Part shown: positions 1 through 36,242 of the stretch, in pieces
Numbering within the stretch: position 1 is the stretch's first letter
Layout: each line of letters begins with the position of its first letter
Assembly: GCA_905478995.1 (NCBI GenBank)
Contig: CAJQKT010000097.1
Location: 1-36,242 of the forward strand
Reading direction: 5' to 3'
DNA from: an uncultured Pseudomonadales bacterium
Lineage (GTDB): Bacteria > Pseudomonadota > Gammaproteobacteria > Pseudomonadales > UBA7434
Length of the DNA: 36,242 bases
Notes under the pieces: model-generated
What the model saw: the letters and a program-made list of their open reading frames with translations, nothing else
Told to the model about the DNA's origin: nothing
Databases searched by the model: none
Made by a program: the position numbers and the translations under genes

Positions 1-2117
1 CCGCCGTAACCTCTTCCGTAACCCAGCTCACCGCGAACGCGAAGCGTAAAATGACGATTGAGCGGTTTATAATATTGGCCATTGTAAGACAATTTGAAAT
101 AATCGATTTCACTGCCTGGCACGGTGGCCTCAAGCTGCACTGAATTGGCATGCCCCGCCGTTGGAAAAATACCCCGGTTCAACGTAGATTCACGCCAACT
201 ACTGCTCAGCGTTACCACGCCAAAGTCGTCGCCATTGATATCGACGAAACCCGGCTCTGACAACAAAAATTCCTCTTGATTAGTCAGCACAAGCTCAGGG
301 GACACGCCGGGCGTATAGATTTGCGATGTGTCAATTGCTGTTGACACTTTGTAAGCAATACCGGGCTCTAACGATAGCTCCGCCAGAGGCGACGCTTTAA
401 TTTCCTGTACAGCGGCGAAACCCGTTTCGATTGCAGTAGACGTGTACCCAATACTGAAACGAATCGACTGGGTTTCACTTAACGGATAACCGAAAATCAC
501 CGACCCGCCCCAGCTATTAGTACTAAAGCTGGTGACATTTATCGCATCAAAATCGGTTTCGCGTGCAAATACCGTAAAACCTCGACTGACACCCTCAGGT
601 GTGTAATACGGATTGACATAAGAGAGACTATAACTTGTTCGATAGCTACTCCGATTGGCTTGCACATTGACCTGCCTGCCAGTACCCATAAAATTGTTTT
701 GCTGGAAATCAGCGCCAAAAATAACGCCTACGTCTTGGGAATAACCAAGCGAGGCCGAAACGCTGCCGAACGATTGCTCATCAACAACAAACTTTGCGTC
801 AATTAGATCGTCACTGCCGGCAACTTCTGGAGTCTCTACCTTAACGTTATCAAAGAACCCGAGGCGCTCCAAACGCACGCGCGAGCGCTCGATGAGGTCG
901 GTCGACGCTATAGCACCTTCAAGCTGGCGCATCTCTCGACGCAACACGTAGTCGGCCGTTTTGCTATTACCGGAAAACTCAACTCGCCGGACGTAGGTAC
1001 GCTTACCCGGCTCGACCAAAAAAGTAATATCGACCGTTTTTTCGTCTTCATTCACTTCAGGGATGCTTTTTATTTCGGCAAATGCGTAACCCTGATTACC
1101 CATCACGCGTTTCATCAAATCTTCGGTGGCGGTCACAAGACCCTGCGAAAAAACTTGGCCATCACGCACTAAATAGGCGCGCTCAAGCAATGCTGCCTGC
1201 TCTTTAACCTCACCGGCTAAGTCGATATTGGCCACGGTATAGCGCTCGCCTTCATCGACCGTAATACTGATGTAAACAGAGTCTTTACTGGGCCCCACTG
1301 AAACATTGGCTGATGCTATGCGAAATTGTATATATCCACGGTCGCGGTAATAGTCTTCAATATTTTCCAAGTCACCCGATAGTTTTTCGCGTGCATACTT
1401 ATTTTTACTGCCCAGCTTGGTAAAAAAACCGCGGTCCTTGAGCTCCATCAATTCTAAGAGCTGTTCGTCGCTGTAGTGCCTGTTGCCGACAATATTAATT
1501 TTTTTAATTTTTGCCGGCTTACCTTCGTCAATCACAATATCCACCGCAACGCGATTACGAGGCTCCGCTATCACATCGGTGGTCACCTGGGCATCGTAAC
1601 GACCCTGGGCCCCGTACTGCCGTGCTAACTCTTTGCGCATCCCCTCAAGCGTTGCACGCTGAAAGACTCGGCCCTCGGCCATGCCTTGATTACGCAAACC
1701 ATCAAGCAATGATTCTGTTTGAATAGCCTTGTTACCCTCAATGCTAATGGCACTAATCGATGGCCGCTCTTCAACTAAGACGACTAGCACGCCCTGATCA
1801 ATACCTAACTCTACATTTTGGAAGTTGCCCGTACCAAACACAGCACGCACAGTATTAGCCACAGCCGACTCAGTAAGACTGTCACCCACATCAAGCGGAA
1901 GCACGGCAAACACACTCTCGGCGGCCACACGCTGCAGGCCTTCGATGCGAATATCCTTAATCACATCGTCAGATTGAGCCGCAGCAGGCGTCACCACACA
2001 CAAAGCCAGTAACATCCCGGCGATGTTAGCGGTTAGCCGGATACCGCGCTTGGTAGGCGAGCGCAAGCAACAGCTAGACAAGCGGCTAAATAGGTTACGG
2101 ATGTGTGTATCAAACAA
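1..2117 (-). CDS. bamA: BamA, outer-membrane protein assembly factor (3' end cut by window)
   Basis: BamA is the central pore of the BAM complex, which folds and inserts beta-barrel proteins into the outer membrane. Translating the complement gives a hydrophobic signal segment ending in an Ala-rich cleavage region (..TPAAAQS), then DDVIKDIRIEGLQRV, the typical opening of the first POTRA domain. Several POTRA repeats follow, then aromatic- and Gly-rich beta-barrel strands reaching RGELGYGRGYG at the window edge. About 700 residues are visible and the barrel C-terminus is missing. The start is uncertain. The frame opens just after the rseP stop with no nearby ATG: TTG at 2117 gives the longest product, TTG at 2066 gives the most compact signal peptide, and ATG at 2015 would lack the basic N-region. 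None has a strong ribosome binding site. It lies 12 bases downstream of rseP and is probably co-transcribed with it. Confidence 0.93.
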   Translation of the reverse strand, partial: MFDTHIRNLFSRLSSCCLRSPTKRGIRLTANIAGMLLALCVVTPAAAQSDDVIKDIRIEGLQRVAAESVFAVLPLDVGDSLTESAVANTVRAVFGTGNFQNVELGIDQGVLVVLVEERPSISAISIEGNKAIQTESLLDGLRNQGMAEGRVFQRATLEGMRKELARQYGAQGRYDAQVTTDVIAEPRNRVAVDIVIDEGKPAKIKKINIVGNRHYSDEQLLELMELKDRGFFTKLGSKNKYAREKLSGDLENIEDYYRDRGYIQFRIASANVSVGPSKDSVYISITVDEGERYTVANIDLAGEVKEQAALLERAYLVRDGQVFSQGLVTATEDLMKRVMGNQGYAFAEIKSIPEVNEDEKTVDITFLVEPGKRTYVRRVEFSGNSKTADYVLRREMRQLEGAIASTDLIERSRVRLERLGFFDNVKVETPEVAGSDDLIDAKFVVDEQSFGSVSASLGYSQDVGVIFGADFQQNNFMGTGRQVNVQANRSSYRTSYSLSYVNPYYTPEGVSRGFTVFARETDFDAINVTSFSTNSWGGSVIFGYPLSETQSIRFSIGYTSTAIETGFAAVQEIKASPLAELSLEPGIAYKVSTAIDTSQIYTPGVSPELVLTNQEEFLLSEPGFVDINGDDFGVVTLSSSWRESTLNRGIFPTAGHANSVQLEATVPGSEIDYFKLSYNGQYYKPLNRHFTLRVRGELGYGRGYG

Positions 2118-2129
2118 AATGATTGGCGC

Positions 2130-3479
2130 CTATAAACGAGTGAAATCATTATACAGCGCCAGCGCCATAATCGAGAGTATTAGCATTAGACCAACTTGCT
2201 GTACAAATTGCATTACGCGCTCGGGCAAGGGCTTACCGGTTACCGCTTCGGCACCCAGCATGACTAACTGACCACCGTCTAGCACCGGAATAGGTAATAA
2301 ATTGATGACCCCTAAGCTGATACTGATTAAAGCCAAAAACTGCAAATAAGGTGTTAAGCCGGAAGCCGCGGAGGCGCTAGCAATTTTAGCGATGGTGACC
2401 GGGCCGCTGAGATTATCGGTGGAGATAAGCCCAGCCAACATTTTTTTGATTGAATTCAACGTAAAGGCAATCATGCTCACAGTTTCTTTACTTGCAACCC
2501 ACAAGCCTTCTACAATTCCGGAGCGCACTAAAACCTGCATATTGGCAGGCATTTCGGGAAGCGCAACTGAGACACCGATCCGCCCAACTATTTCTCCGCT
2601 TGCCAAGCTATGGGCAGCCGGGGTGAGCTGTATTGGTTGACGCGCACCGTCCCGCTCTATTTCAATATTCAGTGCTTGATTCGGGCTCGTGCGAATTGAC
2701 TCTACCGCGTCTTGCCAAACGGCGACGGGCTGGCCGGCAATGACCACCAATTTATCGCCAGACAATAAACCCGCTTTTGCTGCCGCTTGCCCAGACACCA
2801 CCTTGTCAATAATCGCTGGCCATTCCGGCTGCCAAAACTCAAAGCCCAGTGCTGTGGAAGGCGCCTGCATTTCGCTGTCAGACAACCAGCGCTCAATATC
2901 TAGACTATGGGAATTGGCCACATTGCTACCATGCATACTCGTGGCAATCTCGATTTTGCCGGTATCACCCACGCGTTGAAGTAAAGCCATATTAACTTGC
3001 GCACGACTCTGCACCGGCTTACCGTCAATAGCAACGATCAGCTGATCGCTAAACAAACCCGCGCGCTCCGCAGCCGAGCCAGAACTAATCTCACCCACAA
3101 CAGGCTGATAACCCTGCACCCCAATAACCGATACGGCCCAATACACGGCAATCGCCAATAAAAAGTTCGCCATCGGGCCCGCAAGGATAATAGCTGCGCG
3201 CGCCCGCAAAGACTGCCGATTGAATGCGTGCTTTTGTAACTCCGGCGCAACCTCAGCTTCGCGCTCATCAAGCATGCTAACAAAGCCACCCAAAGGAATA
3301 GCAGCGAGGACATAACGTGTACCACTTGCATCGGTTCGCTGGAACAGCGGACGGCCAAAGCCAATAGAAAAGGTCAATACCTTAACGCCCAACTTGCGGG
3401 CCACCCAAAAGTGACCAAACTCATGCACTGCTACCAATATGCCTAGCGTAACGAGAAAATAAAATAATGTAACGAGCAA
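2130..3479 (-). CDS. rseP: RseP, site-2 intramembrane zinc metalloprotease
   Basis: RseP is an inner-membrane protease that makes the second cut in anti-sigma-E factor RseA and also clears signal-peptide remnants. The zinc motif HEFGH is near the N-terminus inside the first membrane helix. Two PDZ domains fill the periplasmic middle, and the second catalytic motif (LLPIPVLDGGQL) lies in a C-terminal helix. The frame stays open up to a GTG at 3512. I place the start at TTG 3479 because a GAGGAG ribosome binding site lies 6 bases before it, and the resulting 449 residues match the E. coli length of 450. The gene sits between dxr and bamA, the common gammaproteobacterial order, which ties isoprenoid supply and envelope stress control to outer-membrane assembly. 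Confidence 0.96.
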   Translation of the reverse strand: MLVTLFYFLVTLGILVAVHEFGHFWVARKLGVKVLTFSIGFGRPLFQRTDASGTRYVLAAIPLGGFVSMLDEREAEVAPELQKHAFNRQSLRARAAIILAGPMANFLLAIAVYWAVSVIGVQGYQPVVGEISSGSAAERAGLFSDQLIVAIDGKPVQSRAQVNMALLQRVGDTGKIEIATSMHGSNVANSHSLDIERWLSDSEMQAPSTALGFEFWQPEWPAIIDKVVSGQAAAKAGLLSGDKLVVIAGQPVAVWQDAVESIRTSPNQALNIEIERDGARQPIQLTPAAHSLASGEIVGRIGVSVALPEMPANMQVLVRSGIVEGLWVASKETVSMIAFTLNSIKKMLAGLISTDNLSGPVTIAKIASASAASGLTPYLQFLALISISLGVINLLPIPVLDGGQLVMLGAEAVTGKPLPERVMQFVQQVGLMLILSIMALALYNDFTRL

Positions 3480-3485
3480 GAAGCT

Positions 3486-3491
3486 CTCCTC
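3486..3491 (-). promoter_or_regulatory. Ribosome binding site that fixes the rseP start
   Basis: The complement reads GAGGAG, followed by 6 bases and a TTG codon at 3479. The frame is open further upstream to a GTG at 3512, but this site falls inside that longer version. The shorter TTG start is therefore favoured. Confidence 0.6.
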
Positions 3492-3523
3492 TATGTCAAC
3501 GAGGGCAATCACGCCCGTGTGCT

Positions 3524-4849
3524 TTATTCAATCATACCCGCGGCCAACTGGCGCGCCTGCTGATCTACCGCTTGGATATGCAATAAAGACTCTGGTTCCG
3601 TGCTCGGTATTTTTTCAAGTGTCTGTTCAACAATCTTGACAATAGCGGGAAAACGTATTTGCCCATCGAGAAAAGCCTGCACGGCCACTTCATTAGCGGC
3701 ATTCAATACAATAGCCGCAGTCCCACTATCATCAGCGATCTGTCGCGCAATACCCAATGCCGGAAAGCGCCGCATATCAGGCTGTTCAAAGGTTAATTGC
3801 GACATACTTGTCCAATCCAATCGCTCAACATTCGACTCAATTCTTCGTGGCCAGGCTAACGCGTGGGCAATGGGTGTGCGCATATCCGGCACACCCAGCT
3901 GCGCCAACACTGACCCATCAACGTATTCAACCATTGAATGAATGATACTTTGCGGATGTATGACAATATCCACATCACTGGCCTGACAATTAAATAACCA
4001 GCATGCTTCAATCAGCTCAAGCCCCTTGTTCATCATGGTGGCCGAATCAACCGAAATCTTCCTGCCCATAACCCAGTTAGGGTGAGCACATGCCTGCTCG
4101 GGAGTAATGGAACTAAAGTCATCCATATCGAGCGCTCTAAAGGGGCCACCAGAGCCCGTCAACAAAAGCTTGCGAACCCCTTGCTCCTTTAACGACAAAC
4201 TCTCCTGCAATAAACTTTCTTGCGCGTTCACTGAAGACACGCCGGCTTGTATACGAGTTCTGTTGTCAAGGCATTGAAAAATTGCATTGTGCTCGCTATC
4301 GATCGGCAACAATGTTGCACCCGACTTTTTGACGGCTCGCATAAACAACGCCCCAGCAACCACCAGTGACTCTTTATTGGCTAACAAAATTTTCTTGCCC
4401 GCATTAGCAGCAGCCAATGATGACTCTAAGCCCGCAGCGCCAACAATGGCAGCCATCACCGTATCGACAGCAGCATGGCTGGCAACGATATTTAAAGCGG
4501 CCTTACCGCTGAGTACCTCTGTTGCGAGCCCCGCTGCCGCTAGCTTGACTTGGAGCTCGGTGGCCGCCTGGCCATCACTCAACACAGCGAAGCGTGGCTT
4601 ATAAACGAGACATTGCTGTTCAAGCATGCGCTGATCACGATTCGCGGTCAGAGCAAAAACCTCATAGTCACTCGGGTGCAATGCGACCACCGCCAACGTG
4701 CTGCGACCGATGGAACCGGTGCTACCCAAAATAGTGAGACGTTGTAACGAGTGCCCAGCCGTTGGCCCCACGCCACGCGGATGCGCCTTGACCTTTCCGG
4801 TCAATGGTTGATTCTCACTATCCACGCTGTATTTATCCAAAGCTTGCAC
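3524..4849 (-). CDS. dxr: Dxr, 1-deoxy-D-xylulose 5-phosphate reductoisomerase
   Basis: Dxr makes 2-C-methyl-D-erythritol 4-phosphate, the first committed step of the MEP isoprenoid pathway, using NADPH and a divalent metal. Visible motifs are the nucleotide-binding loop GSTGSIG, NKESLV, the metal and substrate residues in [13 protein letters not shown], and [13 protein letters not shown]. From the GTG at 4849 the protein is 441 residues, with about 35 residues before the usual beginning ([13 protein letters not shown]). That extension has no known role and the start is doubtful. An in-frame GTG at 4771 would give an ordinary N-terminus, but neither start has a convincing ribosome binding site. 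The gene lies between cdsA and rseP in the conserved cluster. Its product feeds undecaprenyl synthesis by UppS, encoded nearby. Confidence 0.95.
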
Positions 4850-4897
4850 AACTCTTACTTAAGGCATATCCAACTAAAAGACTGACCTTACTCGAGG

Positions 4898-5809
4898 CTA
4901 CCAATTAAAAATCAATACAAAAAACGCCAACAATGGAACACTAGGAAGCATTCCGTCAATACGATCTAGCACGCCGCCGTGCCCAGGCAACAAGGCACCG
5001 CTGTCCTTAACACCCACGTTTCGTTTGAGCACACTTTCAAACAAATCACCCAGCACTGACGCTGCAGAAAGCAAACCTGCCAGCAAAACAAAAATCAATA
5101 GCGAGGCCGACTCAGCGCCATAAAACGTAGGAGTGACGGTCATTGACTGCAATTCGCTTGAGTCTCCTGACGGTGCAAAACCTTTAACAATATCTAAAAC
5201 TCCGACGTAAAATACAACGGCCAACAATTGAGCCGCAACAAACCCGCCCCAAAAACCTTCCCATGTTTTACCCGGGCTTACCTGCGGCGCTAGCTTTCGC
5301 CGACCAAAAGCCTTGCCAGAAAAATAAGCACCTACATCGGCAATGACAACAATCGCAACCACATAGACAATCCAAAACTTGGCTAGAGGATTAACACTTA
5401 AGACGGTAAAACCCGCCGCACCAAACAGCAAAACAACAAGCCCCAAGAGCAACTGTACACGAACAGTACGCAACCATTGCCAGCCCGACGGATATTGCAA
5501 CACCACTCCGAGCAACATCAGCCATACCAGTACAGCAACCCCCAATACTAGCTGCATCAGCCCCGCAGGCACAGCTGATTCCAGTCTAACCAGCGCCCAC
5601 CAAACTCCAAACATTAACAACCCGACAAGAGCGGTAAATCCGAGCCTATAACGGGAGCGATTTTCACCCGCTAGAGCAGACCACTCCCAAGCCGCAAACA
5701 CCAACACCGTACTACTGATAGCACTCAAATAACTCGCGGGCAACACCACCAACGCGGCTAAAAAAGAGGCTGCGACTACTACTCCAGTAATGATACGCTG
5801 CTTAAGCAT
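4898..5809 (-). CDS. cdsA: CdsA, phosphatidate cytidylyltransferase
   Basis: CdsA is an integral inner-membrane enzyme that converts phosphatidic acid and CTP to CDP-diacylglycerol, the precursor of all phospholipids. The protein is largely hydrophobic with several membrane helices. It carries the family signature near the C-terminus: KDSGALLPGHGGVLDRIDG, with the paired acidic residues that bind metal. I chose ATG 5809 (MLKQRIITG), which overlaps the uppS stop codon by 8 bases and suggests translational coupling. A TTG at 5821 would add four residues. Length from the ATG is 303 residues, slightly above the E. coli protein. Confidence 0.95.
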   Translation of the reverse strand: MLKQRIITGVVVAASFLAALVVLPASYLSAISSTVLVFAAWEWSALAGENRSRYRLGFTALVGLLMFGVWWALVRLESAVPAGLMQLVLGVAVLVWLMLLGVVLQYPSGWQWLRTVRVQLLLGLVVLLFGAAGFTVLSVNPLAKFWIVYVVAIVVIADVGAYFSGKAFGRRKLAPQVSPGKTWEGFWGGFVAAQLLAVVFYVGVLDIVKGFAPSGDSSELQSMTVTPTFYGAESASLLIFVLLAGLLSAASVLGDLFESVLKRNVGVKDSGALLPGHGGVLDRIDGMLPSVPLLAFFVLIFNW

Positions 5810-6719
5810 TTCGCGGCCCAACGTTAGTGTCGCTATGATTGACGTTCGCAGTATCTAAACCAAGCGCATTGTCTTGGCACGCTTCGCCACTATTTTTTCC
5901 AGCGAGGCTACGCTGCTCAAGCTGCACACCCGTTTGCCCGAAACGACGCTGCCGGATACCAAACTCTAAAAGTGCTTTGCGAAACTGCGCTTCATCAAAA
6001 TCAGGCCAGTAACAATCACAAAAATACAACTCAGCATACGACAACTGCCATAACAAAAAATTACTCAGCCTGTGCTCGGCACCGGTGCGAATACACAAAT
6101 CAGGGGCAGGCAAATCAGACATCGCGATATGCTGACCCAGCAAGCCCTCATCAATTTCGTCAACGCCAATACTGCCATCGACCACTTTACTGGCAATCGC
6201 ACGAGTCGCGTCTGCAATATCCCAACGGCCACCATAATCGATCGCCAACACGAGGTTGCTAACGCTATTGCCTTGGGTCTTTTGCTCGGCAGCATTCATT
6301 AAGTCAACAATATCGGCGTCGAGTCGATCACGCCTACCGATAAACCGCACCCTTGCACCGCGCTGATGCAGCTCGTCAACTTCGTTTTGCAAATACGTTT
6401 TAAGCAGTCGCATCAGCTCGAGTACTTCGGCTTCAGGCCGCTGCCAATTTTCACTGCTAAAGGCAAACAGCGTGAGTACTTTAACACCTCGCTCTTCGCA
6501 TACTGAAAGCACCCTGCGAATGCTTTCAACTCCCACCTTATGCCCACTAATACCCGCCAGCTTTTGTTGCTTAGCCCAGCGATTATTTCCGTCCATAATT
6601 ATCGCGACATGAGCAGGCACGGAAACACCATCTGACTGCACCACATTAGCAGTGGCTGAACGATCAGATCGTTTAAAGATATTTTTTAAGGTATTTAAAA
6701 TCGCAGAGAACTTATTCAT
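5802..6719 (-). CDS. uppS: UppS, undecaprenyl diphosphate synthase
   Basis: UppS is a soluble cis-prenyltransferase that extends farnesyl diphosphate to the C55 carrier lipid used for peptidoglycan and surface polysaccharides. The catalytic aspartate lies in IMDGNNRWAKQQ. Other family motifs are GHKVGVESIRRV, FAFSSENWQRP, and the C-terminal RTGAEHRLSNFLLWQ with YAELYF. The protein is about 305 residues, longer than the usual 250. It has a basic N-terminal lead of about 35 residues before the catalytic core and a polar tail of about 40. I prefer ATG 6719 over a TTG at 6737. The stop overlaps the start of cdsA. Confidence 0.95.
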   Translation of the reverse strand: MNKFSAILNTLKNIFKRSDRSATANVVQSDGVSVPAHVAIIMDGNNRWAKQQKLAGISGHKVGVESIRRVLSVCEERGVKVLTLFAFSSENWQRPEAEVLELMRLLKTYLQNEVDELHQRGARVRFIGRRDRLDADIVDLMNAAEQKTQGNSVSNLVLAIDYGGRWDIADATRAIASKVVDGSIGVDEIDEGLLGQHIAMSDLPAPDLCIRTGAEHRLSNFLLWQLSYAELYFCDCYWPDFDEAQFRKALLEFGIRQRRFGQTGVQLEQRSLAGKNSGEACQDNALGLDTANVNHSDTNVGPRNA

Positions 6720-6762
6720 AGCGCAACTCGCAGCCAATACTCACAGGACGTAACAAAGTGCA

Positions 6763-7320
6763 CTATATTTCCAGTAGGTCGACTTCCTTGGCCTTAAGCT
6801 CTACTTCAACTTTAGCTGCGAACTGATCGGTTAATTTCTGAATATCATCTTGGCCTTTACGCTCTTCGTCTTCAGATATTTCTTTAGCTTTTTGTAATTC
6901 TTTTAAGTCAGCCATCACGTCGCGACGAATACTACGTAATGAAACTTTTGCATTCTCGGCTTCATGTCTGGCTTGTTTAATAAAGCCTTTGCGCGTTTCT
7001 TCAGTTAACGCGGGCATAGGCACCCTGATAACTGTTCCGGCCGTTGATGGATTCAACCCCAGGTCAGATTTCATAATAGCTTTTTCAATTTCAGGAACTA
7101 GATTTTTTTCCCAGGGCGTTATAGACAGCGTGCGGCTATCTTCGACAGTAATATTCGCCATTTGTGTTAATGGCGTCTCACTACCGTAATAATCGACGCG
7201 CAAACCTTCAAGAATGCTGGGGTGTGCACGCCCAGTTCTAATTTTATTAAATGCCGACTTGAGCGCATCAATACTCTTACCCATGCGTTCAGTTGCATCT
7301 TGCTTATATTCATCTAACAC
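6763..7320 (-). CDS. frr: Frr, ribosome recycling factor
   Basis: Ribosome recycling factor splits post-termination ribosomes together with EF-G. The 185-residue length is the family standard. The N-terminal helix (DEYKQDATERMGKSIDALK), the KIRTGRAHPSIL loop, and the C-terminal long helices all match. The start is GTG at 7320, with AAGGT about 9 bases upstream. It lies between pyrH and uppS in the usual gammaproteobacterial order, 132 bases downstream of pyrH. Confidence 0.97.
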   Translation of the reverse strand: MLDEYKQDATERMGKSIDALKSAFNKIRTGRAHPSILEGLRVDYYGSETPLTQMANITVEDSRTLSITPWEKNLVPEIEKAIMKSDLGLNPSTAGTVIRVPMPALTEETRKGFIKQARHEAENAKVSLRSIRRDVMADLKELQKAKEISEDEERKGQDDIQKLTDQFAAKVEVELKAKEVDLLEI

Positions 7321-7452
7321 GTGGATTTACCTTTTTTATTGAGACCAGTTATTCTAAATAATCGCGCGAACAAACACAGCTGTTATTGCACAGTTAATGG
7401 TTTGCCGCATGCTCCGCACCGACACCTAAGCGCAGACGTCCATTCCGTCGCC

Positions 7453-8178
7453 CTATTTTATCAACGTGCCCTCGTCACCGCCCACTATAATATTCACAAG
7501 AGCGCCTGGTTTTTCCATTTTAAACACTCTTACTGGCATTGAGTGGTCGCGACACAAGCATATTGCCGTTAAATCCATAACCCCCAACTTTTGCTCAAGC
7601 ACCGAATCATAGCTGAGTTCATCATATTTTTTAGCGCTGGCATTTTTAACAGGGTCTGAATCATAAACGCCGTCCACCTTAGTGGCCTTGAGCATCAGCT
7701 CGGCATCAATCTCAATCGCACGCAGCGCTGCTGCAGAATCGGTTGTAAAAAAGGGATTGCCCGTTCCTGCTGAAAAGATAACCACATCGCCCTGCTCTAG
7801 ACAGCGGATCGCCGAGCGCCGATCGTAACGATCGACCACGCCACTCATAGGAATTGCGGACATTGCTGTTGTCGCAATATCGGCTCGTTCAAGCGCATCT
7901 CGCAGCGCCAAGGCATTCATTGTGGTGGCCAACATACCCATTTGGTCGCCGGTAACACGATCCAGTCCCGCCGCACTCAGTGCCGCACCGCGAAACAAAT
8001 TGCCTCCACCAACAACCAAGCCAACTTGAACACCCATGCCCACCAGCTGACCAATCTCGAGCGCCATCCTGTTGAGCACACTCGGATCTATCCCAAAATC
8101 GCCCTCGCCTTGAAGCGCCTCACCACTGAGCTTCAATAATACGCGCCGATACTGCCCACTTGCTTCGGGTTGAGCCAT
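7453..8178 (-). CDS. pyrH: PyrH, UMP kinase
   Basis: PyrH phosphorylates UMP to UDP and is a hexameric, GTP-activated member of the amino-acid-kinase fold. Visible signatures are [12 protein letters not shown] at the N-terminus, [13 protein letters not shown] in the phosphate-binding loop, and [12 protein letters not shown] and [12 protein letters not shown] in the nucleotide-binding region. Two ATGs are close together, at 8187 and 8178. AGGA lies 8 bases before the second and too close to the first, and the second gives the usual MA-type N-terminus, so I use 8178 (241 residues). It begins the pyrH-frr-uppS-cdsA-dxr-rseP-bamA run. Confidence 0.96.
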
Positions 8179-8203
8179 CTTAATCATCCTATCTTACTGT
8201 TTC

Positions 8204-8231
8204 TCTTCAAATATTCATCTTCAAATATTCA
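8204..8231 (-). repeat. Perfect 14-bp tandem repeat in the pyrH leader
   Basis: The 14-base unit TCTTCAAATATTCA occurs twice head to tail, at 8204-8217 and 8218-8231. It lies in the region that should be the pyrH 5' untranslated leader. It may be a recent slippage duplication. Confidence 0.75.
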
Positions 8232-8304
8232 GGCCGGAACATCGAATCCCGCTATTTTTTTTGCTCTACACTTGCGCCAGCTAAACGACCCCTGAGTTAC
8301 ACTC

Positions 8305-8310
8305 CGTCAA
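8305..8310 (-). promoter_or_regulatory. Possible -35 element for the pyrH transcript
   Basis: The complement reads TTGACG just downstream of the tsf terminator, about 130 bases before pyrH. It is the best -35 hexamer in the gap. No good -10 sits at 16-18 bases, so the promoter is only a suggestion. Confidence 0.2.
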
Positions 8311-8327
8311 CCGACTTGCAACGCGCG

Positions 8328-8351
8328 AAAAAAAAGGGCTCAATAAGCCCT
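8328..8351 (-). terminator. Rho-independent terminator after tsf
   Basis: On the minus strand GGGCT and AGCCC form a 5-bp stem (6 bp with a flanking A-T pair) around the loop TATTG, followed directly by eight T residues. It begins about 7 bases after the tsf stop. This ends the rpsB-tsf transcript and separates it from pyrH. Confidence 0.85.
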
Positions 8352-8358
8352 CTTTTAA

Positions 8359-9225
8359 CTAACTGCTTTGCTGCACCTGGGCAGCCACTTCAGACGCGAA
8401 ATCCACCTCATCCTTCTCGATCCCTTCGCCAACTTCAAATCTGACAAACCCGACCACGTCAGCACCTGCATTTTTCAACAGTTGGCTTACCTTGAGGTCA
8501 GGGTCTTTAACAAAGGGTTGTTCAACTAAGCTACTCTCAGCAACAAACTTGCGGACGCGCCCCTCAACCATCTTTTCAACTATTTCCGGCGGCTTTCCAC
8601 TATCAGCAGCTTGGGCAACATAAATGGCGCGCTCCTTTTCAAGTAATTCTGGCGACATATCCGAAGGCTTAGCGACTTGCGGATTAACTGCAGCCACATG
8701 CATAGCCACATCTTTGGCAAGCTCGGCATCACCGCCGATTAAGTTGACCAGTACCGCTATTTTACCGTTGCCATGCACGTAACCGCCCACAACATCTCCG
8801 GCGACTAGCTCGGCACGTCGCACTGTAATGTTTTCTCCGATTTTTTGCACAAGCGCCTGGCGCTTATCTTCCAAACCAGCAGACATCAGCTGCGCTATGT
8901 CAGTTTGCTGCTGACCTGCCACTTCGGCGACAACCGAACCGACAAATCCTAAAAAATTAGCATCGCGAGCGGCAAAATCAGTTTCACTATTAACTTCAAC
9001 CATCACACCGGATTTACCATCATCAGCCAATTGCAATGCAATTGCGCCTTCAGCAGCTGTTCGCCCGGCCTTCTTTGCAGCTTTCATACCGCTCGATTTG
9101 CGCAGCTCTTCGATCGCAGCGTCGATATCTCCGCCGGCTCCAGCCAATGCTTTTTTACATTCCATCATGCCCAGACCAGTTCGATCTCGCAGCTCTTTTA
9201 CCATGGATGCCTTAATCTCGGCCAT
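8359..9225 (-). CDS. tsf: Tsf, translation elongation factor Ts
   Basis: EF-Ts is the guanine nucleotide exchange factor for EF-Tu. The N-terminal UBA-like domain and its hallmark [19 protein letters not shown] are intact. The core has the conserved [12 protein letters not shown] stretch that contacts EF-Tu, and the total of 288 residues is normal. ATG 9225 follows GAGGTAA with about 7 bases of spacing. The gene is downstream of rpsB, separated by about 185 bases containing a strong hairpin, and is closed by its own terminator. Confidence 0.97.
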
Positions 9226-9371
9226 TCCAGTTACCTCATATATGATAATTAATTTTGCTTGTTAAAATACGCTGGCCACCGTCAGTGGCTTGCTATAAAA
9301 AAGCTCAAACGTGTTTTAAGGTTATAGTCTTGGAAACTACTGCAAGCGTGTATTTTGTCAGAAAGCACGAA

Positions 9372-9398
9372 CGCCGCTTAGCCAAAGCCGAAGCGGCG
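9372..9398 (-). other. Perfect 8-bp inverted repeat between rpsB and tsf
   Basis: CGCCGCTT and AAGCGGCG flank an 11-base loop that itself contains GCC/GGC complementarity. On the transcribed strand the hairpin begins about 12 bases after the rpsB stop. No T-run follows, so it is more likely an attenuator, processing site or mRNA stabiliser than a full terminator. It could set the S2 to EF-Ts ratio. Confidence 0.6.
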
Positions 9399-9410
9399 CA
9401 ACTTACTAAT

Positions 9411-10205
9411 TTACTTTTCGTCAGTAGCAGGCTTTTCGTCAGCAACCGGTGCTTCAGCAGCCGCAGGCTCTTCGGCAGCAACAGTCTCTTCAACAAATTC
9501 ATCCTGTGCTACTGCAGCCTGCGCGCTTGCCGCTGAGGCACATGCATCTGCGATGGCTCCGACATAAAGTTTAATTGCGCGTATAGCATCGTCATTGCCC
9601 GGGATAACGTAGTCAACGCCATCGGGGTTGCTATTGCTGTCGACAATACCAATAACTGGGATACCTAGCTTGTTAGCTTCGGTAATTGCAATGCGCTCGT
9701 GGTCAACATCAACAACAAACAAAGCATCTGGCAAACCAGCCATATCTTTAATACCACCGATACTTTTTTCTAACTTCTCTTTCGTTCGGGTACGCATCAA
9801 AGCTTCTTTTTTAGTGAGCTTCTCTAGGGTGCCATCTTTTTCCTGCGCTTCGAGTTCACGATATCGATTGATTGAAGCACGGATTGTTTTGTAGTTTGTC
9901 AGCATGCCACCTAACCAGCGGTGACTAACAAAAGGCATATTGCAGCGCTGAGCTTCTTCTTTAATAATTTTGCTCGCAGCCCGCTTAGTACCAACAAATA
10001 AGATCTTGTTCTTACTCGCAGCCAAACGTTCAACAAATGCCAACGACTCATTGAATGCAGGGACGGTTTTCTCGAGATTAATAATGTGGATTTTGTTTCG
10101 CGCGCCAAATATGAAGGGCGCCATTTTAGGGTTCCAATAACGGCTTTGGTGACCAAAATGAACGCCAGCTTGTAACATCTCGCGCATACTAACGGAGGTA
10201 CTCAT
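9411..10205 (-). CDS. rpsB: RpsB, 30S ribosomal protein S2
   Basis: S2 binds the 16S rRNA head/body junction and helps place S1 on the 30S subunit. Family signatures include [54 protein letters not shown], and [10 protein letters not shown]. The frame is open 23 codons upstream. The start is ATG 10205, because AAGGA stands just before it and the protein then begins [11 protein letters not shown] as expected. Length is 264 residues. The extra length over the E. coli protein is an Ala/Glu-rich acidic tail. Confidence 0.97.
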
Positions 10206-10332
10206 AATATTTTCCTTTTTTAGGGTTAGGCCTCCACTCACCCCATCAATCCAACCGCTACGTGTCAATAACAACCCGCTTTGGCACCCTGGAAGACGTG
10301 TCGGTGTGTGTGAGAATTAGGTTTAACAAATA

Positions 10333-10347
10333 CCGCTAGTATAGCGG
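10333..10347 (-). other. Stem-loop at the predicted 5' end of the rpsB mRNA
   Basis: CCGCTA and TAGCGG form a perfect 6-bp stem with a 3-base loop. The predicted start site from the promoter at 10354-10381 is near 10346-10347, so the transcript would begin with this hairpin. A 5'-terminal stem can protect mRNA from RNase E entry. The roughly 140-base leader may also hold the S2 autoregulatory site known in gammaproteobacteria. Confidence 0.5.
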
Positions 10348-10353
10348 CGCGAT

Positions 10354-10381
10354 TTTATACCACAGCATGGCGCGTTCTCAA
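10354..10381 (-). promoter_or_regulatory. Sigma-70 promoter for rpsB-tsf
   Basis: On the minus strand a TTGAGA -35 (10376-10381) and a TATAAA -10 (10354-10359) are separated by 16 bases. The sequence after the -10 is G/C-rich (ATCGCGCCGC), a discriminator typical of stringently controlled ribosomal promoters. It lies about 140-150 bases before the rpsB ATG. Confidence 0.75.
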
Positions 10382-10475
10382 AATGCTATTTGAGGTAATT
10401 CCGCGACTTAAGGGAAGTAACGCTACGGTAAACGGCTGAGCTAGACCCGTAAAATACTATTTTTATTCGGCAACA

Positions 10476-10871
10476 CTAAGCTGAATTGGCACCGCCATCA
10501 TCGGCTAGAGTACCTGAGCTGCGCAGAATCATCTGAACCAGCTTGACTTCAGCCTCACTAACACCCAATGCGGTAATCACTTCACTGGCCACAGCCCCAG
10601 CGCGCAAACGGTCGGCTATTTGATTCAAGGACCCCGATGGTGCAACCACCTCTCCTGAAGCCTGCATTTTCAGAACATTGTGCATCTGCAGCTCAAGCTC
10701 CAACAAATGTCGCCCGAGACCCTGCTGACTGTCTTGCAGCAGGCCAACATCCCTACTAACAACTTCAACTATATCCCTTAACTCATTGTTTTTTATTGAC
10801 TGCCTTGCTAAAAACATGAGTATAAGCAACAGGGCAAGGCTTACACCACCTAGCGCGAACCAAAACGCCAT
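10476..10871 (-). CDS. DUF2802 membrane-anchored protein of the polar flagellar/chemotaxis cluster
   Basis: This is a protein of about 131 residues with one N-terminal membrane helix (WFALGGVSLALLLILMFLA), a predicted helical or coiled middle (DIVEVVSRDVGLLQDSQQGLG..), and a small C-terminal helical domain of helix-turn-helix appearance (ADRLRAGAVASEVITALGVS). It matches the DUF2802 family, found at the end of the cheA-motCD-parC-parP cluster in Pseudomonas and relatives. Its biochemical function is unknown. ATG 10871 is preferred to a GTG two codons earlier, because GAGGGG lies 8 bases before the ATG and only 2 before the GTG. The start lies within a few bases of the parP stop, so the two are coupled. 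Confidence 0.8.
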   Translation of the reverse strand: MAFWFALGGVSLALLLILMFLARQSIKNNELRDIVEVVSRDVGLLQDSQQGLGRHLLELELQMHNVLKMQASGEVVAPSGSLNQIADRLRAGAVASEVITALGVSEAEVKLVQMILRSSGTLADDGGANSA

Positions 10872-10873
10872 AC

Positions 10874-11734
10874 TCACAGCCCCTCTTGCTCCAAATCTGA
10901 ATCTGCATCGTCACCCAGCACACTGGCCGCTAATAACAATCGGTGCAGCGCGTCAACGTCAACAATGGCGCACATCTTTTCAATTATGGTTCCTGCCAGC
11001 CACTCACGACGAGTGTGCTGACTCCGCCAGCGCACCTCACTCACATTGATGTCCATTTCGCCGCCGATAGAATCAACAGCAAAACACCAATCCATATCGC
11101 GAATCAGCAACACCTGTCGATAATTGGACACCATATTATTATCGTAGCGCTCCGGCATAACTAACTTTGCCGTATCGACAATCACCCGATCATCAACCTC
11201 GCCCAAACAACATTCAACAAACGAGTTTTGCCAATTGGACTGCTCGGCAATATTAGAAACTTTCGGCGCAGGAGAGATCGCGTCAGCCCCGGCAAAAGGC
11301 TCTACCTTGGCCAAATATTGAAGCGGCAAAGCCAGCTTGAGATTGGCAATCTTAAAGGTTAAGCAGGGGAGTTGCTCGCTAAGAACCCACGCCGGCGCAG
11401 CGGCCAATGCTGCTGGCCGCACTACTCGGCGAGCCATTTTTTGCGCCGCAGCTTCTTGGGCCGCTTCAAGATGCTTAACAAAAGCAGTATTCCTGCTGCG
11501 CTCTGCCGCCGCCGACCTCGCTTCGCCCGGAGTATGATCAAGCGCTGCTGGTGCCTTGAGGCCAACGGCTTCTTTAACTTCTGCAACGCTCGGGCTTGCC
11601 GCTGCGTTGGAGGCGAGCGAATCGGCAGAAGAACTCACAGATACCTGATGACTCGCAGCATTGATCGGCAGCTCGCTCAGCAACGCTTCGATGTACTCCT
11701 GCACCGCATGATCCGACTCAATTAACAATTGCAT
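10874..11734 (-). CDS. parP: ParP-like CheW-domain protein
   Basis: This 286-residue protein has a short conserved N-terminal helix (AVQEYIEALLSELP), a low-complexity Ala/Ser-rich linker to about residue 130, and a C-terminal CheW-like beta domain from about 135 to 275 (CLTFKIANLKLALPLQYL, YRQVLLIRDMDWCFAVDSIGG, WLAGTIIEKMCAIVDVDAL). This is the ParP architecture. ParP links the polar ATPase ParC to chemotaxis signalling arrays and binds the CheA localisation region. ATG 11734 follows AAGGA. parC lies directly upstream. Unusually, no cheA or cheW is present in the cluster, so its array partner must be encoded elsewhere or be missing. A plain CheW coupling role is the alternative reading. Confidence 0.8.
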   Translation of the reverse strand: MQLLIESDHAVQEYIEALLSELPINAASHQVSVSSSADSLASNAAASPSVAEVKEAVGLKAPAALDHTPGEARSAAAERSRNTAFVKHLEAAQEAAAQKMARRVVRPAALAAAPAWVLSEQLPCLTFKIANLKLALPLQYLAKVEPFAGADAISPAPKVSNIAEQSNWQNSFVECCLGEVDDRVIVDTAKLVMPERYDNNMVSNYRQVLLIRDMDWCFAVDSIGGEMDINVSEVRWRSQHTRREWLAGTIIEKMCAIVDVDALHRLLLAASVLGDDADSDLEQEGL

Positions 11735-11868
11735 GATACTAATCCTTACTAGCCGCTACGAAATCACGACTATTGAAGCCCGCTGCACAGACAGCAGAAC
11801 AAATAATTTGAGCTTGCATAAATCTACATGCAACAGAACGCTGCAAACACCCTAACTCGGCGCTCATG

Positions 11869-12666
11869 CTAGGCACGCAGCTGGCTTTCATGCTGTTTTT
11901 CGTCTTGTAACAGCTGAGTGAGCAGCTGCCGGTAGGCGCGCACTGCCCGGCTATCGGGGCTATGGACCGAGGGAGCCAAGCCTTTCTTACTAGCATCACG
12001 CAGTCGAGTATCAACCGGAATAGCAGATCGCCAAAGCTGGGTAGGATACTGCTTACGCAAACTGTTGAGCGATGAAGTTGAGGCCTGAGTGCGTCGATCA
12101 AACATCGTCGGCACTATCGTCACACCTAAGTCCTGCGGGCGTGCTTTTTGCACCATCTGCAACGTACGGATCATGCGTTCCAGCCCTTTGATGGCCAAAA
12201 ACTCTGTTTGCACAGGACAAACCAAGCGTTCACACGCGGCCAATGCATTAATCATCAGCACGCCAAGCACCGGTGGACAATCCAGCAAAATATAGTCAAA
12301 GTTTCCTTTGACCGATTGCAGAGCACGCATAATACGCAACCCCATCCCATCCTTGCCGGTCATCTGTCGCTCAACAGTCGCCAAAGCAGGCGATGTAGGA
12401 ATAAGGCTCAAGCCTGGCACCGATGTCCCGGTGCAAAGCCCCAGCATTTCCTGAGTATTCATACTTTCATCTGCTTGGAATATCTGATAACTCGATCGGG
12501 TAAGGGAATCGGGGTCGTAACCGAAGTAGCTGGTCAACGAGCCGTGCGGATCAAGGTCAACCAACAAAACCCTGTGCCCTTGCTCAGCCAACAAGCCGCC
12601 CAGCGTCACTGTTGTTGTCGTCTTACCGACGCCCCCTTTTTGATTCGCAACTGCCCAGACTCGCAC
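11869..12666 (-). CDS. parC: ParC-like ParA-family ATPase for polar array placement
   Basis: This 265-residue deviant Walker ATPase opens with VANQKGGVGKTTTTVTL. It has the Walker A' aspartate in LLVDLDPHGSLTSYFG and Walker B in FDYILLDCPPVLGVL. In Vibrio and Pseudomonas, the family member in this position (after motD, before parP) recruits chemotaxis arrays to the flagellated pole. The start is GTG 12666, with GAGGGG about 9 bases upstream. It is not a chromosome-partition parA, as no parB or parS context is present. A gap of 134 bases separates it from parP, and a 489-base gap precedes it. Confidence 0.85.
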   Translation of the reverse strand: MRVWAVANQKGGVGKTTTTVTLGGLLAEQGHRVLLVDLDPHGSLTSYFGYDPDSLTRSSYQIFQADESMNTQEMLGLCTGTSVPGLSLIPTSPALATVERQMTGKDGMGLRIMRALQSVKGNFDYILLDCPPVLGVLMINALAACERLVCPVQTEFLAIKGLERMIRTLQMVQKARPQDLGVTIVPTMFDRRTQASTSSLNSLRKQYPTQLWRSAIPVDTRLRDASKKGLAPSVHSPDSRAVRAYRQLLTQLLQDEKQHESQLRA

Positions 12667-13155
12667 CGATCTTTCCCCTCAAAAGTATATAGAACCTTGG
12701 CAACCGACGCATTTCAGCGCCAATTTCAACGCCAACTGGCGGTCCCGCCAAAGGTTCAATGCCCCGCACATACTGGCTATTAAAACGCCAAATAATGCGC
12801 CTCAGCTATCTCGTCAGTGTTGAGTGCGAAGTGTCTAACACTAAAAGTCAAAGTGCAACCCAAGGCACTAAAATCAACACAATTGACCATAGTTATATAC
12901 AGCAGGGCAAGAGTTATCCACAGCGAGTTAAAAATAGCTCACCGCAGAACTCTCGCTCATCTACAGAAAAAATCGACCTCACCAAAACTACCTGAGGCTA
13001 GGCACTCTTTTTATTAGTGAGCAAGAGCAAATGTCTACATTAAGCAGTGCAGGACAGCGCAAAATAAGGAAGGGAAAGTGGCTACAACCGGTGTGATAAG
13101 GGCCGCGGCCAATTGGAGCACAGCTAAGATGACCGCGACACAACATCACGACAAC
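12667..13155. other. 489-base intergenic gap between motD and parC
   Basis: No credible gene is seen on either strand. Short open frames exist but lack ribosome binding sites and recognisable content. The gap holds a perfect DnaA-box sequence (12914-12922), a GGCCGCGGCC palindrome (13101-13110), and AT-rich stretches near 12880-12900 that could include the parC promoter. No chemotaxis gene remnant was recognised. Confidence 0.6.
12914..12922 (+). promoter_or_regulatory. DnaA-box sequence TTATCCACA
   Basis: An exact match to the high-affinity DnaA box. It is single, and no cluster of further boxes or AT-rich 13-mers was noticed beside it, so it is not an origin. It could titrate DnaA or link parC expression to the cell cycle, or be chance. 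Confidence 0.35.
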
Positions 13156-14145
13156 TTATTGGCTTGGTGACTCTGCTGATTCCTCGGTTTCGCTGCTTGG
13201 CTCAATCACGACAGCCTCGGGATAACGATCAGACAACCAAGCGCGGGCCTCATCCATCGCGCTGCGTTCCAAACCGCGCACCAGTGGCACATCATCAGCT
13301 GCCGACTCAATAATGGGCGTGGGAGCGATAATCAGATCATCGACTTGAGCCGCATCGGGTCGCAGGCGATTACGCGTTGAAACCATCAACACAATACGCC
13401 GATTTTTACTTCGTCCAGCCTCGGTCGAGTTAGACTGAGCTGGCTGAAACTCGCCATAACCGATCGCGGCTAAGCGCTCCGGTTCAATGCCTCGATTGAC
13501 CAACTGCTTAACCACCGCTGCAGCGCGCGCGGTAGACAGCTCCCAATTGGATGCGAACTGCACAGTATTGATAGGAACATCGTCCGTAAACCCCTCGACC
13601 CGAATCACATTGTTGTGGTTGATTAAAGTCATCGCTATATCATCAATAATTGCAGCTGCCGCCTCACTCATTTGTACGCCACCGCTACTAAAAAGAACCT
13701 CCGAAGGAAGTTCAATTTGCAACCACCGCTCATCGCCTGCAACAACAATCAAATCTTTCTCAATCAGCGACTGAAAGCTCTGCTCCAACTGTTCAGCAAT
13801 TCGAGTGAATGTCTCAGGAACTTCGTTGGCATCATTACCGGGCCGATCCTCTAGCGCACGCCCGTCTAAATCAATTGGCGTATTAGTATGAGAGTACTGC
13901 GGCTGCCCCTCTGAAAAAATGTTTTGATCCTTGATAGGCGCATTGAAAGCCTCTGAAAACGTCGCCGATAAAACGCGGTATTTTTGCTCAGACACTTGGG
14001 AGATCGAATACATAACGACAAAAAATGCCATTAACAATGTCATGAAATCGGCATAGGAAACTAACCAGCGGTCGTGGCCGGTTTGCCCACTAGCTGCTAT
14101 TTGCGTGTTACCACTTAGCCGTGACTGTATTCGTTTATAGCGCAT
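13156..14145 (-). CDS. motD: MotD, flagellar stator protein (MotB family)
   Basis: MotD is the peptidoglycan-anchored stator subunit that pairs with MotC to drive the motor. One N-terminal membrane helix follows the basic cytoplasmic lead. It contains the ion-binding aspartate in SYADFMTLLMAFFVVMYS, with the plug segment after it. A C-terminal OmpA-like domain binds peptidoglycan (VEGFTDDVPI.., NWELSTARAAAV, GYGEFQPAQSN, KNRRIVLMV). The 329 residues exceed Pseudomonas MotD by a Ser/Glu-rich tail. The gene is 47 bases downstream of motC. ATG 14145 has only a weak ribosome binding site. Confidence 0.93.
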   Translation of the reverse strand: MRYKRIQSRLSGNTQIAASGQTGHDRWLVSYADFMTLLMAFFVVMYSISQVSEQKYRVLSATFSEAFNAPIKDQNIFSEGQPQYSHTNTPIDLDGRALEDRPGNDANEVPETFTRIAEQLEQSFQSLIEKDLIVVAGDERWLQIELPSEVLFSSGGVQMSEAAAAIIDDIAMTLINHNNVIRVEGFTDDVPINTVQFASNWELSTARAAAVVKQLVNRGIEPERLAAIGYGEFQPAQSNSTEAGRSKNRRIVLMVSTRNRLRPDAAQVDDLIIAPTPIIESAADDVPLVRGLERSAMDEARAWLSDRYPEAVVIEPSSETEESAESPSQ

Positions 14146-14192
14146 ACTGGTATTAGAAAATCGCCTCTAGCAAGTGATGCAGGTTATCTGTT

Positions 14193-14939
14193 TCAGGAGA
14201 CTGCAAAAAAACCCTTTAACTTTTCATTAATTGATCGAGGGTTCTCGCCTTCGGCAATCGACAGCAAGCCTTCTATAAACATTTCTCTAATTTGTGTTTC
14301 ATGACGCGAATAAGCACGCAACTTATTAGCAACCGGCAGCAGCAACAGGTTAGCGAACCCCACGCCATAAATAGTCGCAACAAAAGCGACCGCTATACCG
14401 GTGCCCAACATACTTGGATCCGCAAGGTTGCCCATGACATGAATCAAGCCCAAAACTGCGCCTATAATACCGATAGTCGGGGCATAACCACCCATGGCAT
14501 CATATACATTAGCTGCTTCGTGCTCGGCACGCTCTCGGCTAATTAAATCAACTTCCATTACCATTTTTATTTGCGCAGGCTCATTACCATCCACCAAAAG
14601 CTGTAGACCTTTTTTGGCAAATGGGCTCATCTCATTGTTGACAACTTTCTCTAAACCCAGCAGCCCTTCACGCCGGGCAATATTTGCCCACATAACGATT
14701 TTATTGAGCTCTTCTTCAAACTGATGTTGTGGCGCTTTAAAAACCAACTTAAACATTTTTAATGCACGAACAAAGATTGGTTGAGGCGTTTGCAGCGCCG
14801 CTGCGCCAAAGGTGCCACCAATAACGATCAACGCTGCAGGACCATTGAGCAAGGTTGACATATGCCCACCCTCAAGGAAGTTACCCCCCAAAATTGCAGC
14901 AAATGCGACAACAACACCAACAACACTCAAAAGATCCAT
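14193..14939 (-). CDS. motC: MotC, flagellar stator protein (MotA family)
   Basis: MotC is the ring-forming stator subunit that conducts ions and pushes on FliG. The protein has 248 residues and four membrane helices: two at the N-terminus (LLSVVGVVVAFAAILGG, AALIVIGGTFGAA), and two after the cytoplasmic loop in GGYAPTIGIIGAVLGLIHVM and GTGIAVAFVATIYGVGFANL. The latter carries the conserved proline and glycines of the family. It precedes motD and follows the unrecognised 201-residue gene, where cheB stands in Pseudomonas. Confidence 0.94.
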   Translation of the reverse strand: MDLLSVVGVVVAFAAILGGNFLEGGHMSTLLNGPAALIVIGGTFGAAALQTPQPIFVRALKMFKLVFKAPQHQFEEELNKIVMWANIARREGLLGLEKVVNNEMSPFAKKGLQLLVDGNEPAQIKMVMEVDLISRERAEHEAANVYDAMGGYAPTIGIIGAVLGLIHVMGNLADPSMLGTGIAVAFVATIYGVGFANLLLLPVANKLRAYSRHETQIREMFIEGLLSIAEGENPRSINEKLKGFFAVS

Positions 14940-15017
14940 ACTTATATTTCTTTACCGTAAATAATTATCGTGGCCCATAACAGGTCGCACATCCGAAATG
15001 ACAGATGCACACCTTAA

Positions 15018-15623
15018 CTAGTCTTTGCTCTGCGGTCGATCACTTGAATAAACTAATCTCAACTTAGCCTCTGGCTGCGGAGAAGTTTTCTTTGAGGGCT
15101 CTTCCAAATCTGCCGCGTCAACCCACCAGTTCGCGTCGGCTAAGAGTTGTGGAATGTCAGAGGAAGCTAACATTCTTTCAAAAGCCGCATCCGTTAAGTC
15201 CCCATAATCAGGCTGGAGATCAACAACGTTATCATCTCTCCATACCGGTCGCAGTGGCACGCTAACCAAACGACGGGCTTCAGCCAGCATTTGATACGTG
15301 TCTACTAATAGTAACGGATCCGCTGCGCCAACCTGACCAGCAGCCAGTCCATGCACATCCATACTTTGATAGGCTCGCTCTAACTGTTTAGCAATGCCAT
15401 CAACCTGATCACATTGCTGCGCACCCACAGCTATCGCAATTGGATTCCGGGTATAGACCAGCGTGTTCATCGTTCTAACTAGGCGCTTCAAACTTGATCC
15501 AAGTTGCTCATGCAAGCAACGAACAGTATGAGCGCTGACATCAAGCTCGCCAGGCCGCCGTTCCCATAGCTCGCCTTGCGCTGCAGAATTGAGATTGTAT
15601 GAATCTGGAGATCGGGTATCCAT
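15018..15623 (-). CDS. Unrecognised 201-residue soluble protein between fliA and motC
   Basis: I do not recognise this protein. It has no signal peptide and no membrane segment. The N-terminal third is polar. Residues about 30-110 look helical (LHEQLGSSLKRLVRTMNTLVY.., QCDQVDGIAKQLERAYQSMD), residues 110-165 contain an acidic and Trp-containing stretch, and the tail is Lys/Ser/Pro-rich. ATG 15623 has AAAGAG upstream at loose spacing. It occupies the place where cheY-cheZ-cheA-cheB lie in related clusters. No CheZ, CheY or CheB motif is visible. Its position suggests a flagellar, regulatory or array-related role, but this is inference only. Confidence 0.7.
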   Translation of the reverse strand: MDTRSPDSYNLNSAAQGELWERRPGELDVSAHTVRCLHEQLGSSLKRLVRTMNTLVYTRNPIAIAVGAQQCDQVDGIAKQLERAYQSMDVHGLAAGQVGAADPLLLVDTYQMLAEARRLVSVPLRPVWRDDNVVDLQPDYGDLTDAAFERMLASSDIPQLLADANWWVDAADLEEPSKKTSPQPEAKLRLVYSSDRPQSKD

Positions 15624-15842
15624 TATTAACAGCTCTTTACTCTTCTACCGTAACAAAACAAGGACAACATTACCCTCGCCAGTGCCTCTTGATGCAAGCC
15701 GATGGAACATCGGAAAACTCGATTGCATCACTCTACGGATAAGTCTAGAAGATGCCAGCAAACTAGCCAGCAAGAGTGTCAAAGAACGCTTATAGCGCTA
15801 AAAAATTGTGCCTAATCGATCAAACATCCCACACAGTGAGCG

Positions 15843-16568
15843 CTATTCAACCAACTTGGCGCGCAACCGCAATGCAGCCTGAGCGTGTAGCTGACTCACG
15901 CGTGACTCACTAACACCCAGCACCTTGCCAATTTCCTTCAGATTGAGCTCCTGTTGATAGTACAGACTCAGCAGCAGCTGATCGCGCTCGGCAAGCTCGC
16001 TGATGGCCGCGGCAAGGCGTGCTCGCAGCTCATCCTTCTCAACCAAATCGGCTGGATCGACATCCGTATCAGCAATCGCATCGCCTCGGGTGCCGCCCTG
16101 GTCGTCACCAAGAATCTCATCAAAACTGGTCAGTTTAGCGCCCAGTGTATTCTTGGCCATCGCATGATATTCATCGACATCGACCCCCATGGTTTCAGAC
16201 ATTTCACTAGCCGTTGGGTCTCGGCCTAACTTGGCCTGCAGCTTTTGATAGGCGCTTGCCATTGTGCGCGCATTGCGATGCAACGATCGAGGCGACCAAT
16301 CGCCGCGACGCATTTCATCGAGCATGGCGCCACGAATACGGATGCCAGCATAAGTTTCAAAGCTTGCGCCTTTACCGTGCTCGAAATTGGTCGCCGCATC
16401 AAGCAAGCCTTCAAGCCCTGCTTGAATCAAATCGTCAGCTTGCACCGAGTCGGGTAAACGCGCGAGCAGATGATGAGCAATACGTTTGACCAGAGGCGCA
16501 TGGCGCTCGAGCAATGTTTCGATGCTCGATTGATTATTATCACTGTAAGGCTGGTTAGTGCGCGGCAT
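15843..16568 (-). CDS. fliA: FliA, flagellar sigma factor sigma-28
   Basis: FliA directs RNA polymerase to late flagellar promoters after FlgM is exported. Region 2 is clear (HHLLARLPDSVQADDLIQAG, DAATNFEHGKGASFETYA, RIRGAMLDEMRRGDWSPRS). Region 3 follows, and the region 4 helix-turn-helix is in LNLKEIGKVLGVSESRVSQLH. The length of 241 residues is typical. The gene is 155 bases downstream of flhG. No consensus sigma-54 or sigma-28 promoter was found immediately before it, so it is probably read from upstream. Confidence 0.96.
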   Translation of the reverse strand: MPRTNQPYSDNNQSSIETLLERHAPLVKRIAHHLLARLPDSVQADDLIQAGLEGLLDAATNFEHGKGASFETYAGIRIRGAMLDEMRRGDWSPRSLHRNARTMASAYQKLQAKLGRDPTASEMSETMGVDVDEYHAMAKNTLGAKLTSFDEILGDDQGGTRGDAIADTDVDPADLVEKDELRARLAAAISELAERDQLLLSLYYQQELNLKEIGKVLGVSESRVSQLHAQAALRLRAKLVE

Positions 16569-16723
16569 CCGCTTTTTTATTCACTATGATTGAATTTTGC
16601 TGCGTTAAAACAGCTTTATTGTTAAGGGACCCTGTGCCCATTCACGCCGACAAAAAACCATACGTCAAACGTGGACACGGCTGGCTAAGAAGCACGGGCA
16701 CCTACGCCCACCCCGCGAGTTAG

Positions 16724-17596
16724 TTATGGATGACTTGCTAGCAGGCTTTCAACAAAGAACTCGAGGTAACCGCTAGCACCTGTAGCCAGCGGCCATTTGT
16801 CTACTTTTTCTGCCAACTGACCGAATGCCTTCGAAGCTGCGCTGTTCGGATAAAGCGCATAAACAGCCTGCTGCTTGCGTACGGCCTTACGGAGTAATTC
16901 ATCGTGTGGAATGTCTCCAGCATAGTGCAGCATCACATCAAGAAAACGGTCGGTAGTGGCAACCAGTCTGGCATAAAGCGCTCTTCCTTCTTCGTTGCTA
17001 CGCGTTTGATTAGCGAGCACACGAAAGCTTTGTACGCCATGATCGCGGTGTAATACTTTAATCAGTCCATAAGCATCGGTAATTGAGGAAGGTTCATCAC
17101 ACACCACAACCAACACCTCTTGAGCGGCGCGAACAAAACTGACTACTGAATCTGAAATGCCCGCAGCGGTATCGATAATCAACACATCGATTTCATCAAC
17201 TAAATCGCTAAAAGCAGCAATCAACCCCGCATGTTGCTGATGATTGAGGCGCACCATCGACTGGGTCCCTGAACTTGCGGGTATAACGCGAATACCTCCA
17301 GGCCCATCTACTATCACATCGCGCAGACCACACTCACCGGCAAAAACATCTTCAAGATTACGCGCTGGACGCAAGCCCAATAGAACATCAATATTCGCTA
17401 GGCCTAAGTCAGCATCGAGCAGCACCACACGCTGCTTAAGTTGCGCTAAAGCCATACCAAGATTAATTGAGACGTTGCTTTTACCAACACCGCCCTTCCC
17501 TCCCGTCACGGCAATAACACGAACGGTCGAGGAATCTTTAGCGGTTTGATTTGCTGGCGTGGTTTGTTCAGAAGCCGCCAATGTATTTTCCACCAC
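16724..17596 (-). CDS. flhG: FlhG (FleN), MinD-like ATPase controlling flagellar number
   Basis: FlhG restrains flagellar number at the pole, partly by opposing FlhF and by inhibiting the master regulator FleQ. The deviant Walker motif VIAVTGGKGGVGKSNVSINL, the VVLLDADLGLANIDVLLGL segment, and Walker B in VLIIDTAAGISDSVVSF are intact. The length is 290 residues. The start is GTG 17596, one of two tandem GTGs, with no strong ribosome binding site. Its motifs are fully conserved, in contrast to its partner FlhF. The 164-base gap from flhF contains two copies of TTGTAAAG on the coding strand. Confidence 0.95.
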   Translation of the reverse strand: MVENTLAASEQTTPANQTAKDSSTVRVIAVTGGKGGVGKSNVSINLGMALAQLKQRVVLLDADLGLANIDVLLGLRPARNLEDVFAGECGLRDVIVDGPGGIRVIPASSGTQSMVRLNHQQHAGLIAAFSDLVDEIDVLIIDTAAGISDSVVSFVRAAQEVLVVVCDEPSSITDAYGLIKVLHRDHGVQSFRVLANQTRSNEEGRALYARLVATTDRFLDVMLHYAGDIPHDELLRKAVRKQQAVYALYPNSAASKAFGQLAEKVDKWPLATGASGYLEFFVESLLASHP

Positions 17597-17760
17597 AGTA
17601 ATTTATAAAAAAAGTTTTGGCCAAGTAAACGCTTGCAATGCAGTGATTCCGGAAAAACGTCAACGCCTTTACAGAACTTATTGTATACGATTATAGCGAG
17701 CAACGAATATTGGCATATATAACTTTACAACCTGGCTTTACAATCTAACTTGACAGCCGA

Positions 17761-19347
17761 CTAAACACTTAACGACGGCACCCGGCTGCCTGCTTTTATG
17801 TTAAGGGTAGGCGCCAGCACTTCAAATGCCATCTCATCTGTTTGCTCAAATGATAGCTGCTGGAGCATCTGCTGCTTACTCGGCACCGTTAAATGCTCGG
17901 GCAATAGCGTTCCTCTTGCCACATAGGCAGCCTGCATGCGCTCGCTGAGCAATAAACTCATAATTTCGCCAATCGATTGTGCTTGATCATAAAACGTCAG
18001 TACGCAGCCTGCCGTATGCGGACTATTATATTGCTGAATAACATGGCGCAGATAGCGCTGCTCTCCAGTAGCCGGTAACACCAGCAGTTCGCTAATTTTA
18101 ATATTGTCAGCATGCGCCTCATCAAATATCCCGTGCAACGGTTTCGCCTCGTCCAGACCATTGGCCGTATCGATCAATACCGTTCGAAAACGTGAACACT
18201 GACTAATTCTTTGAGTGAAAGAAAAATCAGTATCCACCGGCAAATAAGTAATGCCGGCTAATGAAGTGAGCTGCGATATAACGTCTGAGCGAGCCCCCTC
18301 CATACTAATGACCGCCACCTCGCCTGCTTTATCTTGCTCAATAAAGCGCCCCAACAACATCGCCATCACCGAGCTCTTACCTGCACCTAGAGGGCCGACT
18401 AACGCAAATAGACCGCCGCCGTCTACCACCTCTTTTTCCAGCAGCGGCAGCACTAGATTAAGCTGCTCAAGGCAAGCCGACCAAAGCGCTTCAACATCAT
18501 TACCGCTCACATTTTGTAATAATGCGGTAATCACCGTTTGCGAAAAGCCCATTTGCAGCAATCGCTGCATAACAATGTACTGTGCCGGTTGCGGGAGAAC
18601 CGTCTCACTATGATTGCGCGCTAAAGAGTCAGCAAGCAGCGTCTTTAACTGTTTCAATTCAACCTGAATTGCGTCTATGGGCATACTTTCTTCTTGCCTG
18701 GCAGAAGCAACGAAGTTCAGCTGCCCCGAGACTGCTGCAAGACCACTCTCAGGCAAGGTCTCACCTTTGACCCTTGCGGGCTCATGCGGTAACTGAAGGA
18801 TCTGCTCGGCCAGTGCGCTAGCCGTGTGCCTGAGGCCAATCTCAGGCTTCAAAGCTGCTGGCGAATGATCAATACCATCGAGATCAGCATCCAAATCACG
18901 AGCGTTAGCCGAACTTCCTGCGGCATCACCTAACAAAGATGGATAATCGCTGCGTAAACGAGCTAGCGTATCGCCAAAAGACCGACGCGACTGGGCGTTA
19001 TTATGCAGTGCTTTAGAGTCCTCTTGAGAGAGATCGGTCGAGCCATCAACAGACTCTGCAGCAAACTGTGAGAGCGCCTCAATCGGTAACTCCAGCTCTG
19101 CTTCATCAGCAGCGCGGCGCCCATTAGCGCGACGCTCATTCCTACGTCGCTCACCATACAACTGACTCATATCTATATTATTAGTGGCAGCACCAGGTGG
19201 TAAACCAACGACCTCAACGCCACTGGCTACTCGCCGTGAAGCTAATAAAATTGCTTCTCCGCCTAGTTCATTGGAAAGCATTTTTAGAGCCCTACCCATA
19301 TCAGGGGCTACAAACCGTTGCACTTTGCTCGCCGTATGTTTTTGCAT
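17761..19347 (-). CDS. flhF: FlhF, SRP-type GTPase for polar flagellum placement (degenerate G motifs)
   Basis: FlhF recruits the first basal-body parts to the pole. The N-terminal B domain (VQRFVAPDMGRALKMLSNELG) and C-terminal NG domain are recognisable over 528 residues, with a long variable linker. The P-loop is present as ALVGPLGAGKSSVM. Other GTPase motifs deviate: the usual DT/SYRIGA is replaced by MEGARSD, DTAGM reads DTANG, and TKLDEA reads TFYDQA, so the guanine-contacting lysine position is lost. The frame is intact, with AAGGAG at good spacing before ATG 19347, so it is expressed rather than decayed. GTP hydrolysis or binding may be weakened. It lies 48 bases downstream of flhA. 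Confidence 0.92.
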   Translation of the reverse strand: MQKHTASKVQRFVAPDMGRALKMLSNELGGEAILLASRRVASGVEVVGLPPGAATNNIDMSQLYGERRRNERRANGRRAADEAELELPIEALSQFAAESVDGSTDLSQEDSKALHNNAQSRRSFGDTLARLRSDYPSLLGDAAGSSANARDLDADLDGIDHSPAALKPEIGLRHTASALAEQILQLPHEPARVKGETLPESGLAAVSGQLNFVASARQEESMPIDAIQVELKQLKTLLADSLARNHSETVLPQPAQYIVMQRLLQMGFSQTVITALLQNVSGNDVEALWSACLEQLNLVLPLLEKEVVDGGGLFALVGPLGAGKSSVMAMLLGRFIEQDKAGEVAVISMEGARSDVISQLTSLAGITYLPVDTDFSFTQRISQCSRFRTVLIDTANGLDEAKPLHGIFDEAHADNIKISELLVLPATGEQRYLRHVIQQYNSPHTAGCVLTFYDQAQSIGEIMSLLLSERMQAAYVARGTLLPEHLTVPSKQQMLQQLSFEQTDEMAFEVLAPTLNIKAGSRVPSLSV

Positions 19348-19395
19348 GGCTTTGCTCCTTAATTAGCGCTTAAGCAATCATTAAGCGTTATAAAT

Positions 19396-21489
19396 TTAAC
19401 CCACCGTGTTTTCAATGGTGATTTGTTTGTCGTCAGGTATTTCGTTGTATGATAAGACCGAAAGAGGATGGCTACTAAATCTTGCTAATCGCGCCATAAC
19501 CGGTCGCAAAGTGGCAGCCACGAGTAATACAGCAACATGGCCTTTAGCCTCTTGATCTCGTGCTGCAGCGCTGAGAGAGCTTTGCAACTGTTCAGCAAGT
19601 CCAGGCTCAAGCGTGAGCTCACCCGCTGCTTGCTGCGCCATCGACTTCATCAACATTTGCTCCATCGACATAGCCAGCGTAATGACAGGTAAATTCGTTT
19701 CGTTACCAAAAATCTCCTGCACAATCGATCGCGACAAAGCCACACGAACAGCTTCAGCCAATCGAGCCGGATCCTGATTAACGGCCATATTAGCCACTAA
19801 CGCTTCAGATATAGTGCGGAAATCTCTAACTGGAACCTGTTCTTGCAATAAGTTTTTCAGTACGCGCAGCAATACCCCCATGCTCACGGTATCGGGCACC
19901 AACACCTCAGCAAGCTTGGGTGAATGGCGAGCCAAACGATCAATCATCTGTTGCGCTTCTTCGTGGCCTAGCAACTCATGAACATGTTTCTGCAACAACT
20001 GATTAAGATGTGTAGCTATCACTGTACTGGCATCAACCACCGTATAGCCCAGTGTCTGGGCATGATCTTTGATGCCGTCATCAATCCATACAGCATCCAA
20101 GCCAAATGCTGGATCCTTTGCAGCGATGCCTTCTAAACTGCCAAACACCTGACCCGGGTTGATAGCTAAATGCCGATCAGGATGAACCTCGGATTCGCCG
20201 ACCATGACACCCATCAGCGAAATCCGATAACTACTTGGCTGCAGTTCCAAATTATCGCGAATGTGTACTGCCGGCACTAAAAATCCAATTTCTTGAGATA
20301 GCTTTTTGCGTATGCCTTTGATGCGGCCCAAAAGCTCGCCCGACTGATTTTTATCAACCATAGGAATCAGCCGATAGCCCACTTCAAGACCAATCATATC
20401 GACCGGCGCTACGTCGTCCCAACCTAACTCACTGCTGGGTGTTTGAGCCTCTTGTGCCAGTTGTGCTCCCTTTTCGCGCTCTCCTTCTTCAACTAAAGCC
20501 AACTTTTGCATCACGGAGCGCTGGACATAATAAGCACCTGCGCTACAAGCCGCAGCGAGGGATAAAAATGCAACGTGCGGCATACCAGGAATCAATCCCA
20601 TGATTGCCAATACCATAGCCGCTACGGTAAGCGCCTTTGGTGAGCTAAACATTTGAGTAAACACTTGCTCGCGCATATCGCTTTCGCTGTTAACTCGAGT
20701 CACCATGATCGCAGCAGCAGTTGAAAGCAGCAGCGACGGCACTTGCGCAACGAGTCCATCACCTATTGTCAGCAGCGTATACACCTCTACTGCCCGCTGA
20801 AAGTCCAGATCATGCTGAACCATACCGATTCCTAGTCCGCCCAGTATGTTAATGATAAGAATCAAAATACCGGCCACGGCATCACCGCGCACAAACTTAC
20901 TCGCACCGTCCATGGCACCGTAAAAGTCAGCCTCACTGCTAATTTCTTGGCGCCGCTCTTTGGCCTCTTCTTGGGTAAGTGTGCCCGCGTTAAGGTCAGC
21001 ATCAATGGCCATTTGCTTGCCAGGCATCGCGTCCAATGTAAAACGCGCACTCACCTCTGAGATACGACCCGCACCTTTGGTAACAACCACGAAATTGATA
21101 ATCACCAAAATGAAGAACACCACCAAGCCAACAGCGTAGTTGCCACCTACCACTACCTCGCCGAAAGCCTGAATCACCTTACCCGCGGCATCACCACCGG
21201 CATGGCCTTCGAGCAATACCACCCGAGTAGAAGCGACATTCAGCGCCAGTCGGAGCAAGGTTGCGACCAGTAATATCGTGGGGAAAACTGCAAAATCGAG
21301 TGGACGCATGGCGTATACCGAAACCAGTAGAACCACAATCGAAAGGGCAATATTGAATGAAAACAGGGTATCGAGAAGAAAAGGAGGAATCGGCAGTATC
21401 ATCATGCCGAGCAGCGTCAGCAGTAGTATCGGCACGCCCATGTTGGCTTGCGCTGCGCTACCGAATCGTTGAATTGCTTGATCTGCCAA
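19396..21489 (-). CDS. flhA: FlhA, flagellar type III export apparatus protein
   Basis: FlhA forms the nonameric export gate, with an N-terminal membrane domain and a C-terminal ring that docks chaperones and late substrates. Eight membrane helices occupy roughly residues 18-330. The FHIPEP signature is clear (ATLLRLALNVASTRV; RISEVSARFTLDAMPGKQMA), followed by the large soluble domain. At 697 residues it has normal length. The start is TTG 21489, preceded by AGGTG at about 8 bases. An ATG at 21441 would cut the N-terminus close to the first helix. A sigma-54 promoter match lies about 78 bases upstream. Confidence 0.96.
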   Translation of the reverse strand: MADQAIQRFGSAAQANMGVPILLLTLLGMMILPIPPFLLDTLFSFNIALSIVVLLVSVYAMRPLDFAVFPTILLVATLLRLALNVASTRVVLLEGHAGGDAAGKVIQAFGEVVVGGNYAVGLVVFFILVIINFVVVTKGAGRISEVSARFTLDAMPGKQMAIDADLNAGTLTQEEAKERRQEISSEADFYGAMDGASKFVRGDAVAGILILIINILGGLGIGMVQHDLDFQRAVEVYTLLTIGDGLVAQVPSLLLSTAAAIMVTRVNSESDMREQVFTQMFSSPKALTVAAMVLAIMGLIPGMPHVAFLSLAAACSAGAYYVQRSVMQKLALVEEGEREKGAQLAQEAQTPSSELGWDDVAPVDMIGLEVGYRLIPMVDKNQSGELLGRIKGIRKKLSQEIGFLVPAVHIRDNLELQPSSYRISLMGVMVGESEVHPDRHLAINPGQVFGSLEGIAAKDPAFGLDAVWIDDGIKDHAQTLGYTVVDASTVIATHLNQLLQKHVHELLGHEEAQQMIDRLARHSPKLAEVLVPDTVSMGVLLRVLKNLLQEQVPVRDFRTISEALVANMAVNQDPARLAEAVRVALSRSIVQEIFGNETNLPVITLAMSMEQMLMKSMAQQAAGELTLEPGLAEQLQSSLSAAARDQEAKGHVAVLLVAATLRPVMARLARFSSHPLSVLSYNEIPDDKQITIENTVG

Positions 21490-21566
21490 AACTGCGCACC
21501 TATGAGAGAATCTTGCATGGCCGGCAACAAAATATTGACGCTAGCGGCCTTAATAACTTGATTACA

Positions 21567-21581
21567 GCAAGAACCAAACCA
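21567..21581 (-). promoter_or_regulatory. Sigma-54 promoter upstream of flhA
   Basis: The complement reads TGGTTTGGTTCTTGC, with the -24 GG and -12 GC at exact sigma-54 spacing and an intact TTGC. It is about 80 bases before the flhA start. In Pseudomonas, flhA is a FleQ/RpoN-dependent class II gene, so the match is expected. Confidence 0.75.
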
Positions 21582-21638
21582 GTTCTTACTTTATCTACAA
21601 AAAACTTTCATCCCGCGGCAATAGACCCTCGACTACGG

Positions 21639-22808
21639 CTAGCGATCGGGCACGTCACCACTGGCATCAAATGCCATATCATCGGGAATATCGAGCTTGC
21701 GGTTGAGTGCTCTGACCTGCGCATCGGCTGGCCGCTTACTGCTACTGGCTTGACGCATCTGGAAGATAAATGCCAACACCTGGGCGACGGCAAGATAGAG
21801 TGAAGCTGGAATCTCATCGTTAATTTCTGTACTAAAAAACACTGCTCGCGCGAGCTGCGGCGAGCGCAGCAAAGGCACTTCATTAAGATTGGCGATTTCA
21901 CGAATTTTCATGGCTACTTCATCAGCTCCTTTGGCCACGACCACCGGTGCTCCGCTACCGCTAATATCATACTTTAGTGCCACGGAAAAATGTTCGGGGT
22001 TGGTAATAACGACGTCGGCTTCGGGTATTGATGCCATCATGCGCGACTGCGCGAGCTCACGCTGAAGTTGACGGATTTTACTTTTAACTTCTGGCTTGCC
22101 TTCCGAGTCTTTATACTCGTCTTTAACCTGTTGACGGGTCATACGCAATTTTTTTGAATTTTCAAAACGCTGAAAAGGCACATCAATTGCGGCAATAATA
22201 ATCGTCGCAGAGCTCATTCCTAATGCCGACCAAACCAAAATCCAGACTGCATGAGTAATCGCTGGGGCCAGTGCTTCTTGACTCAGCGATAATAATTCAC
22301 TGCGCATGTACCATAGAATCATGCTTGCCATCACGGCAACGAGCGAAAACTTAGCAATGGCTTTAAACAATTCAACGAGCGCTTTCGCCGAAAACATCCG
22401 CTGCAAACCTTCCAGCGGATTCATTCGACTGAGCTTCGGCGTGATTGGCTTGCTGGAAAACAGCCAACCACCCAAACTTACCGAACCTATTGCACCAGCT
22501 ATCATCAACAAGACTAAAATTAGTACGACTACATCAATGACAGAACCCAATGAACGCCCTAAGTGCGAAATCATGTAACTGCTGTCGAACACCGCATCGC
22601 GATCGAATGAAAAACTGTTGCGCATGACGCCCTGGAATCGCTCTGCCAAGGTCGCGCCAAACATAAGCAACGAAACTCCGCCAGTCATCAAAAGTAGCGT
22701 AGTTCCAAGTTCACGTGACCGAGCAATTTGACCCTCATCGCGCGCCTTCTCTAACCGCTTTGGGGTCGCCTCTTCGGTCTTTTCCTGTCCACTTTCGTCT
22801 TCCGCCAT
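21639..22808 (-). CDS. flhB: FlhB, flagellar export switch protein
   Basis: FlhB sits at the export gate and switches substrate class from rod/hook to filament after self-cleavage. Four membrane helices cover about residues 30-215. The cytoplasmic domain has the conserved VKDEYKDSEGKPEVKSKIR segment. The cleavage motif reads NPEH (VITNPEHFSVALKYD), where most family members have NPTH. The Asn and Pro needed for cleavage are kept. I use ATG 22808 (MAEDESGQEKTEEAT), the normal N-terminus, not the TTG three codons earlier. No fliLMNOPQR genes lie upstream, so the usual flagellar block is broken here. Confidence 0.95.
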   Translation of the reverse strand: MAEDESGQEKTEEATPKRLEKARDEGQIARSRELGTTLLLMTGGVSLLMFGATLAERFQGVMRNSFSFDRDAVFDSSYMISHLGRSLGSVIDVVVLILVLLMIAGAIGSVSLGGWLFSSKPITPKLSRMNPLEGLQRMFSAKALVELFKAIAKFSLVAVMASMILWYMRSELLSLSQEALAPAITHAVWILVWSALGMSSATIIIAAIDVPFQRFENSKKLRMTRQQVKDEYKDSEGKPEVKSKIRQLQRELAQSRMMASIPEADVVITNPEHFSVALKYDISGSGAPVVVAKGADEVAMKIREIANLNEVPLLRSPQLARAVFFSTEINDEIPASLYLAVAQVLAFIFQMRQASSSKRPADAQVRALNRKLDIPDDMAFDASGDVPDR

Positions 22809-22966
22809 AGCGCTCAATTAGCTGCATTAGTCGTTTATAGGATTGGGTTTTGCCAAATGTGTAGGCCCGCGCAACCTCAACACCAACTAAAATCGCGATC
22901 GCTCGACCGCAACCCGTCAGAATGTCGACATCTGGGCTCTAAATTCAGGACTTAATTAATTGTGCT

Positions 22967-22981
22967 GCAAATACGAGGCCA
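22967..22981 (-). promoter_or_regulatory. Sigma-54 promoter upstream of flhB
   Basis: The complement reads TGGCCTCGTATTTGC followed by A. It has the -24 TGGC and -12 TTGC elements with exact spacing. It lies about 158 bases before the flhB ATG. It would give flhB its own RpoN-dependent transcription now that flhB is separated from fliR. Confidence 0.78.
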
Positions 22982-23041
22982 GAAGTAATCTGGCTGCATT
23001 TATCAGGAATTCGCTCATGGAGCGGACAGAGTTATCTGTAA

Positions 23042-23530
23042 CTAGCTAGAGCTAGCAGAGGATTCGCCGGCCTCTTTACGAAGTTTACTGCGAACATTCA
23101 TCAGCACTTTACCGTAGGTATTGTTCCCGCGCCGATCTCGGCCGCATCCCCAGAAATAATCGTACTGGCTATTTTCAACCAGCGTTTGATCACCGGTATT
23201 GAGTAGCTCCTGAGCAAGCTCTGGGTGGCTGCGCGCACGGATATATACGCCACGCGTCATCACCACCTCTTTCACTTTGCCCCAATCACGACGTATTCTT
23301 TTAAGCCGTGTCCGCCCCATTTTACGCGCGACCGCAGGACTGCGAGCCTGCCGAATTTTCTCGCGATACGGCTCGTTATCGAACTTCATCGCCTGATAGT
23401 AGTGCTCCACAGACGGCCACTCATGACCCTCAAGTTCAAAGCTGTAGCGCGACCAACTGCCCAACAGCTCTTCTGGATCCTTGCGTGATAGATAAATTGA
23501 GTTGTCATCAATTTCAGGGAATATACCCAT
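23042..23530 (-). CDS. NADAR-domain (YbiA/DUF1768) N-glycosidase
   Basis: NADAR proteins hydrolyse N-glycosidic bonds. YbiA-type members act on reactive early riboflavin intermediates, and others remove ADP-ribose from nucleic acids as antitoxins. This 162-residue protein carries the family core: WPSVEHYYQAMKF near residue 40 and the C-terminal WGCGRDRRGNNTYGKVLMNVR. It has a typical single-domain size plus a Ser-rich tail. ATG 23530 follows AGGA at about 9 bases. It stands alone, just upstream of flhB. No DarT-like toxin or riboflavin gene is adjacent, so a housekeeping detoxification role is likelier than a toxin-antitoxin pair. Confidence 0.85.
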   Translation of the reverse strand: MGIFPEIDDNSIYLSRKDPEELLGSWSRYSFELEGHEWPSVEHYYQAMKFDNEPYREKIRQARSPAVARKMGRTRLKRIRRDWGKVKEVVMTRGVYIRARSHPELAQELLNTGDQTLVENSQYDYFWGCGRDRRGNNTYGKVLMNVRSKLRKEAGESSASSS

Positions 23531-23883
23531 CTAAGCGTTTCCTAGTGTTCAGTGACTGAGCGCAAAATTGGGCAGGCTTAGCGCCAAATTTTTTTGCAAA
23601 AATATCAATTAGGGTGAACGATGGCGATACTTCGAAGGCTGGCGTCTGCGTCATTTGTATCGCATAAACACCCCAGGCCCGCCGCTAATGGTACAGAACA
23701 AACGGCGCGTCCGATACAATTCCCTGCTACCGCAGCCCTGATGTTTATTGTTATCATTTAAAATATCATTCGACAAACACAAATAATCATCATCACTAAT
23801 AAATAATTAAATCGGCTTGATCAACAAACTGGCGCAGCGAGCAATACTAGAGCAATTGACGTTTTTTTAGGAGAGACACACTA
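23531..23883. other. 353-base divergent intergenic region
   Basis: The region lies between the NADAR gene (minus) and the YqcC-family gene (plus), so it must hold both promoters. Bases about 23740-23815 are markedly AT-rich, with several TTATCAT/ATAATCAT-like segments, and could bind a nucleoid or iron-responsive regulator. One short plus-strand frame at 23621-23761 is listed separately. No clear -35/-10 pair could be assigned. Confidence 0.5.
23621..23761 (+). CDS. Possible 46-residue small protein
   Basis: An ATG is preceded by AGGGTGAACG, a fair ribosome binding site. The frame encodes 46 residues with a basic N-terminus (MAILRRLASASFVSHKH) and a hydrophobic end (ALMFIVII). It resembles no family I know. 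The frame ends in the AT-rich stretch, and its length is within what chance allows. Confidence 0.2.
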   Translation: MAILRRLASASFVSHKHPRPAANGTEQTARPIQFPATAALMFIVII

Positions 23884-24246
23884 TTGCACAACATACACAC
23901 TGCTCTGGCAGCTGCGTTACAAGATATTCAAGCAGAAATGGTCTCTTTACAACTGTGGGAATTAGAGCGCCCGAGCGAAGCTGCGCTTGCTAGCACTGAG
24001 CCTTTTTGTATAGACACACTCAACTTTGCTCAATGGCTTCAGTTTATATTTTTAGAAAAGATGCGCGCTATCATCGACCAGGGCGGCCCGCTGCCATCTC
24101 AATCTGACATTGCGCCACTGGCAGAGGAATACCTTAGTCAAAAAAAGGCAAAGGGAACAAAACTGATAGAAAGATTGAAATATATTGATGATTTGATTTC
24201 GGGGCGCATCCAAGCTAAGGCAATAACAGCTCGATTGTCGTCATGA
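23884..24246 (+). CDS. YqcC-family protein (DUF446)
   Basis: This 120-residue soluble protein matches YqcC: an N-terminal helix, the conserved PFCIDTLNFAQWLQFIFLEKM block, then PLPSQSDIAPLAEEYL and a C-terminal helix. In enterobacteria, yqcC sits beside the tRNA pseudouridine synthase gene truC, and its function is not established. Here it stands alone and is the only well-supported plus-strand gene of the window. The start is TTG 23884 with AGGAG about 10 bases upstream. The next ATG would remove 18 conserved-looking residues. Confidence 0.82.
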   Translation: MHNIHTALAAALQDIQAEMVSLQLWELERPSEAALASTEPFCIDTLNFAQWLQFIFLEKMRAIIDQGGPLPSQSDIAPLAEEYLSQKKAKGTKLIERLKYIDDLISGRIQAKAITARLSS

Positions 24247-24313
24247 AACCCTACAGCCATAAAGCTGCCAATCCGCAGCCCAACTCACTCGTCAGGAATT
24301 AAAAATAAAAGGG

Positions 24314-25570
24314 CTAGCCGACTCTTGAGAACTGAATACCTTTGGCTTGATAATCACGCATATTTATACCAAAGGCCCCGTCCACATGGGCTTTCTTGAT
24401 AAAGTAATCTTTATCAAGGCGCCCCTTCTCTACATCCATTAAATTAATCACTCGTTCAGGCACCTTGTTTTTGCCCTCATCAAGTATTTGAATGATGCGC
24501 GGCAGATGCTGATATTTATGGTTTGAAGCCAACACCAATGCAACCTTACCATTAACTAACTCAATAATTGTACCTGGCGGGTACAGCCCGATCATTTTCA
24601 TGAAAGAGTCCACCAAATGCCCATCAAAATGAGTGTCACGTGACTCATAGAGAATTCTCAGCGCGTCCGTCGTTGGCATACCTGGCGCGTAGCACCGATC
24701 AGCTGTCACTGCATCATAGGTATCAACAACAGCGATAATTCGAGCGTAGGTAGGAATTGCCGCACCTTTCAGCCCTCGTGGATAACCGTTACCGTCGATG
24801 CGCTCATGATGAGCATACGCAACATCAACGGCAGCACTCAATATGTTAGATGTCGAAAGCAGTAAGTCGCGGCCATGAGCTGCATGCCTCATCATCACGC
24901 CCCACTCATCAGTGGTTAGTCGCGCCGGTTTATTAAGTATTTCATCGGGTATTTGAATCTTGCCAACATCATGCAGCAAGCCACACAGGCCAAGATCATT
25001 GAGTTCTTTTTCGTTCATACCTAAATAACGGCCAAATGCGATAGCCAAGATACACACGCTCATACAATGCTCTGACGTATATTCATCTGAATTACGCATT
25101 TTAGCCATCCAGAGCAACGCGTCCGGATTTTGCATCACACTAGACACGCATCCGGAAACCGCTTCTTTCGCACTTTTTGTATCAATGGCATGGCCCAACC
25201 TAACTTCATCCATGAGTGTCTTGGTTATCTGCTTAGTCTTTTGATAGATGCTGCTCGCATTTTCATGCTCATCTTGGGCGGGCACTTGGTGGATCAATGA
25301 CAAATGAGTAGGGCTTTCAAAAACAGTCTGGGTTTCAGCTTTGACCCATTTACTAAAAACCTTGTCGACCCAGACTGTGTCACAATATTCACGCAGTAAT
25401 GCAATGTGCTCTTCTGTTTCAATGATAAAGCCCTGGGTTACAAACGGGGTTTCCAACCAGTCACGGTCAAGATTAGAAACGAACATACCCAGTTGTAATT
25501 CAGCTACGTGGATATTGATGGATCGTTGGGAAACAACTTGACGTGCAGCACGCGAAACGGTCGTTTTCAT
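24314..25570 (-). CDS. HD-GYP cyclic-di-GMP phosphodiesterase with DUF3391 N-terminus
   Basis: HD-GYP proteins degrade cyclic-di-GMP and so favour motility over biofilm. This 418-residue protein has an N-terminal DUF3391-like region (about 15-115). The HD-GYP domain (about 150-350) has metal residues in EHCMSVCILAI, the HD pair in LLHDVGKIQIPDEILNKP, HHERIDGNGYPRGL, and AVVDTYDAVTADR. All catalytic signatures are intact. No membrane segment is seen, so it is cytoplasmic. It is 245 bases downstream of the RssC-like gene, and the pair may act in the same lifestyle switch. Confidence 0.9.
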   Translation of the reverse strand: MKTTVSRAARQVVSQRSINIHVAELQLGMFVSNLDRDWLETPFVTQGFIIETEEHIALLREYCDTVWVDKVFSKWVKAETQTVFESPTHLSLIHQVPAQDEHENASSIYQKTKQITKTLMDEVRLGHAIDTKSAKEAVSGCVSSVMQNPDALLWMAKMRNSDEYTSEHCMSVCILAIAFGRYLGMNEKELNDLGLCGLLHDVGKIQIPDEILNKPARLTTDEWGVMMRHAAHGRDLLLSTSNILSAAVDVAYAHHERIDGNGYPRGLKGAAIPTYARIIAVVDTYDAVTADRCYAPGMPTTDALRILYESRDTHFDGHLVDSFMKMIGLYPPGTIIELVNGKVALVLASNHKYQHLPRIIQILDEGKNKVPERVINLMDVEKGRLDKDYFIKKAHVDGAFGINMRDYQAKGIQFSRVG

Positions 25571-25815
25571 GGTAATTACATCGGTAACGCTTGGTTAGGT
25601 GATGACAACTCGAACCGTCTACGACTCGAGTCCTCCAATCGATTTTCATCAGAAAGTCAATACTGTCTAAAAGTATAGTACAAAAGTAAACCAGCGGGCT
25701 TTCGATCGACACCATGGTAGGCACCCGCAAAAAACACGCGAAGCAAGGCTCACCAGCACGGCCATAATGGACGATTGACGGGCACTTAGGTAATTAAAAT
25801 CAATAGGTTATATAA

Positions 25816-26322
25816 CTAAGAGGCAGGGCCTGACTTGTCTCGATCACTCTTCAATGTGCTAACTAAGCTTTCAAACTGATCGCTGTTCTGTTTATTCATA
25901 TCCATCAGTGTGCGGTGAGCATCGATGACCGTTTCTTGCATCTCTGATGCAGACGCATTAAGCAGTGGGAGTCGGGGCAATTGAGGTACCAACGGCGGCA
26001 TCGAGTTATGCAGCACAAAAATAGCATTAAACCCCATGCTCATCAGTAGTCTTTCAATGTCTGCATCCTGTAAATAAATTTCAGGCATTCGACCGAGATC
26101 TGCTTTGGCTGCTATTGCGATCTTGGCGAGGATCCCCAACGTCGTGCTGTCGAGATTCTTCACCTGACACAGATCAATCAAAACAAATTCTATCGACTGA
26201 GTTTGGAAGACATGCCTACAATAATCCTCAAGGCTCACGCTCCAAGTCAAACGAACATCACCAGTCATGCGAAGGTAAAACGTTTTATCCTCGCATCCCG
26301 CAAACACTTCACCACTTTGCAA
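25816..26322 (-). CDS. rssC: RssC-like STAS anti-sigma factor antagonist
   Basis: This 168-residue protein has a STAS domain (about 10-110). The segment VLIDLCQVKNLDSTTLGILAKIA carries the Ser/Thr that is phosphorylated in anti-sigma antagonists. A helical tail of about 50 residues follows. The start is TTG 26322, with GAGG about 8 bases upstream. It lies just downstream of a response regulator with a PP2C phosphatase domain, its likely partner, as in the Pseudomonas rssB-rssC pair that tunes RpoS. No cognate kinase gene is in the window. HsbA is a related alternative identity. Confidence 0.75.
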   Translation of the reverse strand: MQSGEVFAGCEDKTFYLRMTGDVRLTWSVSLEDYCRHVFQTQSIEFVLIDLCQVKNLDSTTLGILAKIAIAAKADLGRMPEIYLQDADIERLLMSMGFNAIFVLHNSMPPLVPQLPRLPLLNASASEMQETVIDAHRTLMDMNKQNSDQFESLVSTLKSDRDKSGPAS

Positions 26323-26402
26323 CTGCTAATCCTCGCACAACGTAACCAAACCAATATTTTCTGCTGTCAAAACGCCGCCAAAGAATGAGCCACATGATCC
26401 AT

Positions 26403-27593
26403 TCAATGCTTGTCAACCAAAAGCACTGCAATATCATCGGGATACTTTTGCGTAGAATCAACGGCATAATTTTTCAAAACGGACTCGGGATCCGCACGAG
26501 AAGAAGGGGCATGACTTAATAAATACTTTTCTTTGGCCGACAGGGATGCATCTTCAAGCACCTCCAATATACCGTCGGAGAACAACATCAAACGAAACTC
26601 TGAGGGCAAACTCAACTCAACTTCGTCGTATTCAGCATCATCAAATAAACCTACGGGCGCGCCCTTACCCTCAAGATAACGCGCTTCGCTATTCGCAATC
26701 AAAATAGGTAGAGGCAAGTGCCCCGCCACTGTATAAACCAAATTATTTCGCCGCGTATTTAACACCGCATAAAATAGCGTTGCATGCTTACCAATGCCGG
26801 TAGCCATTAGCTCCGCATTAGCCTGCACTAAGAACTCAGCCGGATGTAATATTGTATCTGTACCACTGTGGTTATATTCACTTCGTACTCGCGCTGTTAG
26901 ATTCTTTAGTAGCACAGTCACAAACGCCGACGAGGCACCATGACCCGAAACATCGGCCACAAAAAACACCACGTGATCGTTGCCAACCGTAATGTACTCT
27001 ACAAAATCGCCACTAAGATATAGCGAAGGCACAATTTGATGGCGAAATACATAAGCCCCTTTCTGCATTGGACTCACTGGTAACATTTTCATCTGCACCA
27101 TTAAACCAGCTTGCTGATCTTGCTCCAGTACAGCCAAATTATTTTTCAAAACGCTATTAGCCTGCTCTAGCTGAGCCCTGTACCGGCTATTTTCTTGACG
27201 GAGACTATATCTTTCAAGGCTTCGCTCAATGGAGTGCTCGAGTACTTCGAGGTCTACAATAGGCTTTATTAAAAAATCGCTGGCGCCCAATCGCAAGGCC
27301 TCTACCACATCGGTCATTTCACCCTCGCCTGAGATGACAATGATAGGCAGCTCCACATCTTCATTGGAGATAAGCTGCAAAACACTGACCCCGTCCACCT
27401 TAGGGAGATTAAGGTCGCAAAGGACGCACCCAGGACTTTCACTCTGTATCATGGCCAAGCCTGCCTCACCATCTGAAGCAGTAACGGTATTGTATCCAGT
27501 GTTTTTCAAGTAATCAGCGACGTGCTCACGCATCGCTGCATCCGCATCGATGATTAAGACCTTGGTAAGACTCGTGCTATTTGGGTAATCCAC
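26403..27593 (-). CDS. rssB: RssB-like response regulator with PP2C phosphatase output
   Basis: This 396-residue protein has a receiver domain (about 10-125) with the acidic pocket in LIIDADAAM, the phosphoacceptor in CVLCDLNLPKVDG, and the lysine in FLIKPI. A coiled linker (about 130-175) leads to a PP2C/SpoIIE domain (about 190-395) that keeps the metal aspartates in SGDFVEYI, VADVSGHGASS, LMLFSDGILE, and YPDDIAVLLV. E. coli RssB has a degenerate PP2C domain, while this one looks catalytic. Its probable substrate is the STAS protein encoded next. mlaA lies upstream, as in Pseudomonas. The start is GTG 27593. HsbR is a less likely identity because of size. Confidence 0.82.
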   Translation of the reverse strand: MDYPNSTSLTKVLIIDADAAMREHVADYLKNTGYNTVTASDGEAGLAMIQSESPGCVLCDLNLPKVDGVSVLQLISNEDVELPIIVISGEGEMTDVVEALRLGASDFLIKPIVDLEVLEHSIERSLERYSLRQENSRYRAQLEQANSVLKNNLAVLEQDQQAGLMVQMKMLPVSPMQKGAYVFRHQIVPSLYLSGDFVEYITVGNDHVVFFVADVSGHGASSAFVTVLLKNLTARVRSEYNHSGTDTILHPAEFLVQANAELMATGIGKHATLFYAVLNTRRNNLVYTVAGHLPLPILIANSEARYLEGKGAPVGLFDDAEYDEVELSLPSEFRLMLFSDGILEVLEDASLSAKEKYLLSHAPSSRADPESVLKNYAVDSTQKYPDDIAVLLVDKH

Positions 27594-27613
27594 TATAAAA
27601 CTCTTTAATGATG

Positions 27614-27636
27614 TGGCGGCTGTCAGTTTGCCGCCA
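27614..27636 (-). other. Perfect hairpin upstream of rssB
   Basis: TGGCGGC and GCCGCCA form a 7-bp stem around a 9-base loop, starting about 20 bases before the rssB GTG. No T-run follows on the transcribed strand. It may be an operator or an mRNA structure affecting translation. Confidence 0.45.
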
Positions 27637-27850
27637 GTCTGCCACTTAAAAATTTACTCGACACAGTAACCGTAAGCCCTTATGGCAAGCCTGTCTACTC
27701 ATAAAGCTGCCTAGTTTTCTCGCTAAATTCACTGGTTTTTCACCAATCAGTTTGCCCCAAATAGAGCGGTAATACTCTGGATAATATGCCACGGAGCGTC
27801 AAGCTTACTTTAGTGCGCCCCAGAATGGCCAAACGATTCATTAAAAACGC

Positions 27851-28636
27851 TTAAAAATCATCGCCAAATGAATCAAAATCATCGGGTAAATCACCATTGG
27901 CTATATCTGAACGCCGCTTTTGTAAAAACACCTCTCGCAAAAATGTGTAGCGGTCACCGGTAATCAAACTTTCAACGTCCAGTATATCAGCGCGAACATC
28001 TACGACATCGAGTACACGCAGCCAATTGCGAGCCGACTCATGATCAAGGTAAGTGAGTGGCGACATATACATGTCTGGAAAAATTCCAACCGTGTCACGC
28101 AAGCTGCTACCACCTAGAAAGGGCAAAACAAGATAGGGCCCGCTCTCGACACCCCACACGCCGAGTGTTTGTCCGAAATGCTCGTCACGCTCGGTCAAAC
28201 CCCAGCCAGAGGCCACGTCGATAAGCCCCGCCAATCCAGCCGTAGAATTCACCACGAGCCGCCCAGTGGCAACGGCCATATGCTGAAAGTCCGCTTGCAA
28301 ACCTGCATTGAGTATATTTCTTACTTCACCCAAGTTATCAAAGAAATTGCTGACGCCCTTGTCGACGATACGTGGCGTACTCCAGCGATAAAACTTTGCC
28401 ACTGGCTTCAATGCCCAACGATCGAAAAACTCATTGAATGCAAATACCTTGCGATTAAATTGCTCATAAGGGTCAACAGGGCTTGCCCAGCTATTCGTTG
28501 GCGCCACCACGAAAAGCAAGCACAAACAAATAAAGCTAGCAGCACAAGCTCTCCGCCATAACTTAACCGAAAGCCATTGACCCCAATCCTTCGACAATAA
28601 AGCAAACGAGCTTGGGGGTAAGAACGTGAAAAACAT
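27851..28636 (-). CDS. mlaA: MlaA (VacJ), outer-membrane lipid asymmetry protein
   Basis: MlaA extracts misplaced phospholipids from the outer leaflet and passes them to MlaC. The family core is clear: DPYEQFNRKVFAFNEFFDRW, LKPVAKFYRW, VNSTAGLAGLIDVASGWGL, FGQTLGVWGVESGPYLVLPFLG, and SSLRDTVGIFPDMYMSPL. The 261 residues include a long N-terminal lead of about 30 residues before a hydrophobic signal segment. The signal ends NSWA-SPVDPY, a signal-peptidase-I style site, with no cysteine at the place of the usual lipobox. It may therefore not be a lipoprotein. The acidic tail (DLPDDFDSFGDDF) is typical. The remaining mla genes are not in the window. Confidence 0.93.
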   Translation of the reverse strand: MFFTFLPPSSFALLSKDWGQWLSVKLWRRACAASFICLCLLFVVAPTNSWASPVDPYEQFNRKVFAFNEFFDRWALKPVAKFYRWSTPRIVDKGVSNFFDNLGEVRNILNAGLQADFQHMAVATGRLVVNSTAGLAGLIDVASGWGLTERDEHFGQTLGVWGVESGPYLVLPFLGGSSLRDTVGIFPDMYMSPLTYLDHESARNWLRVLDVVDVRADILDVESLITGDRYTFLREVFLQKRRSDIANGDLPDDFDSFGDDF

Positions 28637-28731
28637 TTTAATTAAGCGTCCTGTTCTTGTTTTTGGCGAGGCAGATTTTACCAGCGGTCGATTGCAATAA
28701 CCACTTGGCCGATGTCCACTCGAGCTTCGCG

Positions 28732-28737
28732 ATTATA
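28732..28737 (-). promoter_or_regulatory. Possible -10 box for mlaA
   Basis: The complement reads TATAAT, about 95 bases before mlaA, followed by a G/C-rich stretch. No good -35 stands at 16-18 bases, so support is partial. Confidence 0.3.
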
Positions 28738-28800
28738 CAAGCCAAAGGGCACCAACCTGCATCAGCGTAGTAGTGATTAAAGCTACAGAATTTTGGTTGG

Positions 28801-29619
28801 TCACTCTAAATAATAGATGATATCTAGGCTATGTAATTGTTCGAGAAGGACCCGACCACCATCAACCACTTGAGCCGGCTCGGGGTGCTGCAGTTCGATG
28901 GCAATTCTTTGGAGCAAATCTCGACCGCTAGTGCCAGCACCTTGCTCCAAAACCTCCAACATACGTCCAGTCACCGCATTGCATTCCAAAAATCTGACTT
29001 GGTCTGCCCGATTACGATAAACCACCAAACACACAGGATCGGCACTGGGCTGATGAGGCTGATAGTGCTGACCAATTTTATGCACTGGATAATTAAAAAC
29101 CATTGGCCAAGCCAGTGGCGATAAATGAGGCACGCCCTCAATGATTGCCGTGTCGCCAGCGTGGCTTATATAGGTTGGCGGGATTTCAGCATCCGCAAGA
29201 AACAGTGCCGATTCCGCCCATTCATAGCGAGCCAACTCTAACAAAAATGGTTGATCACAACCTCTCGCGCTATGCTCAGTGTCTAAATAACTAATAAATT
29301 CACGACCCAACTCTGTAAAATAAGGCGTTTGAGATGAATGAATATGAATAAAGCTGCGTATCAAGCCCTGCCAATCATCGTCCCCATAAAGCGAGCGTAT
29401 AATGGGAAACCCGCTTTGCATAAAATTTTCAATATTTTTATAAATGAGTTCTCGATAGATCTGTAGGCGGCGATTCTCTACAGCGGGTGGCGCAGGATTC
29501 ACCAAAGGATTGCGCAAATGATCGCTAAACGAACTCTGAATAGTAATCGTGCTCACTAGCGCATTAGCAGCACCCTCTGCACCACTAGTATTTTTGCTAT
29601 TGGGCATGTAGCCTGCCAT
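28801..29619 (-). CDS. hvfC: HvfC (DUF2063), partner protein of the HvfB enzyme
   Basis: DUF2063/HvfC proteins partner DUF692 enzymes in making copper-binding modified peptides. They probably bind the precursor and present it to the enzyme. The N-terminal helical domain is recognisable (RLQIYRELIYKNIENFMQSGFP, IIRSLYGDDDW, FIHIHSSQTPYFTELGREF, LLELARYEWAESALF), with a C-terminal domain after residue 160. I use ATG 29619, with AAGGCGAG at about 8 bases; a TTG at 29664 would add 15 residues. It overlaps the end of hvfB by about 20 bases, showing tight coupling. The length is about 272 residues. Confidence 0.85.
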   Translation of the reverse strand: MAGYMPNSKNTSGAEGAANALVSTITIQSSFSDHLRNPLVNPAPPAVENRRLQIYRELIYKNIENFMQSGFPIIRSLYGDDDWQGLIRSFIHIHSSQTPYFTELGREFISYLDTEHSARGCDQPFLLELARYEWAESALFLADAEIPPTYISHAGDTAIIEGVPHLSPLAWPMVFNYPVHKIGQHYQPHQPSADPVCLVVYRNRADQVRFLECNAVTGRMLEVLEQGAGTSGRDLLQRIAIELQHPEPAQVVDGGRVLLEQLHSLDIIYYLE

Positions 29620-30460
29620 CAAGCTCGCCTTTACGCGACCTTTGGGCGCCTCGCACCTGCTCAACCTCAGCTAACAACTCGGCCAGTGGAGGGAAGTTGA
29701 AATCGCGCTCGAGTAGCGTGGGCACAACACCGAACAAGCTATATGCTTCGCGTAACAACTGCCAAACCGGTTCTATGACTGCGGCGCCGTGAGTATCAAC
29801 TCGCAAATCCTCAGATTCTACAAAATGTCCGCCTACATGCATGTATGCAATGCGCTCAGCAGGCAACTTTTGCATAAAGTCGACAGCCTCATATCCATGA
29901 TTGATGCTGTTGACATAAACATTATTGACATCTAACAGAATGTCACAGTCGGCCTGCTTTGCAACAGCATTAATAAATTCTATTTCGGAAATTTCTTGTT
30001 CAGGCGCAGCATAGTAAGACACATTCTCTAGGGCTATTCGCTGACCCAAACAATCCTGCACTTGCAATATTCGCTCAGCAACAAAACTAATTGCATCGCG
30101 TCTAAAGGGAATCGGCATCAAGTCATAAAGGTGACCATGATCACCACAATAACTCAGATGCTCGGAATAGATGGGGCATTGGTGTTGTTTTATAAACAAA
30201 CCTATGGACTTGACCAATTCGGTATCAATGGGAGCAAAACCGCCAATATTGAGTGACAAACCGTGCAAAGTTAGCGGTACTCGCTCAGTCAATGCACGAA
30301 GCTTTTTAGCGTATTGTCCGCCAACTCGAATCCAATTCTCAGGTGCCACCTCAATAAAATCGAAAGCCCCCTGCGATGCTGCTGCTAAATCAGCTGCAAT
30401 TTCCCGACGCAAGCCCACGCCAGCTAGTGCAGCATCTGCCGGCCAGCATGCTACTGACAT
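29597..30460 (-). CDS. hvfB: HvfB (DUF692), multinuclear non-heme iron enzyme
   Basis: DUF692 enzymes use a two- or three-iron centre and oxygen to modify cysteines in peptide precursors. The Haemophilus HvfB makes oxazolone-thioamide pairs that bind copper. Here the TIM-barrel metal-binding residues are visible in VPLTLHGLSLNIGG, YSEHLSYCG, IALENVSYY, LLDVNNVYVNSINHG, YMHVGGH and VDTHGAAV, with LLERDFNFP near the end. Length is about 287 residues. I chose ATG 30460; a TTG five codons earlier is possible. Its precursor gene lies 91 bases upstream and its partner gene overlaps it downstream. Confidence 0.93.
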   Translation of the reverse strand: MSVACWPADAALAGVGLRREIAADLAAASQGAFDFIEVAPENWIRVGGQYAKKLRALTERVPLTLHGLSLNIGGFAPIDTELVKSIGLFIKQHQCPIYSEHLSYCGDHGHLYDLMPIPFRRDAISFVAERILQVQDCLGQRIALENVSYYAAPEQEISEIEFINAVAKQADCDILLDVNNVYVNSINHGYEAVDFMQKLPAERIAYMHVGGHFVESEDLRVDTHGAAVIEPVWQLLREAYSLFGVVPTLLERDFNFPPLAELLAEVEQVRGAQRSRKGELDGRLHAQ

Positions 30461-30551
30461 AGTCGGACTAACCAAGCTGTTAACGGAAACCTCACTTGTT
30501 CGCCGAGTAGCAAACAGGCGGGTATATTAGAAATTAATGCGTTGCAAGTGG

Positions 30552-30827
30552 TTAACCGCCACATTTACCTTCGCCACACTTGCCTTCGCCACATTTTCCT
30601 TCATCACCCTTAGACTCTTCGCTTCCAGACGCGCCACCACAAGAACCTTCACCACATTTGCCTTCGCCACATTTACCTTCGGCGCCTAAATGTAAAATGT
30701 CATAGCCGGTTGACAGTGGCTGCGCAGAAAAGGGATTAACCTCGGCATTAGCGCCAGCTGTAATAGCCGTAGCAAGAAAAGCTGCCCCCAGGGTAACCGA
30801 TACCGGTTTTACATTACGTTGACTCAT
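30552..30827 (-). CDS. hvfA: HvfA-type secreted EGKCG-repeat precursor peptide
   Basis: This 91-residue protein has a signal peptide (MSQRNVKPVSVTLGAAFLAT.. ending TAGANA before EVNPF), a short linker (QPLSTGYDILHLGAEG), and a C-terminal Gly/Cys/Lys/Glu-rich region. That region holds five EGKCG units and one EGSCG, six cysteines in all, in two groups of three. This is the HvfA/bufferin type: the EGKCG cysteines are the sites HvfB modifies, giving a periplasmic copper-binding peptide. ATG 30827 has GAGGAG at 6 bases. The frame is open 42 codons further up, but that part lacks a start signal. It has its own upstream region behind a terminator. Confidence 0.93.
   Translation of the reverse strand: MSQRNVKPVSVTLGAAFLATAITAGANAEVNPFSAQPLSTGYDILHLGAEGKCGEGKCGEGSCGGASGSEESKGDEGKCGEGKCGEGKCGG
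30558..30681 (-). repeat. 15-bp coding repeats encoding EGKCG units in hvfA
   Basis: Two blocks (about 30558-30603 and 30637-30681) each contain three near-identical 15-base units, split by a Ser/Gly/Glu-rich spacer. The units differ mainly at third codon positions (TGT/TGC, GGT/GGC/GGA, AAA/AAG). Such arrays can expand or shrink by slippage, changing the number of copper sites. Confidence 0.85.
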
Positions 30828-31016
30828 ATCAGACTCCTCATTAACTTCAGTAAATGCATCATCAGCCCACGGTACCGGGGCTATATAACGCCATTTTACA
30901 CAAAAAGACCTTAGCGGTGCATCTTCACCTACTGCGCATAAAAAATGAATCAAATCCCACAGTTAGTCGCGCGGGGCAAGCCACAGTGAATAAAGAGTAG
31001 ATTTAAGAAGACCTTG

Positions 31017-31040
31017 GAAAAAGGAGCGGCCATAGGCCAC
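31017..31040 (-). terminator. Probable terminator between the hydrolase gene and hvfA
   Basis: On the minus strand GTGGCC and GGCCGC pair (one G-T wobble) around the loop TAT, followed by TCCTTTTTCC. It lies about 75 bases after the hydrolase stop. It separates that transcript from hvfABC. Confidence 0.6.
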
Positions 31041-31113
31041 GAATGCAGACAATCGCTAGCTGCCACCTAACCGATGTGGGTATAGATGGATAGCTGGGAG
31101 CGCTAAAATAAAC

Positions 31114-32637
31114 TCAGAGACAGCCAGCAAGCTGCTTCGATTCGCCGTGCAATGCCAGCTGCTCGATACTCTCATTGAGTGATGGCTTCTGAACATTTGC
31201 GTCTACCCTACCAGGCTGCGAATTAGCGCTTTGCGTTTCACTGTCGGTAGAGCTCAGGTCGGCCCGGCTTATGTGTTTGTTATAAAAAGACTCAACTGCA
31301 AGAGTGCTCTGCTTGTCATCACTCTTCGCATGAATAATTGCCGCGCTAGCTTCGCATCCTGAAACCAGCGTATCAGCCATTTCAACTAGGACTGGGGCAA
31401 TGACACTATCTTGCGTGGCGCTCGCTTGCTTGGCAATCACCGGAGCTTGCGTCTGCTCCAGCCAGCTTTGCAGCGGAGCGAACAAGTCCTGCTCGGCACT
31501 CTGATCAAGCAACATGGATAGATGGTTGTAGCGCCGCTTACTTGCTGCTATTTGGTCCACGACTAATAGCCTTGCATCATGCGGGCCTAATTCATGAATG
31601 AAATTTCGCACATCAACAAGGTTTGAAAATACCTTATCGCTAGCTGCTGCCAAGTGCAATGTTGGCGGCACTTTGGCGCTGAGCAACGCGGCGTGATAAT
31701 CGAACCCATCATCACCACACCAAGACTTACCATTCATCCAGCTGGCATACGTTCGATACCAACTCGCATTTTCATCAGCAGTACCTAAGCCCAATCGTGT
31801 TGCCGGAAACAAGTTGCGCCAGCTAACGAGTTTCTCAGTTAGGGAGTGACAAAACAATTTCACACAAAGCCCTGCAATTCGCTGGGTTGCGCTAAACCGT
31901 CGGCGCCCATTAAAAAACACCCATTGTTTTGCGCAGCGCTGTGCTTCTGGCATTCTGGCCCAAGCCGCGCTCAAGAGCACGGCGCCAAAACCGTGAGCGA
32001 CCCAAACATCCGGGCCTGTAGCGCAGGGCTTAAGAGTCTCAGCTGCAGCAATTTTCTGTGTATTGGTCACGACAACACTATGTTGAGCAGCGGACTGCAG
32101 TAGCGCGGGAATAGCCTCAGTAATCAAGTCATGCACGGTTAAAGATGACTGCTGCTGATCTGGCACTAAGCTCCGCCCTCGCCCTCCTAGATCGGCAACA
32201 AACACCTCATAACCTAGGCCTGCCAAGTAACGGGCCAACCCACGATTTGAGTCATCATAAAAAATACGCCCACACTCTGCCTCCCCATGCAGCATAAATA
32301 CACTGCGTCTGGGCTGACCATGAGAATTGGTTAAACGATCCAATAGCTCAGAGGGAAAATGTGTAACATCGTGCTGATTCGGCGTTTCGGCTGCAGGCAA
32401 AAAATGCCGCAGATGAAGCTGCTCACCACCGGACAGCGACACCCAAATTGAATTGACTTTGAGCATGGAACTGACATCCGCCTGCTGCCCGCCACCAATA
32501 GAATTATGCTCCGCGCTGTCATGACGGGCGCACATCGCTTCGTCGTCAGCAAACGCGTCTAACTGGCGCTCTGCTTGCTGAGCCAAACTACTGTTTAGCG
32601 AACTAGTGGGTATTGGTTGAAGTCGATCGTTTGCCAC
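31114..32637 (-). CDS. Alpha/beta-hydrolase-fold protein lacking the nucleophile serine
   Basis: This 507-residue protein has an alpha/beta-hydrolase core (about 60-390): the oxyanion strand SVFMLHGEAECGRIFYDD, LARYLAGLGYEVFVADLGGRGRS, and a late Asp (AAASDKVFSNL) and His (RRYNHLSML) that fit catalytic acid and base. The nucleophile elbow reads WVAHGFGAVLL, so the serine of the usual GxSxG-type turn is glycine (codon GGT). It is flanked by a polar N-terminal region and a C-terminal extension of about 120 Ser/Ala-rich residues. The GTG start at 32637 lies inside the end of hrpA (43-base overlap). The start may be later, for instance ATG 32466. The substrate is unknown, and a non-enzymatic role is possible. 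Confidence 0.75.
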   Translation of the reverse strand: MANDRLQPIPTSSLNSSLAQQAERQLDAFADDEAMCARHDSAEHNSIGGGQQADVSSMLKVNSIWVSLSGGEQLHLRHFLPAAETPNQHDVTHFPSELLDRLTNSHGQPRRSVFMLHGEAECGRIFYDDSNRGLARYLAGLGYEVFVADLGGRGRSLVPDQQQSSLTVHDLITEAIPALLQSAAQHSVVVTNTQKIAAAETLKPCATGPDVWVAHGFGAVLLSAAWARMPEAQRCAKQWVFFNGRRRFSATQRIAGLCVKLFCHSLTEKLVSWRNLFPATRLGLGTADENASWYRTYASWMNGKSWCGDDGFDYHAALLSAKVPPTLHLAAASDKVFSNLVDVRNFIHELGPHDARLLVVDQIAASKRRYNHLSMLLDQSAEQDLFAPLQSWLEQTQAPVIAKQASATQDSVIAPVLVEMADTLVSGCEASAAIIHAKSDDKQSTLAVESFYNKHISRADLSSTDSETQSANSQPGRVDANVQKPSLNESIEQLALHGESKQLAGCL

Positions 32638-35600
32638 GCTTTTTGGACTCTTTGAATTGAAACAGGCACAACGGTTTTTAAATGCTGCGCAAATAGCGAC
32701 ACGCGCAATTCTTCAAGTAGCCATCTAAAATCAGATACCTGCTGATCATAAAGTTGCGCGCGTGGGTACTTATATAGCAAATTATGAAGGGGTTGCTGCA
32801 AAGATGACAACTTTTCACACAATTGAGCATCTTTCACATCCCTACCGCCCAAGCGATCTAACCGCACGGCAATGGCTTGCAAGTAGCGAGGCAAATGCTG
32901 CAACTGCACATAACCTGCTTGCAATAAAAAGCCAGGACAAACTAATTCGTTGAGTTGCGCATCGATATCCACACATTGGACAGAGAAATGTTCGCGCTTT
33001 TTTTGCAGCAAGGCAGACACTTGGTGATACTCCTCGAGAATTCGATAAGTCACGCTCTCTAATTCGTTAGCCACAGCAATAAGGTCACCGCGCCCCCCGT
33101 CAACACAGCACTTAAACTCGGCCTCAGTGTTCGGCATACCCTGCTTAAAATCAGCAAAACAACAGCGCACAATCGCCAAGCGAATTAAATCGCCGACTAA
33201 TTGCTGGCGATCGCCCAAATGCACATAGGGCAAGATTTTTTTTGTATCTTTGAAAATCTGCTTTTTCAAGTAGCGCACTTTATCCGGCAAAGCATACATC
33301 GCCAGACTCGGCAAATTGCTCCGTGTTTGCGCCTCAGCCTCTTTTAACGTAGCGCAGTGCCCGATGACCAAGCTATCCGCCTCTTGCTTTAGCGACCTAA
33401 ACGCGGTCAATTCGCTCGCCGGTGCAGCTGGCTGCCCATGCGCATTGAGATCGCCAAAACTCCATTGAGTAATGGGGCCTGCTACTAAGTCATTGCTCTT
33501 GAGGTCGCTGCTTCGCTGCTCAAGGTCTTGTAAGCATTCATGCTGCAAGGCAGCAATATCTCTACCTTCGCAAATTTGCTGACCCTCCCTGTCGCTTACT
33601 TCAATACGGAGTTGGTAAAAAAAATCGAGCTTATCCAATGCCAGATTTCGCCAAGTAACAGGATCTATCACCACGGCGTGATGTATTTTTATCAGGGCAG
33701 CCAACTCTACAAAAAGTGAGCGCGACTGGCTAATACAATCATCAACAGCAATATAATCACACAACGCCTTGGCGACTCGGGCAGCAGGCACTAATCTTTT
33801 GCGCTGAGCCTTAGGCAGCAGTTTGATAAGCTCGGTGCATTTATCTACCAACATGCCGGGCACTAACCACTCAAAAGATGCCAAGGGTATTGTCCCAATG
33901 TCAGCCAGAGGTATGCGCGCTGTTACGCCATCATTGGGCTCGCCCGGAGCAAAGCAATAACTAAGCTCGAAGGCTTGCGAACCAACCACAAACCGGCCGG
34001 GATACTGCTCCATGGCATCGACAGGTGGTGCACACGCATAGGCCTCTTGTTCGGTTAACAACAAAACCTGCTGCTCTTGAACCGATGCTTTCGCCAACCA
34101 TTTGGCCAAATCTGCACGGCTCATGATGTGAGCGGGTAAAACGCGCTGATAAAAAGCCTGCAAAACTGCATCTTCCACCAGCAGATCACGCCTCCTCAAT
34201 CTTGCCTCAAGCACCCTTATTTTTTCTAAGACGCTTTGATTGTGTTGCCAAAATTTGGCCGCAGCGAGCAGTCGATTGTCGGGATCTAGCTGCTGCTCAA
34301 CTAGCGCTGTTTGGATAAATGTTTGCCGCGCAACAAGTGCATCGACAGCGCTGTAGGCAACGAGCGTTGCTGACTCGAGCGTTAGGCCAAAAAACAATGT
34401 GCTGCGTTTGGCCACAACCTGCCCGCGTTTCCGATGCCAGTAAGGCTCGGCATATTCATACTTCACTAAATGCTTAAGCTCTGCGGCAATCCACGCAGGC
34501 TCAATCGATGCCACGGTGCGCGCATAGACTTTTGATGTTTCGACAATTTCGCCAGCCATCACCCAGCGCGGCGCTTGTTTGAATTGCGAAGACCCCGGAA
34601 AAATAGAAAAACCTAGATTGCGAGGTCCCAAATAACGAGCGAAACCTTTTTGTGCCTTTTTTGCCGGTACTGCGCCCCTGCGCTTACTGCGCTCATCCAA
34701 ACCCCCTAACTGCAGCGGTGTCCCTGTCAAAATCGCGCGATGAATCTGCTCGTAGGGTAACTCGTCATCAGGCAAAGAAAACCATGCTGAAGGTACCAAT
34801 GATGCCCCTAATTTAGTTGCCGAAGTTCGGATGGCCAGACGTAACTGGCGGTGCATGTCACGCCACTCTCGCATACGCATGTACGATAGATACTCTTTGG
34901 CGCAGAGCTTGCGCAACTGGCTCTGCGTCATGGTTTGACGCTGCGCCTCAAAATAGTCCCACAGCTTGAGCCACGCCATAAAATCTGATTGCGCGTGAGC
35001 AAAGCGCTCATGTGACATTCGCGCAGCCTCACGCTTTTCAACTGGATTTTCGCGCGGATCTTGCACGGCTAACGCACTAACAATAACCAAGATTTCGGCG
35101 GCGCAATGCTTTGCCAAACCAGCCAACAGCATGCGGCCAAGTCGAGGATCGATGGGCAATGCCGCCAGCTGTCGGCCGACGGCTGTTAAGTTCCCGTCCG
35201 CATGCATAGCACCCAGCTCAACGAGTGTTTTCACACCCGCCGTCACCTGCCGTGGTGCTGGCGATTCTAGAAACGGAAACTTTTCTATATGACCCAGCCC
35301 CAAGCGCTTCATCTGTAAAATAACAGCCGCTAACTGCGTGCGAAGTATCTCAGGCTCGGTATAATCTGGCCTACTATTAAAATCCTCTTCAGTGTAAAGC
35401 CGATAGCAAACGCCAGGGGCAATTCGGCCCGAACGACCCGAGCGCTGCTGAGCACTGGCTTTAGATATCGACTCAACCTGCAAACGCTGCAACTTGCTTC
35501 TCGCGCTGTACCGGCTCATTCGCACTAAGCCACCATCAATCACATAACCAATACCCGGCACGGTAATAGATGTTTCGGCTACATTAGTTGCTAAAACCAC

Positions 35601-36242
35601 CCGACGCTTTTTATGATTAACTCTTTTAGCATTCGCCTCTAACGTGAAAATACGCTGCTGCTCAGCAATACTTAAGCGACCGTAAAGCGGCAGCACTTCA
35701 TACCTATCATGCATTGCGCGCAGAGCCTTACTCGCATCGCGAATCTCACGCTCGCCAGGCAAAAAAACCAGCACATCTCGCGCGGATGAAGTATGGCTTG
35801 GTGGCAACCCCTCAATCTTTTCTAGAGTCTGTATTAAATGGCCATTAAATTCATCCAATGAATTCTCCGCCAAAGATTGAACAGACGATGCTTGGCTGAC
35901 ACTCGCTTTTATTTTTTTATCATTTTCTTTTTTAGCTGCATCATCACCCTCAACAGCGCCACATTCATTGTCGGCAAGATATTCAATAGCAACAGGAAAA
36001 CTACGGCCCGGAATCTCGATTATTGGCGCTCCGCCAAAGTAATCAGCAAAGCGTTTAACGTCAATGGTTGCCGAGGTCACTATCAGCTTAAGATCAGGCC
36101 GCCTGGGTAAAATAGTTTTTAGCATACCCAGCAAAAAATCAATGTTTAGACTGCGCTCGTGCGCCTCATCGATAATAATCGTGTCGTACTCACGCAGGTG
36201 ACGATCACTATTGAGGTTAGCTAGTAACACTCCATCAGTCAT
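32595..36242 (-). CDS. hrpA: HrpA, DEAH-box ATP-dependent RNA helicase (5' end cut by window)
   Basis: HrpA unwinds RNA, and in E. coli it processes fimbrial mRNA and rescues stalled ribosomes. The 1215 visible residues start at motif Ib (MTDGVLL) and continue through DEAH (IIIDEAHERSLN), SAT (IVTSATID), FLPGEREI, VVLATNVAETSITVPGIGYV, and QRSGRSGRIAPGVCYRLY. The winged-helix, ratchet and OB-like domains follow, then the long HrpA-specific C-terminal domain. The N-terminal roughly 100 or more residues with the P-loop lie beyond position 36242. An acidic and Lys-rich insertion follows the SAT motif (about residues 95-150). The stop lies within the reading frame start of the hydrolase gene. Confidence 0.95.
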   Translation of the reverse strand: MTDGVLLANLNSDRHLREYDTIIIDEAHERSLNIDFLLGMLKTILPRRPDLKLIVTSATIDVKRFADYFGGAPIIEIPGRSFPVAIEYLADNECGAVEGDDAAKKENDKKIKASVSQASSVQSLAENSLDEFNGHLIQTLEKIEGLPPSHTSSARDVLVFLPGEREIRDASKALRAMHDRYEVLPLYGRLSIAEQQRIFTLEANAKRVNHKKRRVVLATNVAETSITVPGIGYVIDGGLVRMSRYSARSKLQRLQVESISKASAQQRSGRSGRIAPGVCYRLYTEEDFNSRPDYTEPEILRTQLAAVILQMKRLGLGHIEKFPFLESPAPRQVTAGVKTLVELGAMHADGNLTAVGRQLAALPIDPRLGRMLLAGLAKHCAAEILVIVSALAVQDPRENPVEKREAARMSHERFAHAQSDFMAWLKLWDYFEAQRQTMTQSQLRKLCAKEYLSYMRMREWRDMHRQLRLAIRTSATKLGASLVPSAWFSLPDDELPYEQIHRAILTGTPLQLGGLDERSKRRGAVPAKKAQKGFARYLGPRNLGFSIFPGSSQFKQAPRWVMAGEIVETSKVYARTVASIEPAWIAAELKHLVKYEYAEPYWHRKRGQVVAKRSTLFFGLTLESATLVAYSAVDALVARQTFIQTALVEQQLDPDNRLLAAAKFWQHNQSVLEKIRVLEARLRRRDLLVEDAVLQAFYQRVLPAHIMSRADLAKWLAKASVQEQQVLLLTEQEAYACAPPVDAMEQYPGRFVVGSQAFELSYCFAPGEPNDGVTARIPLADIGTIPLASFEWLVPGMLVDKCTELIKLLPKAQRKRLVPAARVAKALCDYIAVDDCISQSRSLFVELAALIKIHHAVVIDPVTWRNLALDKLDFFYQLRIEVSDREGQQICEGRDIAALQHECLQDLEQRSSDLKSNDLVAGPITQWSFGDLNAHGQPAAPASELTAFRSLKQEADSLVIGHCATLKEAEAQTRSNLPSLAMYALPDKVRYLKKQIFKDTKKILPYVHLGDRQQLVGDLIRLAIVRCCFADFKQGMPNTEAEFKCCVDGGRGDLIAVANELESVTYRILEEYHQVSALLQKKREHFSVQCVDIDAQLNELVCPGFLLQAGYVQLQHLPRYLQAIAVRLDRLGGRDVKDAQLCEKLSSLQQPLHNLLYKYPRAQLYDQQVSDFRWLLEELRVSLFAQHLKTVVPVSIQRVQKAWQTIDFNQYPLVR

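Follow-up and report, generated by a model that had tools for sequence, protein, structure and literature searches.

An hvfABC operon that most likely makes a 5-thiooxazole copper-buffering peptide in a marine bacterium, and its divergence from a sister genome

The hvfABC locus

The window, i.e. the whole 36,242-nucleotide stretch of DNA that we analyzed, derives from a marine bacterium and carries hvfA, hvfB, and hvfC on its minus strand (30827-28801), all with open frames (Table 1). Sequence and family profiles confirm the genes and motifs that an initial annotation had described here. The most likely start of hvfB is the ATG at 30460, with a TTG at 30475 as a possible alternative. The genes hvfB and hvfC overlap by 23 nt, and 91 nt separate hvfA from hvfB; as such, the "tight operon" of the initial annotation is compact but not gapless. 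Its placement behind a terminator found no support, because our scan returns 5 sites compared with a mean of 5.2 in shuffled sequence. Overall, simple scans for terminators and promoters show no excess over shuffled sequence, although the stem of one weak hairpin (31040-31026), followed by a T-rich stretch, is also present in the sister genome G007. The genome has a single MNIO gene, the hvfB of this operon.

Table 1. Features of the hvfABC locus (window coordinates)
Feature	Position	Strand	Evidence
hvfA, precursor peptide, 91 aa	30552..30827	-	Sequence; NF050137; NF050188
hvfB, MNIO (DUF692) maturase, 287 aa	29597..30460	-	PF05114, NF003818, PDB 3bww, 106 relatives
hvfC, DUF2063 + NGO1945_C RRE-type partner, 272 aa	28801..29619	-	PF09836, PF22106, NF050145, PDB 3dee
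mlaA, syntenic neighbor outside the hvf system	27851..28636	-	PF04333; adjacency conserved
Terminator-like hairpin (weak), orf507/hvfA interval	31026..31040	-	Stem and T-rich tail kept in G007
Tract of raised divergence vs G007 (L032), hvfA codon ~6 to hvfC codon ~161	29138..30811	.	Two-breakpoint fit; four-fold silent sites

Upstream of hvfA, orf507 (window 31114-32637) encodes a product of 507 aa with a GxSxG-like GHGFG motif. Searches of this product against Pfam and NCBIfam give no match, and the motif together with its overall look suggests an alpha/beta hydrolase. The gene is kept at the same place in the genus and in some relatives.

Precursor and modifying proteins

The core of HvfA reads EGKCG, EGKCG, EGSCG, a short linker, and three further EGKCG units—i.e. 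two triplets in which the third unit has Ser for Lys—with Cys residues at 53, 58, 63, 79, 84, and 89. The five EGKCG and one EGSCG units of the initial annotation are thus borne out, and more than two EGxCG sites arise in none of 20,000 shuffles of the mature-region residues. The protein opens with a basic N-terminus, a hydrophobic stretch, and an ANA|E site, all similar in relatives when compared by eye, and this comparison points to a probable Sec-type signal peptide cleaved after ANA (residues 26-28). A conserved stretch, VNPFSAQPLSTGYD (NPFSA..L..GY), is also found in relatives. HvfA passes the repeat-domain model NF050137 KCGExKCG_twice (30.1 bits, cut-off 19.5) and fails the strict HvfA equivalog NF050188 and, because its score there (33.4 bits) lies under the cut-off of 95, profile comparison places it as an HvfA-family repeat precursor and not a strict equivalog. 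Searching the genome with NF050137 for second HvfA-like precursors gives no match, but the known hvfA is likewise missed by this search.

The DUF692 enzyme and DUF2063 partner that had been proposed both pass curated cut-offs. HvfB matches PF05114 (E 5.7e-101) and the HvfB family NF003818 (416.6 bits, cut-off 360), while HvfC has a DUF2063 domain (residues 27-112, PF09836) and an NGO1945_C RRE-type domain (167-263, PF22106), and passes the HvfC-family model NF050145 (276.3 bits, cut-off 142). Matches to the solved MNIO protein PDB 3bww (E 1.1e-69) and to the solved partner protein PDB 3dee (E 4e-08) fix the folds of HvfB and HvfC, respectively.

The iron-site residues of HvfB (H66, H101, E145, D177, N179, H208, D222, H224, and E251) are invariant in 106 relatives, as is D253, the counterpart of the proposed catalytic base FonB-Asp249. 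In the same alignment, R18, R19, N180, and F254 are conserved, and R18/R19 and F254 match FonB Arg15/Arg16 and Phe250, which set Lys-Cys specificity; the correspondence with FonB is our reading of the alignment, by motif. These residues, like the genes, the family membership of HvfB and HvfC, synteny, and selection, are read directly from the window and its relatives. Compared with the sister genome, dN/dS ranges from 0.07 to 0.23 across the three genes (hvfA 0.07 and hvfB 0.08, both with dS near saturation), and such low values point to purifying selection on hvfABC.

Precursor motifs and DoxX among relatives

The initial annotation had singled out the triplets, the one Ser site, and the lack of a neighboring DoxX gene. 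All of these are present in the window, but they are frequent in relatives, and therefore none sets this copy apart. Among 73 related precursors, Lys precedes Cys at 436 of 504 sites and Ser does so at 38, followed by Arg, Gln, Ala, and Thr. At least one Ser site occurs in 17 of the 73 precursors, and three units in a row are seen in 12. A core free of Lys, as in G007, recurs in two precursors of the set (L031 and L072), making it rare and not unique.

No DoxX gene lies next to the window operon, and the genome's sole match to DoxX lies elsewhere, on contig C48. Using a rough membrane-segment filter, we find a DoxX-like gene after hvfC in 19 of 97 relatives, and detect none at this place among relatives that share the hrpA-mlaA slot. 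Because the gene is present in just these 19 and is missing in Microbulbifer mmrABC, an adjoining DoxX gene is not required for HvfABC membership. It had been named hvfD, whereas in Haemophilus the operon's DoxX-like protein goes by the name HvfX (PMC13419390).

Two side observations concern other loci. The HvfA-like precursor at L020 (G031) consists of six cassettes, each made up of one Ser-Cys and one Lys-Cys site (xSCGEGKCG). At L057, L069, L081, L082, and similar Woeseiaceae/Gammaproteobacteria loci, an HvfB relative occurs with a DoxX gene and no EGKCG precursor by the pattern used; these may have other precursor types.

Predicted modification and export

HvfBC, FonBC, and the Neisseria pair each install 5-thiooxazole on EGKCG peptides (PMC13097082, PMC13419390), and by homology the window product should carry 5-thiooxazoles as well. 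Chemistry, export, and copper binding are drawn here from these studied relatives. In the proposed pathway, HvfC would bind the putative Sec-type leader of HvfA and present the core to HvfB, an iron enzyme that would use O2 for a four-electron oxidation of each EGxCG Cys (-4 Da) to 5-thiooxazole. Modified HvfA would then leave through Sec, with removal of the signal peptide, and up to six thiooxazole thiolates would hold Cu(I), either within the periplasm or on the cell surface, so that copper is buffered rather than scavenged. Haemophilus HvfBC prefers the full-length peptide including the signal sequence (PMC13419390), which suggests that the signal peptide also serves as leader. As for the EGSCG site, FonBC accepts Ala, Arg, or Thr before Cys (repeat position 3) and refuses Phe and Glu; Ser is absent from the FonBC variants named, and given those accepted, it should pass and the site is probably also modified.

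The chemistry first proposed for this locus was that of oxazolone/thioamide pairs, as in methanobactin. Such groups were the original 2024 assignment for Haemophilus HvfA, as cited in PMC13419390, and the -4 Da shift is identical for both isomers. However, 5-thiooxazole has since replaced this assignment for the Haemophilus product in work by two groups, one using alkylation-assisted HMBC NMR (PMC13097082) and the other stating that its authors and others have made the reassignment (PMC13419390). Moreover, HvfB is far from MbnB (equivalog TIGR04159, 49.5 bits, cut-off 325), failing the methanobactin test, and DUF2063/RRE partners accompany thiooxazole makers in all characterized cases (PMC13097082). 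We thus regard oxazolone/thioamide pairs as extremely improbable here, and retain 5-thiooxazoles as the expected product.

Synteny and loss across the genus

The gene order hrpA - orf507 - hvfABC - mlaA - rssB - rssC is common to the genus, and the same order, with or without orf507, is found in Spongiibacteraceae, Dasania, Zhongshania, and Porticoccaceae. Trees of HvfB and RssB agree within the genus, which points to vertical descent. In two members, G005 and G008, orf507 adjoins mlaA with no hvf genes between them (L135, 8448-10452, and L134, 6267-8266, respectively), and a third, G006, has no MNIO match, its contig ending in mlaA. Because the RssB tree groups G005, G006, and G008 in a single supported clade, the simplest reading is that the operon was probably lost once. 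That three genomes of the genus do without it indicates that the operon is dispensable.

We also considered whether the operon is decaying in the window lineage, as an incomplete motif set, a Lys-free sister core, and losses nearby could imply. Specifically, the window has its EGSCG unit and G007 has four EGACG units, the operon is absent from G005 and G008, and hvfB has changed faster in the G007 lineage (14-17 unique changes compared with 2-8, with most outgroups). Against this, all frames are open and the catalytic residues intact in both the window and G007, dN/dS is low, and many relatives have Ser, Ala, or Arg before Cys, of which Ala and Arg are named as accepted by FonBC and Ser should be by the same pattern. 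Decay is thus very unlikely.

A tract of raised divergence against the sister genome

The nucleotide identity between the window and its closest genome, G007, drops sharply over most of hvfA, throughout hvfB, and into the first part of hvfC. A two-breakpoint fit places this tract from 30811 to 29138, with 31% differences inside compared with 10.7% outside, and protein identity, which is 88 to 97% for the neighboring genes, is 80% for HvfB and 71% for HvfC. The breakpoints were chosen from the data, and the alignment is uncertain across the hvfA core and the gap that follows; as such, the test at silent sites is the firmer evidence. Four-fold silent differences reach 14/24 in hvfA and 54/96 in hvfB, compared with 0.16 to 0.29 in the flanks (hvfB vs flanks, Fisher P = 1e-8). 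Within hvfC, they fall from 23/28 in codons 1-135 to 10/50 in codons 136-270 (P = 1.4e-7), so that the right edge of the tract lies between the DUF2063 and RRE-type domains. The G007 branch is also long (0.26 vs 0.05).

Fast protein change would explain abrupt edges and elevated silent divergence less well than replacement does, and the tract is probably a block allelic replacement by a diverged allele, in either the window or the G007 lineage. Acceleration by selection only is unlikely as its cause, since silent sites rise too. We also considered a general recombination hotspot at hvf. Of the 14 other close pairs considered, none of those whose flanking genes allow a comparison shows raised hvfB silent divergence, and in three of them it is lower; the tract is therefore particular to the window/G007 pair.

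The G007 precursor (L032:7728-7982) reads GEGACGEGACGEGACGEGACGG and then ends, with its frame intact; its core consists of four EGACG units without lysine, and the active site of its HvfB is intact. A tentative reading, to which we give somewhat short of an even chance, is that the precursor core, the maturase, and the DUF2063 half of HvfC swap among relatives as one recombining block that breaks just before the RRE-type domain, and that the G007 allele has lost all core lysines where the window keeps five. If true, these two alleles would offer a natural way to ask if modification or copper binding depends on the Lys before Cys.

Physiological role

The best explanation for the window locus, which we hold with high confidence, is a vertically inherited hvfABC (oxazolin/Buf_EGKCG/captophorin) copper-buffering operon making 5-thiooxazoles. 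The initial annotation was right to propose an MNIO system of the HvfABC type whose precursor carries six sites and is exported, with copper as the probable target, the last point being taken from relatives. The physiological role is the least certain part of this explanation, and those relatives suggest, as a best guess, that the exported peptide buffers copper. Tested EGKCG peptides bind copper (PMC13097082, PMC13419390, PMC12538549), and the genome has one Cu-ATPase and no multicopper oxidase PF07731, a weak fit to the idea that the periplasm requires a further copper sink.

We rejected a copper-responsive element ahead of hvfA: a comparison of six genus members finds almost nothing in common in their upstream regions apart from the ribosome-binding site, and only those of the window and G007 are well conserved with each other.

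The thiooxazole peptide could also serve mainly in redox or oxidative-stress defense, with another metal, or in copper acquisition. Microbulbifer MmrABC proteins are not induced by copper (PMC12538549), gene clusters of this type have been linked both to metals and to oxidative stress (PMC13097082), and beside the operon we find neither a copper-type regulator nor a conserved promoter motif. However, copper binding by the tested EGKCG peptides argues the other way, and we consider a main role other than buffering unlikely, though a more serious contender than decay or the oxazolone chemistry.

The window copy itself adds little to what is known, and the surrounding genus is more useful. Its members have close copies with Lys, Ser, or Ala before Cys, four to ten sites, and one operon-free clade at the same position—i.e. 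natural variants for the roles of the EGKCG lysine, of site number, and of operon loss in its cost to copper tolerance.

Comparison with known systems

The window hvfABC is an ordinary representative of a family described only recently, whose chemistry and likely role are already known. The oxazolin system of nontypeable Haemophilus influenzae (HvfABC with the DoxX-like HvfX) has a Sec-type leader, as is probable for the window HvfA, and shares the six EGxCG cysteines and an HvfB-type MNIO with an HvfC-type DUF2063/RRE partner in a single operon. By contrast, its sites form three AEGKCGEGKCG pairs where the window has two triplets, and the window has one Ser-Cys site and no adjoining DoxX gene.

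Microbulbifer mmrABC, which makes bulbicupramide, also comprises three genes without DoxX in a marine gammaproteobacterium, and has five to eight EGKCG cysteines, with six thiooxazoles in the studied strain (PMC12538549). Its core is laid out differently, as cassettes in pairs flanked by Lys-rich sequence. Fontiphorin (FonABC, Fontimonas thermophila) and other captophorins share the EGKCG repeats and the MNIO specificity residues Arg-Arg and Asp-Phe, whereas FonA has seven sites with other spacing.

Bufferins (BufABC) are Sec-exported, as predicted for HvfA, use an MNIO and a DUF2063/RRE partner, and carry thiooxazoles, with copper buffering shown in vivo. Their precursors are of the DUF2282 or Buf2 type rather than EGKCG repeats. 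HvfB fails the BufB equivalog NF050167 (260.2 bits, cut-off 310), and HvfA has no match to DUF2282, Buf2 having no model in the libraries searched.
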